From assembly GCA_947492955.1 (NCBI GenBank), contig CANLOV010000009.1, forward strand, positions 1-64,000: a stretch of DNA of 64,000 nucleotides. The letters are read 5' to 3'. The translations under genes and the position numbers were made by a program. Positions within the stretch are counted from its first letter, which is position 1. Every line of letters starts with the position of its first letter. The notes below the pieces were generated by a model that did no database searches, was not told the DNA's origin, and saw only the letters and a program-made list of their open reading frames with translations. The stretch comes from an uncultured Cellulophaga sp. GTDB taxonomy: Bacteria > Bacteroidota > Bacteroidia > Flavobacteriales > Flavobacteriaceae. Below are positions 1-64,000 of the stretch, piece after piece.

Positions 1-510
1 GATTATAGTGTTATCGTATATACTCTTATCTTTATTATGTATAACATCGTACTTAAACCCAATGGTGTAATTGTTTTGAGTGTACCCAATACCTAAATAC
101 AAGGCTGGTACCCAATAATTATCCTCAATTTTTGTTCCGTCAAAATTAAATTCTCTATTAATTCTCAATTGTTCTAGTTCTCCAGAGAGCTGTATATATT
201 TAATAGGGTTATAGAAAGTATTAATACTACCTCCGTAAGCAAATAATTTAGTATTGTTAAATTTAGAATAGTTTATACTTAATCCTAAGCCGGCAGCAAA
301 TTGTTCGTTAAATTGATAAATTCCGTTTGGAGATAATGAGCCATTAAAGCTGTTGTTTCCAAAATTTAACCCAATTCCACCTCCAAAATATACATCATCC
401 CAGAATTTATTTGGCGAAGACTTGTTTTGAGCATTGCTGAAAATGCTAATTAGCGTTAAAAAAAGCGTTAAAAAAATTTTTTTGAAAGCGGAATATACTA
501 TTTGCTTCAT
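1..510 (-). CDS. Outer-membrane beta-barrel protein (3' end outside window)
   Basis: The reading frame is open for 170 codons from ATG at 510 down to the window edge, so the C-terminus is missing. Residues 1-29 form a basic then hydrophobic signal peptide ending in SNAQ. The mature part has short alternating stretches rich in Gly, Asn and aromatic residues (for example DDVYFGGGIGLNFG, then IYQFNEQFAAGLGLSINYS), as expected of amphipathic barrel strands. It is divergent from sucA, with about 100 bp between the starts. The precise family and ligand cannot be named from this fragment. Confidence 0.75.
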   Translation of the reverse strand, partial: MKQIVYSAFKKIFLTLFLTLISIFSNAQNKSSPNKFWDDVYFGGGIGLNFGNNSFNGSLSPNGIYQFNEQFAAGLGLSINYSKFNNTKLFAYGGSINTFYNPIKYIQLSGELEQLRINREFNFDGTKIEDNYWVPALYLGIGYTQNNYTIGFKYDVIHNKDKSIYDNTII

Positions 511-610
511 TTTCGTTAAATTTTATGATAATAAGTAACTAAGATATACTTTAACTGTTAATTGTTGTATTTTTGGTTGAAATTTGCTTTAAAAGATAGA
601 GATAATTTTC

Positions 611-3403
611 ATGGATAAATATTCTTTTTTAAATACTGCGCATACTTCTTTTTTCGCAGAATTATACGATAAGTATTTAACAAATCCGGATAGTGTAGAA
701 GCTAGTTGGCGTTCCTTTTTTCAAGGTTTTGACTTTGGCTTAGAAACAGCATTAGATGAGGCTGGTGTATCTGAACTAAATGGTGTAGCTGGCGTAGAGG
801 CAGTACAAATACCTGATACATTAAAGAAAGAGTTTCAGGTTGTTAAATTAATAGATGGCTATAGAAATAGAGGGCATCTTTTTACGAAAACAAACCCAGT
901 TCGCGAGAGACGTAAATATGCTCCAACCTTAGCGTTGGAAACATTTGGTTTATCGGAAGGGGATTTAAATACTGTATTCACTGCTGGTGAAATACTTGGG
1001 ATAGGTCCAAGTTCTTTAGAGGTTATAATTAATCACCTTAAAAAGATTTACTGTGATGCTATTGGGGTTGAATATATGTATATAAGAACTCCAGATCGTA
1101 TTGAGTGGATTCAGAATTGGTTAAATGTAAATGATAATCATCCTCAGTTTTCAGCAGATAAGAAAAAGCATATTCTTAAAAAGATGGTTGAAGCGGTTTC
1201 TTTCGAATCATTTTTGCATACAAAATATGTTGGTCAAAAAAGATTTTCTTTAGAAGGAAATGAATCTTTAATACCTGCCTTAGATACTGTTGTAGAGAGA
1301 GCTGCTGAAATGGGAGTAGAGCAATTTGTAATGGGAATGGCTCATAGAGGAAGGTTAAATGTGCTTACTAATATTTTTGGTAAATCTGCTAAAGATATTT
1401 TTAGTGAGTTTGATGGTAAAGATTACGAGCAGGTTATTTTTGATGGTGATGTAAAATATCACTTAGGTTGGACATCTGATCGTATGTCTAACGGAAATAA
1501 GATAACAATGAATATTGCTCCAAACCCATCGCATTTAGAAACAGTTGGTGCAGTAGTAGAAGGAATTGCTAGAGCAAAACAAGATGCAGATTACGCAGAT
1601 GATTTTTCTAAAGTATTGCCTATTGTAGTACATGGAGATGCAGCCATTGCGGGTCAAGGATTAATTTATGAGTTAGTTCAGATGGCTAACTTAGACGGTT
1701 ATAAAACTAACGGAACTATACATATAGTTGTGAACAACCAAATAGGGTTTACAACAAATTATTTAGATGCAAGAACATCTACTTATTGTACAGATGTTGG
1801 TAAAGTAACTTTGAGTCCTGTATTACACGTAAATGCAGATGATGCAGAAGCTGTTGTGCATGCATCATTATTTGCGTTGGAATATAGAATGCGTTTTAAC
1901 AGAGATGTATTTATAGATTTATTAGGTTATAGAAAATATGGGCATAACGAAGGTGATGAGCCTCGTTTTACACAGCCAAAACTATATAAAGCTATTGCTA
2001 AACATCAAAATCCAAAAGATATATATACTCAAAAGCTATTGGCAGAAGGAGTTATAAAAGAAGGTGATGTTAAACAATTAGAAGAAGATTACAAAAATTC
2101 TTTAGAGGAGAAACTAGAAGATTCTAGAAAGGAAGATAAAACTGTTATTACTCCTTTTATGTCAGATGAGTGGAAAGGTTTTAAAACTGTTGATGAAACA
2201 GGAATGATGAAAGCTGTAGATACCACTTTTGATAAAAAAGAGTTGACAGATATTGCAAAGGTGATAACAGAATTGCCGTCTGATAAAAAGTTTTTACGTA
2301 AAGTAGCTAAATTAATAGGAGACCGTAAAAAAATGTTCTTTGAAACAGGGAAGTTAGACTGGGCAATGGGAGAATTACTGGCTTACGGTACTTTGTTAAA
2401 AGAAGGTTATAATGTTAGAATTTCTGGACAGGATGTAGAGCGTGGTACTTTTTCTCACCGTCATGCAATAGTAAAAGTAGAAGATAGTGAAGAGGAAGTA
2501 GTACTTCTAAATAAAATTTCAGCGAAAGAGAATCAATTTCAGATATATAATTCTTTATTGTCTGAATATGGTGTTGTTGGTTTTGATTATGGTTATGCTA
2601 TGGCAAGTCCAAATACGCTAACTATATGGGAAGCACAATTTGGAGACTTTAGTAATGGAGCTCAAATAATGATAGATCAGTATATTTCTGCTGCTGAAGA
2701 TAAGTGGAAATTACAGAATGGATTGGTAATGTTGCTTCCTCATGGTTATGAAGGGCAAGGGGCAGAGCATTCATCGGCAAGAATGGAACGTTACTTACAG
2801 TTATGTGCTAACGATAATATGTTTATTGCAGATTGTACAACACCAGCAAATATTTATCATTTATTGCGTAGGCAAATGAAATCTGGGTATAGAAAACCAC
2901 TAATCGTTTTTACGCCAAAGAGTTTACTGCGTCATCCAAAAGCAGTTTCTACAATAGATGAATTAGTTTCTGGAGGTTTCCAAGAGGTTATAGATGATGT
3001 AAGTGTAAAAGAAAGTAAAGTAAAAACTTTAGTTTTTTGTACAGGTAAATTTTATTACGATTTATTAGCTGAAAAAGAAAAATTAGGTAGAGATACCGTT
3101 GCGTTAGTAAGAGTAGAACAATTATTTCCATTACCATCAGATAAAATGAAAGCCATTATAGCTAAGTATAGTAATGTAGATGATATAGTGTGGGCACAAG
3201 AAGAGCCAAGAAATATGGGAGCATGGAGTCATATGATGATGCATTTTAGTGAAGCCCACAAAATGCGTATAGCATCAAGACGTTTTTATGCATCTCCGGC
3301 TGCGGGTAGTGCCGTTCGTTCTAAGCGTAGACATCAAGAAGTAATAGACTATGTTTTTGATAAAACAAAAGATAACATGGTTAGAAAAAATATAAAAAAA
3401 TAA
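611..3403 (+). CDS. sucA: 2-oxoglutarate dehydrogenase E1 component
   Basis: Thiamine-diphosphate-dependent decarboxylase of the 2-oxoglutarate dehydrogenase complex (TCA cycle, cytoplasm). It decarboxylates 2-oxoglutarate and transfers the succinyl group to the lipoyl arm of E2. The 930 residues match the family length. The N-terminal segment (SFLNTAHTSFFAELYDKYL) is the usual E1o peripheral helix. HRGRLNVLTNIFGK lies near residue 248 and GDAAIAGQG followed by NNQIGF near 342-380, the cofactor-binding core. The C-terminal transketolase-like half is complete (DCTTPANIYHLLRRQMK near 741). sucB follows after 23 bp, so the two are probably cotranscribed. The E3 (lpd) gene is not in this window. 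A possible -7 box TATTTTTG sits at 568-575 but lacks a good -33 partner. Confidence 0.97.
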   Translation: MDKYSFLNTAHTSFFAELYDKYLTNPDSVEASWRSFFQGFDFGLETALDEAGVSELNGVAGVEAVQIPDTLKKEFQVVKLIDGYRNRGHLFTKTNPVRERRKYAPTLALETFGLSEGDLNTVFTAGEILGIGPSSLEVIINHLKKIYCDAIGVEYMYIRTPDRIEWIQNWLNVNDNHPQFSADKKKHILKKMVEAVSFESFLHTKYVGQKRFSLEGNESLIPALDTVVERAAEMGVEQFVMGMAHRGRLNVLTNIFGKSAKDIFSEFDGKDYEQVIFDGDVKYHLGWTSDRMSNGNKITMNIAPNPSHLETVGAVVEGIARAKQDADYADDFSKVLPIVVHGDAAIAGQGLIYELVQMANLDGYKTNGTIHIVVNNQIGFTTNYLDARTSTYCTDVGKVTLSPVLHVNADDAEAVVHASLFALEYRMRFNRDVFIDLLGYRKYGHNEGDEPRFTQPKLYKAIAKHQNPKDIYTQKLLAEGVIKEGDVKQLEEDYKNSLEEKLEDSRKEDKTVITPFMSDEWKGFKTVDETGMMKAVDTTFDKKELTDIAKVITELPSDKKFLRKVAKLIGDRKKMFFETGKLDWAMGELLAYGTLLKEGYNVRISGQDVERGTFSHRHAIVKVEDSEEEVVLLNKISAKENQFQIYNSLLSEYGVVGFDYGYAMASPNTLTIWEAQFGDFSNGAQIMIDQYISAAEDKWKLQNGLVMLLPHGYEGQGAEHSSARMERYLQLCANDNMFIADCTTPANIYHLLRRQMKSGYRKPLIVFTPKSLLRHPKAVSTIDELVSGGFQEVIDDVSVKESKVKTLVFCTGKFYYDLLAEKEKLGRDTVALVRVEQLFPLPSDKMKAIIAKYSNVDDIVWAQEEPRNMGAWSHMMMHFSEAHKMRIASRRFYASPAAGSAVRSKRRHQEVIDYVFDKTKDNMVRKNIKK

Positions 3404-3426
3404 CAGATTAGTAAAATTATAAAGCA

Positions 3427-4638
3427 ATGATTTTAGAAATGAAAGTTCCCTCTCCTGGGGAATCTATTACCGAGGTAGAGATTGCAGAGTGGTTAGTGAG
3501 TGATGGTGATTACGTAGAAAAAGACCAAACTATAGCAGAGGTAGATTCTGATAAGGCAACTTTAGAATTGCCAGCGGAACAAGCAGGTATTATCACTTTA
3601 AAGGCAGAAGAAGGTGATGCTGTTGCTGTTGGTGCAGTAGTTTGTTTAATAGATACTGGTGCTGCAAAACCAGAAGGAGCTGTTAAAGCTACAGAAGAAA
3701 AAGTAGTTGTAGAAGAGCAAAAAGCAGCGCCTGTAAAACAAGCGCCAGCTAAAGAAACTTATGCCTCTGGAACAGCTTCTCCTGCTGCTAAGAAAATTTT
3801 AGCAGAAAAAGGAATTGCTGCAAGTGCTATTTCTGGAACAGGAAAAGATGGTAGAGTTACTAAAGAAGATGCAGTAAAAGCTGTGCCTTCTATGGGAACA
3901 CCAACAGGAGGTAATAGGGGAGAATCTCGTTCTAAGCTTTCTATGTTGCGTAGAAAAGTAGCAGAACGTTTGGTATCTGTTAAAAATGAAACGGCAATGC
4001 TTACTACTTTTAATGAGGTAGATATGTCGCCTATTTTCGAATTGCGTAAACAATTTAAAGAAGAGTTTAAGTCTAAGCATAATGTAGGTTTAGGTTTTAT
4101 GTCTTTCTTTACTAAAGCAGTTATTAGAGCTTTAGAAATGTATCCGTCTGTAAATTCTATGATAGATGGTAAAGAAATGATTTCTTTTGATTTCTGTGAT
4201 ATTAGTATTGCAGTATCTGGTCCTAAAGGATTAATGGTGCCAGTTATACGTAATGCTGAGAATTTAACATTTAGAGGAATTGAAGCTGAGATAAAAAGAT
4301 TAGCTATAAGAGCTCGTGAAGGAGAAATTACAGTTGATGAAATGACAGGAGGAACATTTACAATTACAAACGGAGGTGTGTTTGGTTCTATGTTGTCTAC
4401 ACCAATAATAAATCCGCCACAGAGTGCTATTTTAGGGATGCATAATATTGTAGAGCGCCCAATAGCAAAAGACGGAGCTGTTGTTATTGCGCCAATTATG
4501 TATGTAGCTTTATCTTATGATCACAGAATTATAGATGGTAAAGAATCTGTAGGTTTCTTAGTAGCTATTAAGGAGGCCTTGGAAAACCCAGCAGAAATAT
4601 TAATGGATAATGATATTAAGAAAGCATTAGAATTATAA
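3427..4638 (+). CDS. sucB: Dihydrolipoyl succinyltransferase (E2 of 2-oxoglutarate dehydrogenase)
   Basis: Core of the 2-oxoglutarate dehydrogenase complex, moving the succinyl group from lipoamide to CoA. Domain order: lipoyl domain 1-77 with the modified lysine K43 in [14 protein letters not shown]; an Ala/Lys/Glu linker; a peripheral subunit-binding domain around 112-152 ([13 protein letters not shown]...[11 protein letters not shown]); and the acyltransferase domain ending with the catalytic motif DHRIIDG near residue 366. At 403 residues with a single lipoyl domain it fits SucB rather than a pyruvate dehydrogenase E2, and its position directly behind sucA agrees. Transcription probably ends at the hairpin at 4661-4696. 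Confidence 0.97.
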
Positions 4639-4660
4639 TGTTTTAAATATATTAAATAGT

Positions 4661-4696
4661 AAAAAAGTCAGAAGTGTTTTTCTTCTGACTTTTTTA
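4661..4696. terminator. Bidirectional Rho-independent terminator
   Basis: Inverted repeat GTCAGAAG (4667-4674) / CTTCTGAC (4682-4689), extended by an A-run on the left and a T-run on the right, with a 7-nt loop. It lies between the converging sucB and the retropepsin-like gene, whose stop codon overlaps the right arm, so it can serve both strands. Confidence 0.85.
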
Positions 4697-5128
4697 TTTT
4701 AAATAAACGCATTTCTTATTGTAATCTATAATAGCTTTTGCTTTTTTTAGAATATCTGCACCTATAATACCATCTACAGGTTGGGATTCGTGATTTATAA
4801 GTGCACTGTTTACATGAATTAAATCAAATAATACAAATTCTATTTTTTTCTTTTTCCAATTGCCAATTTCAATTTTGTTTTTGGTAGATATAGCTGTTTC
4901 CATATCTATGGCACCAGCGCCAGCCGCTTTTATTTCAGAATCTTCAGTAGTTAAGCCAAAAAAATCAACTTTATCAAAACCTATACAGGTATTAGAGGCA
5001 CCTGTGTCTAAAATAAAACGACCAGTAACTCCATTAATTTTGGCGTTAATCTCAAAATGATTGGTTTTAGTAAGTGTTAAAGGAATTTTAGTATATTTTT
5101 TGCTTTCTAAAAACTTTTTAAGATTCAT
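4694..5128 (-). CDS. Retropepsin-like aspartic protease domain protein
   Basis: A 144-residue single-domain protein of the clan AA (retropepsin-like) aspartic protease superfamily. The key signature is FILDTGASNTCIGF, with catalytic-type D41-T42-G43, followed after about 80 residues by VDGIIGADILKKAKAIIDY, the conserved glycine-rich strand and hydrophobic segment of the fold. Such domains work as homodimers because each subunit supplies one DTG. There is no signal peptide or membrane segment, so a cytoplasmic location is likely. Substrate and role are unknown. It is divergent from tatD with 39 bp between starts. Confidence 0.85.
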   Translation of the reverse strand: MNLKKFLESKKYTKIPLTLTKTNHFEINAKINGVTGRFILDTGASNTCIGFDKVDFFGLTTEDSEIKAAGAGAIDMETAISTKNKIEIGNWKKKKIEFVLFDLIHVNSALINHESQPVDGIIGADILKKAKAIIDYNKKCVYLK

Positions 5129-5167
5129 TCTTTCTTTTTGTGGTAAAGATAGTTCTATTTTTGAAGT

Positions 5168-5935
5168 ATGATTTTAACAGATACACATACACATTTATAT
5201 AGTGAAGCTTTTGATGAAGATAGGTCAGAAGTAATAGGTAAAGCAATAGCAAACGGAGTTACTCGCTTTTTTATCCCGGCAATTGATTCTGCTTATACAA
5301 AAGGAATGTTGGCTTTAGAGAAAGCTTATCCAAAACATATGTTTTTAATGATGGGCTTGCATCCAACACATGTAAAAGAAAATTACAAGGAAGAACTAAA
5401 GCATGTTGAAGAAATGTTAGAGCAACATAAATTTTATGCAATAGGGGAGATAGGTATAGATTTGTATTGGGATAAAACTTTATTACAAGAGCAACAAGAA
5501 GCTTTTCGGTCTCAAATTAAATTAGCAAAAAAGTATAAGTTACCTATTGTTATACATTGTAGAGAAGCTTTTGATGAAGTTTTTGAAATTTTGGAAAGTG
5601 AAAAAGGAACCGATTTATTCGGTATTTTTCATTGTTTTACAGGAACTTTAGAGCAGGCACACAAAGCCATATCCTATAATATGAAATTAGGCATAGGTGG
5701 TGTGGTTACTTTTAAAAATGGGAAAATAGATACTTTTTTAAATGCAATTGATTTAAAGCATATTGTTTTAGAGACAGATGCACCTTATTTGGCGCCTACT
5801 CCTTATCGTGGTAAAAGAAACGAAAGTTCTTATCTTGTTAATGTGTTAGAGAAATTAGCTGTTGTGTATAATAAGGACAAAGAAGAAATTGCAAAGATTA
5901 CTACTGCTAATTCTAAAGAAGTATTTGGGGTGTAA
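5168..5935 (+). CDS. TatD family metal-dependent hydrolase (DNase)
   Basis: A 255-residue TIM-barrel metallohydrolase of the TatD family, associated with 3'-5' exonuclease and DNA-repair activity in characterised relatives. Metal ligands are visible: DTHTH at residues 5-9, GEIGID (Glu), VIHCREAF (His), IFHCFTG (His) and LETDAPYLAP (Asp). The length is normal. Residue 5 onward aligns with the family N-terminus, which supports ATG 5168. A -7-like TATTTTTG lies at 5156-5163, so the mRNA may have almost no leader. ansA follows after 18 bp and is probably cotranscribed. Confidence 0.93.
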   Translation: MILTDTHTHLYSEAFDEDRSEVIGKAIANGVTRFFIPAIDSAYTKGMLALEKAYPKHMFLMMGLHPTHVKENYKEELKHVEEMLEQHKFYAIGEIGIDLYWDKTLLQEQQEAFRSQIKLAKKYKLPIVIHCREAFDEVFEILESEKGTDLFGIFHCFTGTLEQAHKAISYNMKLGIGGVVTFKNGKIDTFLNAIDLKHIVLETDAPYLAPTPYRGKRNESSYLVNVLEKLAVVYNKDKEEIAKITTANSKEVFGV

Positions 5936-5953
5936 TTAAATAAAAGCTTTTGT

Positions 5954-6985
5954 ATGGAAAAAAAAGAAGTAAGCATACTCCTTATATATACAGGTGGAAC
6001 CATTGGTATGGTTAAAGATTATAAAACAGGAGCATTAAAAGCGTTTAATTTTAATAAATTACTAAAGCATATTCCAGAATTACATCAATTAGATTGTAAT
6101 ATAAATGCAGTTTCTTTTGATAAGCCTATAGATTCTTCTAATATGAATACTGAACATTGGAAAATGATAGCCAGTATTATAGAAGACAATTACGAAAATT
6201 ATAATGGTTTTGTTGTTTTGCATGGTAGTGATACAATGAGTTATACATCGTCTGCCTTAAGTTTTATGTTAGAAAATTTAAGTAAACCTGTAATTTTTAC
6301 AGGATCTCAATTACCAATAGGAGATTTAAGAACAGATGCTAAAGAGAATTTAATTACGGCAATAGAAATTGCGGCATTGCAAGAAGATAAAAAGCCAGTA
6401 ATACAAGAGGTGTGTCTGTATTTTGAGTATAAATTATATAGAGCAAATAGAACAACAAAGGTTAATACGGAGCATTTTAAGGCATTTTCCTCATTGAATT
6501 ATCCAGTTTTGGTAGAGTCTGGAGTTTATTTAAAAGTGAATAAAAATGTGTTGTTAAGGAGAGAACGTGTTAAATCTTTGTTGGTGCAAAAAGAAATGGA
6601 TAACAATGTTGTAATCTTAAAATTGTTTCCAGGATTAAATAAATATACACTAGAAAGTATTATAAATACACCTAATTTAAAAGCTCTAATATTAGAAACT
6701 TTTGGAGCAGGAAATGCTCCAACTGAAGATTGGTTGTTCTTAGAGTTAAAAAAAGCAATAAAAAAAGGAATATATATAGTAAATGTAACACAGTGTTCTG
6801 GAGGAGCTGTAATAATGGGGCAATATGAAACAAGCGAGCATTTAGAAAGGTTGCAAGTAATTAATGGTAAGGATATTACAACAGAGTCTGCTGTTGCTAA
6901 ATTAATGTATATGCTAGGGAAGAAAGTACCTAAAGATAGTTTTAAAGCTATGTTTGAGGATTCGTTGCAAGGAGAAATACAGTAA
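5954..6985 (+). CDS. ansA: Type I (cytoplasmic) L-asparaginase
   Basis: Hydrolyses L-asparagine to aspartate and ammonia. The 343 residues carry both catalytic threonine motifs of the bacterial asparaginase family: TGGTIG at 13-18 and LHGSDTMSYT around 90-98. TGSQLPIGDLRTDAKEN follows, with the conserved Lys of the second triad. No signal peptide precedes the first strand, which fits the cytoplasmic low-affinity type I enzyme rather than periplasmic type II. It sits 18 bp behind tatD. tRNA-Ser follows 69 bp downstream with no clear terminator between. Confidence 0.93.
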   Translation: MEKKEVSILLIYTGGTIGMVKDYKTGALKAFNFNKLLKHIPELHQLDCNINAVSFDKPIDSSNMNTEHWKMIASIIEDNYENYNGFVVLHGSDTMSYTSSALSFMLENLSKPVIFTGSQLPIGDLRTDAKENLITAIEIAALQEDKKPVIQEVCLYFEYKLYRANRTTKVNTEHFKAFSSLNYPVLVESGVYLKVNKNVLLRRERVKSLLVQKEMDNNVVILKLFPGLNKYTLESIINTPNLKALILETFGAGNAPTEDWLFLELKKAIKKGIYIVNVTQCSGGAVIMGQYETSEHLERLQVINGKDITTESAVAKLMYMLGKKVPKDSFKAMFEDSLQGEIQ

Positions 6986-7054
6986 AATTAACGCTTCAAA
7001 TTTTTTCAATTCCTTTTTTTTTCGTTATTTGCTCGCCCTAAAACAGTTATTTAG

Positions 7055-7142
7055 AGAGAGGTGGCCGAGTGGTCGAAGGCGCACGCCTGGAAAGTGTGTA
7101 TACACCAAAAGTGTATCGAGGGTTCGAATCCCTTCCTCTCTG
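7055..7142 (+). tRNA. tRNA-Ser (GGA)
   Basis: An 88-nt cloverleaf. Acceptor AGAGAGG pairs with CCTCTCT (7135-7141), discriminator G; the D-arm begins GCCGAG; the anticodon stem CACGC/GTGTG encloses loop CTGGAAA, giving anticodon GGA; a long variable arm follows (typical class II serine tRNA); the T-arm is GAGGG-TTCGAAT-CCCTT. The 3' CCA is not encoded. The first acceptor pair is A-U, which is less common than G-C. Confidence 0.95.
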
Positions 7143-7234
7143 CTGATAAGTTTTAGTTTTTTAATTATATTTTTTTTTTATCTTTAACCAAATTATTTAA
7201 CGTAACACGTAACTAACATTTAAGTTTTAACGAA

Positions 7235-7957
7235 ATGAAAAAACTATCTTCTATCCTAGCGGCAGCTGGATTATTTATTTTAAGTACAAATACAGTTAGC
7301 GCGCAGGCAGCTACTGAGGAAGCAGCAAAAGGATTTACTCAAGTATTAAAAGAACAATTCATACAAGGGGGTGCTAGCTTCATGGGTATTGTACTTTTAT
7401 GTTTAATTTTAGGTTTAGCTGTAGCTATCGAAAGAATTATATACTTAAACTTAGCAACTACAAATACAAGCAAATTAAAGCAAAGTGTAGAAGATGCATT
7501 GGCATCTGGTGGTGTAGAAGCTGCGAAAGAAGTATGTAGAAATACAAAAGGACCTGTTGCGTCTATATTTTATCAAGGATTAGACAGAGCTGGAGAAAGC
7601 GTAGAATCTGCTGAAAAAGCGGTTGTAGCTTACGGAGGAGTTCAAATGGGACAATTAGAGAAAAACGTATCATGGTTATCTTTATTTATTGCTATTGCAC
7701 CAATGCTTGGTTTCATGGGTACGGTAATAGGTATGATTCAGGCCTTCCAAAAGATTGCTGCTGTAGGTAACTTAAGTGCATCTCTTATTGCAGGAGATAT
7801 CCAAGTAGCCTTATTAACAACGGTATTTGGTCTTATTACGGCTATTATTCTTCAGATTTTTTACAACTACATCATTGCTAAAATTGATAGTATTGTAAAT
7901 GATATGGAAGATTCATCAATCTCTTTGATTGATATGTTGGTAGATCACAAAAAATAA
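7235..7957 (+). CDS. exbB: MotA/TolQ/ExbB proton channel family protein
   Basis: Inner-membrane proton-channel subunit that, with ExbD, uses the proton gradient to energise TonB-like or related envelope machinery. At 240 residues it has an N-terminal hydrophobic segment resembling a signal peptide (ending VSAQA near 24), then three membrane helices: around 46-70 (FMGIVLLCLILGLAVAIERI), 145-170 (LSLFIAIAPMLGFMGTVIGM) and 188-215 (LLTTVFGLITAIILQIF). The last two contain the conserved TolQ/ExbB channel motif. It starts a four-gene operon: a small membrane protein and two ExbD genes follow with gaps of 30, 16 and 22 bp. Confidence 0.93.
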   Translation: MKKLSSILAAAGLFILSTNTVSAQAATEEAAKGFTQVLKEQFIQGGASFMGIVLLCLILGLAVAIERIIYLNLATTNTSKLKQSVEDALASGGVEAAKEVCRNTKGPVASIFYQGLDRAGESVESAEKAVVAYGGVQMGQLEKNVSWLSLFIAIAPMLGFMGTVIGMIQAFQKIAAVGNLSASLIAGDIQVALLTTVFGLITAIILQIFYNYIIAKIDSIVNDMEDSSISLIDMLVDHKK

Positions 7958-7987
7958 TAGTCGAACTTAATAAGCATTAGATATATT

Positions 7988-8440
7988 ATGCATAAAATTA
8001 TAAAAATAGTACTTGTAGTACTTAGTTTAGTAGGAGCTGGACTTTGGTTTGGTTTGCCTTCAGCAGAATTGTCTGAAGCAAATCCTGCAGAGGCAGCTAA
8101 GAATGGAGCAATGAACTTTATGTTTATACTTACCTATTTATTTTTAGGTATAGCTGTAATTGTAAGTTTGTTTTTTACACTTAGAAATTTATTTTCTACA
8201 TCAGGAAACATCAAAAAAGCATTATTTTCTATAGGAGGTTTACTTTTGGTAGTAGCTATTTCTTATGGGTTAGCTTCTGGCACAGATGTTGATATAAATG
8301 AGATGGCTAGTAAGGGAATAGAAACATCAGAAAGTACTATCAAAGCTATTGGAATGGGCTTAAATGTATTTCTTATACTTACTGTAGTGGCAATATTATC
8401 TATGGTTTTACCTGGAATTAAGAATTTATTTAGTAAATAA
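7988..8440 (+). CDS. Conserved membrane protein of the exbB-exbD operon
   Basis: A 150-residue protein with four predicted hydrophobic helices: 4-25, 43-66 (FMFILTYLFLGIAVIVSLFF), 77-96 and 120-145. Between helices 3 and 4 lies an acidic, probably periplasmic loop (SGTDVDINEMASKGIETSES). I recognise no enzymatic motif. It lies 30 bp after exbB and 16 bp before exbD, so it is cotranscribed and may be an accessory or assembly subunit of this ExbB/ExbD complex; that role is inference from position only. Confidence 0.8.
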   Translation: MHKIIKIVLVVLSLVGAGLWFGLPSAELSEANPAEAAKNGAMNFMFILTYLFLGIAVIVSLFFTLRNLFSTSGNIKKALFSIGGLLLVVAISYGLASGTDVDINEMASKGIETSESTIKAIGMGLNVFLILTVVAILSMVLPGIKNLFSK

Positions 8441-8456
8441 TAAACAAAAAACAATT

Positions 8457-9068
8457 ATGGCAAGAAGAGGAGGAGCACCAGAAGTAAGCGCCGGATCTAT
8501 GGCAGATATTGCATTTTTATTACTTATCTTTTTCTTGGTAACAACTACTATTGAAACTTCTGCAGGTTTAGATCGTAAGTTGCCACCTATGGAGGAAATA
8601 TTAGACCCTCCTGTTATTAAACAGAAAAATATATTTACTGTGGTAATTAATAGGGAAGGACAATTACTAGTTGAAGATGAATTAATTAATGTTAAGGATT
8701 TAAAAGCTAAAGCAATAGCCTTTTTAGATAATGGAGGAGATGGTACTTGTGCTTATTGTAAAGGAGCAAAAGACGCTGAGTCATCTGATAATCCTGCAAA
8801 AGCTATTATTTCGTTAAAAAACGATAGAGAGACAAAATATGGAACTTACGTTACGATTCAAAATGAGTTAGTAGGAGCTTATAATGAATTGCGAAATAGA
8901 GAAGCAATGCGTTTGTTTAAAACGAAGTTTACGGATTTAGATGCAGAATATACTAACCCTGAGACAAAAGATAAATTGTCAGAAGAAGCTTATGAAAAAT
9001 TAAAGGAAAAAATAAAAAGAATTCAACAACTATTTCCTTTAATATTATCTGAGGCAGAAACGAACTAA
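8457..9068 (+). CDS. exbD: ExbD/TolR family biopolymer transporter, first copy
   Basis: A single-span inner-membrane protein that partners ExbB. The helix begins MADIAFLLLIFFLVTTTI, with the essential proton-carrying Asp at D17, and a periplasmic domain follows. At 203 residues it is longer than the 130-150 usual for ExbD. The extra length includes a segment at about 93-110 with a C98-x2-C101 pair (TCAYC) flanked by Gly, Asp and Lys. The C-terminal half is strongly charged and helical (KEKIKRIQQLF). The Cys pair could form a disulfide or bind metal. It is followed by a second, divergent ExbD. Confidence 0.92.
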   Translation: MARRGGAPEVSAGSMADIAFLLLIFFLVTTTIETSAGLDRKLPPMEEILDPPVIKQKNIFTVVINREGQLLVEDELINVKDLKAKAIAFLDNGGDGTCAYCKGAKDAESSDNPAKAIISLKNDRETKYGTYVTIQNELVGAYNELRNREAMRLFKTKFTDLDAEYTNPETKDKLSEEAYEKLKEKIKRIQQLFPLILSEAETN

Positions 9069-9090
9069 ATTTAATAGTAAATCTAAGATT

Positions 9091-9573
9091 ATGTCTAAAT
9101 TTAAAAAGAAAAAAGAAGGTGAATTACCAGCAGTGTCTACTGCTTCGTTACCGGATATTGTATTTATGCTTTTATTCTTCTTTATGACGGTTACTGTTAT
9201 GAAAGATAGTTCTTTAAAAGTAGAAAATACTCTTCCTAATGCTAATGAAATCAAAAAATTAGAGAAAAAGGATAGGATTGTATATATTTATGTAGGAAAG
9301 CCTACTAAAGAATATGAAAAAACTTTTGGTAAAGAATCTAAAATTCAATTAAACGATAAATTTGCTGATGTTTCTGAAGTTGGTTCATATATATTATCTG
9401 AAATAGCTAAGAAGCCTCAAGAGCTTCAAGATAAAATTACAACTGCTCTTAAAGTAGATAGAGAGGCTAATATGGGTTTGATATCTGATATTAAACAGGA
9501 GTTACGTAAAGTAAATGCATTAAAAATAAATTATACTACAAATGAAGGTGATGCTTTCACAAATTTAAAATAG
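9091..9573 (+). CDS. exbD: ExbD/TolR family biopolymer transporter, second copy
   Basis: A 160-residue ExbD paralogue. After a Lys-rich cytoplasmic start (SKFKKKKEGE) comes the transmembrane helix PDIVFMLLFFFMTVTVM with the conserved Asp at D22. A periplasmic domain follows (IVYIYVGKPTKEY... and DREANMGLISDIKQELRKVN, the usual ExbD C-terminal helix). Two ExbD genes behind one ExbB is a common Bacteroidota arrangement and suggests a mixed ExbD pair in the motor. It is the last gene before the terminator at 9594-9625. Confidence 0.92.
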   Translation: MSKFKKKKEGELPAVSTASLPDIVFMLLFFFMTVTVMKDSSLKVENTLPNANEIKKLEKKDRIVYIYVGKPTKEYEKTFGKESKIQLNDKFADVSEVGSYILSEIAKKPQELQDKITTALKVDREANMGLISDIKQELRKVNALKINYTTNEGDAFTNLK

Positions 9574-9593
9574 TATACTATATTTTATAATAC

Positions 9594-9625
9594 AAACGCC
9601 TTAAATTTATTTAAGGCGTTTTTTT
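9594..9625 (+). terminator. Rho-independent terminator of the exb operon
   Basis: A 12-bp stem AAACGCCTTAAA (9594-9605) / TTTAAGGCGTTT (9610-9621) with a 4-nt loop and a T-run to 9625, placed 20 bp after the second exbD. Confidence 0.92.
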
Positions 9626-9680
9626 ATGTCTTTTTTGTACGGTGCTAATTGTTTAATTTTATCCTGCATATTTATTTTAT

Positions 9681-10370
9681 ATGAAAACAATATATACTTT
9701 TCTTTTTTTATTATTTGTATCGCTTAATATTAGTGCTCAAGCTTTACAAAAAGATACTCGTTATTTAGAAGATCAGTTTTATATTGGTATTAGCTATAAT
9801 TTATTGCTTAATAAGCCAGAAGACATAGAACAGCGTAATTTGCCTTATGGTTTACAGTTGGGTTATATTAAAGATATCCCTTTAAATAAAGAAAGGAATG
9901 TAGGTTTAGGTATAGGTTTAGGCTATGCTATTAATAATTATTATACAAATATTATAGCTTTTGAAAATGCAGGTTCTAATATCTCTTATACCGTGCCTAC
10001 AAACGATATTGGTTTAAAGAGGAGTAAAGTAGCAACACATACAATAGAAATACCCTTAGAACTTAGATGGCGAAATTCTACGGCTACTGAATATAAGTTT
10101 TGGAGGGTATATTTTGGAGCTAAATTGGGTTGGGCTTTTGATGCTAGGTCTAAATTTGTAGCAGAAGAAAGTAAAGAATCATTTTCTAATGTTGATATTA
10201 GAAATCTGCAATATGGACTTACTTTAAATTTTGGTTACAATACTTGGAACATTCATGTTTACTACCAGTTAAATAAATTATTTAATGACAATGTTTATAT
10301 TGGGGAGGAGATACAAGAGCGTATAAATGTTAAGCCCTTGCGTATAGGGGTAATATTTTATATTCTATAG
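9681..10370 (+). CDS. Outer-membrane beta-barrel protein, PorT-like family
   Basis: A 229-residue secreted protein with signal peptide 1-19 (ending LNISAQ). Alternating aromatic/Gly strands follow, such as FYIGISYNLLL, VGLGIGLGYAINNYY and LQYGLTLNFGYNTWNIHVYY, ending in a strand with a terminal aromatic/hydrophobic pattern (IGVIFYIL), all typical of small 8-10-strand outer-membrane barrels. It resembles the broad PorT-like family, but sequence and context do not show that it is the secretion-system PorT itself. It converges with the next minus-strand gene, overlapping by 6 bp at the stops. Confidence 0.75.
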   Translation: MKTIYTFLFLLFVSLNISAQALQKDTRYLEDQFYIGISYNLLLNKPEDIEQRNLPYGLQLGYIKDIPLNKERNVGLGIGLGYAINNYYTNIIAFENAGSNISYTVPTNDIGLKRSKVATHTIEIPLELRWRNSTATEYKFWRVYFGAKLGWAFDARSKFVAEESKESFSNVDIRNLQYGLTLNFGYNTWNIHVYYQLNKLFNDNVYIGEEIQERINVKPLRIGVIFYIL

Positions 10371-10973
10371 CCAAAATTTAATGGTTAATAATTGGCTTAT
10401 AATACCAATACAAAACCCAATAATAATTTCAGATTTTATGTGTGCTTTTAGATACAATCTAGAGCTTGCTATAAAACCGCTTGCCAGAGTTAAAGTGCTT
10501 ATTAATATGATAATATTAATTTCAAAATGTATGCTTAGGTTAATTACAAACATTAGTACATAGCCAATGCTCATTAAATGCATACTGCTTTTAACATTAA
10601 GGAATAATAATAGTAATGAGGTTAAATAAGCAATTATAAGTCCTAAAAAGTAATAATATAGTTCCGTATTGTAATTTATAGGTATAACCTTTAGTAGAAC
10701 TGTAAATAATAGCACTATGTTTATATAGAAAGGATATTTTCTTTCTTTAATATCTTTAGCAAAAATAGAATTTATTTTTCCTGTGTTTTTTAAAATATAA
10801 TAGCTAATTATAGGCACTATTACGGTTAATATAAAAATAGGAGCAATAGTGGTTGCTAAAAGAATAGATAGGTTAAAATACTTTGGTGTTAGGTAGAAAT
10901 ATAATAATGTTCCAAATATGGGGGTGAATATAGGGTGAGAGATATAAGAAACTATTTTTAAAAATAATCGCAT
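10365..10973 (-). CDS. PAP2-like integral membrane protein
   Basis: A 202-residue protein with about six membrane helices. It shows a PAP2 phosphatase-like motif order in weakened form. KDIKERKYPF stands where K-x6-RP is expected. SSMHLMSIG resembles the PSGH segment. SRLYLKAHIKSEIIIGF fits SR-x5-H-x3-[DE], with Glu in place of the usual Asp. This suggests a lipid-phosphate phosphatase relative, possibly with altered or no activity. Its ATG overlaps the rpoN stop as TAATG (10975-10971), so its translation is probably coupled to rpoN. Function is unproven. Confidence 0.75.
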   Translation of the reverse strand: MRLFLKIVSYISHPIFTPIFGTLLYFYLTPKYFNLSILLATTIAPIFILTVIVPIISYYILKNTGKINSIFAKDIKERKYPFYINIVLLFTVLLKVIPINYNTELYYYFLGLIIAYLTSLLLLFLNVKSSMHLMSIGYVLMFVINLSIHFEINIIILISTLTLASGFIASSRLYLKAHIKSEIIIGFCIGIISQLLTIKFWL

Positions 10974-12424
10974 TATATTTCTTTACGCATTCTAGCAACA
11001 GGAATATTTAATTGCTCTCTATATTTGGCAACTGTTCTTCTTGCAATAGGATATCCTTTTTCTTTTAGAATAGTTGCTAGTTTGTCATCAGTTAAAGGTT
11101 TTTTCTTCTCCTCTTCGTTAATAACAGTTTCTAGTATTTTTTTAATTTCTTTTGTAGAAACGTCTTCTCCTTGTTCATTTTTCATAGATTCGGAGAAGTA
11201 TTCTTTTATTAGTTTAGTGCCATAAGGAGTGTCTACATATTTACTATTGGCAACTCTGGATACGGTAGAGACATCCATGTTAATTGTATCTGCAATATCT
11301 TTAAGAATCATTGGGCGTAATTTGCGCTCATCTCCTGATATAAAGTATTCTTTTTGATATTCCATAATAGCATTCATTGTAACAAAAAGAGTCTGCTGGC
11401 GTTGTTTTATGGCATCTATAAACCATTTAGCGGCATCTAGCTTTTGTTTTATGAACATAACGGTGTCTTTCTGAGACTTGGATTTTTCCTTAGAATTTTT
11501 GTATCCTTCTAGCATATTGTTATACTGTCTAGAAACATGTAACTCAGGAGCATTCCTTCCGTTTAACATTAGCTCTAATTCTCCGTCTACAATCTTAATA
11601 GAGAAATCGGGAACAATATGTTCTATAGTTTTATTATTGCCAGCATAGGATCCACCTGGTTTTGGATTCAGTTTTTCTATTTCAGCAATTGCTTCTTTTA
11701 GTTCTTCTTCGTTAATTCCGTGTTTTTGAATTAGCTTTTTGTAATGCTTTTTTGTAAACTGCTCAAAGGAGTTTTTTAAAATTGTAATAGCTAGTTCAAT
11801 GGTAGGTGTAATTTCTTTTCTGCCTAATTGTATTATTAAACATTCTTCTAGTGATCTAGCGCAAACACCAGGAGGGTCTAATTCTTGTGTTATTTTAAGT
11901 ATTTTTTCTACGCTTTCTTCATCAGTATATATATTCTGAGTAAAAGCTAAATCGTCTATGATGTCGGTAATAGGCCTTCTTATGTATCCGCTTTCATCTA
12001 CGCTACCAACCAAAAATTCAGCAATTCCCCATTCATCATCATTTAAATAAAGAGTGTTTAGCTGATTTATTAAATGCTGATTAAAAGAAGTGCCAGCTGC
12101 ATACGGAATTGTTTTGTCATCATCATCTGCACTATAATTATTTACTTGGGTACGATAATCAGGAATTTCATCATCACTAAGATACTCATCTATATTGATG
12201 TCTTCCGCCTCTATGGTTTGACTGTCGTTTTCGTACAAGTCATCATATTCATTTTCGGCGTTCTCAGTTTCTTCTTTACCATTCTCTAATGCAGGGTTTT
12301 CTTCCAGTTCTTGTTTTAATCGTTGTTCAAAAGCTTGCGTAGGCAATTGAATCAGTTTCATTAACTGAATCTGCTGTGGCGATAGCTTTTGTGATAACTT
12401 AAACTGTAAGTGTTGTTTCAGCAT
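10973..12424 (-). CDS. rpoN: RNA polymerase sigma-54 factor
   Basis: Alternative sigma factor requiring AAA+ activators and recognising -24/-12 promoters. All regions are present in 483 residues. Region I is rich in Gln and Leu (KLSPQQIQLMKLIQLPTQAF). Acidic region II spans roughly 50-105. The core-binding domain follows, then the HTH (ADTINMDVSTVSRVANSKYV), and finally the RpoN box ARRTVAKYRE at 461-470, identical to the canonical motif. It lies 38 bp behind asnS and overlaps the downstream PAP2-like gene by one base, so the three probably share a transcript. No sigma-54 activator gene occurs in the window. Confidence 0.97.
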   Translation of the reverse strand: MLKQHLQFKLSQKLSPQQIQLMKLIQLPTQAFEQRLKQELEENPALENGKEETENAENEYDDLYENDSQTIEAEDINIDEYLSDDEIPDYRTQVNNYSADDDDKTIPYAAGTSFNQHLINQLNTLYLNDDEWGIAEFLVGSVDESGYIRRPITDIIDDLAFTQNIYTDEESVEKILKITQELDPPGVCARSLEECLIIQLGRKEITPTIELAITILKNSFEQFTKKHYKKLIQKHGINEEELKEAIAEIEKLNPKPGGSYAGNNKTIEHIVPDFSIKIVDGELELMLNGRNAPELHVSRQYNNMLEGYKNSKEKSKSQKDTVMFIKQKLDAAKWFIDAIKQRQQTLFVTMNAIMEYQKEYFISGDERKLRPMILKDIADTINMDVSTVSRVANSKYVDTPYGTKLIKEYFSESMKNEQGEDVSTKEIKKILETVINEEEKKKPLTDDKLATILKEKGYPIARRTVAKYREQLNIPVARMRKEI

Positions 12425-12462
12425 ATGAGATTAATCTACGGTGTATAAAGTTATAAAAAGTA

Positions 12463-13896
12463 TTAGAATTCTGCGTTCTGCGGTGTTCTAGGAAACGGAA
12501 TAACATCTCTAATATTGCTCATACCTGTAGCAAAAAGTACTAAACGCTCAAAACCTAAACCAAAACCACTGTGAACAGCTGTTCCAAATTTACGAAGGTC
12601 TAAGTACCACCATAACTCTTCTTCATCTATACCCAAGGCTTTTGTTTTTTCTAATAAAACATCTAGGCGTTCTTCTCTTTGGGAGCCTCCAACAATTTCT
12701 CCAATTCCTGGGAAAAGAATATCCATGGCTCTTACTGTTTTGCCATCTTCATTTAAACGCATGTAAAATGCTTTAATGTCTGCTGGGTAATCAAATAAAA
12801 TTACAGGGCATTTAAAATGTTTTTCTACCAAGTAACGTTCGTGCTCACTTTGTAAATCGGCACCCCAAGCATCTATAGGGTATTTAAATTTCTTCTTTTT
12901 ATTTGGTTTACTATTTCTTAAAATATCTATAGCTTCTGTATAAGAGACTCTTTTAAAATTATTTTCAGAAACAAACTTCAACTTTTCTATCAATGCCATC
13001 TCACTTCTTTCCGCTTGTGGCTTTGTTTTTTCCTCGTCTAATAATCGTTTTTCTAAAAACTCTATATCTTCTTTACAATTTTCTAAAGTATAAGAAATAA
13101 CATTTTTAATAAAGTCTTCGGCTAAATCCATATTAGCGTCTAGATCATTAAAAGCAACTTCTGGTTCTACCATCCAAAACTCAGCTAAGTGTCTAGAGGT
13201 GTTAGAGTTTTCTGCTCTAAAAGTTGGTCCAAATGTGTATACCTTACCTAGTGCCATTGCAAAAGTTTCTGCCTCTAATTGTCCAGAAACGGTAAGGTTA
13301 GTTTCTTTAGCAAAAAAATCTTCTTTATAATTAACTTCTCCTTCTTCTGTTAGTGGAGGGTTTTTAGCGTCTAATGTTGTAACTCTAAACATTTCTCCGG
13401 CACCTTCGGCATCGGACCCAGTTACAATAGGGGTATGTGTGTATACAAAACCGTTTTTTTGAAAATATTGATGAATAGCAAATGATAAAGTAGAGCGTAC
13501 TCTCATTATAGCGCTAAACGTATTTGTTCTTACACGTAAATGTGCCTTCTCTCTTAAAAATTCTAAAGAGTGTTTTTTAGGTTGAATAGGATAAGTGTCT
13601 GGGTCAGATTCTCCAAGTACAGTTAGTTCTTTTACTTGAATCTCTACTTTTTGACCTCTTCCTTGACTTTCAACTAGTGTTCCAGAGATTTTAACTGCTG
13701 CTCCGGTAGATACTTTTTTTAATAAATTTTCATCAAAATTTTCGAAATCTACAACGCACTGAATATTGTTAATTGTAGACCCGTCGTTTAGTGCAATAAA
13801 ACGATTGCTTCTAAAGGTTTTTACCCATCCATTAATAACAACTTCTTGTAATATATGAGTTGCTGTAAGTAGTTCTTTTACACTAGGTGATTTCAT
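12463..13896 (-). CDS. asnS: Asparaginyl-tRNA synthetase
   Basis: Class IIb aminoacyl-tRNA synthetase charging tRNA-Asn. An N-terminal OB-fold anticodon-binding domain (about 15-110: [20 protein letters not shown]) precedes the class II catalytic core. The core holds [19 protein letters not shown] (motif 2 region) and the C-terminal motif 3 [17 protein letters not shown]. The 477 residues contain an insert relative to AspRS, as in AsnRS. A promoter-like pair TTG-N21-TATCTTTG lies upstream (13954-13923). It leads a probable asnS-rpoN-PAP2-like operon. Confidence 0.96.
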
Positions 13897-13922
13897 TTTG
13901 AATAACTTGTTTAGTAAAGCCG

Positions 13923-13954
13923 CAAAGATAGGTTTTTTGGTAAAAAAGAATCAA
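13923..13954 (-). promoter_or_regulatory. Bacteroidota-type promoter for asnS
   Basis: On the minus strand a -7 box TATCTTTG (13930-13923) matches TAnnTTTG. A TTG lies 21 nt upstream (13954-13952), close to the usual 19-nt spacing. It is 27 bp before the asnS start. Inferred from motif match only. Confidence 0.55.
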
Positions 13955-13980
13955 TGTGGCATAAATATAAATTCTGTGTT

Positions 13981-16374
13981 TTAATTGTTTTTTAAATCCT
14001 CTTCTTTTGGTAGAATATCTATTTGAGGTTTTTTTAATACCTGTTTGTTGGCAATATTTTTTTCTAATGATAAAAGTAAAGAAGGGAGTAAAATTAAATT
14101 AGAAAGCATAGCAAACATTAATGTAGCAGAAACTAATGCTCCTAGAGCTACTGTTCCTCCAAAATTAGAAATAATGAAAACCGAAAAACCAAAAAATAGA
14201 ACTATAGAGGTGTAAAACATACTAACGCCTGTTTCTCTTAAAGCGGCATATACAGATGTTTTAACTCGCCATTTATTAGCGGTCAATTCTTGTCGGTATT
14301 TAGCAAGAAAGTGAATAGTGTCATCTACAGAAATTCCAAAAGCAATACTGAAAACTAATATTGTAGAAGGTTTTATAGGTACGCCAAAAAATCCCATAAC
14401 ACCAGCAGTTATTAATAATGGTAATAAATTTGGAATTAATGATATAATAATCATTCTAAAAGAACGAAATAAATAGGCCATAAATAAAGCTATTAAACCA
14501 ATGGCTAATGCCAGAGATAAAACTAAGTTTTTTACCAAATATTTAGTTCCTTTTAAAAAGAGTAATGCTTTACCTGTTAAGTAGACTTGGTAGCGTTCTG
14601 AAGGAAATATTTTAGCAATATTTTCCTGAAGACTTTTTTCAATTTCCTCCATACGAAGTGTGTTTACATCTTTCATATAGGTGGTCATCCTGGCAACCTG
14701 CCCAGTACTGTCTACAAAACTTTTTAATACATTTCCGTCACTAGATGATTTTCTGGCAACATCCATAATAAAATTGTTTTCTTGGGAGGTTGGTAGCTGA
14801 TAATATTTTGGAATTCCATTGTAAAATGCTTGCTTAGAGTATTTTACTAGGTTTACTGCGGAGATTGGAGTTGATAGTTCTGGAATTTCTTCAATAATAG
14901 TTCCTAGCCTATCCATTCTTTTTAGTGTAGCTAGTTTTAAAACTCCTTTTTCCCGTTTGGTATCTACAACTACTTCAACGGGCATAATGCCATCAAACTC
15001 TTCTTCAAAAAAACGAATGTCTTTAAAGAATTGTGCTTTTTTAGGTAAGTCTTCTATAGGACTTCCTGAAATTTCTATTTGATAAATCCCAATAATGCTA
15101 AGTATTAAAAGGATAATAGATACGATATAAACAGCTATTCTTTTGTTGCGAACAATATTCTCCATCCAATTTACAAAAGTGTCTATCCATCTTTTGTTTA
15201 AGTGTTTTAAGTGCTTTGTTTTGGGAAGCGACATAAAACTGTATATAATTGGTATAATTAAAAGCGATAGAATAAAAATTCCTATAATGTTTAAAGATGC
15301 TACAATACCAAACTCTTTTAATAATTTGCTATCTGTAATGATAAAGGTGGCAAAACCAGAAGCAGTTGTAATATTGGTCATTAAAGTGGCATTTCCAATT
15401 TTAGAAATTACACGTTGTAATGATAAGGCTTGGTTACCGTGTTTTTTTACCTCTTGTTGGTATTTGTTAATAAGGAAAATACAATTAGGAATTCCTATAA
15501 CAATAATAAGTGGCGGTATTAATGCGGTTAAAACTGTTATCTCGTATTGTAATAGCCCTAATAGTCCAAAAGCCCACATTACACCAACTATTACAACACA
15601 CATAGATATAAATGTGGCTCTGTAACTTCTAAAAAAGAAAAAGAAAATTAATGAAGTTACTCCTAAGGCCGCAAGTATAAATTTGCCTATTTCATCAATG
15701 ATATTTTGAGAATTCATGGTTCTGATGTAAGGCATACCAGAAACTCTAACATCTAGATTTGTTTCATTTTCGAAATTATCGACTAAATTGGTAAGGTCTT
15801 TTAGAATAAAGTCTTTCCTTACAGAGGTATTAACAATGTCTTTATCTAAATAAATAATGGTTCTTATGGTTTTACTTTCTTTGTTGAAAAGTAAGTTTTC
15901 GTAGAAAGGAAGGTTGTTAAATAGATGGTTTGTTAGGCTGTCTATTTTTGTTTTTGTTTTAGGCTTTTCTTTTAGGAAAGGTTGTAGAACAAATTTTTGT
16001 TTTTCGTTATCTTTTATAAGTTCTTGTAGATTATCTGTAGATAATACAAAGTCTACTTCTGGGAAAGCGTCTAGTTGCTTGCTAAACTTGTTCCAACGAT
16101 TAAATTTAGATGGTGTAAATAGTGAACTATCTTTTACTGCTAAAACTACTACATTTCCTTCTTCTCCAAAGCGTTCTAGGAAAGATAAATACTTAATGTT
16201 TACAGGGTGGTCATCTGGGAGTAAGTTTGCTTGCGAGCTAGAAAAACGCATGTGTTGCCATTGAAAACCAAGGAAAACTGTAAATGCGGTTACAAGTAAT
16301 AAAATTAAAATTCTATTTCTAAGGATTATTCTTGCGGTTGTTGCCCAGAATCCTTGAGTTAGCTTCGCTACCAT
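13981..16374 (-). CDS. RND/MMPL family exporter
   Basis: A 797-residue inner-membrane protein with the two-fold RND layout. TM1 is near 15-33 and a first periplasmic domain covers about 40-225. A bundle of five helices then spans about 230-385, with TM7 near 413-432. A second periplasmic domain covers about 435-620 and a final bundle 625-770. The second bundle contains the MMPL/RND signature FSIAFGISVDDTIHFLAKYR. It lacks the length and docking domains of AcrB-like pumps and has no adapter gene beside it. It fits the proton-driven MMPL/hydrophobe group, which exports lipids or hydrophobic molecules; the substrate is unknown. A -7-like TACCTTTG lies at 16401-16394. Confidence 0.88.
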   Translation of the reverse strand: MVAKLTQGFWATTARIILRNRILILLLVTAFTVFLGFQWQHMRFSSSQANLLPDDHPVNIKYLSFLERFGEEGNVVVLAVKDSSLFTPSKFNRWNKFSKQLDAFPEVDFVLSTDNLQELIKDNEKQKFVLQPFLKEKPKTKTKIDSLTNHLFNNLPFYENLLFNKESKTIRTIIYLDKDIVNTSVRKDFILKDLTNLVDNFENETNLDVRVSGMPYIRTMNSQNIIDEIGKFILAALGVTSLIFFFFFRSYRATFISMCVVIVGVMWAFGLLGLLQYEITVLTALIPPLIIVIGIPNCIFLINKYQQEVKKHGNQALSLQRVISKIGNATLMTNITTASGFATFIITDSKLLKEFGIVASLNIIGIFILSLLIIPIIYSFMSLPKTKHLKHLNKRWIDTFVNWMENIVRNKRIAVYIVSIILLILSIIGIYQIEISGSPIEDLPKKAQFFKDIRFFEEEFDGIMPVEVVVDTKREKGVLKLATLKRMDRLGTIIEEIPELSTPISAVNLVKYSKQAFYNGIPKYYQLPTSQENNFIMDVARKSSSDGNVLKSFVDSTGQVARMTTYMKDVNTLRMEEIEKSLQENIAKIFPSERYQVYLTGKALLFLKGTKYLVKNLVLSLALAIGLIALFMAYLFRSFRMIIISLIPNLLPLLITAGVMGFFGVPIKPSTILVFSIAFGISVDDTIHFLAKYRQELTANKWRVKTSVYAALRETGVSMFYTSIVLFFGFSVFIISNFGGTVALGALVSATLMFAMLSNLILLPSLLLSLEKNIANKQVLKKPQIDILPKEEDLKNN

Positions 16375-16475
16375 TGTTATAATTTATGGTTGCCAAAGGT
16401 AGAAAATCATTACTAGTGTTCCTAAAAGCAATGATGAAATTATTATCTAATCTATATTCTTATTTTAGGTTAAAT

Positions 16476-16505
16476 AAAAAAGAGCAACCACTAGGTTGCT
16501 CTTTT
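16476..16505 (-). terminator. Terminator after frr
   Basis: Stem AGAGCAACC (16481-16489) / GGTTGCTCT (16494-16502) with a 4-nt loop. On the minus strand the stem is followed by a run of six T, so it ends the pyrH-frr transcript. The shorter T-run on the plus strand makes it weaker that way. Confidence 0.88.
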
Positions 16506-16528
16506 GATATTGTTTAGCGAAAATTTTA

Positions 16529-17083
16529 TTAAACTTTCATGATTTCTGCTTCTTTAACAACAAGTACAGCGTCAATTCTTTTAATGTAAGAATTGGTTAA
16601 ATCTTGTATGTCTGATTCTGCATTTTTCTGAAGATCTTCAGAAATATCTATGTTTCGTATTTCTTTATTAGCATCTTGTCTGGCATTACGGATACCTACT
16701 TTTGCATCTTCAGCCTCTGATTTGGCTTGTTTAGTAAGCTCTATTCTTCTTTCTTCTGTTAATGGCGGTACGTTTATAATAATACTTTCTCCATTGTTCA
16801 TTGGATTAAATCCAAGGTTAGCAACCATAATAGCTTTTTCAATTTCTTGAAGCATATTTTTTTCCCATGGTTGAACAGTTATTGTTCTAGCGTCTGGTGT
16901 ATTTACATTGGCAACCTGACCTAATGGAGTAGGTGAGCCGTAGTAATCTACTTTTACCGTAGAAAGCATTACAGGACTTGCTTTTCCTGCTCTAATTTTA
17001 GAAAGTGATTTATCTAAGTGGCTTATAGAGTTATCCATACTTTCTTTTGCAGTGTCTAATATAAATTTAATTTCTTCGTCCAT
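16529..17083 (-). CDS. frr: Ribosome-recycling factor
   Basis: Splits post-termination ribosomes together with EF-G. The 184 residues match the family (about 185). Characteristic segments are LDKSLSKIRAGKASP near 23-37, VDYYGSPTPLGQVANVNTPD and ITVQPWEKNMLQEIEKAI, ending in the long helix DISEDLQKNAESDIQDLTN. It sits 43 bp after pyrH, the conserved bacterial order, and is followed by the terminator at 16476-16505. Confidence 0.97.
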   Translation of the reverse strand: MDEEIKFILDTAKESMDNSISHLDKSLSKIRAGKASPVMLSTVKVDYYGSPTPLGQVANVNTPDARTITVQPWEKNMLQEIEKAIMVANLGFNPMNNGESIIINVPPLTEERRIELTKQAKSEAEDAKVGIRNARQDANKEIRNIDISEDLQKNAESDIQDLTNSYIKRIDAVLVVKEAEIMKV

Positions 17084-17126
17084 AAACTAATTATTTTAAA
17101 GCAATTTAATCTTAAATATATAAAAC

Positions 17127-17834
17127 TTATAGGTTTACTGTAGTTCCTATGTTTTCGCCAGAAACTATTTTTAATAAGTTTCCTCTTTTGTTCATGTCAA
17201 AAACAACTATTGGAAGTTCGTTTTCTTGGCTTAAGGTAAAAGCTGTAGTGTCCATTACTTTAAGTCCTTTTGTTAATACATCTTTAAATGTAATGGTGTC
17301 GAACTTAGTTGCGTTTTTGTCTTTTTCTGGGTCAGAGGTATAAATACCGTCTACGCGAGTCCCTTTTAAAATTACATCAGCCTCAATTTCTATAGCTCTT
17401 AAAACAGCTGCAGAATCTGTGGTGAAATATGGGTTACCTGTTCCGCCTCCAAAAATAACAACTCTTCCTTTTTCTAAATGGCGCATTGCTTTTCTTCTTA
17501 TAAAAGGTTCTGCAACTTCATTAATTTTTATGGCTGTTTGTAGTCTTGTAGGTATTTCAGCATCTTCTAGAGCACTTTGTAGAGCTAGGCCATTGATAAC
17601 AGTGGCAAGCATTCCCATATGGTCTCCTTGCACTCTGTCCATGCCATTACTAGCGCCAGCAACACCTCTAAATATATTACCACCTCCAATAACTATAGCA
17701 ACTTCAATTCCTTTGGCAACAATTTCTTTTATGTCCTCAGCATATTCTGCAAGTCTTTTTGGGTCTATTCCGTATTGTTTTTCTCCCATTAAGGCTTCTC
17801 CACTAAGTTTTAAAAGTATTCTTTTGTATTGCAT
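17127..17834 (-). CDS. pyrH: UMP kinase
   Basis: Hexameric UMP kinase of the amino-acid kinase superfamily, making UDP in pyrimidine nucleotide synthesis. The 235 residues show the phosphate-binding start [25 protein letters not shown] near 45-57, [20 protein letters not shown] near 128-147 and [16 protein letters not shown] near 160-175. The tsf terminator at 17911-17943 lies upstream. A -7-like TATTTTTG (17864-17857) could start an independent pyrH-frr transcript. Confidence 0.97.
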
Positions 17835-17856
17835 TGTTTCTTTTTTAGAATCGGAG

Positions 17857-17864
17857 CAAAAATA
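17857..17864 (-). promoter_or_regulatory. Candidate -7 promoter element for pyrH-frr
   Basis: The minus-strand octamer TATTTTTG fits TAnnTTTG and lies 22 bp before the pyrH start, downstream of the tsf terminator. No TTG occurs at the expected -33 distance, so support is partial. Confidence 0.4.
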
Positions 17865-17910
17865 ATCAAAAAAATTAATGAGAAGAGTTTAGTTATAATT
17901 TATTGAATAA

Positions 17911-17943
17911 AAAAAACGCTGCTATTATATAGCAGCGTTTTTT
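17911..17943 (-). terminator. Terminator after tsf
   Basis: A 15-bp stem (17911-17925 / 17929-17943) with core ACGCTGCTAT/ATAGCAGCGT, a 3-nt loop and six A/T at both bases. It sits 23 bp beyond the tsf stop and separates rplM-rpsI-rpsB-tsf from pyrH-frr. The A/T symmetry would allow function on both strands. Confidence 0.93.
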
Positions 17944-17965
17944 GTAATTCTATGTTAGGATTTGC

Positions 17966-18931
17966 TTACCCTAAAGAAACTCTAGAGAAAGTAGTTACAG
18001 ATACGTCTCCATAAGATTTAACGTATTCAGCAACACTTTTCTTTTCGTCTTTTATAAAGTTTTGGTCTAAAAGACATTGTTCTTGGTCTAATGTTGTGTT
18101 ATCAGAGATGAATCTTTCTAATTTACCAGGAAGAATTTTGTCCCAAATTTTCTCTGGTTTTCCTTCAGCTTTTAATTCTGCTTTAGCATCTTCTTGTGCT
18201 TTAGCTAAAACATCTTCTGATAATTGAGACATAGAGATATATTGAGGTACGTTCTTAAGTGTTTTTCCTAATCTACCTAATTCAATATTATCTTTTTCTA
18301 TTGCAGCAATTCTTGCTTCAGTTTCAGCAGCAACAAAGCTAGGCTCAAAATCTTTGTAAGATAATGTTGTAGCTCCCATAGAAGCTATTTGCATAGAAAG
18401 GTCTTTAGCTAGTACATCAGAATTGTTTACGTTAGCAGATAAACCTACTAAAGCAGCAATTTTATTTCCATGTACATAAGAACCCACAAATGGAGCACTT
18501 AATTTGCTAAATCCACCAATCTCAATTTTCTCACCTATAACACCAGTTTGCTCAATTAATTTTTCTTGAACAGAAATACCGTTAAAATCTGCAGCAAGTA
18601 AATCTTCTTTGTTTTCAAAGTTAATTGCAAGGTCTGCAATTTCATTAGCTAAGGCAACGAAAGAATCATTTTTAGCAACAAAATCAGTTTCGCAATTCAA
18701 TGAAATTGCAACACCTGTAGTGTTGTCTGCATTTATTTTTACAACAGCAGCACCTTCAGAAGAATCTCTGTCTGATCTTTTAGCAGCAACTTTTTGTCCT
18801 TTTTTACGTAGAACTTCAATTGCTTTGTCAAAATCTCCTTCAGCTTCAACTAAGGCTTTCTTGCAGTCCATCATTCCTGCACCTGTTGCTTTTCTTAATT
18901 TATTTACTTCTGCAGCAGTAATTTTTGCCAT
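17966..18931 (-). CDS. tsf: Translation elongation factor Ts
   Basis: Guanine-nucleotide exchange factor for EF-Tu. At 321 residues it is slightly longer than the E. coli protein (283). The N-terminal UBA-like domain is diagnostic (TGAGMMDCKKALVEAEGD followed by KAIEVLRKKGQKVAAKRS). The core follows with the TDF motif in NCETDFVAKNDSFVALA. The C-terminal region contains GKPEKIWDKILPGKLERF, as expected. rpsB lies 95 bp upstream and the terminator at 17911-17943 follows. Confidence 0.97.
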   Translation of the reverse strand: MAKITAAEVNKLRKATGAGMMDCKKALVEAEGDFDKAIEVLRKKGQKVAAKRSDRDSSEGAAVVKINADNTTGVAISLNCETDFVAKNDSFVALANEIADLAINFENKEDLLAADFNGISVQEKLIEQTGVIGEKIEIGGFSKLSAPFVGSYVHGNKIAALVGLSANVNNSDVLAKDLSMQIASMGATTLSYKDFEPSFVAAETEARIAAIEKDNIELGRLGKTLKNVPQYISMSQLSEDVLAKAQEDAKAELKAEGKPEKIWDKILPGKLERFISDNTTLDQEQCLLDQNFIKDEKKSVAEYVKSYGDVSVTTFSRVSLG

Positions 18932-19026
18932 TTTATATAAGTTTTAATGTCTTTATAAAACTAAACAACAATCTGGAGTTTAATTTTAGAAGAACGTTAA
19001 ATTAATATTTAATTTACAATATGATT

Positions 19027-20076
19027 TTATTCTATACCTCCTTTGGTATTGTCTTGCCAAACCTTTAGTTCGTCCCATTTTCCTTCAGCCGCCATTTTAG
19101 CTTGCTTTGGCCAAGAACCAGGGTTTTTAGATGCATATCTAGAACCAGCTTCGGTTAATATTGCTTTTAAATCTTCTACAGATTTAGCTGCTAAATCAGC
19201 AAAAGTCTTAATTCCTGCATTTTGGAAAATCTCAGAAATTTTTGGTCCAACACCTTCAACTTTAGTTAAATCATCTGCAGTAACTTCTTTTGTTTCTACA
19301 GGAGCAGCTTCTGCTACTTTCTCTTTTGGAGCCTCTGCTTTTGCTTTTGGTGCAGCTTTTTCAGCGGCAGCATTTTGCTTTTCAGATTTACGCTCTGCTA
19401 AACCTTCTGCTATAGCATCTGTAACATGTGTTAAGATAGATTCTATAGATTTAGATGCATCATCATTAGAAGGGATAATGTAGTCTATTGGTCTTGGGTC
19501 AGAGTTAGTATCTACCATTGCAAAAATTGGAATATTCAATTTTAATGCTTCTTTTACTGCAATGTGCTCGCGCATTGTATCTACAATAAATAAAGCTCCT
19601 GGTAAACGAGTCATTTCAGAAATAGACCCTAAGTTTTTTTCTAATTTTGCACGTAAACGATCTACTTGTAAACGTTCTTTTTTAGATAAAGTAAGGAAAG
19701 TTCCATCTTTCTTCATTCTATCAATAGTTGCCATTTTTTTAACAGCTTTACGGATAGTAACGAAGTTGGTAAGCATACCACCTGGCCATCTTTCTGTAAT
19801 GTAAGGCATGTTTACATTAGCAACTTTTTCTGCTACAATGTCTTTTGCTTGTTTTTTGGTAGCTACGAAAAGTATTTTTCTACCTGATGCTGCAATTTTT
19901 TTAAGAGCTTCGTTAGCTTCATCAATTTTTGCAACTGTTTTGTACAAGTTAATAACGTGTATTCCATTACGCTCCATGTAAATGTAAGGAGCCATGTTAG
20001 GATTCCACTTTCTTGTTAGGTGTCCAAAGTGTACACCTGCTTCTAATAAATCTTTTACTTCAATTTTGCTTGCCAT
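19027..20076 (-). CDS. rpsB: 30S ribosomal protein S2 with C-terminal helix-hairpin-helix tail
   Basis: Residues 1 to about 235 are a normal S2 (VKDLLEAGVHFGHLTRKWNP, ITERWPGGMLTNF, LPGALFIVDTMREHIAVKEA, IFAMVDTNSDP). An Ala/Lys/Glu linker (about 236-264) leads to an extra domain at 265-349 beginning TADDLTKVEGVGPKISE and containing a helix-hairpin-helix GVGPK and a Trp-rich end (SWPKQAK...WDELKVW). The total of 349 residues is about 100 more than E. coli S2. A matching tail occurs on ActC in this window. S2 binds the 30S platform; the tail might contact RNA or assembly factors (inference). The leader at 20111-20147 can fold. Confidence 0.96.
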   Translation of the reverse strand: MASKIEVKDLLEAGVHFGHLTRKWNPNMAPYIYMERNGIHVINLYKTVAKIDEANEALKKIAASGRKILFVATKKQAKDIVAEKVANVNMPYITERWPGGMLTNFVTIRKAVKKMATIDRMKKDGTFLTLSKKERLQVDRLRAKLEKNLGSISEMTRLPGALFIVDTMREHIAVKEALKLNIPIFAMVDTNSDPRPIDYIIPSNDDASKSIESILTHVTDAIAEGLAERKSEKQNAAAEKAAPKAKAEAPKEKVAEAAPVETKEVTADDLTKVEGVGPKISEIFQNAGIKTFADLAAKSVEDLKAILTEAGSRYASKNPGSWPKQAKMAAEGKWDELKVWQDNTKGGIE

Positions 20077-20110
20077 ATTGTTGGACTAGTTTACGTTCCG
20101 TTGAATTAGC

Positions 20111-20147
20111 AATGATAAAGTGGCTGTGTATACAGGCCTGTATCATT
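20111..20147 (-). promoter_or_regulatory. Structured leader upstream of rpsB
   Basis: On the minus strand, outer stem AATGATA/TATCATT encloses an asymmetric internal loop (CA / ACTT) and an inner stem GGC(C)TGT / ACAGCC with loop ATAC. It ends 34 nt before the S2 start and also contains the 14-bp palindrome ATACAGGCCTGTAT (20130-20143). S2 represses its own operon in other bacteria through a leader RNA. That this hairpin serves that purpose here is inference. Confidence 0.45.
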
Positions 20148-20163
20148 TAGATGCTAAACTAAA

Positions 20164-20249
20164 TCCCAAAAAAAATGTTATTGTTCCTTTTTTGGGACAA
20201 CGACAACTTTGTTATAAATAAAATGAACCCTGAAAAAATATCCAGGGTT
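20164..20249 (-). other. Two inverted repeats between rpsI and rpsB
   Basis: Stem TCCCAAAAAA (20164-20173) / TTTTTTGGGA (20188-20197) and stem AACCCTG (20226-20232) / CAGGGTT (20243-20249). Neither is followed by a convincing T-run on the minus strand, so they may be partial terminators or processing sites rather than full stops. No TAnnTTTG promoter was found in the 250-bp gap, which suggests rpsB is read from the rplM promoter. Confidence 0.4.
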
Positions 20250-20326
20250 TGTTAAATGAACTTTTTAAACCCTAATACTTAGGATTTTATATTTAAATAC
20301 AGATAATAAATTCTGTATAAATAATA

Positions 20327-20713
20327 TTAACGTTTAGAGAACTGGAATTTCTTACGAGCTTTCTTCTGACCGAATTTCTTACGTTCTACCATTCTTGGGT
20401 CTCTTGTTAAAAGACCTTCTGGCTTAAGAATTCCTCTATTTTCTTCATCAAGCTCACATACAGCTCTAGATAAAGCTAAACGAATAGCTTCTGCCTGTCC
20501 TGTGATTCCTCCTCCATATACATTTACTTTAACGTCGAAGTTTTCTTCGTTGTTTGTTAATGCAAATGCTTGTTTTACTTTGTACTGTAAAGTAGCAGTA
20601 GGGAAGTAGTCGTTTAATTCTCTTTTGTTAACAGTAATATTTCCTTTTCCTTCAGAAACATATACACGTGCAACAGCAGTTTTACGTCTACCTATTTTGT
20701 GAATTACTTCCAT
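20327..20713 (-). CDS. rpsI: 30S ribosomal protein S9
   Basis: A 128-residue S9 with N-terminal HKIGRRKTAVARVYVSEGKG, the conserved YGGGITGQAEAIRLALSRAV and the basic C-terminal tail KFGQKKARKKFQFSKR that reaches the P-site tRNA. Its ATG overlaps the rplM stop as TAATG (20715-20711), giving translational coupling. It is the second gene of rplM-rpsI-rpsB-tsf. Confidence 0.98.
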   Translation of the reverse strand: MEVIHKIGRRKTAVARVYVSEGKGNITVNKRELNDYFPTATLQYKVKQAFALTNNEENFDVKVNVYGGGITGQAEAIRLALSRAVCELDEENRGILKPEGLLTRDPRMVERKKFGQKKARKKFQFSKR

Positions 20714-21168
20714 TACTTAAATTCTTTTAAGTTAATTGTTGTTGGTTTTTGAGCTTCTTGCTTATGTTCTGAACCAACGTATACTTTTAAATTACGAAAA
20801 AGTTCAGCTCCTAATCTATTTTTAGGTAACATACCTTTTATAGATTTTTCTACTACACGAGCAGGGTTTTTTGCTAATAACTCTTGAGCAGTTTGAAATC
20901 TTTGTCCTCCAGGGTATCCTGTATGACGAACATAAGTTTTCTTTTCCCATTTGTTACCAGAAAGAGCAATTTTTTCTGAATTAATAACAATAACGTTATC
21001 GCCACAATCTGCATGCGGTGTAAAGTTAGGTTTATGTTTTCCTCTAAGCATTTTTGCTACTTTTGAGGCAAGACGACCCAATGTTTCTCCTTCAGCATCA
21101 ACTAATAGCCATTGCTTGTCTACAGTTGCCTTATTGGCCGATATTGTCTTATAGCTTAATGTATCCAC
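20713..21168 (-). CDS. rplM: 50S ribosomal protein L13 (GTG start)
   Basis: A 151-residue L13 beginning (M)[15 protein letters not shown] from a GTG at 21168-21166, matching the usual Bacteroidota N-terminus and length. The body has [44 protein letters not shown] and [15 protein letters not shown]. An in-frame ATG at 21225 would add 19 residues, but that ATG lies inside the promoter -7 box (21222-21215), so the longer form cannot be made from that promoter. rpsI is coupled downstream by TAATG. Confidence 0.93.
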
Positions 21169-21488
21169 ACTAATATATTTTTTTATTAACACTCTAATCC
21201 CGATAAACGGGCTGCAAATGTACACTAATTAACTTGAAATACAAATGGTTATTTTGTTTTTTTTGTAATAATGTGTTTTCATGTTGATGGCATAAAAGTA
21301 CAAAGGTTCTCTTACCATATAATTTAACTGAATTCTAATACAGTTGGTATAATGAAATAAGGTCTTTTTGTTTTACGCATTTGTAATCAATATGTGTGTA
21401 TAAATGAAATTATAGTTTCTTTTATATTTTAAAGATTATGGTTATGTGAGTTATTTGTGCGATTTTTGTATTTTAAAGATAAAACATA
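21169..21488. other. Intergenic region between rplM and lipoprotein gene
   Basis: 320 bp without a gene. The left end holds the rplM 5' leader (21169-21214) and its promoter (21215-21245). The remaining roughly 240 bp is AT-rich; I see no ORF, RNA gene or clear hairpin, and no strong TAnnTTTG promoter for the downstream plus-strand lipoprotein. Confidence 0.6.
21215..21245 (-). promoter_or_regulatory. Bacteroidota-type promoter of the rplM operon
   Basis: On the minus strand, TTTG (21245-21242), exactly 19 nt, then TACATTTG (21222-21215), a full match to the phylum consensus TTTG-N19-TAnnTTTG. It lies 46 bp before the GTG start of L13. Position before a ribosomal protein operon strengthens the call. 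Confidence 0.85.
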
Positions 21489-21962
21489 TTGGAAATGAAA
21501 AAAATAGTATATTTATTTAGTATAATTATGATTGCAATTTCTTGTTCTTCTGATGGGGGAGAAGTAGAAAAAAAGACAAGTAATTTGGAGGGTGTTTGGG
21601 AATTGACAGGAGTAGAGGTCTCTGATACAGCAGAAGGAGAGTTAAGAGCGGCAAAATTAATAGCAGATATATTAATTAATAGTGGATGTAACTTGTTCAC
21701 TTTTACTTTTAATAGTGATGGGACTTTGGAAACTGAAAGTAGGCTACCTCATATAGTCCCTTCTTTAAATCCAGACTGCCCTAGTGATGTGGATGTTGAG
21801 TCAGTAACATGGATTTTAGAAGGAGACCAGTTAACAACTACTGATAGTAATGATGATGTAAATGTAATTACGGTACAGTTAGAGGGTAATATGTTGACTG
21901 TAAATGGAGGAGATATTGAAGATACTTTTGCTGGTACAGAAGCAGTTTTTACAAAAAAATAG
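21489..21962 (+). CDS. Lipocalin-like lipoprotein (copy 1)
   Basis: A 157-residue lipoprotein with signal peptide 1-16 and lipobox MIAISC, Cys at 17, followed by SSDGGE. The mature domain has the short-lipocalin start LEGVWELTGVEVSD and later strands CNLFTFTFNSDGTLETES, VTWILEGDQLTTT and TVQLEGNMLTVNGG, an all-beta pattern with Gly/Asp turns. The next gene has the same size, lipobox and motif order and a near-identical terminator, so the two look like an old tandem duplication. Ligand unknown. The acidic residues after the Cys could be a surface-export signal. Confidence 0.8.
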   Translation: MEMKKIVYLFSIIMIAISCSSDGGEVEKKTSNLEGVWELTGVEVSDTAEGELRAAKLIADILINSGCNLFTFTFNSDGTLETESRLPHIVPSLNPDCPSDVDVESVTWILEGDQLTTTDSNDDVNVITVQLEGNMLTVNGGDIEDTFAGTEAVFTKK

Positions 21963-21984
21963 TAATACAATATAATGTAATATA

Positions 21985-22019
21985 AAATCCTCTTTGGTTT
22001 GTGCCTTAGAGGATTTTTT
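21985..22019 (+). terminator. Terminator after lipoprotein copy 1
   Basis: Stem AAATCCTCT (21985-21993) / AGAGGATTT (22008-22016), extended by a TGG/CC pairing inside, then a T-run. The arms match those of the next terminator at 22631. Confidence 0.88.
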
Positions 22020-22103
22020 GTTTATACAAGAATATAATATATAAGTGAACTACACGTTATTAGTTTCAACCAAATTTTATTATAAACTTAAAACTTAAAA
22101 AGA

Positions 22104-22610
22104 ATGAAGAAATTATTATTACTATTTATGGCAAGCGCAACATTCTTTTCTTGTTCTTCGGATAAAGACGAAGAGCAAATGGAAGAACAATTAACAGGAG
22201 TAGCAAGTATTGTTGGCGACTGGGAATTTGCAGAGTTAAGTGAGGATGGAGCTACAGCAAGTGTAAAATTAACTAAAGATATTTTAACAAAATTAGTTGC
22301 AGATGGTTGCGATTTAGCTTTGTTAGAATTTAAGGATGATAATACTCTAATATCAAGTATAAAAGATCATACGCAAACAGGAAGAGATGTAAAACCAGAT
22401 GGTACAGGTCTTTTAATAGAATGCCCAGAGTTTATTAATGTAGAAACAAATGTGTGGAGTATGAATGAGGGTAAGTTAACTCTTAAAGGAGAGAATGAAG
22501 AAGAAATTACTTTAGATGTAGAATTAACTGAGGAGAAATTAATCTTACCAGGTGAATACTTAGATAAGGATAACTTAAAAGGGACTAAAATAATTTTCAA
22601 GAAAAAATAG
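22104..22610 (+). CDS. Lipocalin-like lipoprotein (copy 2)
   Basis: A 168-residue lipoprotein with signal peptide 1-16, lipobox TFFSC and Cys at 17, then SSDKDEEQMEE, an acidic stretch of the kind that sends Bacteroidota lipoproteins to the cell surface. The domain parallels copy 1: IVGDWEFAELSEDG, CDLALLEFKDDNTLISS, NVWSMNEGKLTLKGENEE and a closing KGTKIIFKKK, compared with copy 1 AGTEAVFTKK. No catalytic motif is seen and the function is unknown. It is convergent with polA across the shared terminator 22631-22668. Confidence 0.8.
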   Translation: MKKLLLLFMASATFFSCSSDKDEEQMEEQLTGVASIVGDWEFAELSEDGATASVKLTKDILTKLVADGCDLALLEFKDDNTLISSIKDHTQTGRDVKPDGTGLLIECPEFINVETNVWSMNEGKLTLKGENEEEITLDVELTEEKLILPGEYLDKDNLKGTKIIFKKK

Positions 22611-22630
22611 AAAATAATATTTATTTATAT

Positions 22631-22668
22631 AAATCCTCTTTAGAAACTTCTAAAGAGGATTTTTTTTT
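22631..22668. terminator. Bidirectional terminator between lipoprotein copy 2 and polA
   Basis: A 14-bp perfect stem AAATCCTCTTTAGA (22631-22644) / TCTAAAGAGGATTT (22649-22662), 4-nt loop and T-run to 22668. The outer nine bases are identical to the terminator of copy 1. Confidence 0.93.
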
Positions 22669-22671
22669 GTT

Positions 22672-25512
22672 TTAATGCGCTACCAACCAATTTTCGCCAA
22701 GCCCTAATTCTACATCTAAAGGAACTGCAAGTTGGTAAGCATTTTCCATTTCTGTTTTAATTAGAGTTTGCATTTCTTCTAGCTCTGGTTTGTATACGTC
22801 AAAAACTAATTCATCATGCACTTGTAATAACATTTTAGTTTTGTAATTGCTGTTTTTTAATTTTTTATGAATATTAATCATAGCAATTTTAATAATGTCT
22901 GCAGCACTACCTTGTATAGGTGCATTTACTGCATTACGTTCTGCTGCGCCACGAACAATGGCATTATTACCATTAATATCTTTTAAGTAACGACGACGAC
23001 CTAAAACGGTTTGTACATATCCATTATCGCGAGCAAAATCTACTAGTTCGCTCATATAATTACGTAGCTTAGGGTAAGTTTTGTAATAGGTGTCTATTAA
23101 TTCCTTTGCTTCGGCTCTAGATAAGTCGGTTTGGTTGCTTAATCCAAAAGCAGAAACACCATATATAATTCCAAAGTTTACAGTTTTGGCATTGCTTCGT
23201 TGTTCTCTGGTAACGTCATTAATAGCAACATTAAAAACTTTAGATGCTGTTGAAGTGTGAATGTCTTCTCCGTTTTTAAAAGCTTCAATCATAGTAGTTT
23301 CATCACTTAAAGCCGCAATAATACGAAGTTCTATTTGGGAGTAATCTGCTGCTAATAAAGTATAATCCTCATTTCTAGGAACAAAAGCTTTTCGTACTTG
23401 TCTTCCGCGCTCTGTTCTAATAGGTATATTTTGTAAATTAGGATTGTTGCTACTTAAGCGCCCAGTAGCGGCAACTGTTTGCATATAATCCGTATGTACT
23501 CTTTGGGTGCTTTCTTTAATCTGCTCGGGCAAAGCATCAACATAAGTGCTTTTTAATTTAGCAAGTCCACGATAATCTAATACGTTCTTAATAATTTCAT
23601 GGTCTTTAGCTAAATAAGAAAGTACATCTTCTGCGGTAGAATACTGACCTGTTTTTGTTTTTTTAGGCTTGTCTACTAGTTTTAGTTTTCCAAAAAGAAT
23701 TTCTCCTAGTTGTTTTGGAGAGGCAATATTAAACTCTTCGCCAGCTGCTTCGTAAATTTTAGTTTCTAAATTTTTTATATCAGTATTTAAATCTTCAGAA
23801 AGTGAATTTAAAAAAGCCTTGTCCAGGTTAATGCCCTCGAGTTCCATATCTGCTAAAACATGTAAAAGTGGAATTTCAATATCATTAAAAAGTCCATCTG
23901 TTTTAGCTTCTTTTAATTCGGGTTTAAAATGTTGTGCTAATTGAAAAGTAATATCAGCATCTTCAACGGCATACTCAGTTTGTTTTTCTAAAGGAACATC
24001 TCTCATACTTAATTGGTTTTTTCCTTTTTTACCAATAAGTTCTGTGATAGATACTGGGGTGTAGTTTAAGTAGGTTTCGGCTAAAACATCCATATTATGG
24101 CGCATATCTGGGTTAATTAGATAATGTGCCAACATGGTATCAAAACACTTGCCTTTAACGGTGATATTGTACTTGTGTAATACTTTTATATCGTATTTTA
24201 AATTCTGACCTATTTTTTCAATTTCTTCGGCTTCAAAGAAAGGGCGTAGTTGCTCAATAATTTCTTGTGCTTCATTTTTATTCTCTGGGAATGGTATATA
24301 AAAACCTTTACTAGCTTCCCATGAAAAAGCGATTCCTACTAATTCTGCAGTTAATGGGTTTAAGCCCGTAGTTTCAGTATCAAAACATACCGAGCTTTGT
24401 TTCATTAAGTTCTGAATAAATAATTTCATAGCCATACCAGAAGCAACACTTTGGTAAACATGTGCTGTGTCTTTTATGGTTTTTCTACTAGAAAATACTT
24501 CTGCGTTTTCGGGAGTATTAGAAATATCTCCTCCGAATAAAGAAAATTGACCAACGCCAGCTTCTTTGGTTGGTTGCTTTTTTGGAGTTACCTTTTCGGT
24601 ATTAGTTTCTTCTGTTGAGACTTTTTGGCTAAAAAAGAGTTTGGTGAATTGATCTTTAAGTCTTCTGAATTCTAGTTCTTCAAATATTTTCTGAACCCCT
24701 TCATTATCAGGAACAGACATTTTGTAGTTGTCTGCGTTAAAAGTAACATCGCAATCCAAGGCAATAGTAGCTAATTTTTTAGAAAGAAGCCCTAGTTCTG
24801 CATTTTCAATTACTTTTTCTTTCATTTTTCCTTTTAGCTGATCGGTGTTTGCTAAAAGTCCTTCCATTGAATCGTAAAGTTCTATAAACTTTTTGGCAGT
24901 TTTATCTCCAACGCCTGGTAATCCTGGGATGTTATCACTAGCATCTCCCATCATTCCTAAATAATCTATAACCTGCTCGGGGCGTTGTACACCAAAACGC
25001 TTCTGTATTTCAGGAATTCCCCATATTTCTATACCATTACCCATACGAGCAGGTCTGTACATAAAAATATTGTCGGATACTAACTGCCCAAAATCTTTAT
25101 CGGGAGTTACCATAAAAACTTTGTAATCTTCTTTTTCTGCTTGCTTTGCTAGTGTTCCAATGATATCATCGGCTTCCCATCCAGGTAGCTCTACTACTGG
25201 GATGTGCATTGCATTTAGTATTTCCTTTATATATGGGACTGCAATTTTTATAGCCTCTGGTGTTTCTTGTCTGTTAGCTTTGTATTCGGGGAAAAGTTCT
25301 GTGCGTTCTGCGCTACCACCTTTGTCAAAACAAACGGCTATGTGGTCTGGTTTTTCTCTTTTAATAACATCAAAAAGAGAATTAGTAAAACCCATTATTG
25401 CAGAGGTGTCCATTCCTTTAGAGTTTATTCTTGGATTTTTAATTAAAGCGTAATATCCTCTAAAAATAAGTGCAAATGCATCTAGTAAAAAAAGTCTCTT
25501 TTGGTCTGCCAT
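22672..25512 (-). CDS. polA: DNA polymerase I
   Basis: Repair and Okazaki-fragment polymerase, 946 residues, with all three domains. The 5' nuclease covers 1 to about 290 (LFLLDAFALIFRGYYAL, ELPGWEADDIIGTLA, GLPGVGDKTAKKFIE). The 3'-5' exonuclease starts near 374 (CFDTETTGLNPL, NLKYDIKVLHKY and YAVEDADITFQLA); its acidic residues are kept, so proofreading is likely active. The family A polymerase includes LLAADYSQIELRIIAALS (motif A), RSNAKTVNFGIIYG (O helix) and LQVHDELVFDV (motif C). Convergent with the lipoproteins and divergent from the metallophosphoesterase. Confidence 0.98.
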   Translation of the reverse strand: MADQKRLFLLDAFALIFRGYYALIKNPRINSKGMDTSAIMGFTNSLFDVIKREKPDHIAVCFDKGGSAERTELFPEYKANRQETPEAIKIAVPYIKEILNAMHIPVVELPGWEADDIIGTLAKQAEKEDYKVFMVTPDKDFGQLVSDNIFMYRPARMGNGIEIWGIPEIQKRFGVQRPEQVIDYLGMMGDASDNIPGLPGVGDKTAKKFIELYDSMEGLLANTDQLKGKMKEKVIENAELGLLSKKLATIALDCDVTFNADNYKMSVPDNEGVQKIFEELEFRRLKDQFTKLFFSQKVSTEETNTEKVTPKKQPTKEAGVGQFSLFGGDISNTPENAEVFSSRKTIKDTAHVYQSVASGMAMKLFIQNLMKQSSVCFDTETTGLNPLTAELVGIAFSWEASKGFYIPFPENKNEAQEIIEQLRPFFEAEEIEKIGQNLKYDIKVLHKYNITVKGKCFDTMLAHYLINPDMRHNMDVLAETYLNYTPVSITELIGKKGKNQLSMRDVPLEKQTEYAVEDADITFQLAQHFKPELKEAKTDGLFNDIEIPLLHVLADMELEGINLDKAFLNSLSEDLNTDIKNLETKIYEAAGEEFNIASPKQLGEILFGKLKLVDKPKKTKTGQYSTAEDVLSYLAKDHEIIKNVLDYRGLAKLKSTYVDALPEQIKESTQRVHTDYMQTVAATGRLSSNNPNLQNIPIRTERGRQVRKAFVPRNEDYTLLAADYSQIELRIIAALSDETTMIEAFKNGEDIHTSTASKVFNVAINDVTREQRSNAKTVNFGIIYGVSAFGLSNQTDLSRAEAKELIDTYYKTYPKLRNYMSELVDFARDNGYVQTVLGRRRYLKDINGNNAIVRGAAERNAVNAPIQGSAADIIKIAMINIHKKLKNSNYKTKMLLQVHDELVFDVYKPELEEMQTLIKTEMENAYQLAVPLDVELGLGENWLVAH

Positions 25513-25669
25513 TTTAATAAAATTATTAGGGAGATAAAACTACAAAACTTATTTCGTTTCAGGGGTAGTTTTTTAGATATGTAAAGGACTTCATTAATTT
25601 TAGTTAATTATTATAGAAATTATACGTCTAAATAAATCAAAGAAATATCTTTACATTAAAAAGAAAGGA

Positions 25670-26902
25670 ATGTTAATGCGTATTGTAGTTTTTGTGTCTG
25701 TTTTTATGTTGCTAAGTTTTTACGCCTTTCAGGCAATTAAGAATGTTACAAAACAACAATGGGTGTATTGGTTGTATATTTTGGTAACAATTGCTGCTAT
25801 AGGGAATTTGGTTTATCAATTTTTTTTAGCAGATGATGTTACTAGGGAAATGACAAAGCCTAAAACATATGCTTTTACCTTTGTAATGATATTGTTTGTT
25901 TTTCAGTTATTTACAGTAGCGTTTCTTTTTTTAGAAGATATTATTCGTTTTTTTATTGGGGGGTATTATAAAATAGTTGGTGAAACAGGAAATTTTTATT
26001 TGCCATCGCGCAGAAATTTTTTAAGTAAAATAGCCTTAGGGATAGCGGCTATACCATTTGGTGCTTTGCTTTACGGAATGTATAAGGGGAAGTATAATTT
26101 TAAGGTTTTAAAATATGAGTTAGCCTTTGATGATTTGCCTGATTCTTTTGATGGATATCAGATCACACAAATATCAGACATACATAGTGGTAGTTTTGAT
26201 GATAAAAAGAAAATAGAATACGCAATTGATTTAATTAATGAGCAGCAAAGTGATGCGCTTTTTTTTACGGGTGATATGGTAAATAATAAAGCAGAAGAAA
26301 TGTTGCCGTGGAAATCTGTTTTTGCAAAATTAAAAGCAAAAGATGGTAAATATTCTGTTTTAGGAAATCACGATTATGGAGATTATGTGGATTGGGAAAG
26401 TAAAGCAGCTAAAGAAGCTAATTTAGAAGATTTAAAACGAATACAGAAAGAGATAGGTTTTGATTTGTTGTTGAACGATAGTCGATTTTTGCAAAGAGGG
26501 GCTGATAAAATTGCTTTAGTAGGGGTAGAAAATTGGGGTAAAGGAGGTTTTAAAAAAGCAGGTGATTTAAAGAAAGCGGCATCAGCTATTACTAAAGATG
26601 ATTTTAAGATATTATTGAGTCATGATCCGTCTCATTGGGAGCAACAGGTAATTAGCGATGATTATCATTATCATCTTACCTTAAGTGGTCATACTCATGG
26701 TATGCAGTTTGGAATAGAAATTCCGGGATGGATTAAGTGGAGTCCTGTAAAATGGCGTTATAGGTACTGGGCTGGTATTTATAAAGAAATGGGGCAGTAT
26801 ATTAATGTAAATCGTGGTTTTGGCTTTTTAGGGTACCCAGGTAGGGTTGGTATATGGCCAGAAATAACAGTAATTACGTTAAAAAAGAAAAGCTTAACTT
26901 GA
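25670..26902 (+). CDS. Membrane-anchored metallophosphoesterase
   Basis: A 410-residue calcineurin-like phosphoesterase. Three to four N-terminal helices (about 1-23, 33-51, 67-90, 118-141) anchor a catalytic domain carrying the full metal-binding set: SDIHSG near 168, FTGDMVNN near 199, LGNHDYGD near 230, LLSHDPSHW near 320 and LSGHTHGMQFG near 338. This layout is found in YkuE/YaeI-like enzymes that act on membrane phospholipid or UDP-sugar lipids; the substrate here is unknown. The catalytic side cannot be fixed from sequence alone. An alternative ATG lies two codons downstream. Confidence 0.88.
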   Translation: MLMRIVVFVSVFMLLSFYAFQAIKNVTKQQWVYWLYILVTIAAIGNLVYQFFLADDVTREMTKPKTYAFTFVMILFVFQLFTVAFLFLEDIIRFFIGGYYKIVGETGNFYLPSRRNFLSKIALGIAAIPFGALLYGMYKGKYNFKVLKYELAFDDLPDSFDGYQITQISDIHSGSFDDKKKIEYAIDLINEQQSDALFFTGDMVNNKAEEMLPWKSVFAKLKAKDGKYSVLGNHDYGDYVDWESKAAKEANLEDLKRIQKEIGFDLLLNDSRFLQRGADKIALVGVENWGKGGFKKAGDLKKAASAITKDDFKILLSHDPSHWEQQVISDDYHYHLTLSGHTHGMQFGIEIPGWIKWSPVKWRYRYWAGIYKEMGQYINVNRGFGFLGYPGRVGIWPEITVITLKKKSLT

Positions 26903-26940
26903 ATTTAACTCTTGAAAATAGCGCAAAAAGCGTATGATTG

Positions 26941-26970
26941 CTTGTTTTTTATGATTTTTTCTTACATTTG
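26941..26970 (+). promoter_or_regulatory. Bacteroidota-type promoter of the thioredoxin-like gene
   Basis: CTTG (26941-26944), 18 nt, then TACATTTG (26963-26970), matching TAnnTTTG. It lies 22 bp before the ATG at 26993, so the leader would be short. Confidence 0.7.
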
Positions 26971-26992
26971 AATTATAACCTAATGATTTCGT

Positions 26993-27289
26993 ATGTCTAA
27001 ATTTGGTGAACTTATAGATTTAAAGATACCAGTACTGCTAGATTTTTATGCAGAATGGAGTGAGCAATCTACAGATATGCATGCTGTGTTAAAAGATGTG
27101 GCAGCTGCCCTAGGAGATAAAGGAAAAGTTATAAAGATTGATGTAGATAAAAACAAAGAACTCTCAGAAGCACTAAGGGTAAAGGGCTTGCCAACACTTA
27201 TTATTTATAAAAAAGGAGAAATGGTTTGGAGGCAAAGCGGGGAGCAAGATGCCAATACTTTAATAGGTATTTTGAACGAGTATATCTAG
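26993..27289 (+). CDS. Thioredoxin-fold protein lacking the active-site cysteines
   Basis: A 98-residue protein with a clear thioredoxin frame: VLLDFYAEW at about 14-22, then KVIKIDVDKNKELSEALRVKGLPTLIIYKKGEMVWRQSG, keeping the cis-Pro of GLPT and the following strand. The redox site is changed: the position of WCGPC reads WSEQS, and the protein contains no cysteine. It therefore cannot perform thiol-disulfide exchange and more likely serves as a binding or chaperone module. No signal peptide. It has its own promoter and ends at the 48-bp palindrome. Confidence 0.87.
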   Translation: MSKFGELIDLKIPVLLDFYAEWSEQSTDMHAVLKDVAAALGDKGKVIKIDVDKNKELSEALRVKGLPTLIIYKKGEMVWRQSGEQDANTLIGILNEYI

Positions 27290-27310
27290 TTTAAAATAAT
27301 ATTTTAAGAT

Positions 27311-27358
27311 ATAAAACAAAAAATCAGGATGTGTACACATCCTGATTTTTTGTTTTAT
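27311..27358. terminator. Perfect 48-bp palindrome, bidirectional terminator
   Basis: Arms 27311-27334 and 27335-27358 are exact reverse complements with no unpaired spacer. The core AATCAGGATGTG/CACATCCTGATT is flanked by A-rich and T-rich ends. It lies between the converging thioredoxin-like and DUF2723 genes. Confidence 0.92.
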
Positions 27359-27373
27359 GGCAGTGGGTGTTTT

Positions 27374-30300
27374 TTACTGCTGAGAAATAGTGTCTATTTC
27401 TATAGAGTCCGAATCTCTTAATTCCATAGGGGCTTCATTTTCCTCTATAAGTTCATCATTATAAAAGTGTCTAAAATTATCTATATACTCATTAAAAATT
27501 AGTGTTTCTTTTTCCGCAACATCTCTGTCTTTGTTTTGTATTAAGATATCTATGTTTCTTCTGTAAGCTTGCATATCGCCTAAAATATCTTCTATATTCT
27601 TGTATTGTTCATCTTTGGGGCTGCTAGCATAGTAACTTAAACGTTCTTGGTATTTGGTTTTAAGTTGGTGGTATAAAGCCCTGGCTTTTTCTGTTTCTCC
27701 TACCTTGTAATAGCCTTCTATAAAAGGTTCTACAAAAGCATAATATCCAAAATAATCAACAGGCATGTTGGTCATAGCAATATCTATAACCTCTTTTGCT
27801 TTTTCTATTTTGTTTTCGTTAATTAATGTTTCTGTTAGCCTGGCAAGGTTGCCTCTAAAAGATAAACCTTGTGTTCTTGTTTGGGTGTCGTGGTATATGT
27901 CTGAACTTCCAGAATTACCCCAATCCCATTTTTTAACAATATTGTACATTAAGTCAGCATCAATACGTCCCATTTCATAAGGGCTTTCGTTTTTGGTTTT
28001 AATAGGAACTAATTTGTATACTAAACCATCTAACTGTAAGTAATCTTTCATCCAAATATATTCTCCTTTGTCAAAGCTGCCGCCAGAAAAATAAATAGGG
28101 CGTTTCCAGTCGTTATTAGCTATAATGTCTAACATCATAATTCTATTTTTCGGAAGTGCATTTTTAGGTAGGTCAATATCAATATAGTCTACAATTAAAG
28201 CAGAGTCTTTTTCTTTTACTAATCCGCTTTCTAAAACATTCTTCTTGTTAACAGGAACCCTTATTTTATTAGTTGGGTAGTAAATTATGTTTAGATTGCT
28301 TTCAGGGTATTCGCTTAAGTCTGCTCCTCGTTGCTGTAAATAATACTTAAATTTTGTTTGCGGTTTGTCGCTTCCTATCCAATTCATGAAATCTTTGATG
28401 TTCCATCTGTTATCGGTAGCTTCCATATGGTATACGGCATCTCTAGATCCGTATTTATACTTGTCGTGTGTTAATTGAGAAGGTATAGGTTCACTTTCGT
28501 AAGCTTTGCTTTTCATTTGATCGATATACCAATCTGTAGCAAATAAACTTGTGTTTATAACGCGTACATCTGTTCTGTATTCCTCAATTTCTTGCACATA
28601 CCATAAAGGGAACGTGTCATTATCTCCGATAGTAAATAAGATGGCTCCTGCATCCTCCTGTGTAGAGCCTAAGTATGCTTTTGCTGTTGATCTTGCGGTA
28701 AAACGATTAGAGCGATCGTGGTCGTCCCAGTTTTGGTAAGCCATAAGGCTAGGGACAGCTAAAAGGCATATTGCCGTAATGGCAGGGGCTAATGTTTTTG
28801 GATTGATAATTTTTCTAAACTCATCAAATAAACCATAAACGCCAATACCTATCCATATAGCAAATACATAAAAAGAACCTACTAAAGAATAGTCTCGTTC
28901 TCTGGGTTGAAAAATGCCCGGATTTGTATAAAATTGTATAGCTAAACCAGTGAATAAAAAGAAAACTAATAATGCCCAAAAATGTTTTGGATGTTTGCTA
29001 ACATGAAACACTAGTCCTATAATACCTAATAAAAAGGGTAAAAAATAATAGGTATTCCTTCCTTTGTTGTTCGCGATATCACTAGGTAGGTTGTCTTGGC
29101 TACCCCTAAGGTAGTTGTCTATAAAGCCAATGCCGCTTATCCAGTTTCCGTGGTTATTGTATCTACCTTGAATATCATCTTGCTTCCCTGTAAAGTTCCA
29201 CATAAAATAGCGCCAATACATATATCCAAATTGGAAATCTAACATATAATTTATGTTGTCTATAATGCTTGGCGGTAGTACATCTATGTATTCGCTAAAA
29301 TCTCTAAGGAATTTAATGTACTGGTCCTCTTTAATTTCACCTTCTGCTAAGCCTTGTCTAAATTGTTGAATGGCGCTTCTTAGTTCTTTATTGCCCATAT
29401 ACTCGGGCTTTATTTTAAAATTAAGAACTCCATAATACTTCATGTAATTTTCTGTATTCTGCTCGCTCCACATTCTTGGTAAAAAACCAATGTGCTTTTT
29501 GTTGGGGCCTGGGACAGCATTTTTGTAGTCGTTAACTATAACGTATTTACCTAATTTTTCATCTTTTTCATATTTAGGCTTGTCGTCTCGTTCTTTGCCA
29601 TTAGGGGCAAAAGTATCAGAGTAATAAGCGCCATAAATAGGGCTGTCTACGCCAGGATATTGTTCTCTATTGTAATAGGCTAAAAGAGATCTAGCATCAG
29701 AAGGGTCATTTTCGTTAATAACAACATTTGCATTTGCTCTAATAGGTAGCATTAACCAAGAAGAAAATCCTAGAAATAAAAACATAAAACACAATGTAAT
29801 AGTGTTTGCGGTTTTAAAATTATTTTTACGAGTGTAATTTAGGGTATAATAAAAAACACCAATAAAAATTAGTCCCATTATAATGGTGCCAGAATTAAAT
29901 GGTAAGCCAATGGTATTAATAAAGAAAACCTCGCTCCAACCAAAAACTTTTAAAACGTAGGTTAAAGAGAATTTATATACTAACATTAAAATAGCTACTA
30001 CGGCAATATTGGCTAGTAAAAAGTTTTTAATTGTAACTGTTTTGTATTTTTTAAAATAGAATAATAGGCCAATTGTAGGGATGGCTAAAAAGCCCATAAA
30101 TTGTATTCCGAATGTAAGTCCTACAACAAAAGATATCAATATAATCCATCTATTGCCACGCGGGTTATCTATTTCATCGGTCCACTTAAGTCCCATCCAA
30201 AGTAATGCGGCCATAATAAAACTGGCCATAGAGTATACTTCTGTTTCTACGGCATTAAACCAAAAACTGTCAGAATAAGTAAAGGCTAAAGAGCCAACAA

Positions 30301-30676
30301 GTCCGCTTCCTAATACAGCAATTGCCTTGCTATTTGTAAAAGCTTCTTTTTTAGTAATAAGTTTTTTTGTAAGGTTGGTAATGGTCCAAAACATAAATAA
30401 AATGGTAAAAGCACTAGATATACCAGATAAGTAGTTTACCATTCTTGCTATTTGGTCTGCTTCTAATGCAAATAATGCAGCAAAAGCACCTAGCATTTGT
30501 AATAAAGGAGCTCCGGGCGGGTGACCAACTTGTAGCTTTGCTGAGGTGGTTATGTATTCTCCTGCATCCCAAAAACTACCTGTAGGTTCTACTGTAATGC
30601 CATAAGTAACAAGGGCTATAAAAAAAACAACCCATCCTAGGGTTATGTCCCATTTTTTAAAATCTTTAGAAAACAT
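27374..30676 (-). CDS. DUF2723 membrane protein, probable GT-C glycosyltransferase, with TPR-like C-terminus
   Basis: A 1100-residue inner-membrane protein. The N-terminal half has about 12 helices and the DUF2723 hallmark near residues 36-57: DAGEYI followed by HPPGAP after a short gap, a luminal acidic motif like that of GT-C (PMT-type) mannosyltransferases. A long soluble segment follows, containing a sugar/metal-type motif FTIGDNDTFPLWY near 675. The C-terminus is helical with TPR-like repeats (IEKAKEVIDIAMTN, ETEKARALYHQLKTKYQ). Human TMEM260 of the same family is a protein O-mannosyltransferase, so a role in Bacteroidota protein O-glycosylation is plausible but unproven. Confidence 0.85.
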   Translation of the reverse strand: MFSKDFKKWDITLGWVVFFIALVTYGITVEPTGSFWDAGEYITTSAKLQVGHPPGAPLLQMLGAFAALFALEADQIARMVNYLSGISSAFTILFMFWTITNLTKKLITKKEAFTNSKAIAVLGSGLVGSLAFTYSDSFWFNAVETEVYSMASFIMAALLWMGLKWTDEIDNPRGNRWIILISFVVGLTFGIQFMGFLAIPTIGLLFYFKKYKTVTIKNFLLANIAVVAILMLVYKFSLTYVLKVFGWSEVFFINTIGLPFNSGTIIMGLIFIGVFYYTLNYTRKNNFKTANTITLCFMFLFLGFSSWLMLPIRANANVVINENDPSDARSLLAYYNREQYPGVDSPIYGAYYSDTFAPNGKERDDKPKYEKDEKLGKYVIVNDYKNAVPGPNKKHIGFLPRMWSEQNTENYMKYYGVLNFKIKPEYMGNKELRSAIQQFRQGLAEGEIKEDQYIKFLRDFSEYIDVLPPSIIDNINYMLDFQFGYMYWRYFMWNFTGKQDDIQGRYNNHGNWISGIGFIDNYLRGSQDNLPSDIANNKGRNTYYFLPFLLGIIGLVFHVSKHPKHFWALLVFFLFTGLAIQFYTNPGIFQPRERDYSLVGSFYVFAIWIGIGVYGLFDEFRKIINPKTLAPAITAICLLAVPSLMAYQNWDDHDRSNRFTARSTAKAYLGSTQEDAGAILFTIGDNDTFPLWYVQEIEEYRTDVRVINTSLFATDWYIDQMKSKAYESEPIPSQLTHDKYKYGSRDAVYHMEATDNRWNIKDFMNWIGSDKPQTKFKYYLQQRGADLSEYPESNLNIIYYPTNKIRVPVNKKNVLESGLVKEKDSALIVDYIDIDLPKNALPKNRIMMLDIIANNDWKRPIYFSGGSFDKGEYIWMKDYLQLDGLVYKLVPIKTKNESPYEMGRIDADLMYNIVKKWDWGNSGSSDIYHDTQTRTQGLSFRGNLARLTETLINENKIEKAKEVIDIAMTNMPVDYFGYYAFVEPFIEGYYKVGETEKARALYHQLKTKYQERLSYYASSPKDEQYKNIEDILGDMQAYRRNIDILIQNKDRDVAEKETLIFNEYIDNFRHFYNDELIEENEAPMELRDSDSIEIDTISQQ

Positions 30677-30786
30677 TTGCTTTTGTAATTTACCAATTGA
30701 GGCGAAAATACTAATTAAAATAGATATTCATATAAGTTTTTAGTAAACCTTTAACTCAATATTTTTTCATTTTGTTTGCAAAAATA

Positions 30787-30817
30787 TTTGCAGATATAAA
30801 ACATTGTTTTAAATTTG
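30787..30817 (+). promoter_or_regulatory. Bacteroidota-type promoter of tRNA-Gln
   Basis: TTTG (30787-30790), exactly 19 nt, TAAATTTG (30810-30817): a full match to the consensus. It is 18 bp before the mature tRNA 5' end. Confidence 0.85.
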
Positions 30818-30835
30818 CACGCTCTTAATGATTAA

Positions 30836-30907
30836 TGGCCCATGGTGTAATTGGCAACACTCCGGTTTTTGGTACCGTCATTCAAGGTTCGAGTCCTTGT
30901 GGGCCAA
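30836..30907 (+). tRNA. tRNA-Gln (TTG)
   Basis: A 72-nt cloverleaf. Acceptor TGGCCCA pairs with TGGGCCA (30900-30906), discriminator A; D-stem GTGT/ACAC; anticodon loop TTTTGGT with anticodon TTG; T-arm CAAGG-TTCGAGT-CCTTG. The outermost anticodon-stem position is a C-U mismatch in my alignment. CCA is not encoded. It has its own promoter and terminator. Confidence 0.95.
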
Positions 30908-30920
30908 CAAAATTTAAGAT

Positions 30921-30955
30921 AATCCTGGTACTTTTATTAGTGTCAGGATTTTTTA
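30921..30955 (+). terminator. Terminator after tRNA-Gln
   Basis: Stem AATCCTG (30921-30927) / CAGGATT (30944-30950) followed by a T-rich tail, beginning 13 bp after the tRNA. Confidence 0.8.
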
Positions 30956-31034
30956 TTTTATAGTTTTTGCAGTCGAGAGGAAAAAACTTAATAATTTCTT
31001 GGGTTTTAAGTAAAGTAAGATTATTTCTTAAAAA

Positions 31035-31064
31035 TTGATAGATACATAAAAAGTTGTATATTTG
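31035..31064 (+). promoter_or_regulatory. Bacteroidota-type promoter of rimP-nusA-infB
   Basis: TTG (31035-31037), 19 nt, TATATTTG (31057-31064), matching TTG-N19-TAnnTTTG. A start near 31070 would give a leader of about 60 nt containing the hairpin at 31094-31118. Confidence 0.82.
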
Positions 31065-31093
31065 CAGCGCTGAAAGAATATATCGGTATTCAT

Positions 31094-31118
31094 GAGGGGA
31101 CTATTTGTCCCCTCTTTT
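31094..31118 (+). promoter_or_regulatory. Terminator-like hairpin in the rimP leader (candidate attenuator)
   Basis: A perfect 8-bp stem GAGGGGAC (31094-31101) / GTCCCCTC (31107-31114) with loop TATTT, immediately followed by TTTTATT. It lies between the promoter at 31035-31064 and the rimP ATG at 31132, so it is transcribed in the leader. It has the form of an intrinsic terminator, which would make it an attenuator for the operon that encodes NusA. The regulatory role is inferred. Confidence 0.65.
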
Positions 31119-31131
31119 ATTACTAAAATTT

Positions 31132-31593
31132 ATGCTGAAGGAAAAAGCAAAAAAGCTCTTAGAAGAAGCGTTGGCGGAGAATGAATCACTTTTCTTGATA
31201 GATTTTAAAGTGTCGTCAGGAAATAAAATAGATGTGGTTTTAGATGGTGATAATGGAGTTACTTTAAAAGACTGTATGGCAGTAAGTAGGGCTATTGAAC
31301 ATAATTTAGATAGGGAAGAAGAGGATTTTTCTTTAGAAGTGGCATCGGCAGGTGCTTCGTCTCCTTTAAAAATGCCAAGGCAGTACAAAAAAAATATAGG
31401 AAGAAAGCTTGAAATTAGAACTAAAGATGCTAGTTTTGAAGGAACAATAACAGTTGCTACGGAAGAAAGTGTTACGTTAGAGTGGAAAGCAAGAGAACCT
31501 AAGCCAATAGGCAAAGGAAAAGTAACAGTACATAAAAAGCAAGAAATAGCAATTTCTGATATAGAAGAGGCTAAAGTTGTATTAAAATTTTAA
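31132..31593 (+). CDS. rimP: Ribosome maturation factor RimP
   Basis: A 153-residue 30S assembly factor. The N-terminal domain has FLIDFKVSSGNKIDVVLDGDNGVTLKDCMAVSRAIEH in RimP order (key part: DGDNGVTLKDCMAVSR), then DFSLEVASAGASSPL, equivalent to the usual EVSSPG segment, and a C-terminal SH3-like domain. I chose ATG 31132 (MLKEKAKKLLEEAL). An upstream in-frame TTG at 31105 falls inside the leader hairpin and adds non-family residues. First gene of rimP-nusA-infB, 13 bp before nusA. Confidence 0.94.
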   Translation: MLKEKAKKLLEEALAENESLFLIDFKVSSGNKIDVVLDGDNGVTLKDCMAVSRAIEHNLDREEEDFSLEVASAGASSPLKMPRQYKKNIGRKLEIRTKDASFEGTITVATEESVTLEWKAREPKPIGKGKVTVHKKQEIAISDIEEAKVVLKF

Positions 31594-31606
31594 TAGAAGT
31601 TCAAAA

Positions 31607-32839
31607 ATGGAAAACATTGCGCTAATTGAATCTTTCTCAGAATTTAAAGATGATAAATTCATAGATAGAGTAACGCTAATGGCGATTTTGGAAGATGTGT
31701 TCAGGAACGCGTTAAAAAAGAAATTTGGATCAGATGATAATTTTGATATTATTATAAACCCAGATAAAGGAGATTTAGAAATTTGGAGAAATAGGATAGT
31801 TGTAGAAGATGGTGAAGTAGAAGAGCCTAATGAAGAAATTTCGCTTTCTGAAGCGCGTAAAATTGAGCCAGATTTTGAAGTAGGAGAAGATGTGTCAGAG
31901 GAAGTTAAGTTGATAGATTTAGGGAGAAGGGCTATTTTAGCATTGCGCCAAAATCTAATTTCTAAAATTCATGAGCACGATAATACAACGATATACAAGC
32001 AGTTTAAAGATTTAGAAGGAGAGATTTATACAGCGGAAGTTCACCACATACGTCACAAGGCAATTATTTTGTTAGATGATGAGGGGAATGAGATAATTTT
32101 ACCAAAGGATAAGCAAATCCCAGCAGATTTCTTTAGAAAAGGAGATAATGTTCGTGGTATTATTGAAAGTGTAGAGTTAAAAGGTAATAAACCAGCTATA
32201 ATAATGTCTAGAACATCGCCTCTGTTTTTAGAGCAATTGTTCTTTCAGGAAATTCCAGAAGTGTTCGATGGTTTAATTACTATTAAAAAAGCAGTTCGTA
32301 TTCCAGGGGAAAAAGCAAAAGTGGCGGTAGATTCTTATGACGATAGAATTGATCCTGTTGGAGCTTGTGTAGGTATGAAAGGTTCTCGAATCCATGGAAT
32401 TGTAAGAGAATTAGGGAATGAAAATATTGATGTAATTAATTGGACAGCGAATTCGCAGTTATTAGTTACTAGAGCATTAAGTCCGGCTAGGGTATCATCG
32501 GTTAAGTTAGATGATGAAAAAATGACAGCACAGGTTTATCTTATGCCAGAAGAGGTTTCTAAGGCTATAGGTAGAGGAGGTCATAATATTAGATTGGCTG
32601 GTCAATTAACTGGTTATGAGATAGATGTATTCCGTGAAGGAGTAGAAGAAGATGTTGAGCTTACTGAGTTTTCTGATGAAATAGAAGGCTGGGTAATAGA
32701 AGAGTTAAAGAAGGTAGGTTTAGATACGGCAAGAAGCGTATTAGAACAAGATGTACAGGATTTAGCAAAGCGAACTGATTTAGAAGAGGAGACAATTTTA
32801 GAAGTTGTGCGTGTACTAAAAGAAGAATTAGAAGATTAA
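31607..32839 (+). CDS. nusA: Transcription termination/antitermination protein NusA
   Basis: Elongation factor binding RNA polymerase and nascent RNA; it affects pausing, termination and antitermination. At 410 residues it holds the N-terminal polymerase-binding domain (LIESFSEFKDDKFIDRVTLM), the S1 domain around 130-200 (GEIYTAEVHHIRHKAIILLDD) and KH domains (DPVGACVGMKGSRIHGIVRE near 247; EVSKAIGRGGHNIRLAGQLTG near 312). The acidic C-terminal repeats of E. coli NusA are absent, as is usual outside gammaproteobacteria. infB follows after 45 bp. Confidence 0.97.
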   Translation: MENIALIESFSEFKDDKFIDRVTLMAILEDVFRNALKKKFGSDDNFDIIINPDKGDLEIWRNRIVVEDGEVEEPNEEISLSEARKIEPDFEVGEDVSEEVKLIDLGRRAILALRQNLISKIHEHDNTTIYKQFKDLEGEIYTAEVHHIRHKAIILLDDEGNEIILPKDKQIPADFFRKGDNVRGIIESVELKGNKPAIIMSRTSPLFLEQLFFQEIPEVFDGLITIKKAVRIPGEKAKVAVDSYDDRIDPVGACVGMKGSRIHGIVRELGNENIDVINWTANSQLLVTRALSPARVSSVKLDDEKMTAQVYLMPEEVSKAIGRGGHNIRLAGQLTGYEIDVFREGVEEDVELTEFSDEIEGWVIEELKKVGLDTARSVLEQDVQDLAKRTDLEEETILEVVRVLKEELED

Positions 32840-32884
32840 GCTATATATTAGCAGCATATTATAAGAAATAGGAATTGATTGTTT

Positions 32885-35701
32885 ATGGCAGATAATGCAA
32901 CAATAAGACTTAATAAAGTCCTAAGGGAACTAAACATTTCGTTGGACAGGGCGGTAGATTTTCTTTCATCAAAAGGGCATGAAATAGAAGCAAGACCCAC
33001 TACCAAAATATCTGATGAAGTGCATCAAGTTCTGTTGGATCAATTTCAAACAGATAAGAGTAAGAAGGTTGCCTCTAAGGAAGTTGGTGAAGAAAAACGA
33101 AAAGAGAAAGAGGCAATAAGGATTCGCTTAGAGCAAGAACAAGAAGAGAGAAGGCTAGCTAGAGAAAAAAGAGCAGCTCAACAACAAGTTGTTAAAGCTA
33201 GAGGTGAGCTTTCTGGTCCTAAAACCGTTGGTAAAATAGATTTAGGAGGAAAAAAGAAAGAAGAAGTAAAAGAAGTTGCTCCGGTAGAGCCTGTTAAAAA
33301 AGAGGTTGTAGAAGAAAAAGTGGAGCAAACAATCTTGCCTACAGAAAAAGTAAAACTTTCTGGTCTTAAAACTGTTGGGAAAATAGATTTAGGGGTAGAG
33401 AAAAAACAGGCGAAGCAAAAGAAAGAAGCGCCAAAAAAAGAAGAAGAAAAAGTTGTTTCTCCTGAGGTGGTAGCTAAAGATGAGGTTGTAGAAGAGAAGC
33501 CGAAAGAGGAAACAATAACAACGCAGTATAAAAAATTATCTGGTCCTAAAATTACGGGAGATAAAATAGACCTTACAAAGTTTGAAAAGCCTAAGAAAAA
33601 GAAAGAGGCTCCAAAAGCTAATGATGGTGCAGATAAAAAGAAGCGTAGAAAAAGGATAGTTGCTAAACCGGGTCAGAAAACAAATGGCGGTCCTGGTGGA
33701 GGTAATAGGCAAAGATCAGGAGGTAATAACAGACCTGGAGGTCCGGGAAGAAGAGGTCCAGGGCAACGTTTTAATCAAGCTCCAAAGGTTGAGCCTTCAG
33801 AAGAAGATGTTCAAAAGCAAGTACGTGAAACCTTAGAAAAGCTTCAAGGGAAGTCTAAAAAAGGTAAAGGTGCTAAGTATAGAAGAGATAAAAGAGATCA
33901 ACACCGTCAGCAGACAGAGAAAGATCTAGAGCAGAAAGAATTAGAAAGCAAAATCTTAAAGGTAACAGAGTTTGTTACGGCTAGCGAGGTTGCAGTAATG
34001 ATGGATGTTTCTACAACACAGATTATATCTGCTTGTATGTCACTAGGGATTATGGTAACAATGAACCAGCGTTTAGATGCTGAGACATTATCTATAGTAG
34101 CAGATGAGTTTGGTTATGAGGTAGAGTTTGTTTCTGCTGATATAGAAGAAGCAATAGAAGAAGAAGTAGATGCGCCAGAAGATTTAGAGGCTAGAGCTCC
34201 TATTGTAACAGTAATGGGGCATGTGGATCATGGTAAAACATCGCTGTTAGATTATATTAGAAAAGAAAATGTAATTGCAGGAGAGAGTGGTGGTATAACG
34301 CAGCATATTGGTGCTTATGGTGTAACACTAGAAAGTGGTCAGAAAATAGCATTTTTAGATACACCGGGTCACGAAGCCTTTACGGCAATGCGTGCACGTG
34401 GTGCGCAAGTAACAGATATTGCAATTATTGTTGTTGCGGCAGATGATGATATTATGCCACAAACAAAAGAAGCTATTAGTCATGCGCAAGCAGCAGGAGT
34501 TCCTATTGTTTTTGCAATTAATAAAATAGATAGACCAACAGCTAACCCTGATAAAATTAAAGAAGGTTTAGCGCAAATGAACTTATTGGTAGAAGATTGG
34601 GGGGGTAAAATACAATCTCATGATATCTCTGCTAAAATGGGTACAGGTGTTAAGGAGTTGTTGGAGAAAGTATTGTTAGAAGCAGAGCTTTTAGAATTAA
34701 AAGCAAACCCAAATAAATTGGCAGTAGGTACTGTAGTAGAGGCTTTCTTAGATAAAGGAAGAGGTTATGTTTCTACGATATTAGTGCAGTCTGGAGAGCT
34801 TAAAATTGGAGATTATGTATTAGCGGGTACTTGCAGTGGTAAAATTAAAGCAATGCAAGATGAGCGTGGTAATAATGTTAAGAAAGCAGGTCCTTCTACA
34901 CCAATATCAATATTAGGTTTAGATGGTGCGCCGCAAGCTGGTGATAAGTTTAAGGTTCTAGAGGATGAAAGAGAGGCGAAACAAATTGCAGCAAAACGTT
35001 CTCAGTTAATGAGAGAGCAATCTGTAAGAACGCAACGTCATATTACATTAGATGAAATAGGAAGACGTATTGCCCTTGGAGACTTTAAAGAGCTTAATAT
35101 TATACTTAAGGGTGATGTTGATGGTTCTGTGGAAGCATTAACAGATTCTTTCCAGAAATTATCTACAGATGAAATTCAGGTAAATATTATACATAAAGCA
35201 GTTGGTCCTATTACAGAATCCGATGTGTTATTGGCTTCGGCTTCTGATGCAATTATTATAGGGTTTAATGTAAGGCCAATGGGTAATGCTAGGTCTATTG
35301 CTGAGAATGAAGAAATAGATATTAGAATGTATTCTATTATTTATGATGCAATTAATGATCTTAAGGATGCTATGGAGGGAATGCTTTCTCCAGAGATGAA
35401 AGAGGAAATTACGGGTACTGCTGAAATTAGAGAAACATTTAAGATTTCTAAAGTGGGTACTATTGCAGGTTGTATGGTAACTAATGGTAAAATAATTAGA
35501 AGTTCTGGTATTAGACTTATTAGAGATGGTGTAGTTATTTACACAGGAGAATTAGCGTCTTTAAAACGATTTAAGGATGATGCTAAAGAAGTGTCTAAAG
35601 GATATGATTGTGGTTTACAGATTAAAAACTACAATGATATTAAGGAATTAGATATTGTTGAAGGATTCCAAGAAGTGGCTGTAAAAAAGAAGTTAAAGTA
35701 A
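32885..35701 (+). CDS. infB: Translation initiation factor IF-2
   Basis: GTPase that brings initiator tRNA to the 30S subunit. ATG 32885 ([16 protein letters not shown]) is preferred over an in-frame TTG two codons upstream. The N-terminal part has the IF2_N motif, then a Lys/Glu-rich region with three copies of [12 protein letters not shown]-type repeats (33206-33575) and a Gly/Arg/Asn patch. The G domain starts with [14 protein letters not shown] near 442-455, followed by DTPGHEAF and NKIDRP. Domains II-IV are complete. 938 residues, long-N-terminus type. Ends at the hairpin at 35726-35756. Confidence 0.97.
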
Positions 35702-35725
35702 CAATAGCAGCTTAAAATTTATAAT

Positions 35726-35756
35726 AAAAAAACGACCTATTTGGTCGTTTTTTTTG
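35726..35756. terminator. Bidirectional terminator between infB and SPOR gene
   Basis: AACGACC (35731-35737) / GGTCGTT (35743-35749) with a flanking A-run and T-run and a 5-nt loop. It overlaps the 3' end of the convergent SPOR gene. Confidence 0.88.
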
Positions 35757-36108
35757 GTTTTAAAAGCATTGCGTTTGGGTATTTTTTTCGAACTTCAATT
35801 AGTTTCTGTTCGGCTTTTAGTTTTGTTTTAAACTTTCCAACTCTAACCCTGTAACTTGGAGATTCAAAATCTATTTTTGAATACCATCCAGGAAAATCTA
35901 CATCTACCTTGTTTTTTATGTTCTGTGCTTTTTGGAAAGACCCAAAGAAAACTTGTATGCGATAAACATTAGAATTTTCGTTAGAAGATGAATAAATGTC
36001 AATTAATTCAGTTATTTTTTCATCTTGTTCAATAGAAATTTCTCCATTTTGTGAAAAACCAACAAATGTTGATAGGGATAATGTTATAGTGTAAATGATT
36101 TTTTTCAT
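35737..36108 (-). CDS. SPOR domain-containing exported protein
   Basis: A 123-residue protein with a signal peptide (1-19, ending TFVGFSQ) and a single C-terminal SPOR-like domain at about 47-118: YRIQVFFGSFQKAQNIKNK, then SYRVRVGKFKTKLKAEQKL, the typical two-repeat pattern of peptidoglycan-binding SPOR domains. SPOR domains bind denuded glycan strands at division sites. The mature protein is little more than this domain, so it may be a small periplasmic peptidoglycan binder. A -7-like TACTTTTG lies upstream (36144-36137). Confidence 0.87.
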   Translation of the reverse strand: MKKIIYTITLSLSTFVGFSQNGEISIEQDEKITELIDIYSSSNENSNVYRIQVFFGSFQKAQNIKNKVDVDFPGWYSKIDFESPSYRVRVGKFKTKLKAEQKLIEVRKKYPNAMLLKPKKTTK

Positions 36109-36243
36109 TTCTTATGTGTTGTATTTGAGTAGTTAGCAAAAGTAAATTAATAAACTAAAAGTAGTGTGTTTTTCATTTATTTAGAATAATTATAAATTAA
36201 AAAATAACAACTCATTAACATTTTCAAAATAAAGTCTAAGTCG

Positions 36244-36251
36244 TATTTTTG
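36244..36251 (+). promoter_or_regulatory. Candidate -7 promoter element of the act/cox operon
   Basis: TATTTTTG matches TAnnTTTG and lies 84 bp before actA. The expected -33 position reads TTT rather than TTTG, so it is a partial match. Confidence 0.5.
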
Positions 36252-36335
36252 TCGCCAATTTAAAAGGCATTTTTGTTTACTTAAAAGAAGAGTATAAAAT
36301 ATCATGCCAAGATTTCGATAAGAAATATTTTTAAT

Positions 36336-37658
36336 ATGAAAAAGGTTCCATACCGTAATCAACTTTCAAAGTTTGCAGCTGCCACTCTGGTAGCTCTTTT
36401 ATTGTTTTCAGTTTCAATTTTTGCGCAAGAAGATGCGAAAAAGGGAAAACAATTATTTAATCAGAATTGTGCAGCATGTCACGCATTAGATCGTAAGATG
36501 ACAGGTCCGGCGTTAAGAAACGTTGAGGCTCGTTTAGAAGAAGAAGGTTTAGATCGTGAGTGGATTTATGCTTGGGTTAAAAATAGCTCTGGTGTAATTA
36601 AGTCTGGTGATGCTTATGCAAATAAAATCTACAATGAGTATAATAAAGCGGCAATGACTGCTTTTCCAACCCTTGCTAATGCAGATATAGATAATATATT
36701 AGCGTATACGGCTGCTGAGCCTGAGGTTAAAAAGCCTGTTGTGGTTGCTGGTGCAGGTTCGGGTGTTCAGGCAAGTGGTTCGTCTGGTGGGATTTCAAAT
36801 GAAATCATCCTGGGGGCTTTGGTTCTTGTTTTTGCTTTGTTGGTGTTAATGTTGTTTTTTGTTACAAAAACATTAAAGAATATTGCAGCGGCAAATGGGG
36901 TTTCTTTAGAGAAAGAGAAATCGGAAAAGCGTACGCCAATCTGGAAAGCTTTTGCGCAAAATCATTTCTTAATTATTGTTTCGGTAATTGTATTATTGTT
37001 GTCTAGTGCTTACTTTGTATATGGGTATTTTATGCAGGTAGGAGTTGATCAGGGGTATACGCCAATACAGCCAATACATTTTTCTCATAAAGTGCATGCT
37101 GGTGATAATAAGGTTGAGTGTAAATACTGTCACTCGTCAGCTAGGGTTTCTAAAACATCTGGTATTCCTTCTTTAAATGTTTGTATGAACTGTCATAAAT
37201 CTATTTATGAGTATAAAGGTAATGAGGCAGGTCCTTCTCAGGAAGATTTAGAAAACGGGTACACTAATGAGTTTTATACAAAAGAAATAAAAAAACTATA
37301 CAAGTATGTTGGTTGGGATGAAAACGAGCAGAAGTACACAGGTGAGCCTAAGCCTGTAGAATGGGTTCGTATACATAACTTGCCAGATTTTGCATACTTT
37401 AATCACTCTCAGCACGTATCTGTTGCTGGGGTAGAGTGTCAGACTTGTCATGGTCCTGTAGAGGAAATGGAGATAATGACACAGCATGCTCCTTTGACTA
37501 TGGGTTGGTGTGTTAATTGTCATAGAGAAACAAATGTGAAGGTAGAGGGTAATGAGTATTACGCTAAAATTCATGAAGAGCTTTCTAAGAAGTATGGAGT
37601 AGAAAATCTTACTGCTGCTCAAATGGGAGGTTTAGAATGTGGTAAATGTCACTATTAG
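36336..37658 (+). CDS. actA: Alternative complex III subunit A, six-haem cytochrome c
   Basis: A 440-residue membrane-bound multihaem cytochrome of the menaquinol-oxidising alternative complex III. Signal peptide 1-31. A monohaem domain (C45AACH) is followed by a first membrane helix near 151-173, a short loop and a second helix near 209-232. A pentahaem domain follows with CKYCH (262), CMNCH (283), CQTCH (368), CVNCH (392) and CGKCH (435). The classical ActA is pentahaem; here an extra monohaem module is joined at the N-terminus. First gene of actABCDEF. Confidence 0.93.
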   Translation: MKKVPYRNQLSKFAAATLVALLLFSVSIFAQEDAKKGKQLFNQNCAACHALDRKMTGPALRNVEARLEEEGLDREWIYAWVKNSSGVIKSGDAYANKIYNEYNKAAMTAFPTLANADIDNILAYTAAEPEVKKPVVVAGAGSGVQASGSSGGISNEIILGALVLVFALLVLMLFFVTKTLKNIAAANGVSLEKEKSEKRTPIWKAFAQNHFLIIVSVIVLLLSSAYFVYGYFMQVGVDQGYTPIQPIHFSHKVHAGDNKVECKYCHSSARVSKTSGIPSLNVCMNCHKSIYEYKGNEAGPSQEDLENGYTNEFYTKEIKKLYKYVGWDENEQKYTGEPKPVEWVRIHNLPDFAYFNHSQHVSVAGVECQTCHGPVEEMEIMTQHAPLTMGWCVNCHRETNVKVEGNEYYAKIHEELSKKYGVENLTAAQMGGLECGKCHY

Positions 37659-37695
37659 TCAATATTTAATAAGAAGATAATTTCAGATATATCAT

Positions 37696-40600
37696 ATGTC
37701 ATCAAACAAGAAATATTGGAAAAGCGAAGCGGAGTTAAATCCCAACGATTCCATTGTTGAGACGCTAAGACAGAATGAATTCGTTGAGGAGATTCCAACG
37801 GATGAGTTCTTAGGGGACAAAGAAAATTTGGCTTCTACTTCAACGAATAGAAGAGATTTTTTAAAGTATGTTGGTTTTAGTACTGCAGCTGCTACAATGG
37901 CTGCTTGTGAAGGGCCGGTAGTTAAGTCTATTCCTTATGTGGTTCAGCCAGAAAGTATTATTCCTGGTGTTGCTAATTATTATGCAACAACAATTGCAGA
38001 TGGTTACGATTTTGCTAGCGTTCTTATTAAAACACGTGAAGGTAGGCCAATTAAAGTAGAGAATAATACGGATGCTAAAGTAAACGGTAGTGCTAATGCT
38101 CGTGTGCAGGCTTCTGTTTTGTCTTTATATGACAGTACTCGTGTGCAAGGACCATTATTAAATGGAGAGCAAGTAGAGTGGTCTTCTTTAGATGCTGCTG
38201 TAAAATCTCAGTTAAAGTCAGGAAAGCAAGTTGCTTTGTTAACGCAGACTTACGCAAGTCCTTCAACAGCACGTTTAATTGCTGAGTTTAAAGCGGCTTA
38301 TGCAAATGTGAGTCATGTTACTTATGATGCTATATCGGAAGAAGCGGCTTTAAATGCTTTTGAGGCTAGATACGGAGAAAGAGCTTTAGCTGATTATGAT
38401 TTTGAAAAAGCATCATTGATTGTTTCTTTTGGTGCAGATTTTCTAGGAGATTGGCAAGGCGGAGGATATGATGCTGGTTATTCTAAAGGGCGTGTTCCTG
38501 CTCATGGCAAAATGTCTAGGCATGTGCAGTTTGAGGCTAATATGTCTTTGGCTGGTGCTAATGCAGATAAGCGTATTCCTTTAACGCCAAGTCAGCAAAA
38601 AGTTGCTTTGGCTAAATTATATGGAAAATTAAATAATGCTTCGGTTGGTGGTAGTTTGCCAGAAGTAATAGAGAAAGCAATTGATAGTGTTGCAAAGCAG
38701 ATTCGTAAGGCGGGTAATAACGCAGTAGTAGTTACTGGTTTAGACGATGCAAATGCACAAGCGGTAGTTTTAGCAATAAATGAGCAATTAGGAAGTAAGG
38801 CTTTTGATGCTAAAGCTCCTAAGTATGTAAGGCAAGGAAGTGCTAAGGCGGTAAATAAGCTTATTTCGGATATGAAATCTGGTAAGATTGGTGCTTTAAT
38901 TATGGATGGAGTAAATCCAGTATATAGTTTGCCTAATGCTTCTGATTTTGAAGAAGGCTTAAAACAAGTAGCATTATCTGTAACGTTTGCTCAAAATAAA
39001 AATGAAACAGCTGCGGTTTCGCAGTATGTTGCAGCAGCTCCACATTATTTAGAGTCTTGGGGAGATGTTCAAATGAAAAAAGGTTCGTATAGTTTAATGC
39101 AGCCAACGATTAAGGAATTGTTTGATACGCGTCAGTTTCAAACATCTTTATTAAAATGGTTGGGTAGCGATAAAACATACTACGATTATATAAAAGAAAC
39201 TTGGAATGTAGGTGTTTTAGCAAGTGCTAAATGGAACAAAGCATTACACGATGGTGTTTTTGTTGCCCCGGCAGTTGCAGTGGAAGTGAGTTCTGAAGAG
39301 GAAGAAGCTCCTTTAGTTTCTGTTAGTTCTGCAGTAAATGCATTATCTAAGTCAGCTGCTTCAGGAATGGAATTAACCTTATATCCTAAAATAGGAATGG
39401 GAGACGGTCAGCAGGCTAATAACCCATGGTTACAAGAGTTTCCTGATCCAATTACAAGAGTTTCTTGGGATAACTACGTTACTGTTTCTAAAGCTGATGC
39501 TGAGCGTTTAGAGTTCATTAATGAAAATGTGGCTAATGGAGGTTTAGATGGTAGTTATGCTACAGTTACTGTAAATGGAGTTCCTGTTGAAAATGTACCG
39601 GTAATTATTCAGCCAGGTCAGGCAGTAGGTTCTGTAGGTTTATCATTTGGTTATGGTAAAACTGCAGGTGTAAAAGAAGAAATGAAAACAGGGGTTAATG
39701 CATATGCATTATACCAAGGTTTTTCTAATATACAATCGGTTTCTATAGCGAAATCTGAAGGTACGCATGAGTTTGCATGTGTGCAGTTGCATAAAACATT
39801 AATGGGTAGAGGAGATATTATCAAGGAAACTACCTTGGAAATATTTAATACAAAGAAAGCGGCAGAATGGAATGTTCAGCCTGTAGTTTCTTTAGATCAC
39901 CAAGAGGTGGCAGCTACCGAAGTAGATTTATGGGATAGTTTTGATCGTTCAATAGGACATCACTTTAATTTATCTATAGATTTAAATGCTTGTACAGGAT
40001 GTGGTGCATGTGTTATAGCATGTCATGCAGAAAACAATGTGCCAGTAGTTGGTAAAGACGAAGTTCGTAGATCTAGAGATATGCACTGGTTGCGTATAGA
40101 TAGGTATTATTCATCAGAGGATACTTTTGAAGGTGATAATGCTAAGAAAAATGGTTTTGATGGTTTATCTGGTGATAATGGTTCTCTTGGAGGATTCTTA
40201 GAATTAGAAGATCCTGCTGCTAATCCGCAAGTTGCTTTTCAGCCTGTAATGTGTCAGCACTGTAACCATGCTCCTTGTGAAACTGTATGTCCAGTAGCGG
40301 CAACATCACATGGTAAGCAAGGGCAAAACCAAATGGCGTATAACAGATGTGTGGGTACAAGATATTGTGCTAACAACTGTCCTTATAAAGTACGTCGTTT
40401 TAACTGGTTCTTGTATAACAACAATGATGAGTTTGATTACCATATGAATAATGATTTAGGAAAAATGGTAATTAATCCAGATGTAAACGTACGTTCTAGA
40501 GGTGTTATGGAGAAATGTTCTATGTGTATTCAAAGTACACAGAAAACTATCTTAGACGCTAAAAGAGATGGGCGTGTTATTAAAGATGGAGAATTCCAAA

Positions 40601-40776
40601 CAGCATGTTCTGCGGCTTGTAGTAGTGGAGCTATGATATTTGGAGATATCAATGATAAAGAAAGTAAGGTTGCTGAGTTAAAAGAGAGTGACCGTATGTA
40701 TCACTTATTAGAGCATGTAGGTACAAAACCAAATGTGTTCTATCATGTAAAAGTGAGAAATACAAACGAAGCATAA
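37696..40776 (+). CDS. actB: Alternative complex III subunit B, iron-sulfur and molybdopterin-oxidoreductase-like protein
   Basis: A 1026-residue periplasm-facing subunit. A 50-residue lead is followed by a twin-arginine signal NRRDFLKYVGFSTAA (RR at 52-53) with a Cys at 71. The first 700 residues resemble molybdopterin oxidoreductases, a part thought to have lost its cofactor in ACIII. The C-terminal 270 residues carry ferredoxin-type Cys clusters: CTGCGACVIACH near 766, CQHCNHAPCETVCP near 853, CVGTRYCANNCP near 885 and CSMCIQ near 941. These pass electrons between quinol and haem. Located 37 bp after actA. Confidence 0.95.
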   Translation: MSSNKKYWKSEAELNPNDSIVETLRQNEFVEEIPTDEFLGDKENLASTSTNRRDFLKYVGFSTAAATMAACEGPVVKSIPYVVQPESIIPGVANYYATTIADGYDFASVLIKTREGRPIKVENNTDAKVNGSANARVQASVLSLYDSTRVQGPLLNGEQVEWSSLDAAVKSQLKSGKQVALLTQTYASPSTARLIAEFKAAYANVSHVTYDAISEEAALNAFEARYGERALADYDFEKASLIVSFGADFLGDWQGGGYDAGYSKGRVPAHGKMSRHVQFEANMSLAGANADKRIPLTPSQQKVALAKLYGKLNNASVGGSLPEVIEKAIDSVAKQIRKAGNNAVVVTGLDDANAQAVVLAINEQLGSKAFDAKAPKYVRQGSAKAVNKLISDMKSGKIGALIMDGVNPVYSLPNASDFEEGLKQVALSVTFAQNKNETAAVSQYVAAAPHYLESWGDVQMKKGSYSLMQPTIKELFDTRQFQTSLLKWLGSDKTYYDYIKETWNVGVLASAKWNKALHDGVFVAPAVAVEVSSEEEEAPLVSVSSAVNALSKSAASGMELTLYPKIGMGDGQQANNPWLQEFPDPITRVSWDNYVTVSKADAERLEFINENVANGGLDGSYATVTVNGVPVENVPVIIQPGQAVGSVGLSFGYGKTAGVKEEMKTGVNAYALYQGFSNIQSVSIAKSEGTHEFACVQLHKTLMGRGDIIKETTLEIFNTKKAAEWNVQPVVSLDHQEVAATEVDLWDSFDRSIGHHFNLSIDLNACTGCGACVIACHAENNVPVVGKDEVRRSRDMHWLRIDRYYSSEDTFEGDNAKKNGFDGLSGDNGSLGGFLELEDPAANPQVAFQPVMCQHCNHAPCETVCPVAATSHGKQGQNQMAYNRCVGTRYCANNCPYKVRRFNWFLYNNNDEFDYHMNNDLGKMVINPDVNVRSRGVMEKCSMCIQSTQKTILDAKRDGRVIKDGEFQTACSAACSSGAMIFGDINDKESKVAELKESDRMYHLLEHVGTKPNVFYHVKVRNTNEA

Positions 40777-40812
40777 TCAATAAATAAGAGGAACGTAATT
40801 ATATTATAACTT

Positions 40813-42543
40813 ATGGCGTCGCATTACGAAGCACCTATACGAAAACCCTTAGTTCTTGGAGATAAAGGATACCACGATGTAACTGTGGATATCGCAGCTC
40901 CTGTAGAAGGTAAAGCAAACAAACAGTGGTGGATAGTTTTTTCTATTGCTTTAGTAGCATTCCTTTGGGGACTAGGTTGTATTATTTATACTGTATCTAC
41001 AGGAATTGGTACATGGGGATTAAATAAAACTGTTGGCTGGGCCTGGGATATTACCAACTTTGTTTGGTGGGTAGGTATTGGGCATGCAGGAACCTTAATT
41101 TCTGCGGTACTATTATTATTCCGTCAAAAATGGAGAATGGCAATTAACCGTTCGGCAGAGGCAATGACTATTTTCTCTGTAGTACAAGCAGGTCTTTTTC
41201 CAATTATACACATGGGTAGACCATGGTTAGCCTATTGGGTATTACCTATTCCAAACCAGTTTGGTTCTTTGTGGGTAAACTTTAATTCACCATTACTTTG
41301 GGATGTATTTGCAATATCAACATATTTATCGGTATCATTAGTTTTCTGGTGGACAGGTTTATTACCAGATTTTGCAATGATTAGAGATAGAGCAGTAAGA
41401 CCTTTTCAAAAGAAAATATATGCTTTATTAAGTTTTGGATGGAGTGGTAGAGCTAAAGATTGGCAACGTTTTGAAGAGGTGTCTTTGGTATTAGCAGGTT
41501 TAGCTACACCATTAGTACTTTCTGTACACACAATTGTATCTTTTGATTTTGCTACTTCTGTAATACCAGGATGGCATACAACAATATTTCCTCCTTACTT
41601 TGTTGCGGGAGCTATTTTCTCCGGATTTGCAATGGTAAACACCTTGCTTATTATCATGAGAAAGGTTTGTAACATGGAAGACTATATTACAATACAACAT
41701 ATAGAATTAATGAACATAGTAATTATGTTAACAGGTTCTATTGTTGGTTGTGCATACATTACTGAGTTGTTTGTTGCATGGTACTCTGGGGTAGAATACG
41801 AACAATATGCATTCTTAAACAGAGCAACAGGGCCTTACTGGTGGGCATACTGGGCAATGATGACTTGTAATGTTTTCTCTCCACAATTTATGTGGTCTAA
41901 GAGATTAAGAACTAGTATTATGTTCTCATTTGCAATATCTATTGTGGTAAACATAGGAATGTGGTTCGAGCGTTTTGTAATTATTGTAACATCATTACAC
42001 AGAGATTACTTACCATCTTCTTGGACAATGTTCTCACCTACATTTGTAGATATAGGAATATTTATAGGAACTATCGGATTCTTTTTTGTACTGTTCTTAT
42101 TGTACGCAAGAACATTCCCTGTAATAGCACAAGCAGAAGTTAAGTCTATTATGAAATCTTCTGGTGAGCGTTATAAGAAACTAAGAGAAGCAGGAAAGCC
42201 ATTATATCAAATTAATAAATTGGCACTTTCTAACGAAACAGTAACTGAGCAAGTAGCTGAAGCTTCAGTAGAAGAAAGCGATGCACAGGTATCATCACTT
42301 TTAGGAACATTAGGAACTTTTGATGCTGAAAATGATACTGCTGATGATTTAAAGAAAGTAAAAGGTATAGGGCCACAAATGGAGGCTACTTTAAACCAAA
42401 TAGGGATTTTTACTTTTGCACAGGTAAGTAGAATGACAGAGAAGGAATATAATTTGTTAGATTCAATTACAGGTTCTTTCCCAGGAAGAGCGCAGAGAGA
42501 TGATTGGGCCGGACAAGCAAACACATTAAATAACAATAAATAG
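40813..42543 (+). CDS. actC: Alternative complex III subunit C (NrfD-like) with helix-hairpin-helix tail
   Basis: Quinol-binding integral membrane subunit of NrfD/PsrC type with about ten helices across residues 38-435, for example WWVGIGHAGTLISAVLLLF and MMTCNVFSPQFMW. After the last helix comes a cytoplasmic linker (436-506) and a C-terminal domain at 508-576 (TADDLKKVKGIGPQMEATL...GIFTFAQVSRM) with a GIGP helix-hairpin-helix motif. ActC from other phyla is about 100 residues shorter. The tail matches the one on ribosomal protein S2 in this window. actD starts 2 bp after the stop. Confidence 0.94.
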   Translation: MASHYEAPIRKPLVLGDKGYHDVTVDIAAPVEGKANKQWWIVFSIALVAFLWGLGCIIYTVSTGIGTWGLNKTVGWAWDITNFVWWVGIGHAGTLISAVLLLFRQKWRMAINRSAEAMTIFSVVQAGLFPIIHMGRPWLAYWVLPIPNQFGSLWVNFNSPLLWDVFAISTYLSVSLVFWWTGLLPDFAMIRDRAVRPFQKKIYALLSFGWSGRAKDWQRFEEVSLVLAGLATPLVLSVHTIVSFDFATSVIPGWHTTIFPPYFVAGAIFSGFAMVNTLLIIMRKVCNMEDYITIQHIELMNIVIMLTGSIVGCAYITELFVAWYSGVEYEQYAFLNRATGPYWWAYWAMMTCNVFSPQFMWSKRLRTSIMFSFAISIVVNIGMWFERFVIIVTSLHRDYLPSSWTMFSPTFVDIGIFIGTIGFFFVLFLLYARTFPVIAQAEVKSIMKSSGERYKKLREAGKPLYQINKLALSNETVTEQVAEASVEESDAQVSSLLGTLGTFDAENDTADDLKKVKGIGPQMEATLNQIGIFTFAQVSRMTEKEYNLLDSITGSFPGRAQRDDWAGQANTLNNNK

Positions 42544-42545
42544 AT

Positions 42546-43067
42546 ATGGCATCTAAAGTTATACAAGCATTTTATGACGATGACGATGTGTTAATGCATG
42601 CAGTCAAAAAGGTAAAAGAAGCTAAACATCATATAGAAGAAGTTTATACTCCTTTTCCAGTTCACGGTCTAGACAAAGCAATGGGATTAGCACCAACAAG
42701 ATTAGCAATTACTGCATTTATGTACGGATGTGTGGGTCTTACAGTTGCAATTACAATGATGAATTTTATTATGATTGAAGATTGGCCTCAGGATATTGGA
42801 GGTAAACCAAGCTTTAGTTATATAGAAAATATGCCAGCGTTTGTTCCTATTATGTTTGAGCTTACGGTTTTCTTTGCAGCACACTTAATGGTAATTACTT
42901 TTTATATGAGAAGTAAATTATGGCCATTTAAGAAAGCGGAAAATCCGGATGTAAGAACTACAGACGACCTATTTTTAATGGAGATAGGGATTCATGGAAA
43001 TGAGCAAGAGTTAAAAGAGCTTATTGCAGAAACAGGAGCAGTAGAAATTAATATTTCAGAAAAGTAG
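42546..43067 (+). CDS. actD: Alternative complex III subunit D (DUF3341)
   Basis: A 173-residue membrane subunit with two helices, near 56-77 (RLAITAFMYGCVGLTVAITM) and 98-121 (FVPIMFELTVFFAAHLMVIT). The N-terminal soluble part contains the DUF3341 start (IQAFYDDDDVLMHAVKKVKE) and the motif YTPFPVHGLDKAMGL. Required for ACIII assembly in characterised relatives. Tightly spaced between actC (2 bp) and actE (10 bp). Confidence 0.94.
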   Translation: MASKVIQAFYDDDDVLMHAVKKVKEAKHHIEEVYTPFPVHGLDKAMGLAPTRLAITAFMYGCVGLTVAITMMNFIMIEDWPQDIGGKPSFSYIENMPAFVPIMFELTVFFAAHLMVITFYMRSKLWPFKKAENPDVRTTDDLFLMEIGIHGNEQELKELIAETGAVEINISEK

Positions 43068-43077
43068 TTATACTATT

Positions 43078-43635
43078 ATGAACAGTTATTTAAAAATAAG
43101 TTTTGTATTAGCGTTAGTATTTTCGCTTACTTCATGTTTTAGTGACAAGAGTAGCCGTAATTATCAGTACATGCCTAATATGTATGAAGGTGTAGGATAC
43201 GAAACATACCAGAAAGTAGATTTTTTACCAAGTCAAATGGAAGCTGGTTTACCAGTAGAAAATACAATCTCTAGAGGTCATATGCCTTACGATTTTTCTA
43301 ATTCTATTGAAGGGAAAGAATTAGCAAGATTGCAAGTGAGTCCATTAGATTCATTATCAAAAAAAGAAAACCTTGCTGAAGGTGCAGAATTATATAATAT
43401 CTATTGTGCTATTTGCCATGGTAAAAAAGGTGATGGACAAGGTACTTTGGTAAAAAGAGAAAAAATTCTTGGTATACCAAATTACAAGGATAGAGATATA
43501 ACAACAGGAAGTACGTATTATACGATCTATTACGGATTAAACTCAATGGGTTCTTATGCGAATCAATTGAATCATGAAGAAAGATGGAAAGTTTCAGAGT
43601 ACGTAATGCAATTGAAACAAGACTTAACAAAATAA
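43078..43635 (+). CDS. actE: Alternative complex III subunit E, monohaem cytochrome c lipoprotein
   Basis: A 185-residue lipoprotein cytochrome. Signal peptide 1-19 with lipobox SLTSC (Cys 20). The region YQYMPNMYEGVGYETY followed by QMEAGLPVENTISRGHMPY is typical of ActE. Haem motif CAICH at 110-114 in NIYCAICHGKKGDGQG, with a likely axial Met in GLNSMGSYANQL near 160. It probably hands electrons from ActA/B toward the terminal oxidase. 19 bp before actF. Confidence 0.94.
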   Translation: MNSYLKISFVLALVFSLTSCFSDKSSRNYQYMPNMYEGVGYETYQKVDFLPSQMEAGLPVENTISRGHMPYDFSNSIEGKELARLQVSPLDSLSKKENLAEGAELYNIYCAICHGKKGDGQGTLVKREKILGIPNYKDRDITTGSTYYTIYYGLNSMGSYANQLNHEERWKVSEYVMQLKQDLTK

Positions 43636-43654
43636 TACATAGAGATTTAGAAAT

Positions 43655-45004
43655 ATGTACACTTTTTCAAACAGATTAAAAATAGCTTCATTTATTTTAA
43701 TGGCTGTAGGGGCATTAGGAATAGGTATTGGGTTTATTTCTGCACCAAGTACAGTAGAAGAAGCAAAAGCTATAGTTGCAAGTCATTCTGATGGACACGG
43801 AGATGCTCATGGAGCGGCAGAAGCATCACATCATACTACAGATGCGCATGGAGATACTCACGGAGTTGCAGAAGCACATGGGGAAGGTCATCATGATGCT
43901 GCACACGACGAACATCAATTACATCAATTACAAAACAAACCTTGGTCTGCATTGTATGTAGCAGCATTCTTTTTCTTTATGATTGCTTTAGGGGTGTTAG
44001 CATTTTATGCAATACAACGAGCTGCACAAGCAGGATGGTCGCCATTACTTTTTAGAGTTATGGAAGGTATCACGGCTTATATAGTACCAGGTGGAGTTAT
44101 AGTATTTGTAATTTTAGTATTATCTGCAATGCACTTTAATCATCTTTTTGTTTGGATGGATGCAGATGTAGTTGCACACGATGCTTTATTACAAGGAAAG
44201 AAAGGTTATTTAAATCCTACTTTCTTTTTAATTAGAGCAGCTATATTTTTAGCAGGTTGGATTTTCTACCGTGAATATTCTAGAAAACTATCTATAGCAC
44301 AAGATAACTCAGACGATAACAGCAACTTTAAAAAGAACTTTAGAGCAGCTGCAGGATTCTTAGTGTTCTATTTAGTATCAGAATCTATGATGTCTTGGGA
44401 TTGGATTATGAGTGTAGATCCACACTGGTTTAGTACACTATTCGGATGGTACGTGTTTGCTAGTATGTTTGTATCTGGTATTACTGTAATTGCAATGGTT
44501 ACGATATACTTAAAATCTAAAGGACATTTAGAAGATGTAAACAATAGCCATATTCATGATTTAGCAAAGTTTATGTTTGGTATTAGTATTTTCTGGACTT
44601 ACTTATGGTTTGCTCAGTTTATGTTAATATGGTATGCAGATATCCCAGAAGAAGTTACTTATTATGTAACCAGAATTAATGATTACAGATTACCATTCTT
44701 TGGTATGATAGTGATGAACTTCTTATTCCCATTATTAATATTAATGAATAGTGATTTTAAGCGTATGAACTGGTTTGTAATTATGGCAGGTACCGTAATT
44801 TTATCAGGACATTATTTAGATATTTTTAATATGATTATGCCTGCTACTGTAGGAGATAAATGGTTTATTGGTATCCCTGAAATAAGTTCAGTATTGTTCT
44901 TTGCAGGATTGTTTATATTCTGGGTATTTAGAGCATTAACTAAACAACCTTTACAACCAACAAGGAATCCATTTATAGGAGAAAGTAAGCACTTTCATTA
45001 TTAA
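43655..45004 (+). CDS. actF: Alternative complex III subunit F with His-rich segment
   Basis: A 449-residue membrane protein (quinol:cytochrome c oxidoreductase F subunit) with about ten helices from 9-29 and 97-430, including SESMMSWDWIMSVDPHWFST, a conserved ActF/NrfD-type segment. Between helix 1 and 2, residues about 44-92 form a loop very rich in His, Ala, Asp and Glu (HSDGHGDAHGAAEASHH and further copies), which could bind metal. 36 bp later the oxidase genes begin, so quinol oxidation and oxygen reduction are encoded in one operon. Confidence 0.94.
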   Translation: MYTFSNRLKIASFILMAVGALGIGIGFISAPSTVEEAKAIVASHSDGHGDAHGAAEASHHTTDAHGDTHGVAEAHGEGHHDAAHDEHQLHQLQNKPWSALYVAAFFFFMIALGVLAFYAIQRAAQAGWSPLLFRVMEGITAYIVPGGVIVFVILVLSAMHFNHLFVWMDADVVAHDALLQGKKGYLNPTFFLIRAAIFLAGWIFYREYSRKLSIAQDNSDDNSNFKKNFRAAAGFLVFYLVSESMMSWDWIMSVDPHWFSTLFGWYVFASMFVSGITVIAMVTIYLKSKGHLEDVNNSHIHDLAKFMFGISIFWTYLWFAQFMLIWYADIPEEVTYYVTRINDYRLPFFGMIVMNFLFPLLILMNSDFKRMNWFVIMAGTVILSGHYLDIFNMIMPATVGDKWFIGIPEISSVLFFAGLFIFWVFRALTKQPLQPTRNPFIGESKHFHY

Positions 45005-45040
45005 GAAATAAGTTTTTAAAGTATAATATTATATCATACA

Positions 45041-46099
45041 ATGACAGCATTTTTAACAATAGCTATTTTAGTCTTAGTTGCAATTGCAATTTGGCAAATG
45101 ACGAAAATATTTGAATTTTCACAGCTTAGAGCAGAGAATTCTCAGGTAGCCAACGATACAGATAACAAGAATAATGGTTATCTAATGTTTGCTTTTTTAA
45201 TATTTATTTATGCCATTACTATTTTTAGTTTTTGGAAGTACGCAAAATTTTTATTGCCAGAAGCAGCTTCTGCTCATGGAGGTGAATATGATAACTTAAT
45301 GTTAGTATCGTTTGTTATTATATTTATTGTGCAAACATTAACGCAAGGATTATTACACTATTTTTCTTTTAAGTATAGAGGAGAAAAAGGTAAAAAAGCT
45401 TTATTCTATGCCGATAATGATCGTTTAGAATTTATCTGGACAATTATTCCTGTAATTGTTTTAGCAGGTTTAATTCTTTGGGGATTATATGCTTGGACTA
45501 ATATCATGGATATTAATGATGAAGATGATCCATTAATTGTAGAGTTATACGCTCAGCAGTTTAACTGGACAGCAAGATACGGAGGAGCAGATAACGTATT
45601 AGGAGATGCCAATGTTAGAATGATTGATATTGATAATGCTAACGTTCTTGGTTTAGATGTATCTGACCCTAATGCAAGTGATGATATTATAGTAAAGGAA
45701 TTACACTTACCAGTAGGTAGAAAAGTTAATTTTAAAATGCGTTCACAAGACGTATTACACTCTGCATACATGCCTCACTTTAGAGCGCAAATGAACTGTG
45801 TGCCTGGTATGATTACACAATTCTCTTTTACACCAACAATTACAACAGAGGAAATGAGAAAAAATCCTGATGTTGCAGCAAAAGTTAAGAGAACTAATAA
45901 AATTAGAGCAGAGAAAGCGGCTAAAGGTATTCCAAATACGGATCCATGGGAGTTCGATTATATTTTACTTTGTAATAAAATATGTGGTAAATCGCATTAC
46001 AACATGCAAATGAAAATAATTGTTGAATCTGAAGAAGATTATAACAAGTGGATTGCATCGCAACAAACGTTTGGTAAAACTGTAGCATCAGCACAGTAA
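45041..46099 (+). CDS. ctaC: Cytochrome c oxidase subunit II
   Basis: A 352-residue CuA subunit. Three hydrophobic helices occur at 2-20, 48-68 and near 86-107/136-152. The cupredoxin domain carries CuA ligands: His in VLHSAYMPHFRAQMN (about 240) and C311-x3-C315-x3-H319-x2-M322 in LCNKICGKSHYNM. A charged insert of about 40 residues (EEMRKNPDVAAKVKRTNK...) lies inside the copper domain before the CuA loop. The usual acidic residue of CxExC is Lys here; that residue binds copper through its backbone, so CuA can still form. Confidence 0.94.
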   Translation: MTAFLTIAILVLVAIAIWQMTKIFEFSQLRAENSQVANDTDNKNNGYLMFAFLIFIYAITIFSFWKYAKFLLPEAASAHGGEYDNLMLVSFVIIFIVQTLTQGLLHYFSFKYRGEKGKKALFYADNDRLEFIWTIIPVIVLAGLILWGLYAWTNIMDINDEDDPLIVELYAQQFNWTARYGGADNVLGDANVRMIDIDNANVLGLDVSDPNASDDIIVKELHLPVGRKVNFKMRSQDVLHSAYMPHFRAQMNCVPGMITQFSFTPTITTEEMRKNPDVAAKVKRTNKIRAEKAAKGIPNTDPWEFDYILLCNKICGKSHYNMQMKIIVESEEDYNKWIASQQTFGKTVASAQ

Positions 46100-46138
46100 T
46101 AAAAGCTATTAATTTAAAAGATAATATAAATACAGGTT

Positions 46139-47950
46139 ATGTCAGCAACAGGACACGAACACGGAGAAGATCACGGACATCATCATAAAGAGACTTTTGT
46201 AACTAAATATATATTTAGCCAAGATCATAAGATGATTGCAAAGCAGTATTTAATTACTGGTTTGATTATGGGTTTCATTGGTATAGCAATGTCACTTTTG
46301 TTCAGAATGCAATTAGCATGGCCGGGAGAATCTTTCCCAATATTTGAAGCAGTATTAGGTAAATGGGCACCAGGAGGTGTTATGGATGCAGATGTATATT
46401 TAGCATTGGTAACTATTCATGGTACCATTATGGTATTCTTTGTATTAACAGCTGGTTTAAGTGGTACGTTTAGTAACTTATTAATTCCATTGCAGATTGG
46501 TGCTAGAGATATGGCATCTGGTTTCTTAAACATGGTTTCTTACTGGTTATTCTTTTTATCTAGTGTAATTATGGTTTCTTCTTTATTTGTAGAAGCAGGA
46601 CCAGCAGCAGCAGGTTGGACAATATACCCACCTTTAAGTGCAGTACCACTAGCACAAGGAGGTTCTGGTTTAGGGATGACATTATGGTTGTCTTCTATGG
46701 CTATATTTATTGCTTCATCATTATTAGGTTCATTAAATTATATTGTAACCGTATTAAACCTTAGAACGCAAGGAATGTCTATGACAAGACTTCCGTTAAC
46801 TATATGGGCATTTTTTGTAACAGCAGTTATTGGTGTTATATCTTTCCCAGTATTATTTTCAGCAGCATTGCTGTTAATTATGGACAGGAGTTTTGGAACG
46901 TCGTTCTTTTTATCTGATATATTTATCCAAGGAGAAGTATTACACTACCAAGGTGGTTCACCAGTATTGTATGAGCACTTATTCTGGTTCCTAGGTCACC
47001 CAGAAGTATATATTGTATTGTTACCAGCATTAGGTATTACTTCAGAAGTAATGGCAACCAATGCGCGTAAGCCTATTTTTGGTTACCGTGCCATGATTGC
47101 ATCTATCTTAGCAATTGCATTTTTATCTACAATTGTATGGGGTCACCATATGTTTATATCAGGAATGAATCCTTTCTTAGGTTCTGTATTTACATTTACA
47201 ACCTTATTAATTGCAATACCATCAGCTGTAAAAGCATTTAACTATATTACTACATTATGGAAAGGTAACTTACAGTTTAATCCTGGAATGTTATTTTCTA
47301 TAGGTTTAGTTTCCACATTTATTAGTGGTGGTTTAACAGGTATTGTATTAGGAGATAGTACATTAGATATTAACGTGCACGATACATACTTTGTGGTAGC
47401 TCACTTCCACTTGGTAATGGGTATTTCTGCATTATATGGTTTATTTGCTGGTGTATACCACTGGTTCCCAAAAATGTTCTCTGGTAGAATGATGAATAAA
47501 AACCTTGGTTATATTCACTTCTGGATTACTGCAGTTTGTGCTTATGGAGTTTTCTTTCCAATGCACTTTGTAGGTATGGCAGGTGTACCAAGAAGATATT
47601 ATGAGAATACAGCATTCCCAATGTTTGATGAGTTAACAGACGTAAATGTATTAATTACTGTATTTGCAATTATAGCAGGTTTAGCACAATTAATCTTCTT
47701 ATATAACTTTATCAGTAGTATTTTCTACGGTAAAAAAGGAGGATTAAACCCATGGAAGTCTAATACATTAGAATGGACTACACCAATGGAGCATATCCAC
47801 GGTAACTGGCCTGGAGCAATTCCACACGTACACCGTTGGGCATATGACTACAGTAGAACAAATGAAAATGGAGAGTATGTAATACCAGGACAAGATTTTG
47901 TTCCTCAGGACATACCTTTACAAGATGGTGAGGAAGAAATGAATCACTAA
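46139..47950 (+). CDS. ctaD: Cytochrome c oxidase subunit I
   Basis: A 603-residue haem-copper oxidase catalytic subunit with 12 helices. Ligands: IHGTIMVFF (haem a His) near 100, the A-family motif FLGHPEVYIVLLP near 282 with the cross-linked His-Tyr and proton-channel Glu, WGHHMF near 338 (CuB) and VAHFHLVMG near 420 (haem a and a3). This is an A-type oxidase. The N-terminus has a His-rich stretch GHEHGEDHGHHHKE at 5-18. Subunits III and IV are not found next to it in this window. Transcript ends at the hairpin 47974-48012. Confidence 0.96.
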   Translation: MSATGHEHGEDHGHHHKETFVTKYIFSQDHKMIAKQYLITGLIMGFIGIAMSLLFRMQLAWPGESFPIFEAVLGKWAPGGVMDADVYLALVTIHGTIMVFFVLTAGLSGTFSNLLIPLQIGARDMASGFLNMVSYWLFFLSSVIMVSSLFVEAGPAAAGWTIYPPLSAVPLAQGGSGLGMTLWLSSMAIFIASSLLGSLNYIVTVLNLRTQGMSMTRLPLTIWAFFVTAVIGVISFPVLFSAALLLIMDRSFGTSFFLSDIFIQGEVLHYQGGSPVLYEHLFWFLGHPEVYIVLLPALGITSEVMATNARKPIFGYRAMIASILAIAFLSTIVWGHHMFISGMNPFLGSVFTFTTLLIAIPSAVKAFNYITTLWKGNLQFNPGMLFSIGLVSTFISGGLTGIVLGDSTLDINVHDTYFVVAHFHLVMGISALYGLFAGVYHWFPKMFSGRMMNKNLGYIHFWITAVCAYGVFFPMHFVGMAGVPRRYYENTAFPMFDELTDVNVLITVFAIIAGLAQLIFLYNFISSIFYGKKGGLNPWKSNTLEWTTPMEHIHGNWPGAIPHVHRWAYDYSRTNENGEYVIPGQDFVPQDIPLQDGEEEMNH

Positions 47951-47973
47951 ATTTTAAGAATAATATAATAAGA

Positions 47974-48012
47974 GCTCTTAAGCATTTAAATAAAATGTTT
48001 AAGAGCTTTTTT
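47974..48012 (+). terminator. Terminator of the act/cox operon
   Basis: Stem GCTCTTAAGCATTT (47974-47987) / AAATGTTTAAGAGC (47993-48006), with one G-U pair, followed by a T-run, 24 bp after ctaD. Confidence 0.9.
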
Positions 48013-48102
48013 ATTTTGGATAAATAACAATTAAATCTCAGTTTATTGTATACCTAAAATGTATATTATAATATTGTAATTGTAATAAGAACATTGATTA
48101 AG

Positions 48103-48936
48103 ATGAAGAAAATAATATTATTAGTATGTATAGCATTTACATGTGTTGTTAATGCACAGCGTAAACCTAAAATAAAAGGGAGCAGAATTGTAACAGAAGT
48201 ACAAAAGGAATTACCTCCTTATAATGAAATAAAACTAATAGAGAACTTAAAAATAAAATTGCAGAAAGCCGTTAGTCCTGGTTACAGTATTATTGCTGAC
48301 GATAATTTAATTGATGTTTTAAAGTTTGAAGTTGTAGATAGTGTGCTTACCATAGGAACATTTTATAAGATTATTGGTAAAAAACAATTAGATATTGCTA
48401 TAAGTTATACGAGCCTAAATAAAGTGGTTGCTACAGCGGGTTCTATTTTTATGGATGATATGATTGGCGGAGATGATTTAACGGTTAAAACCTATGGTGC
48501 AGCAAAGGTGCAATTAAATACCAACGCAGCATTAGTAACTATAGATATGGAAGGAAACAGTTTTGGTGATTATAGTATAGATTGTGGTTCATTAGTTATT
48601 GAATTAAAAGATAAGGTAAATACAGAGATGCATGCCGTTTCAGATGAGATAATGATAAATATGTTTAATGGTTCTTCTAGTAAGTTAGAAGGCTCTGTAA
48701 ACCTCTTAAATGTTAATTTAATGGGTAATTCTAATTTAAAAGCAGAAAAGTTATCTGCTATCAATGCAGAAACAATAGTGCAAGAATCTGGCTCAGGGCG
48801 TTTTCATGCCTTAGAAAACTTTAGTTTAGCAGCAAGAGATAAATCAAAAACGTATTTATTTGGTAATCCGCAAATAGCTATAATAGAGTTTTTAGATACT
48901 TCCGAATTACACAAAAGAGTTATTAAAGAGAATTAA
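48103..48936 (+). CDS. Head-GIN domain (DUF2807) exported protein
   Basis: A 277-residue secreted protein with signal peptide 1-19 (ending VVNAQ). The mature part is a right-handed beta-solenoid-like repeat with the DUF2807 pattern (FMDDMIGGDDLTVKTYGAAK, VNLMGNSNLKAEKLSAINAE and SGSGRFHALENFSLAARDKS). ATG 48103 (MKKIILLV) is preferred over an in-frame TTG three codons earlier. These proteins are envelope-associated, of unknown function, and common in Bacteroidota. It follows the oxidase terminator, so it is probably not part of the respiratory operon. Confidence 0.85.
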   Translation: MKKIILLVCIAFTCVVNAQRKPKIKGSRIVTEVQKELPPYNEIKLIENLKIKLQKAVSPGYSIIADDNLIDVLKFEVVDSVLTIGTFYKIIGKKQLDIAISYTSLNKVVATAGSIFMDDMIGGDDLTVKTYGAAKVQLNTNAALVTIDMEGNSFGDYSIDCGSLVIELKDKVNTEMHAVSDEIMINMFNGSSSKLEGSVNLLNVNLMGNSNLKAEKLSAINAETIVQESGSGRFHALENFSLAARDKSKTYLFGNPQIAIIEFLDTSELHKRVIKEN

Positions 48937-48949
48937 TTAGCTTATAAAT

Positions 48950-48989
48950 AAAATGAGAAGAGCGCTTAACTAAGCGCTCTTCTCATTTT
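48950..48989. terminator. Long hairpin between head-GIN gene and ybhB-like gene
   Basis: A 19-bp perfect stem (48950-48968 / 48971-48989) with core GAAGAGCGCTTA/TAAGCGCTCTTC and a 2-nt spacer. It lies between convergent genes. The T-run is short on each side, so it is a probable bidirectional terminator. Confidence 0.82.
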
Positions 48990-49000
48990 AAAAAGTAATT

Positions 49001-49558
49001 TTATTTTTTAGTTCTTTGGTAATAAGTAACAATACTAGCTTTCGCCAAAGCATTATTCCATAAGTAGTAGCCAACTACAGCAGGGTTGGTGTCTTTGTTA
49101 AGTCCTAAGGTGTCTGTTTTTAAGGCGTACACTGTAATTATATACTGGTGAATGCCGTGCCCTTCAGGAGGGCAAGGTCCTCCATATCCATTAGCGCCAT
49201 AATCTGTAATACTTTGTATGGTTCCTTCAGGAGTTAGTTTTAATGTTACATCGCCAGCGCCAGCAACTAGTTCATTAGTGTTAGCAGGAATATCAAAAAC
49301 AAGCCAATGCCACCAGCCACTTCCTGTAGGTGCATCTGGGTCGTACATTGTTACTGCAAAACTTTTAGTTCCTTCCGGGGCATTTTTCCACGATAGTTGC
49401 GGAGATTTGTTTTGTCCTGTACATCCAAAACCATTAAATTCTTCGGTAATTGTAGCTTGTCCGCCCAAGTCATTACTAGTTAATGTAAATGTATTTTGAG
49501 CAAATAATGTGCTCGATATTGTTAATAGTATTCCTAAAATAAAATTAGACTTTATCAT
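49001..49558 (-). CDS. YbhB/YbcL (PEBP) family exported protein
   Basis: A 185-residue phosphatidylethanolamine-binding-protein family member with signal peptide 1-20 (ending TLFAQ). Family motifs: SPQLSWKNAPEGTKSFAVTM, MYDPDAPTGSGWWHWLVFD (the DPDxP ligand-pocket motif) and the GxHxY motif in GPCPPEGHGIHQYIITVYAL. Bacterial members are of unclear function. A -7-like TAATTTTG lies upstream (49590-49583). The AraC regulator gene lies upstream on the same strand, 87 bp away. Confidence 0.92.
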   Translation of the reverse strand: MIKSNFILGILLTISSTLFAQNTFTLTSNDLGGQATITEEFNGFGCTGQNKSPQLSWKNAPEGTKSFAVTMYDPDAPTGSGWWHWLVFDIPANTNELVAGAGDVTLKLTPEGTIQSITDYGANGYGGPCPPEGHGIHQYIITVYALKTDTLGLNKDTNPAVVGYYLWNNALAKASIVTYYQRTKK

Positions 49559-49645
49559 AATATGTGTATTTAGTTATAGTTGCAAAATTAGGTAGGATAT
49601 AAAATATATCATACTTGTATTGGTTTAAAAAGTATTGCTAAAAGT

Positions 49646-50485
49646 TCAATTTAATTGATATTGCTTTGGAGTGGTGCCAAATTTTGTTTTAAATGCTTGT
49701 ATAAAATTAGATAAATTTTCATAACCAATTTCCTCATAAATATCCGAAGGTCTTATGGTTTTATCTTTTAATAATAATGAAGCATGCTCTAGCCTTTTAT
49801 CCTGAAACCATTTACTAGGGGAAGTATTAAAGTGTTTTTCAAATTCTCGTTTAAAGCTAGATACGCTCATGTTAGATAAAAATGAAAGTTCTTTTATGGT
49901 AAGTTTGTTAAGCTTGTTTGTTTCTACTGTTGCAATAAATTGACTGTTTTGGTTCTGCGTATTACTAATTAAAGATGAAATAAAATTTACCCCTTTCGTT
50001 TCTATTAAATAAAGGATAAGTTCTTCAAACTTTACAGTTAATAATTTTTCTTGAATATGAATTGCAAGTCTATTAATATTAATAAGCCCTTGTACAAAGG
50101 TTTCTAAATAATCGTCATAGCTAAAAGAAAAAATAGATGCTTGTTGAGCGCTTTTAATATATTCTATATTGTATTTGTGTATTAATTCTAAAAGCGATTC
50201 ATTAGAAAAGAAAAATAAAATACTTCTGTAATTGGCATTGGTACCTGGTAGTTTCTCTGTCATTAAACAGTGTCCTGTTTTCATTAATAAGAAGTTAGAG
50301 TTGTTAATGGAAACAGCCGTTTTATTAGCAAACACTTCTTTGCTTCCGTCTAATAAAAAACTAAAGGTATTCTGTTGTAAGGATACCATTTGCTTATTAC
50401 ATTCTTCAGAAGTTTTATAATCGAATACCTTAAAAGAGGATGAGTTCTTAAGATTTAGGTGATCTGGCAACTTATAAATTTCCAT
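49646..50485 (-). CDS. AraC family transcriptional regulator
   Basis: A 279-residue regulator. The C-terminal 100 residues contain the double helix-turn-helix: LTIKELSFLSNMSVSSFKRE, then SDIYEEIGYENLSNFIQAF and the closing KFGTTPKQY. The N-terminal part is a ligand- or dimer-forming domain without a recognisable enzyme motif. It is a candidate regulator of the downstream YbhB-like gene or of the acyl-CoA dehydrogenase gene upstream on the same strand; the target is inferred from proximity only. Confidence 0.92.
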   Translation of the reverse strand: MEIYKLPDHLNLKNSSSFKVFDYKTSEECNKQMVSLQQNTFSFLLDGSKEVFANKTAVSINNSNFLLMKTGHCLMTEKLPGTNANYRSILFFFSNESLLELIHKYNIEYIKSAQQASIFSFSYDDYLETFVQGLININRLAIHIQEKLLTVKFEELILYLIETKGVNFISSLISNTQNQNSQFIATVETNKLNKLTIKELSFLSNMSVSSFKREFEKHFNTSPSKWFQDKRLEHASLLLKDKTIRPSDIYEEIGYENLSNFIQAFKTKFGTTPKQYQLN

Positions 50486-50555
50486 TTATTACATAAGATT
50501 AATTTATGAGCATATAATTTTGTTTTCTTATGAAAAGGTATCCGTTCAATTATTT

Positions 50556-52820
50556 TTACTTAGCTATCGGTGCAGTAATGGTATGCTTTGGAATACCAAA
50601 ACCATCTATAAGTACTTCTATATGCGGACGTAATTCTGTACACAAGCGTTCGGTACGTTGGCGTATAGCTTTAGATTTTGTGCCGCCAATATAGCCTTGT
50701 TCTAAAAACCAAGAAGCATCTTGTCGTATCTCATGCAAAGCATATAAAGTTCCTAGTTTTTCAAATAAGAGTTTGTTTTTTTCATCAGAAATTGTTGCTG
50801 TAAAATCGCAAAAAGTGTTGTATGCAAGCTCACAACTATAGGCTTTCCCTAAAGTTATTAAATGTGTTTGTACTTTTAAAAACGCTTGGTAGGCAGGTAT
50901 TCCTTTTTTTATGTAATTACGAATACGCATAGCAAGCGTATAGGTAAGCCTTTTGGTTCGGTAATTAAAAGCATGTTTATGGAATTTAGCATCATACAAA
51001 TGCGCTCTGTCTACTTTGTTCGTGTATATAGGGTTAATGGTAGTTAAAGCGTCACTTAATTGTGAACTAATAATTTTTAAAACAGAAGAGAAAGTACCAC
51101 CATTAAATTCTGCTTTAAAATCGGAAAGAATTCCTTTGGCAGCCAATTGTAGTAATACATTATTATCACCCTCAAACGTAGTAAAAATGTCTACATCAGC
51201 TTTTATATCAGCAATTCTATTTTCCATTAAATAACCTTTGCCACCACAAGCTTCTCTACATTCTTGTATGGTATTGTTAGAGAAAGAAGTAATTACAGCT
51301 TTTAATGCCGCAACTTGCGTTTCTATTTTGCGTTTATCGGGCTTAGACGTATCGCTATACAATTTCATCATATGGTCTAAAGTAATATGATATACATAAG
51401 CTTTGGCTATGGGTGGGGTTAAACGCATTTGATGTGTAGGGTAGTCCATAATTAAATCTTCCTGAACTTTTACGCTATCATTAAATTGTCTGCGTTTTAG
51501 TGCGTGTTTTACTGCTATGGCTAGTGACATTTTTGCGCCACTTAATGCGCCTTTAGCAACGCAAATACGACCACCTACCAAAGTGCCAAGCATGGTAAAA
51601 AAACGTTTGCTTTGGCTTTTTATATCAGAATGGTAACTACCATCGTCTTTAATATCCCCATATTTGTTTAATAAATTTTCTCTGGGAACACTTACTTGGT
51701 TAAACCATATTTTGCCATTGTCTACGCCGTTTAAACCTAATTTATAACCATTGTCTACAATAGTAACTCCAGGTAATAAATTATGATGCGCATCGCGTAC
51801 AGGAACCAAAATTGCGTGTACGCCTTCGTTTTTTCCGTTTACAATAAGTTGTGCAAAAACAGATGCCATAGTAGAGTGGAGGGCATTTCCAATATATTCT
51901 TTATTGTCATTTTCTCCTGGGGTGTGTATAATAATACGATCTGTTTTTTGGTCATAAGTAGCTGTGGTTTTTACACCACGAACATTGGAGCCGTGTCCTG
52001 TTTCTGTCATGGCAAAACAACCTAGAAGTTTTGCTTTTCCAGTATCTGTTAAATATTTATCATGATGTTTTTTTGTTCCTAGTTTTTGAATGCTACCACC
52101 AAATAAGCCAAATTGTACACCAAACTTTACAGTAAGACTACCATCAACATACATTAAATTTTCAAAAATAGAAGCATAAATGGGCATACTGTCTATTCCG
52201 CCATAAACTTTAGGGTATGCCATAGCTCCATATCCTTTTTCGGCTAAAAATTCTACTTGTTTTAAAACAGTACTTCTGAATTTATCTTTATTACGTTCTA
52301 TTTGCCAATTAAAAATAGGCTCAGATAAAAGCTCTCTAAAGGTGTCTATAGGAGTAGCGTTTTCCCCTTTTAATAGTATGTCAATTTCATTTGCACTATA
52401 ATAATTAGATGTTTTTTCATGCGAAATTTTTACATTAAACAAATGATTATAATGGTTGGGCTGTATGCCTAAATTAATTTCTATATGCTTTAAACAATCG
52501 TTAAATGCTGTTTTGTTGGTGTAGTAATTTGCTAGTTTTTGGCAAAAAGAACTCAATGGATAGGTGTCACTTTCTATAAGTTGCACATTGGAGTTAGATA
52601 TGGTGTATTTCCAATTTTTTAACTCACTATCTTCTGGTGGGGTGTTTTTATGTAACCAACTTTTTAAGGTATTTTGGTCGGTTTTAGATAGGCTAGAGTC
52701 TTCATTAATGGCTTTGGAAACAATAGCTGTTTCAGATGCAGATAATAAATCGTCTGACCATATTACATAAAAAAAAGGGATGTATTGTAAAATTCCTGGG
52801 GAGTAATTTTGTTGCTTCAT
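50556..52820 (-). CDS. Long acyl-CoA dehydrogenase/oxidase family protein
   Basis: A 754-residue flavoprotein of the acyl-CoA dehydrogenase/oxidase fold, about twice the length of ordinary acyl-CoA dehydrogenases and closer to acyl-CoA oxidases. The flavin and substrate region reads LGCFAMTETGHGSNVRGVKT near 262-282. The second helical part includes GGKGYLMENRIADIKADVD and FTTFEGDNNVLLQLAAKG, a conserved ACAD/ACOX motif. The C-terminal helical domain completes the oxidase-like layout. It probably starts fatty acyl-CoA beta-oxidation, but dehydrogenase or oxidase chemistry cannot be decided. Divergent from ruvB. Confidence 0.88.
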   Translation of the reverse strand: MKQQNYSPGILQYIPFFYVIWSDDLLSASETAIVSKAINEDSSLSKTDQNTLKSWLHKNTPPEDSELKNWKYTISNSNVQLIESDTYPLSSFCQKLANYYTNKTAFNDCLKHIEINLGIQPNHYNHLFNVKISHEKTSNYYSANEIDILLKGENATPIDTFRELLSEPIFNWQIERNKDKFRSTVLKQVEFLAEKGYGAMAYPKVYGGIDSMPIYASIFENLMYVDGSLTVKFGVQFGLFGGSIQKLGTKKHHDKYLTDTGKAKLLGCFAMTETGHGSNVRGVKTTATYDQKTDRIIIHTPGENDNKEYIGNALHSTMASVFAQLIVNGKNEGVHAILVPVRDAHHNLLPGVTIVDNGYKLGLNGVDNGKIWFNQVSVPRENLLNKYGDIKDDGSYHSDIKSQSKRFFTMLGTLVGGRICVAKGALSGAKMSLAIAVKHALKRRQFNDSVKVQEDLIMDYPTHQMRLTPPIAKAYVYHITLDHMMKLYSDTSKPDKRKIETQVAALKAVITSFSNNTIQECREACGGKGYLMENRIADIKADVDIFTTFEGDNNVLLQLAAKGILSDFKAEFNGGTFSSVLKIISSQLSDALTTINPIYTNKVDRAHLYDAKFHKHAFNYRTKRLTYTLAMRIRNYIKKGIPAYQAFLKVQTHLITLGKAYSCELAYNTFCDFTATISDEKNKLLFEKLGTLYALHEIRQDASWFLEQGYIGGTKSKAIRQRTERLCTELRPHIEVLIDGFGIPKHTITAPIAK

Positions 52821-52891
52821 GTTGTGAATTTACAATTTTTTTAAAGATTTTAAATATGATCTAAGATGTGGGTATTATTTTTATTTTGCCC

Positions 52892-52899
52892 TATCTTTG
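52892..52899 (+). promoter_or_regulatory. Candidate -7 promoter element of ruvB-P450
   Basis: TATCTTTG matches TAnnTTTG and ends 7 bp before the ruvB ATG, so the transcript would be nearly leaderless. No TTG is seen at the usual -33 distance. Confidence 0.45.
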
Positions 52900-52906
52900 T
52901 TAGGAT

Positions 52907-53929
52907 ATGAATGAGAATTTAGACTCCACAGGACAAAATTTTTCTGAAGAAGAATTTGATATAGAAAGAGCATTGCGTCCTGTCTCTTTTGATGATTTTA
53001 CAGGGCAAGAGCAGGTGCTAGAAAATTTAAAAGTATTTGTAGAAGCTGCTAACTTAAGAGGAGAAGCATTAGATCATACCTTATTTCATGGCCCTCCAGG
53101 ATTAGGGAAAACAACTTTGGCTAATATTTTAGCTAATGAATTGGGGGTTGGAATAAAAATAACATCAGGACCTGTATTAGATAAGCCAGGAGATTTAGCA
53201 GGCTTATTAACTAATTTAGAGGAGCGAGATGTTTTGTTTATAGATGAAATTCATAGACTTAGTCCCATTGTAGAAGAGTACTTATATTCTGCTATGGAAG
53301 ATTATAAGATAGATATTATGATAGAAACTGGTCCTAATGCAAGATCAGTACAAATAAACTTAAATCCGTTTACATTAATAGGAGCAACAACACGATCAGG
53401 TTTATTAACAGCTCCTATGCGTGCTCGTTTTGGTATTCAAAGTAGATTACAATATTATTCTACAGAATTATTGTCTACTATAGTGGAGCGTAGTTCTGAA
53501 ATTATGAATACGCCTATAACTAACGAGGCAGCCATAGAGATTGCAGGTAGAAGTAGAGGAACTCCTAGAATATGTAATGCTTTATTACGTAGGGTAAGAG
53601 ATTTTGCGCAGATAAAAGGAAATGGAAAAATAGATATTGATATTTCTAAGTTTGGATTAAAAGCTTTAAATGTAGATGCGCATGGTTTAGATGAAATGGA
53701 TAATAAAATCCTTACGACTATCATAGAAAAATTTAAAGGCGGGCCAGTAGGAATATCTACAATAGCAACGGCAGTATCTGAAAGTACAGAAACTATAGAG
53801 GAAGTGTACGAACCATTTTTAATACAACAAGGGTTTATTATGCGAACACCAAGAGGTAGAGAGGTTACAGAATTAGCGTATAAACATTTAGGAATAAGAA
53901 AAGGTGGCTCTCAGAGCGAGTTGTTTTAA
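52907..53929 (+). CDS. ruvB: Holliday junction branch-migration helicase RuvB
   Basis: AAA+ motor of the RuvABC complex. The 340 residues show Walker [12 protein letters not shown] near 62-72, Walker [13 protein letters not shown], sensor [18 protein letters not shown] and a C-terminal winged helix ending [17 protein letters not shown]. Length and N-terminus ([18 protein letters not shown]) are standard. ruvA lies 6 kb downstream rather than beside it. A cytochrome P450 gene follows after only 14 bp. Confidence 0.98.
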
Positions 53930-53943
53930 AATAGTTTTTGTGA

Positions 53944-55275
53944 ATGAAAAATATCCCTTCGATTAATAGGTTTGAAGTTTATAAAAATGGTAAGCGTATT
54001 TTAAAAAATCCATTGCCTTTTCATAGAGAAAAATTTCAGGAATTAGGGGATACTTTTGAGATTGTAGTGAGTAAAAAGGAGCGCCTTGTTTTTACTAAAA
54101 ATCCAGAGTTTATAAAACATATTCTACAAACGGGTCATAAAAATTATCAGAAATCGTCTGTGCAAACAGTAGATTTAGCAAAATATATAGGACACGGAAT
54201 TTTAACTTCTAATGGTGCTCATTGGCGTACACATAGGAGAATGGTACAACCCGCTTTTCATAAAAAGAAATTACAAAATTTAATGATTTCTGTAAGAGAA
54301 GCTATTGTGTTTGAGCTAGAAACTATAGAGCCTAATAAAACAACAGATGTATTCCCTTTAATGGGAGATTTGGCTTTCCAAGTAGTAGCAAAATCATTAT
54401 TTAGTAATGGTGATATTCGTAAGCGGATGGATAAATTAAAGTTTATCACCGAGATTAATCAAAGAATGTTAATTAAAGAAATGAGGCAGCCATATTTAAG
54501 ATGGTGGTTTCATTTTAGTGGAAAAATAAAAAAGCATTTGGGCTTAACAAAAGAAGCGCAAGATTTATTAGGAGAGCTTATTAATGAAAGAAAAACATCT
54601 GGCGTAGAAAAAGACGATTTGTTAGATATGCTTTTGCAAGCTCGTTATGAAGATGGGACTGCAATGCCGCAGCAGCAATTAATAGATGAAGTAATGATTC
54701 TATTTGCAGCGGGTCATGAAACAACAGCCAATGCATTAAGTTTTGCCCTGTTTTTAATTGCGAAACATTCAGAAGTACAAGAAAGAATTTATAATGAAGT
54801 TACTTCAGTAGATTTTAATAATGAAGATATATTACAGAGCATTGGCAAATTACAGTATGTAAAACAATGTGTAGAAGAAGCAATGCGTTTGTATCCACCG
54901 GCTTATATTATAGATAGAGAGGCTATAAACGAGGATAGTTTTAATGGAAATACAATTCCAGAAAAAACAATGATATTAATGTCTATTTACGAATTACATA
55001 GGCATACAGATTTTTGGGAAGAACCAGAAGTGTTTAATCCAGATCGTTTTAATCATGAAAATAAAAAAGACTATGCTAATTTTTATTACCCTTTTGGCGC
55101 AGGGCCTAGAATGTGTGTAGGTAATAATTTTGCAATGAGCGAAATGATTTTAACGATAGCAGAAATAGTAAAGAAATATAAGCTTACAACAGTATTAAAT
55201 ACGGTGGAACTAGATCCGTTAATATCTTTAAAACCAGAGCGTGTTCCATTAACTTTTAATGAAAGAATTAGTTAA
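53944..55275 (+). CDS. Cytochrome P450
   Basis: A 443-residue haem-thiolate monooxygenase without membrane anchor. Conserved elements: I-helix AGHETT near 256-261, ExxR as EAMRLYPP near 313, and the haem loop FGAGPRMCVG with Cys ligand near 390. The sequence type resembles the bacterial class related to fatty-acid hydroxylases. No ferredoxin or reductase gene is beside it, so the electron donor is elsewhere. Placement 14 bp behind ruvB implies cotranscription; a functional link is not evident. Confidence 0.95.
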   Translation: MKNIPSINRFEVYKNGKRILKNPLPFHREKFQELGDTFEIVVSKKERLVFTKNPEFIKHILQTGHKNYQKSSVQTVDLAKYIGHGILTSNGAHWRTHRRMVQPAFHKKKLQNLMISVREAIVFELETIEPNKTTDVFPLMGDLAFQVVAKSLFSNGDIRKRMDKLKFITEINQRMLIKEMRQPYLRWWFHFSGKIKKHLGLTKEAQDLLGELINERKTSGVEKDDLLDMLLQARYEDGTAMPQQQLIDEVMILFAAGHETTANALSFALFLIAKHSEVQERIYNEVTSVDFNNEDILQSIGKLQYVKQCVEEAMRLYPPAYIIDREAINEDSFNGNTIPEKTMILMSIYELHRHTDFWEEPEVFNPDRFNHENKKDYANFYYPFGAGPRMCVGNNFAMSEMILTIAEIVKKYKLTTVLNTVELDPLISLKPERVPLTFNERIS

Positions 55276-55280
55276 TGAAA

Positions 55281-55314
55281 AGTACACTGAGAATTTTTAA
55301 ACTCTCAATGTACT
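55281..55314. terminator. Possible bidirectional terminator between P450 and esterase genes
   Basis: AGTACA-CTGAGA (55281-55292) pairs with TCTCA-ATGTACT (55303-55314) with one C-A mismatch and a 10-nt loop. The T-run after the stem is weak, so confidence is moderate. Confidence 0.5.
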
Positions 55315-55334
55315 CATCTAACAATCTAACGTAA

Positions 55335-56462
55335 CTATTTTACTTTTTTTAATGTAACAATATAATCAGTATTAGGTTCAACAGTTAAGCTGGTTACCTG
55401 TCCGTTTTCATCTTTATTAAACTCAAAGGTTCTGTAAGTGCCTAGTAAAGAAAATTTATCTTTAGAGATAGTGTAAATAGGGATATTGGTTTGTCCCTGA
55501 AATTCTTTAACCGCTAAATGCCCTTCGTGTAAAATTAATGAAATCTCTTGTCCAGGTGCTAATTTATAATTGCCAATATATTTTTTAAGCTCTTTTTCAG
55601 GAATGCTAATTCCTTTTATTTTAAAGCTATGTAAAAAACCTTTAGCATAACCTCCTGGCTTTGCTCCGTTATGGCCAAAACCTTCTTCAATAAAAGAACG
55701 AAAATTTAGTCCTTTGTAATTATGAGATTTAATTTGGTTAGCCATTTTTTCATGTCTTTTTACATCGTCTAATGACCCCCAAACTAAAGTAGCATTTGCA
55801 TTTAATGTTTTGTTGTTTTTATAGTATTCATTTTCATAGGAAAAAGCCAATTCATTATCATACCATAAAGAAGGATTGCATATAATATAATTTTGGAATA
55901 AATCTGAGGCATTAAATAAGGCGTAGTGAGTATATAAACCACCAAAAGAGTTCCCCGCAAGTGTTCTGTTTGTACTAGTTGTTTTATATTCTTTATCTAT
56001 AAACGGAATAATTTCGTTGCGTAATACCTCTGTAAATAGTTTAGCATCTCCACTATCCGTTATTTGTGGTAGTTTGGTAGGAGTCATGTCATTTGCTCGC
56101 AAATTCGTATAATTTGGGTCTTTACCAGCATAAGATACCCCAATAATAAAAGCCTTAGGAAGTAATCCATCATATTGACTAGTGCTATATGCAGCTACTG
56201 CAGTAGCGAAATCCCATTGTCCGTCTAAAATATAAATAACAGGATATTTTTTGTTTTCTTCGGACTTGTATCCGTCAGGTAAATTAACAAATAACTTGTA
56301 GCTTTTATTGTTGATTTTTGAATCTAAAGTTTCAATTTTATGTCCCGTATTAAAAATTTCATTGCAAGGTTTAGTTGTTGCTGTTTCTTGTGCATTGCTA
56401 AAAAGAGAAATTAAAATGAAACATAAAAATGTAGAGAAGTAATTGGTTTTAGTGTGTGACAT
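55335..56462 (-). CDS. Exported alpha/beta-hydrolase (esterase D/IroE-like)
   Basis: A 375-residue secreted hydrolase. Signal peptide 1-24 (LISLFSNAQ). The alpha/beta-hydrolase core has YPVIYILDGQWDFATAV, the nucleophile elbow LAGNSFGGLYTHYALF (Ser near 173) and the late His in EEGFGHNGAKPGGYAKGF. This fold is shared with siderophore esterases (IroE/BesA) and other secreted esterases. Residues about 285-375 form a separate beta domain (KELKKYIGNYKLAPGQEIS) like those at the ends of some serine hydrolases. Substrate unknown; no siderophore genes are adjacent. Confidence 0.87.
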   Translation of the reverse strand: MSHTKTNYFSTFLCFILISLFSNAQETATTKPCNEIFNTGHKIETLDSKINNKSYKLFVNLPDGYKSEENKKYPVIYILDGQWDFATAVAAYSTSQYDGLLPKAFIIGVSYAGKDPNYTNLRANDMTPTKLPQITDSGDAKLFTEVLRNEIIPFIDKEYKTTSTNRTLAGNSFGGLYTHYALFNASDLFQNYIICNPSLWYDNELAFSYENEYYKNNKTLNANATLVWGSLDDVKRHEKMANQIKSHNYKGLNFRSFIEEGFGHNGAKPGGYAKGFLHSFKIKGISIPEKELKKYIGNYKLAPGQEISLILHEGHLAVKEFQGQTNIPIYTISKDKFSLLGTYRTFEFNKDENGQVTSLTVEPNTDYIVTLKKVK

Positions 56463-56632
56463 AAATGATATGATTATTGTTTTTTTTGACTGATATTTTT
56501 CTATAGGACTACTTTTTTTAAAAATTGTTACAAAGCAGTTTGTTAAAATAATAAATGCTTATTACAGTTATGGATTGTTTTCTAGAAAAAATATGATGCT
56601 AGTATTGGGTACTTGTGTATTTTTACAACCGA

Positions 56633-57553
56633 ATGAGTACAAAAGGAGAACATACTAGAAAGATAAAAGAAGAAGCAAAACGTCTTGGTTTTTTGTCTTG
56701 CGGTATTTCTAAAGCAGGCTTTTTAGAAGAAGAAGCACCAAGGTTAGAAAAATGGCTTAAGAATAATATGCATGGAGAAATGCAGTATATGGAAAACCAT
56801 TTTGATAAGCGTTTAGATCCTACATTATTGGTAGATGGAGCAAAATCGGTAGTTTCTTTATTGTTAAATTATTATCCAGAAGAGGAGCAAGGAGATAATA
56901 CATATAAGATTTCTAAATATGCTTACGGACACGATTATCACCATGTTATCAAATCTAAATTAAAAGCATTACAAGAATTTATATCCGAAGAAATAGGGGA
57001 AGTTGGTGGTAGAGCTTTTGTAGATTCTGCTCCGGTTTTAGATAAGGCTTGGGCTGCTAAAAGTGGCTTAGGTTGGATCGGGAAACACAGTAATTTGTTA
57101 ACGCAACAGGTAGGTTCCTTTTATTTTATAGCAGAGCTTATTATAGATTTAGATTTAGAATACGATACACCAGTAACGGATCATTGTGGCACATGCACTG
57201 CGTGTATAGATGCATGCCCTACAGAAGCTATTACTGCACCGTATATAGTAGATGGAAGTAAGTGTATTTCTTATTTTACCATTGAATTAAAGAATGAAAT
57301 TCCGAATGAGTTTCAAGGAAAATTTAACGATTGGATGTTTGGTTGCGATGTGTGTCAGGATGTATGTCCGTGGAATAAGTTTTCTAAACCACATCAAGAA
57401 CCATTATTTAATCCGCATCCAGAATTGTTAGAAATGACAAAGAAAGATTGGGAAGAAATTACCGAGGATGTATTTAGAAAAGTGTTTCAGAAATCAGCAG
57501 TTAAAAGAACAAAATTTTCGGGCTTAAAAAGAAATATAGATTTTCTTAAATAA
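56633..57553 (+). CDS. queG: Epoxyqueuosine reductase
   Basis: Cobalamin- and iron-sulfur-dependent enzyme making the last step of queuosine synthesis in tRNA. The start at ATG 56633 ([20 protein letters not shown]) gives 306 residues, the family norm. An in-frame GTG at 56615 would add six non-family residues from a promoter-like sequence. Key parts: [28 protein letters not shown], and two 4Fe-4S motifs [12 protein letters not shown] near 185 and [11 protein letters not shown] near 240. It stands alone between the esterase and maeB. Confidence 0.95.
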
Positions 57554-57594
57554 TACAGTTTAAAATAATTAAATTAAATATTCTTACCTCAATA

Positions 57595-57616
57595 AGTATT
57601 CAATAAAAAGAATACT
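57595..57616 (+). promoter_or_regulatory. Inverted repeat upstream of maeB
   Basis: AGTATTC (57595-57601) / GAATACT (57610-57616) with an 8-nt spacer, 29 bp before the maeB ATG. It could be an operator or leader hairpin. A weak TAGCTTTA box follows. No regulator is identified. Confidence 0.35.
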
Positions 57617-57645
57617 CTTAAATTAGCTTTACTAAACATTGCACT

Positions 57646-59919
57646 ATGAGTAAACAAAGAAATAGACGAGAAGCATTAGTCTATCATGCTAAACCGCAAC
57701 CAGGAAAAATAAAAGTGGTTCCAACAAAACCATATGCAACCCAAAGAGATTTGGCTTTAGCATATTCGCCAGGAGTAGCACAGCCTTGTTTAGAAATAGA
57801 AAAAGATAAAAATAATGCTTACAAGTATACAGCCAAAGGTAATTTAGTAGCTGTTATCTCTAATGGTACGGCAGTATTGGGTTTAGGGAATATAGGACCA
57901 GAAGCTTCTAAACCTGTAATGGAAGGAAAAGGCTTGTTGTTTAAAATATTTGCAGATATAGATGTTTTTGATATCGAAGTAGATACAGAGAATGTTGATG
58001 AGTTTATACAAACGGTAAAAAATATAGCACCTACTTTTGGAGGTATAAATCTAGAAGATATTAAAGCTCCTGAAGCTTTTGAAATAGAAAAGCGTTTAAA
58101 AGAAGAGTTAGATATACCTGTAATGCACGATGATCAGCATGGTACAGCAATTATATCTGCTGCAGCATTATTAAATGCGTTAGAATTAACGCATAAAAAA
58201 ATAGAAGAAGTAAACATTGTTGTTAACGGAGCGGGAGCAGCAGCAGTATCTTGTACAAGATTGTATAAGTCTTTTGGAGCAAAAGACGAAAATATTGTAA
58301 TGGTAGATAGTAAAGGTGTTATCCGTAAAGACCGTGAAAATCTAACAAAAGAAAAATTAGAATTTGCAACAGACAGGAAAATAGATACTTTAGAAGAAGC
58401 TATGCAAAATGCAGATGTTTTTGTAGGCTTATCTATTGCAGATGTAGTAACACCAGAAATGTTACTTACGATGGCTAAAAAACCTATTGTTTTTGCTATG
58501 GCAAATCCAAACCCAGAAATTCAATATCAGTTAGCTATAGATACGCGCGAAGATATTATTATGGCTACCGGAAGATCTGACCATCCTAATCAGGTAAATA
58601 ATGTATTAGGATTTCCATTTATTTTCAGAGGGGCTTTAGATGTAAGAGCTACAGCAATAAATGAAGCTATGAAGATGGCAGCGGTAAAATCTTTAGCAGC
58701 GTTGGCTAAAGAACCAGTACCAGAGCAAGTAAATATTGCATACGGAAAAACAAAACTAACGTTTGGTACAGATTATATTATACCAAAACCATTTGATCCA
58801 AGGTTAATAGCCACTGTGCCAATAGCTGTAGCAAAGGCGGCAATAGAAAGTGGCGTAGCCCAAGAACCTATTAAAGATTGGCAAGCATATGAAGATGAGT
58901 TGTTACAACGCTTAGGGAATGATAATAAAGTGGTTCGCCTATTACACGATAGAGCAAAGGTAAATCCAAAGAAAATTGTTTTTGCAGAGGCTGAGCATAT
59001 AGATGTTTTAAAAGCGGCACAAATTGTACACGAAGAAGGTATTGCAGAGCCTATTTTATTAGGAGATGAGGCAACAATATTAGAACTTAAAAAACAGTTA
59101 GAGTTTGATGCTGAGGTGCAGATTGTAAACCCTAAAATAGAAGCGTCGTTAGAAAAGCGAAAGCAATATGCATTTAAATATTGGGAAAACAGGCAGCGTA
59201 GTGGCGTAACATTATACCAATCAGAAACTAAAATGCGCGAGCGTAATTATTATGCAGCTATGATGGTTTCTGAAGGAGATGCAGATGGTATGATTTCTGG
59301 ATATTCGAGAGCATATCCAACTGTGGTAAAACCTGTATTTGAAGTCATAGGGAAAGATACCAATGTAAAGAAAGTTGCCACTGTAAATATTATGATTACA
59401 GACAGAGGGCCTTTGTTTTTAGCAGATACATCTTTAAATATAGACCCTAGTGCTATTGAGATGGCAGAAACGGCTCAAATGACGGCAAAATTAGCAGAAA
59501 CCTTTGGTTTTGCACCTGTTGTGGCAATGTTATCTTATGCTAATTTTGGCTCGTCTGTTCATCCGAATGCGGCAAAAGTAAGAGATGCTGTTAAACTATT
59601 GCATAAAGCTAATCCTGAGTTAATAGTTGATGGAGAAATACAAATGGATTTTGCATTGAACAAAGAATTAAGAGAGCAGAAGTTCTCTTTTTCTAAATTA
59701 GCAGGAAAAAATGTGAATACATTAGTGTTTCCAAATTTAGAATCGGCAAACATAACTTATAAGCTCTTAAAAGAATTGCACAAGGCAGATTCTATAGGGC
59801 CTATTATGATGGGTTTACGCAAACCAGTACATATATTACAATTAGGAGCAAGTGTAGATGAAATGGTGAATATGACTGCTGTTGCCGTTATAGATGCACA
59901 AGAAAGAGAGAAAGAGTAA
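57646..59919 (+). CDS. maeB: NADP-dependent malic enzyme with phosphotransacetylase-like C-terminus
   Basis: A 757-residue two-domain protein converting malate to pyruvate, CO2 and NADPH. The malic domain (1 to about 425) includes LALAYSPGVAQPCLEI, PVMHDDQHGTAIISAAA and the Rossmann motif VVNGAGAAAVS. The C-terminal part (about 430-757) matches phosphate acetyltransferase (KKIVFAEAEHIDVLKAAQI, ATVNIMITDRGPLF) but in this fusion usually acts as an acetyl-CoA-responsive regulatory domain rather than an enzyme. It is 32 bp before ruvA and probably cotranscribed. Confidence 0.95.
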   Translation: MSKQRNRREALVYHAKPQPGKIKVVPTKPYATQRDLALAYSPGVAQPCLEIEKDKNNAYKYTAKGNLVAVISNGTAVLGLGNIGPEASKPVMEGKGLLFKIFADIDVFDIEVDTENVDEFIQTVKNIAPTFGGINLEDIKAPEAFEIEKRLKEELDIPVMHDDQHGTAIISAAALLNALELTHKKIEEVNIVVNGAGAAAVSCTRLYKSFGAKDENIVMVDSKGVIRKDRENLTKEKLEFATDRKIDTLEEAMQNADVFVGLSIADVVTPEMLLTMAKKPIVFAMANPNPEIQYQLAIDTREDIIMATGRSDHPNQVNNVLGFPFIFRGALDVRATAINEAMKMAAVKSLAALAKEPVPEQVNIAYGKTKLTFGTDYIIPKPFDPRLIATVPIAVAKAAIESGVAQEPIKDWQAYEDELLQRLGNDNKVVRLLHDRAKVNPKKIVFAEAEHIDVLKAAQIVHEEGIAEPILLGDEATILELKKQLEFDAEVQIVNPKIEASLEKRKQYAFKYWENRQRSGVTLYQSETKMRERNYYAAMMVSEGDADGMISGYSRAYPTVVKPVFEVIGKDTNVKKVATVNIMITDRGPLFLADTSLNIDPSAIEMAETAQMTAKLAETFGFAPVVAMLSYANFGSSVHPNAAKVRDAVKLLHKANPELIVDGEIQMDFALNKELREQKFSFSKLAGKNVNTLVFPNLESANITYKLLKELHKADSIGPIMMGLRKPVHILQLGASVDEMVNMTAVAVIDAQEREKE

Positions 59920-59951
59920 TGTTGTTTTAATCTCCCTTAAATTAAGAAACC

Positions 59952-60533
59952 ATGATTACCCATTTAAAAGGAAAACTAGTAGAAAAAAATCCGACTTATG
60001 TTGTTATAGAATGTGCAGGAGTTGGTTACTTTGTTAATATATCATTGCATACATTTTCTAAAATTAACGATTCTGAAAGCATTCAATTATTTACTCACTT
60101 GCAAGTAAAAGAAGATTCGCATACACTTTTTGGTTTTTTTGAAAAATCTGAGCGAGAAATTTTTAGATTATTGTTGTCTGTATCGGGTATTGGAGCTAGT
60201 ACAGCAAGAACAATGTTATCTTCTTTATCTCCTTTGCAAGTAAGAGATGCAATTGCTTCAGAAAACGTAGCGGCAATCCAGGCAATTAAAGGAATTGGAG
60301 CAAAAACGGCACAAAGAGTAATTTTAGATTTAAAAGATAAAATTTTAAAAATATATGATATTGATGAAGTTTCTGTTACTTCAAACAATACAAACAAAGA
60401 AGAAGCGTTATCTGCATTAGAGGTTCTCGGATTTGTTCGTAAGCAATCAGAAAAAATTGTAGACAAAGTATTAAGCGAGGACTCCACACTAAGCGTAGAG
60501 GATATCATAAAACGTTCGCTTAAAAATTTGTAA
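59952..60533 (+). CDS. ruvA: Holliday junction DNA-binding subunit RuvA
   Basis: Tetrameric Holliday-junction binder that loads RuvB. The 193 residues hold the OB-fold domain (MITHLKGKLVEKNPTYVVIE), two helix-hairpin-helix motifs (SVSGIGASTARTML near 77 and IKGIGAKTAQRVILDLKDK near 112) and a C-terminal RuvB-binding domain (EEALSALEVLGFVRKQSEK). sprA starts 3 bp after its stop, a gene pair known in the family Flavobacteriaceae. Confidence 0.97.
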   Translation: MITHLKGKLVEKNPTYVVIECAGVGYFVNISLHTFSKINDSESIQLFTHLQVKEDSHTLFGFFEKSEREIFRLLLSVSGIGASTARTMLSSLSPLQVRDAIASENVAAIQAIKGIGAKTAQRVILDLKDKILKIYDIDEVSVTSNNTNKEEALSALEVLGFVRKQSEKIVDKVLSEDSTLSVEDIIKRSLKNL

Positions 60534-60536
60534 AGT

Positions 60537-63500
60537 TTGAAAAAAAGGGCAAAATTATATCTTAAATTATTATTTAAGGCAACCATTGTATTAGTTGTTT
60601 TTTTTGGGGCTACAGAAACTTCCTATGCTCAGAATACTAATGAAAACGAACAAGAAGTAGATTCTGTAAAAACAGGTGTTGCTTTAGGGAAATTAAAATT
60701 AGGGAATCCTGATAGTATTGTATCTAAGTATACCTATGATCCTAATTTAGATTATTACATTTATACAGAAACGGTAGGAGAATTTGATGTTAGTTATCCT
60801 ATTATATTAACACCTAAACAATACTACAAATTAGTAAGAGAAGAAGGAATGAAATCCTACTTCAAAGAAAAGATTGATGCTTTTTCTGGAAAAAAAGACG
60901 GTAGTGAAGAAGCTAGAAAAAATCTGTTACCTAATTTTTATGTTAATAATGATTTTTTCGAATCAATATTTGGAGGTAATACTATAGAGGTGATACCGCA
61001 AGGTTCGGTAGCTATAGACTTAGGAGTTCTTTTAAATAAAAATGACAATCCAGCACTATCACCTAGAAATAGAGGTTTTATCCCTTCTTTTGATTTTGAT
61101 CAGCGTATTAGTTTAAGTATGCTGGGTAAAGTGGGAGAACGTTTGCAAGTAACCGCTAATTATGATACCGAGGCTACTTTTGATTTTCAGAATTTAGTAA
61201 AATTAGACTATGCTCCAACAGAAGACGATATACTTCAAAAAATAGAGATTGGGAATGTTAGTATGCCTTTAAATAGTTCTTTAATACAAGGAGCACAAAG
61301 TTTATTTGGGGTAAAAACACAATTACAATTTGGAAAAACTACGGTAACGGCGGTTTTTGCTGATCAAAAGTCACAACAAAATACAGTTGTAGCGCAAGGC
61401 GGAGGAACTGTAAACGAGTATTCTTTAACAGCGCTAGATTATGATGAGGATAAGCATTTTTTCTTATCGCAATATTTTAGAGATAATTATGATAAGGCAT
61501 TAGAAAAATATCCATACATACAAAGTCAAGTACAAATTACAAGATTAGAAGTTTGGGTAACCAATAGAAGTCAACAAACTTTAAACGTTAGAAATGTTGT
61601 AGCTATACAAGATTTAGGGGAAGCCTTACCAAGTAAAACAAGAATAGGTCAAAATGGAAACCCAGCAGGTTTTTTTAATAATTCTGCAAATGATTTGCCA
61701 AGGAATAATGCTAATAATTACAATCCAGAACAAATAGGAGATGCAGCTAATGCATTAAACGATAATATTAGGGATATTTCTACGGTGCAACAAGGGTTTA
61801 ATATTCCTGGGTATACAGTAAATCAAGGTTTTGATTATTCTATACTAGAAAATGCAAGAAAGTTAGAGCAAAATAGAGATTATGTCTATAATCCGCAATT
61901 AGGATATATATCTTTAAACCAAAGACTAAGTAATGATGAAATTTTGGCTGTAGCTTTTCAATATACGTTTGGTGGACAGGTATATCAAGTAGGAGAATTT
62001 GCAAACGGTGGTGTAGAAGCAACTACGGTTAATACAGGAGTAAATAATACTGTGGTAGATAATAATACATTAGTAGTTAAGCTTTTAAAAAGTAGTATAA
62101 CGCAGGTTAATGATCCTATTTGGGATTTAATGATGAAAAATATTTATGCTACCGGAGCTTTTCGTTTAAGTCAGGAAGATTTTAAATTAAATATTTTATA
62201 TTCAGAAACAACACCAAGAAACTATATAACTCCGGTAGTAGACTTTCCTGCTCCAGAATCTGGAGAGAAACCCTTACAGGAAAGAATATTATTAGACGTG
62301 TTTAATTTAGATCGTTTAAATGCCTATAATGATATACAACCTGGCGGAGATGGTTTTTTCGATTTTATTCCAGGTATTACGGTAGATACTCAAAACGGTA
62401 GAATTATTTTTACCAAAGTAGAACCATTTGGAGAATACATTCATGAGAAATTAGGCGGAGGAACTTATGATGTAGATAATGACCAAGGTTATAATGAGAA
62501 TCAGCAAAAGTACGTATACAGAAGCATGTATGCTTCTACAAAAGCAAGAGCAAGAGAAGATGCAGAGAAAAATAGATTTCTGATAAAAGGGCGCTATAAA
62601 TCTGAAGGAAGTAATGGTATTCCTATCGGGGCTTTTAATGTGCCAAGAGGCTCGGTACGTGTAACCGCTGGGGGTAGACAATTACAAGAAGGGATAGATT
62701 ATACTGTAAATTACCAAGCAGGTACCGTACAGATAATAGACCCGAGTTTAGAAGCATCTAACACACCAATAAATATATCTGTAGAAAATAATGCTGTATT
62801 TGGGCAACAAACAAGGCGTTTTACGGGGATAAATGTTGAACATACAATAAATAAAAATTTTGTTTTAGGAGGTACGTACTTAAGAATGAATGAACGTCCT
62901 TTAACTCAAAAATCAAATTTTGGAACAGAGCCAGTAAATAATACAATTTTTGGTTTTAATGGAAATTTCTCCACAGAAGTTCCTTTTTTAACTCGCTTGG
63001 CTAATAAATTACCAAACATAGATACGGATGCTCCATCTAATATATCTATACGAGGAGAAGTAGCACTTTTAAAGCCAGGTTCGCCAAAGAATGCAGATTT
63101 TGAAGGAGAAACTACGAGTTATGTAGACGATTTTGAAGGTGCGCAAGCCTTAATAGATATTCGTTCTTCGTTAGGGTGGTCTTTAGCAAGTACACCCTTA
63201 GAAATACCATCAGGAGATGTACAAGGTTTGGATAATGGAATTAGAAGAGCAAAAATGTCTTGGTTTACTATAGATCCTACATTTTATTCTAACCAACGCC
63301 CTTCTGGAATTACAGACAGTGATATTTCTTCTAATGAAACCAGAAGGATTTTTATAGATGAGGTTTTTGATCAACAAGTAGCTCAGGGGCAAACACAAGT
63401 ACAGAATACCCTTAATTTAGCATACTATCCAACTCGCAAAGGACCTTATAATAACAATACAGATGCTGATTTTGTTGCTACTCCTGAACAAAACTGGGCA

Positions 63501-64000
63501 GGTATTATGAGGCCTTTAAGTAGCACTAATTTTGAGCAGTCTAATGTAGAGTTTTTACAATTTTGGGTTTTAGATCCGTATGTAGATGGTATTACTACTA
63601 GCCCAGGGGAATTAGTATTTAATTTAGGAAATATATCTGAGGATATTTTAAAAGATGGCAAAAAACAATATGAGAATGGCTTACCTAATGCAGCTGGAGA
63701 TGATTTTACAGAGTCAACCTCTTGGGGAGGTAAAGTGCCATCAACACAGGCATTAGTTTACGCTTTTGATGTAGATGAGGCAAGTAGAGCATTACAAGAT
63801 ATTGGATATGATGGTTTAAATGATGCTGATGAAGCTAGTGTTTTTACAAATGGCCCTAGCGATGACCCAGCTTTAGATAATTACCAATATTTTTTAAGTA
63901 GAGAAGGTGGTATTTTAGAACGTTATTTAGATTTTAATAACCCTGAAGGAAACTCACCTGTACAGGTAACAAATAATACAAGAGGGTCTACTACATTGCC
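60537..64000 (+). CDS. sprA: Type IX secretion/gliding motility translocon SprA (5' part, TTG start)
   Basis: The first 1154 codons, open to the window end. SprA forms the giant outer-membrane barrel translocon of the type IX secretion system, needed for gliding motility. Start is TTG at 60537: a stop codon (60531-60533) lies in the same frame just upstream, no ATG occurs before codon 104, and TTG yields a clear signal peptide (KKRAKLYLKLLFKATIVLVV...SYAQ). Diagnostic segments: NDFFESIFGGNTIEVIPQGS, LGKVGERLQVTANYDTEATF and QIEIGNVSMPLNSSLIQGAQ-type repeats. The full protein is about 2400 residues, so half lies beyond the window. Confidence 0.95.
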   Translation, partial: MKKRAKLYLKLLFKATIVLVVFFGATETSYAQNTNENEQEVDSVKTGVALGKLKLGNPDSIVSKYTYDPNLDYYIYTETVGEFDVSYPIILTPKQYYKLVREEGMKSYFKEKIDAFSGKKDGSEEARKNLLPNFYVNNDFFESIFGGNTIEVIPQGSVAIDLGVLLNKNDNPALSPRNRGFIPSFDFDQRISLSMLGKVGERLQVTANYDTEATFDFQNLVKLDYAPTEDDILQKIEIGNVSMPLNSSLIQGAQSLFGVKTQLQFGKTTVTAVFADQKSQQNTVVAQGGGTVNEYSLTALDYDEDKHFFLSQYFRDNYDKALEKYPYIQSQVQITRLEVWVTNRSQQTLNVRNVVAIQDLGEALPSKTRIGQNGNPAGFFNNSANDLPRNNANNYNPEQIGDAANALNDNIRDISTVQQGFNIPGYTVNQGFDYSILENARKLEQNRDYVYNPQLGYISLNQRLSNDEILAVAFQYTFGGQVYQVGEFANGGVEATTVNTGVNNTVVDNNTLVVKLLKSSITQVNDPIWDLMMKNIYATGAFRLSQEDFKLNILYSETTPRNYITPVVDFPAPESGEKPLQERILLDVFNLDRLNAYNDIQPGGDGFFDFIPGITVDTQNGRIIFTKVEPFGEYIHEKLGGGTYDVDNDQGYNENQQKYVYRSMYASTKARAREDAEKNRFLIKGRYKSEGSNGIPIGAFNVPRGSVRVTAGGRQLQEGIDYTVNYQAGTVQIIDPSLEASNTPINISVENNAVFGQQTRRFTGINVEHTINKNFVLGGTYLRMNERPLTQKSNFGTEPVNNTIFGFNGNFSTEVPFLTRLANKLPNIDTDAPSNISIRGEVALLKPGSPKNADFEGETTSYVDDFEGAQALIDIRSSLGWSLASTPLEIPSGDVQGLDNGIRRAKMSWFTIDPTFYSNQRPSGITDSDISSNETRRIFIDEVFDQQVAQGQTQVQNTLNLAYYPTRKGPYNNNTDADFVATPEQNWAGIMRPLSSTNFEQSNVEFLQFWVLDPYVDGITTSPGELVFNLGNISEDILKDGKKQYENGLPNAAGDDFTESTSWGGKVPSTQALVYAFDVDEASRALQDIGYDGLNDADEASVFTNGPSDDPALDNYQYFLSREGGILERYLDFNNPEGNSPVQVTNNTRGSTTL

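Follow-up and report, generated by a model that had tools for sequence, protein, structure and literature searches.

The window, i.e. the whole stretch of 64,000 nucleotides that was analysed, derives from a Cellulophaga-like flavobacterium and carries on its forward strand the genes rimP (31132..31593; ribosome maturation factor, 153 aa), nusA (31607..32839; 410 aa) and infB (32885..35701; IF-2), the last with an ATG at 32885 that is a likelier start than the TTG at 32879 given in the ORF list. The initial annotation had described a rimP-nusA-infB operon that encodes NusA, and this assignment is borne out by the ORFs and by Pfam, which confirms all three proteins (RimP_N and DUF150_C in RimP, NusA_N and KH_5 in NusA, IF-2 in the infB product), with the KH_NusA_C match falling below its cut-off. 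In 165 of the 166 loci for which flanking DNA was available, rimP shares its locus with a nusA match.

The neighbour on the 5' side of the rimP unit is a tRNA-Gln(TTG) gene (30836..30908, forward strand; ARAGORN and Rfam), and a terminator-like hairpin detected by pattern scan (30921..30950, forward strand) lies between this gene and the rimP promoter. The gene for an 1100-aa TMEM260-like membrane protein (PF11028; 27374-30676, reverse strand) is divergent from the tRNA-Gln/rimP unit. On the 3' side of infB, a strong, near-symmetrical terminator hairpin flanked by A and T runs is found at 35726-35754, possibly serving both converging genes.

The leader of the rimP-nusA-infB operon

The leader element, which lies entirely on the forward strand, starts with a Bacteroidota-type promoter (31035..31064) composed of TTG at 31035-31037, a 19-nt spacer and TATATTTG (TAnnTTTG) at 31057-31064, that is, the Bacteroidota -33/-7 pair. 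Folding places a weak, lineage-specific pre-stem, GAATAT/GTATTC, at 31076..31091; the corresponding GRATA..TATTC was found in 85 of 100 close relatives tested and is missing from part of Cellulophaga itself. The terminator-like stem follows, with the 5' arm GAGGGGAC (31094..31101), the loop TATTT (31102..31106), which varies in length and sequence among relatives, and the 3' arm GTCCCCTC (31107..31114); both arms are identified by sequence, pattern scan, folding and covariation. The tail after the 3' arm, TTTTATTACT, consists of TTTT at 31115-31118 and then ATTACT, and from sequence and geometry its U-tract TTTTATTA (31115..31122) is the expected site of premature termination, roughly at position +50 of the transcript.

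The perfect, GC-rich 8-bp stem followed by four T residues at 31094-31118, to which the initial annotation had drawn attention, is present with exactly these coordinates (six of the eight pairs are G-C), and its placement between the promoter and the rimP ATG at 31132 is likewise confirmed. The segment 31070-31150 folds with -23.2 kcal/mol (z -3.97), and none of 200 shuffled sequences is equally stable. The hairpin lies 17 nt before the rimP start, inside the range of 4-130 nt given for the rimP-leader of Naville and Gautheret; in some relatives, the distance exceeds 130 nt. A role of this hairpin as an insulator against the upstream tRNA gene is unlikely because tRNA-Gln has a terminator-like hairpin of its own and the rimP promoter intervenes.

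The scan of the region 25000-40000 yields 12 terminator-like sites compared to 8.1 +/- 2.7 in shuffles, the rimP-leader hairpin having the most G-C pairs (six) among the 12, and shows no enrichment of promoter-like sites (52 vs 52.7 in shuffles); taken by itself, this local scan is weak evidence for the hairpin. The significance of the hairpin rests instead on its conservation and covariation, described below, and on a control within the same genome. Among 456 kb, comprising the window and 20 further stretches of this genome, 64 genes have TAnnTTTG within 150 nt upstream, and rimP is the only one of these with a terminator-like hairpin between promoter and start; furthermore, the pattern GGGGACN{3,8}GTCCCC occurs at a single place in the 3.87-Mb assembly. 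The hairpin in the rimP leader is not a product of chance. We also considered whether a specially weak U-tract marks the hairpin as NusA-dependent. The rimP leader has 6 T of 8 compared to a mean of 5.66 at the 3' terminators of the genome, both groups having been pre-selected for at least 5 T and a terminator having been found at 29 of 62 convergent gene ends. Given this resemblance to ordinary 3' terminators, nothing marks the rimP U-tract as specially NusA-dependent, and this candidate was rejected.

Conservation and covariation of the hairpin in Bacteroidota

Searches for RimP gave matches in 69 of 80 relatives, 180 of 197 genomes of the class and 117 of 118 genomes of the phylum, from which we extracted the leaders of all 69 relatives, 70 leaders class-wide (the 30 best-scoring loci and 40 spread over families, with L139 and L140 coming from the window's own family) and 46 leaders from other classes. 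These were searched with a fold-based finder for a hairpin and a T-tract (at least 5 T of 8) no more than 150 nt from the gene start, with dinucleotide shuffles as controls. Such a hairpin was detected in 68 of the 69 Flavobacteriales rimP leaders (shuffles, 11/207), in 67 of the 70 class-wide leaders (19/210) and in all 46 leaders from other classes of the phylum (14/138). Over all shuffled leaders pooled, the finder fires in 44 of 555 (~8%), so that a few of the leader matches may be due to chance. A stricter first finder identified the hairpin in 65/69 relatives and 59/70 class-wide leaders within 150 nt and in 65/69, 61/70 and 32/46 leaders of the three sets within 170 nt; in L097 and L108, it chose a hairpin other than the GGGGAC one. 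Among 80 named Flavobacteriaceae-type relatives, the hairpin is no more than 150 nt from the start in 73 (shuffles, 4/80), and the other seven have the same stem 120-173 nt upstream.

Four leaders gave no match with the finder. L058 has a weak stem recognisable by eye, whereas in the rimP leaders of L127 and L131 no hairpin was seen by eye; in L115, a GGGGAC/GTCCCC hairpin with a T-tract is located 222 nt upstream of the assigned start, which may be misassigned, or the leader may be long. Four further leaders (L078, L097, L108 and L137) have their best hairpin at a distance of more than 70 nt from the start. The median distance from the T-tract to the start is 16 nt in the relatives, 18 nt class-wide and 31 nt in the other classes.

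The sequence of the stem changes outside Bacteroidia, where types such as AGTGGGG/CCCCACT, TCGCCC/GGGCGA and GTGAGCG/CACTCGC are found and 14 of 46 stems have a C-rich 5' arm, i.e. the opposite polarity. As judged from the leaders sampled, the phylum keeps a terminator-like structure at a similar place and not one sequence. Within Bacteroidia, the conservation of GGGGAC is stricter than would be required for a plain terminator. The pattern GGGGACN{2,8}GTCCCC was found at 63 sites in 55 of 80 genomes; 50 of these sites lie within 150 nt before rimP, one lies before nusA in G021, a genome in which RimP was not found, and 12 are elsewhere.

Covariation was analysed in an alignment of 111 hairpins, the distinct ones from the relatives and the class-wide set with duplicates omitted (outside this and the subset alignment below are the four leaders without a finder match and the four with a best hairpin more than 70 nt off). 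In this alignment, 94.5% of stem cells are paired, and pairing falls to 44-75% when the partner is slid along. Double-sided changes that stay paired number 61 compared to 11.6 +/- 2.9 in shuffled alignments, none of 500 of which is as high, and they occur at all eight stem pairs; these values are to be read with the caveat that the regions were picked for having a hairpin and that the shuffles ignore relatedness. The position before the closing C-G pair is occupied by A-U in 82 of the 111 hairpins and by G-C in 10. A subset of 96 hairpins, which omits 15 of the 111, among them L082 with its inverse core, gives 93.7% paired cells and 52 double changes vs 14.2, and RNAalifold recovers seven of the eight pairs from this subset unprompted. 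The initial annotation had proposed such alignments of rimP leaders, and a lack of stem conservation in related genomes would have refuted its reading; this refutation fails, as the stem is conserved and covarying in Bacteroidia, and the leaders sampled from the other classes of the phylum likewise have a terminator-like hairpin in this position.

A GC-rich stem near the 5' end can protect an mRNA, and the hairpin could accordingly be an element of translation control, mRNA stability or 5'-end protection and no terminator at all. The leaders with a poor T-tract would suit this reading: in L102 (511-553), L105 (284-327) and L108, the GGGGAC/GTCCCC stem is perfect and the T-tract poor. This combination agrees less well with a plain terminator and is a hint that the stem has a second role or that termination there has other requirements. 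However, 181 of the 185 leaders surveyed have a T-rich tail (at least 5 of 8) after the stem, a count to be read with the tail being part of the search rule, which finds it in 44/555 shuffles. Moreover, the distance from hairpin to start codon ranges from 8 to 113 nt, which is unlike an element that blocks the start site, and among the five inspected of the 12 sites elsewhere in the genomes of relatives, four resemble ordinary 3' terminators, the fifth being in coding sequence. A function other than termination is thus improbable.

The distance between promoter and stem varies little. TAnnTTTG is present upstream of the hairpin in 68/68 Flavobacteriales and 62/63 class-wide leaders measured. 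In Flavobacteriales, a median of 26 nt (IQR 23-28) separates its end from the stem, compared to 21 nt (IQR 17-25) class-wide; placing the end of the U-tract near +50 assumes that transcription starts ~5 nt after TTTG. The median leader fold is -17.7 kcal/mol. When the terminator pairs are forbidden, the median becomes -0.5 or 0 kcal/mol, and no leader out of 130 can form another fold within 4 kcal/mol. This lack of a competing fold speaks against a riboswitch or a classical antiterminator in the leader, and both were rejected. After the inferred start and ahead of the stem, an ATG is found in 46/68 Flavobacteriales and 25/62 class-wide leaders; with respect to a leader peptide, the ATG at 31092 is ACG in the same-genus relatives L005, L007 and L012.

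Loci without rimP and candidate readers of the hairpin

In the 28 genomes without RimP, the search with PF02576 at E<=10 gave no match above the cut-off, and 10 of them have sub-threshold matches (1/11 and 9/17). From the genomes without a RimP match, 25 nusA loci were obtained, of which four were set aside: L143, which is at a contig edge, and L312, L313 and L320, where the ORF that immediately precedes nusA (154-225 aa) probably encodes a divergent RimP. The sub-threshold PF02576 matches include L312 and L320, and both have a hairpin before that ORF.

Fifteen of the 21 loci counted have a hairpin with a T-tract no more than 150 nt from nusA (shuffles, 6/210). In L142, L310 and L318, the hairpin is farther off, with the T-tract 145, 245 and 139 nt from nusA, respectively; L324 has a weak 5-bp stem recognisable by eye; and L148 and L323, from very small genomes, have no hairpin before nusA. 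In L147, which is among the 15, the hairpin is 107 nt away from nusA, with an apparent second promoter between the two. Three of the 15 come from genomes that are 86-88% complete, where rimP could sit in the missing part, the nusA locus itself being without it. The 15 loci span seven families of the survey (f1, f6, f12, f31, f38, f58 and f74), which makes several losses of rimP likely. An apparent, repeated loss of rimP with retention of nusA was noted for L141, L144-L147, L308-L311, L314-L319, L321 and L322.

These apparent losses serve as natural deletion experiments, and they favour NusA, or the entire operon, over RimP. That RimP, or a ribosomal signal relayed by it, binds the stem and controls termination is an alternative left open in the 2010 description of the rimP-leader (PMC2965389), and it would agree with the strong conservation of the stem sequence inside Bacteroidia and with the element lying directly before rimP, which comes first among the operon genes both in the window and in the extracted leaders. 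It is nevertheless highly unlikely. The hairpin stands before nusA in the 15 loci, from seven families, where rimP is missing, and this retention, which argues against RimP as the sensor and fits NusA, is the main ground on which RimP was rejected; in addition, the other classes, which do have rimP, possess unrelated stems, 14 of 46 with opposite polarity. The hairpin could also be read by IF2 or by a factor outside the operon.

A candidate feedback attenuator and its known relatives

The primary study of NusA autoregulation in Bacillus subtilis is reportedly that of Mondal et al. from 2016. According to a 2025 review, NusA of B. subtilis is autoregulated by termination in its leader (PMC12288461), and like that nusA operon, the one described here has an intrinsic terminator in the leader; NusA dependence, however, is reported for B. 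subtilis, whereas we infer it for the Bacteroidota hairpin. In Streptococcus agalactiae, a short rimP leader RNA ends 31 nt after the start site and feedback by NusA has been proposed (PMC4448216). The terminator is very near the start site in both cases; for this Firmicute, the +31 end is backed by RNA evidence, and for Bacteroidota, termination is expected near +50 from the sequence. The Escherichia coli operon is also reported to be under NusA control (PMC6511841).

The closest description is that of the rimP-leader (Naville and Gautheret, 2010; PMC2965389), a short terminator of the G-rich/C-rich type located 4-130 nt ahead of the gene in the 5' UTR of rimP-nusA-infB, with no antiterminator in its general form and with NusA proposed as the best candidate sensor. 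The window locus shares the position in the 5' UTR of this operon, the structure of a hairpin followed by a stretch of T and the lack of an antiterminator. The stem motif of the rimP-leader is GGGc(...)gCCC and that of the window GGGGAC(...)GTCCCC, so that GGG/CCC is present, with an A-U pair before the closing C-G; in the other classes of the phylum, the stems are unrelated to the motif or C-first. The word 'Bacteroidetes' does not occur in the main text of that paper, the supplement of which may list some members (PMC2965389). In Flavobacterium psychrophilum, a structured rimP leader that is conserved in other genera and has no Rfam hit has been listed (PMC9723704) and is probably the same element as the hairpin in the window; the text of that study covers the family and gives no mechanism, whereas the present analysis follows a hairpin in this position across the phylum and interprets it as a terminator. 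Neither rimP nor nusA is mentioned in the main text of the transcriptome study of Bacteroides thetaiotaomicron (PMC7366714).

The Rfam family RF01770 (rimP; 102-position model, gathering score 47) has no match in the window, and at E<=10 its 47 matches in the whole genome include none at the rimP locus and none that reaches the cut-off. The cut-off is passed in one of 14 control genomes, and at the rimP locus Rfam gives sub-threshold matches only. Because the cut-off is not reached, the hairpin is not filed under RF01770.

Taken together, these data suggest that the hairpin is probably a promoter-proximal intrinsic terminator that acts as an attenuator of rimP-nusA-infB, with NusA as the likeliest regulator; the start site, termination at the hairpin and control by NusA in Bacteroidota are what we infer from the leaders and from other bacteria. 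RNA polymerase would start near 31070 and make a leader of ~50 nt, and at the hairpin and U-tract it would either terminate or read through into the operon. Since no alternative fold was detected in the leader, this choice probably depends on the degree to which elongation factors promote termination. The likeliest of these factors is NusA, which the operon encodes and which is known to stimulate termination at hairpins: a rise in NusA would increase termination and lower the operon mRNA. Such feedback is supported by the retention of the hairpin before nusA where rimP is not found and by the mechanism being stated for B. subtilis and proposed for S. agalactiae.

An intrinsic attenuator could also be driven by another input, such as NusG, Rho or the speed of the polymerase (nucleotide pools, (p)ppGpp), or could provide a fixed, low and unregulated read-through. 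The leader is short and has no visible ligand-binding part, and any factor that alters termination would act at such a hairpin; the fall of an E. coli rimP leader-plus-ORF fusion in a Rho mutant (PMC7815308) indicates that other factors can matter. However, the hairpin remains with nusA where rimP is missing, rimP ranks first among the genes most often attenuated (PMC2965389), which suits an operon-specific link better than a generic setting, and B. subtilis provides a precedent for NusA (PMC12288461). An input other than NusA is, accordingly, possible but rather unlikely.

A more elaborate version of NusA feedback, which we put forward tentatively and consider doubtful, combines a phylum-wide switch made of a bare terminator with a second, sequence-specific role of the stem added in Bacteroidia, e.g. 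a direct contact with NusA or the ribosome. The second role is suggested by the GGGGAC stem in this class, which is conserved past the demands of pairing and persists in a few genomes that have a poor U-tract. If this were true, the sole conserved feature would be a terminator ~50 nt into the nusA operon, the stem sequence of which was swapped freely between classes, even in polarity, and which survived repeated loss of rimP.

That NusA feedback can operate through a leader terminator is already known from other bacteria, and the Bacteroidota hairpin is most likely a further, well-supported example. What is new is that the hairpin extends across the phylum, that its stem sequence turns over and that it is retained before nusA without rimP; in the open-licence literature searched, supplements apart, no paper was recognised on the extent across Bacteroidota or on this retention. 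The results suggest that a core transcription factor is under feedback control throughout the Bacteroidota, a phylum that has a promoter type of its own and in which Shine-Dalgarno sites are few, and the leader would serve as a ready natural reporter of NusA activity.

The presence of a tRNA gene ahead of the operon was also noted at some other loci. ARAGORN detected tRNA-Gln in four of the six rimP-less nusA loci scanned (L141, L144, L145 and L146, not L142 and L147) and in none of the three scanned loci with rimP (L002, L023 and L031). In E. coli, a tRNA gene, metY, also heads the rimP-nusA-infB operon (PMC6511841).
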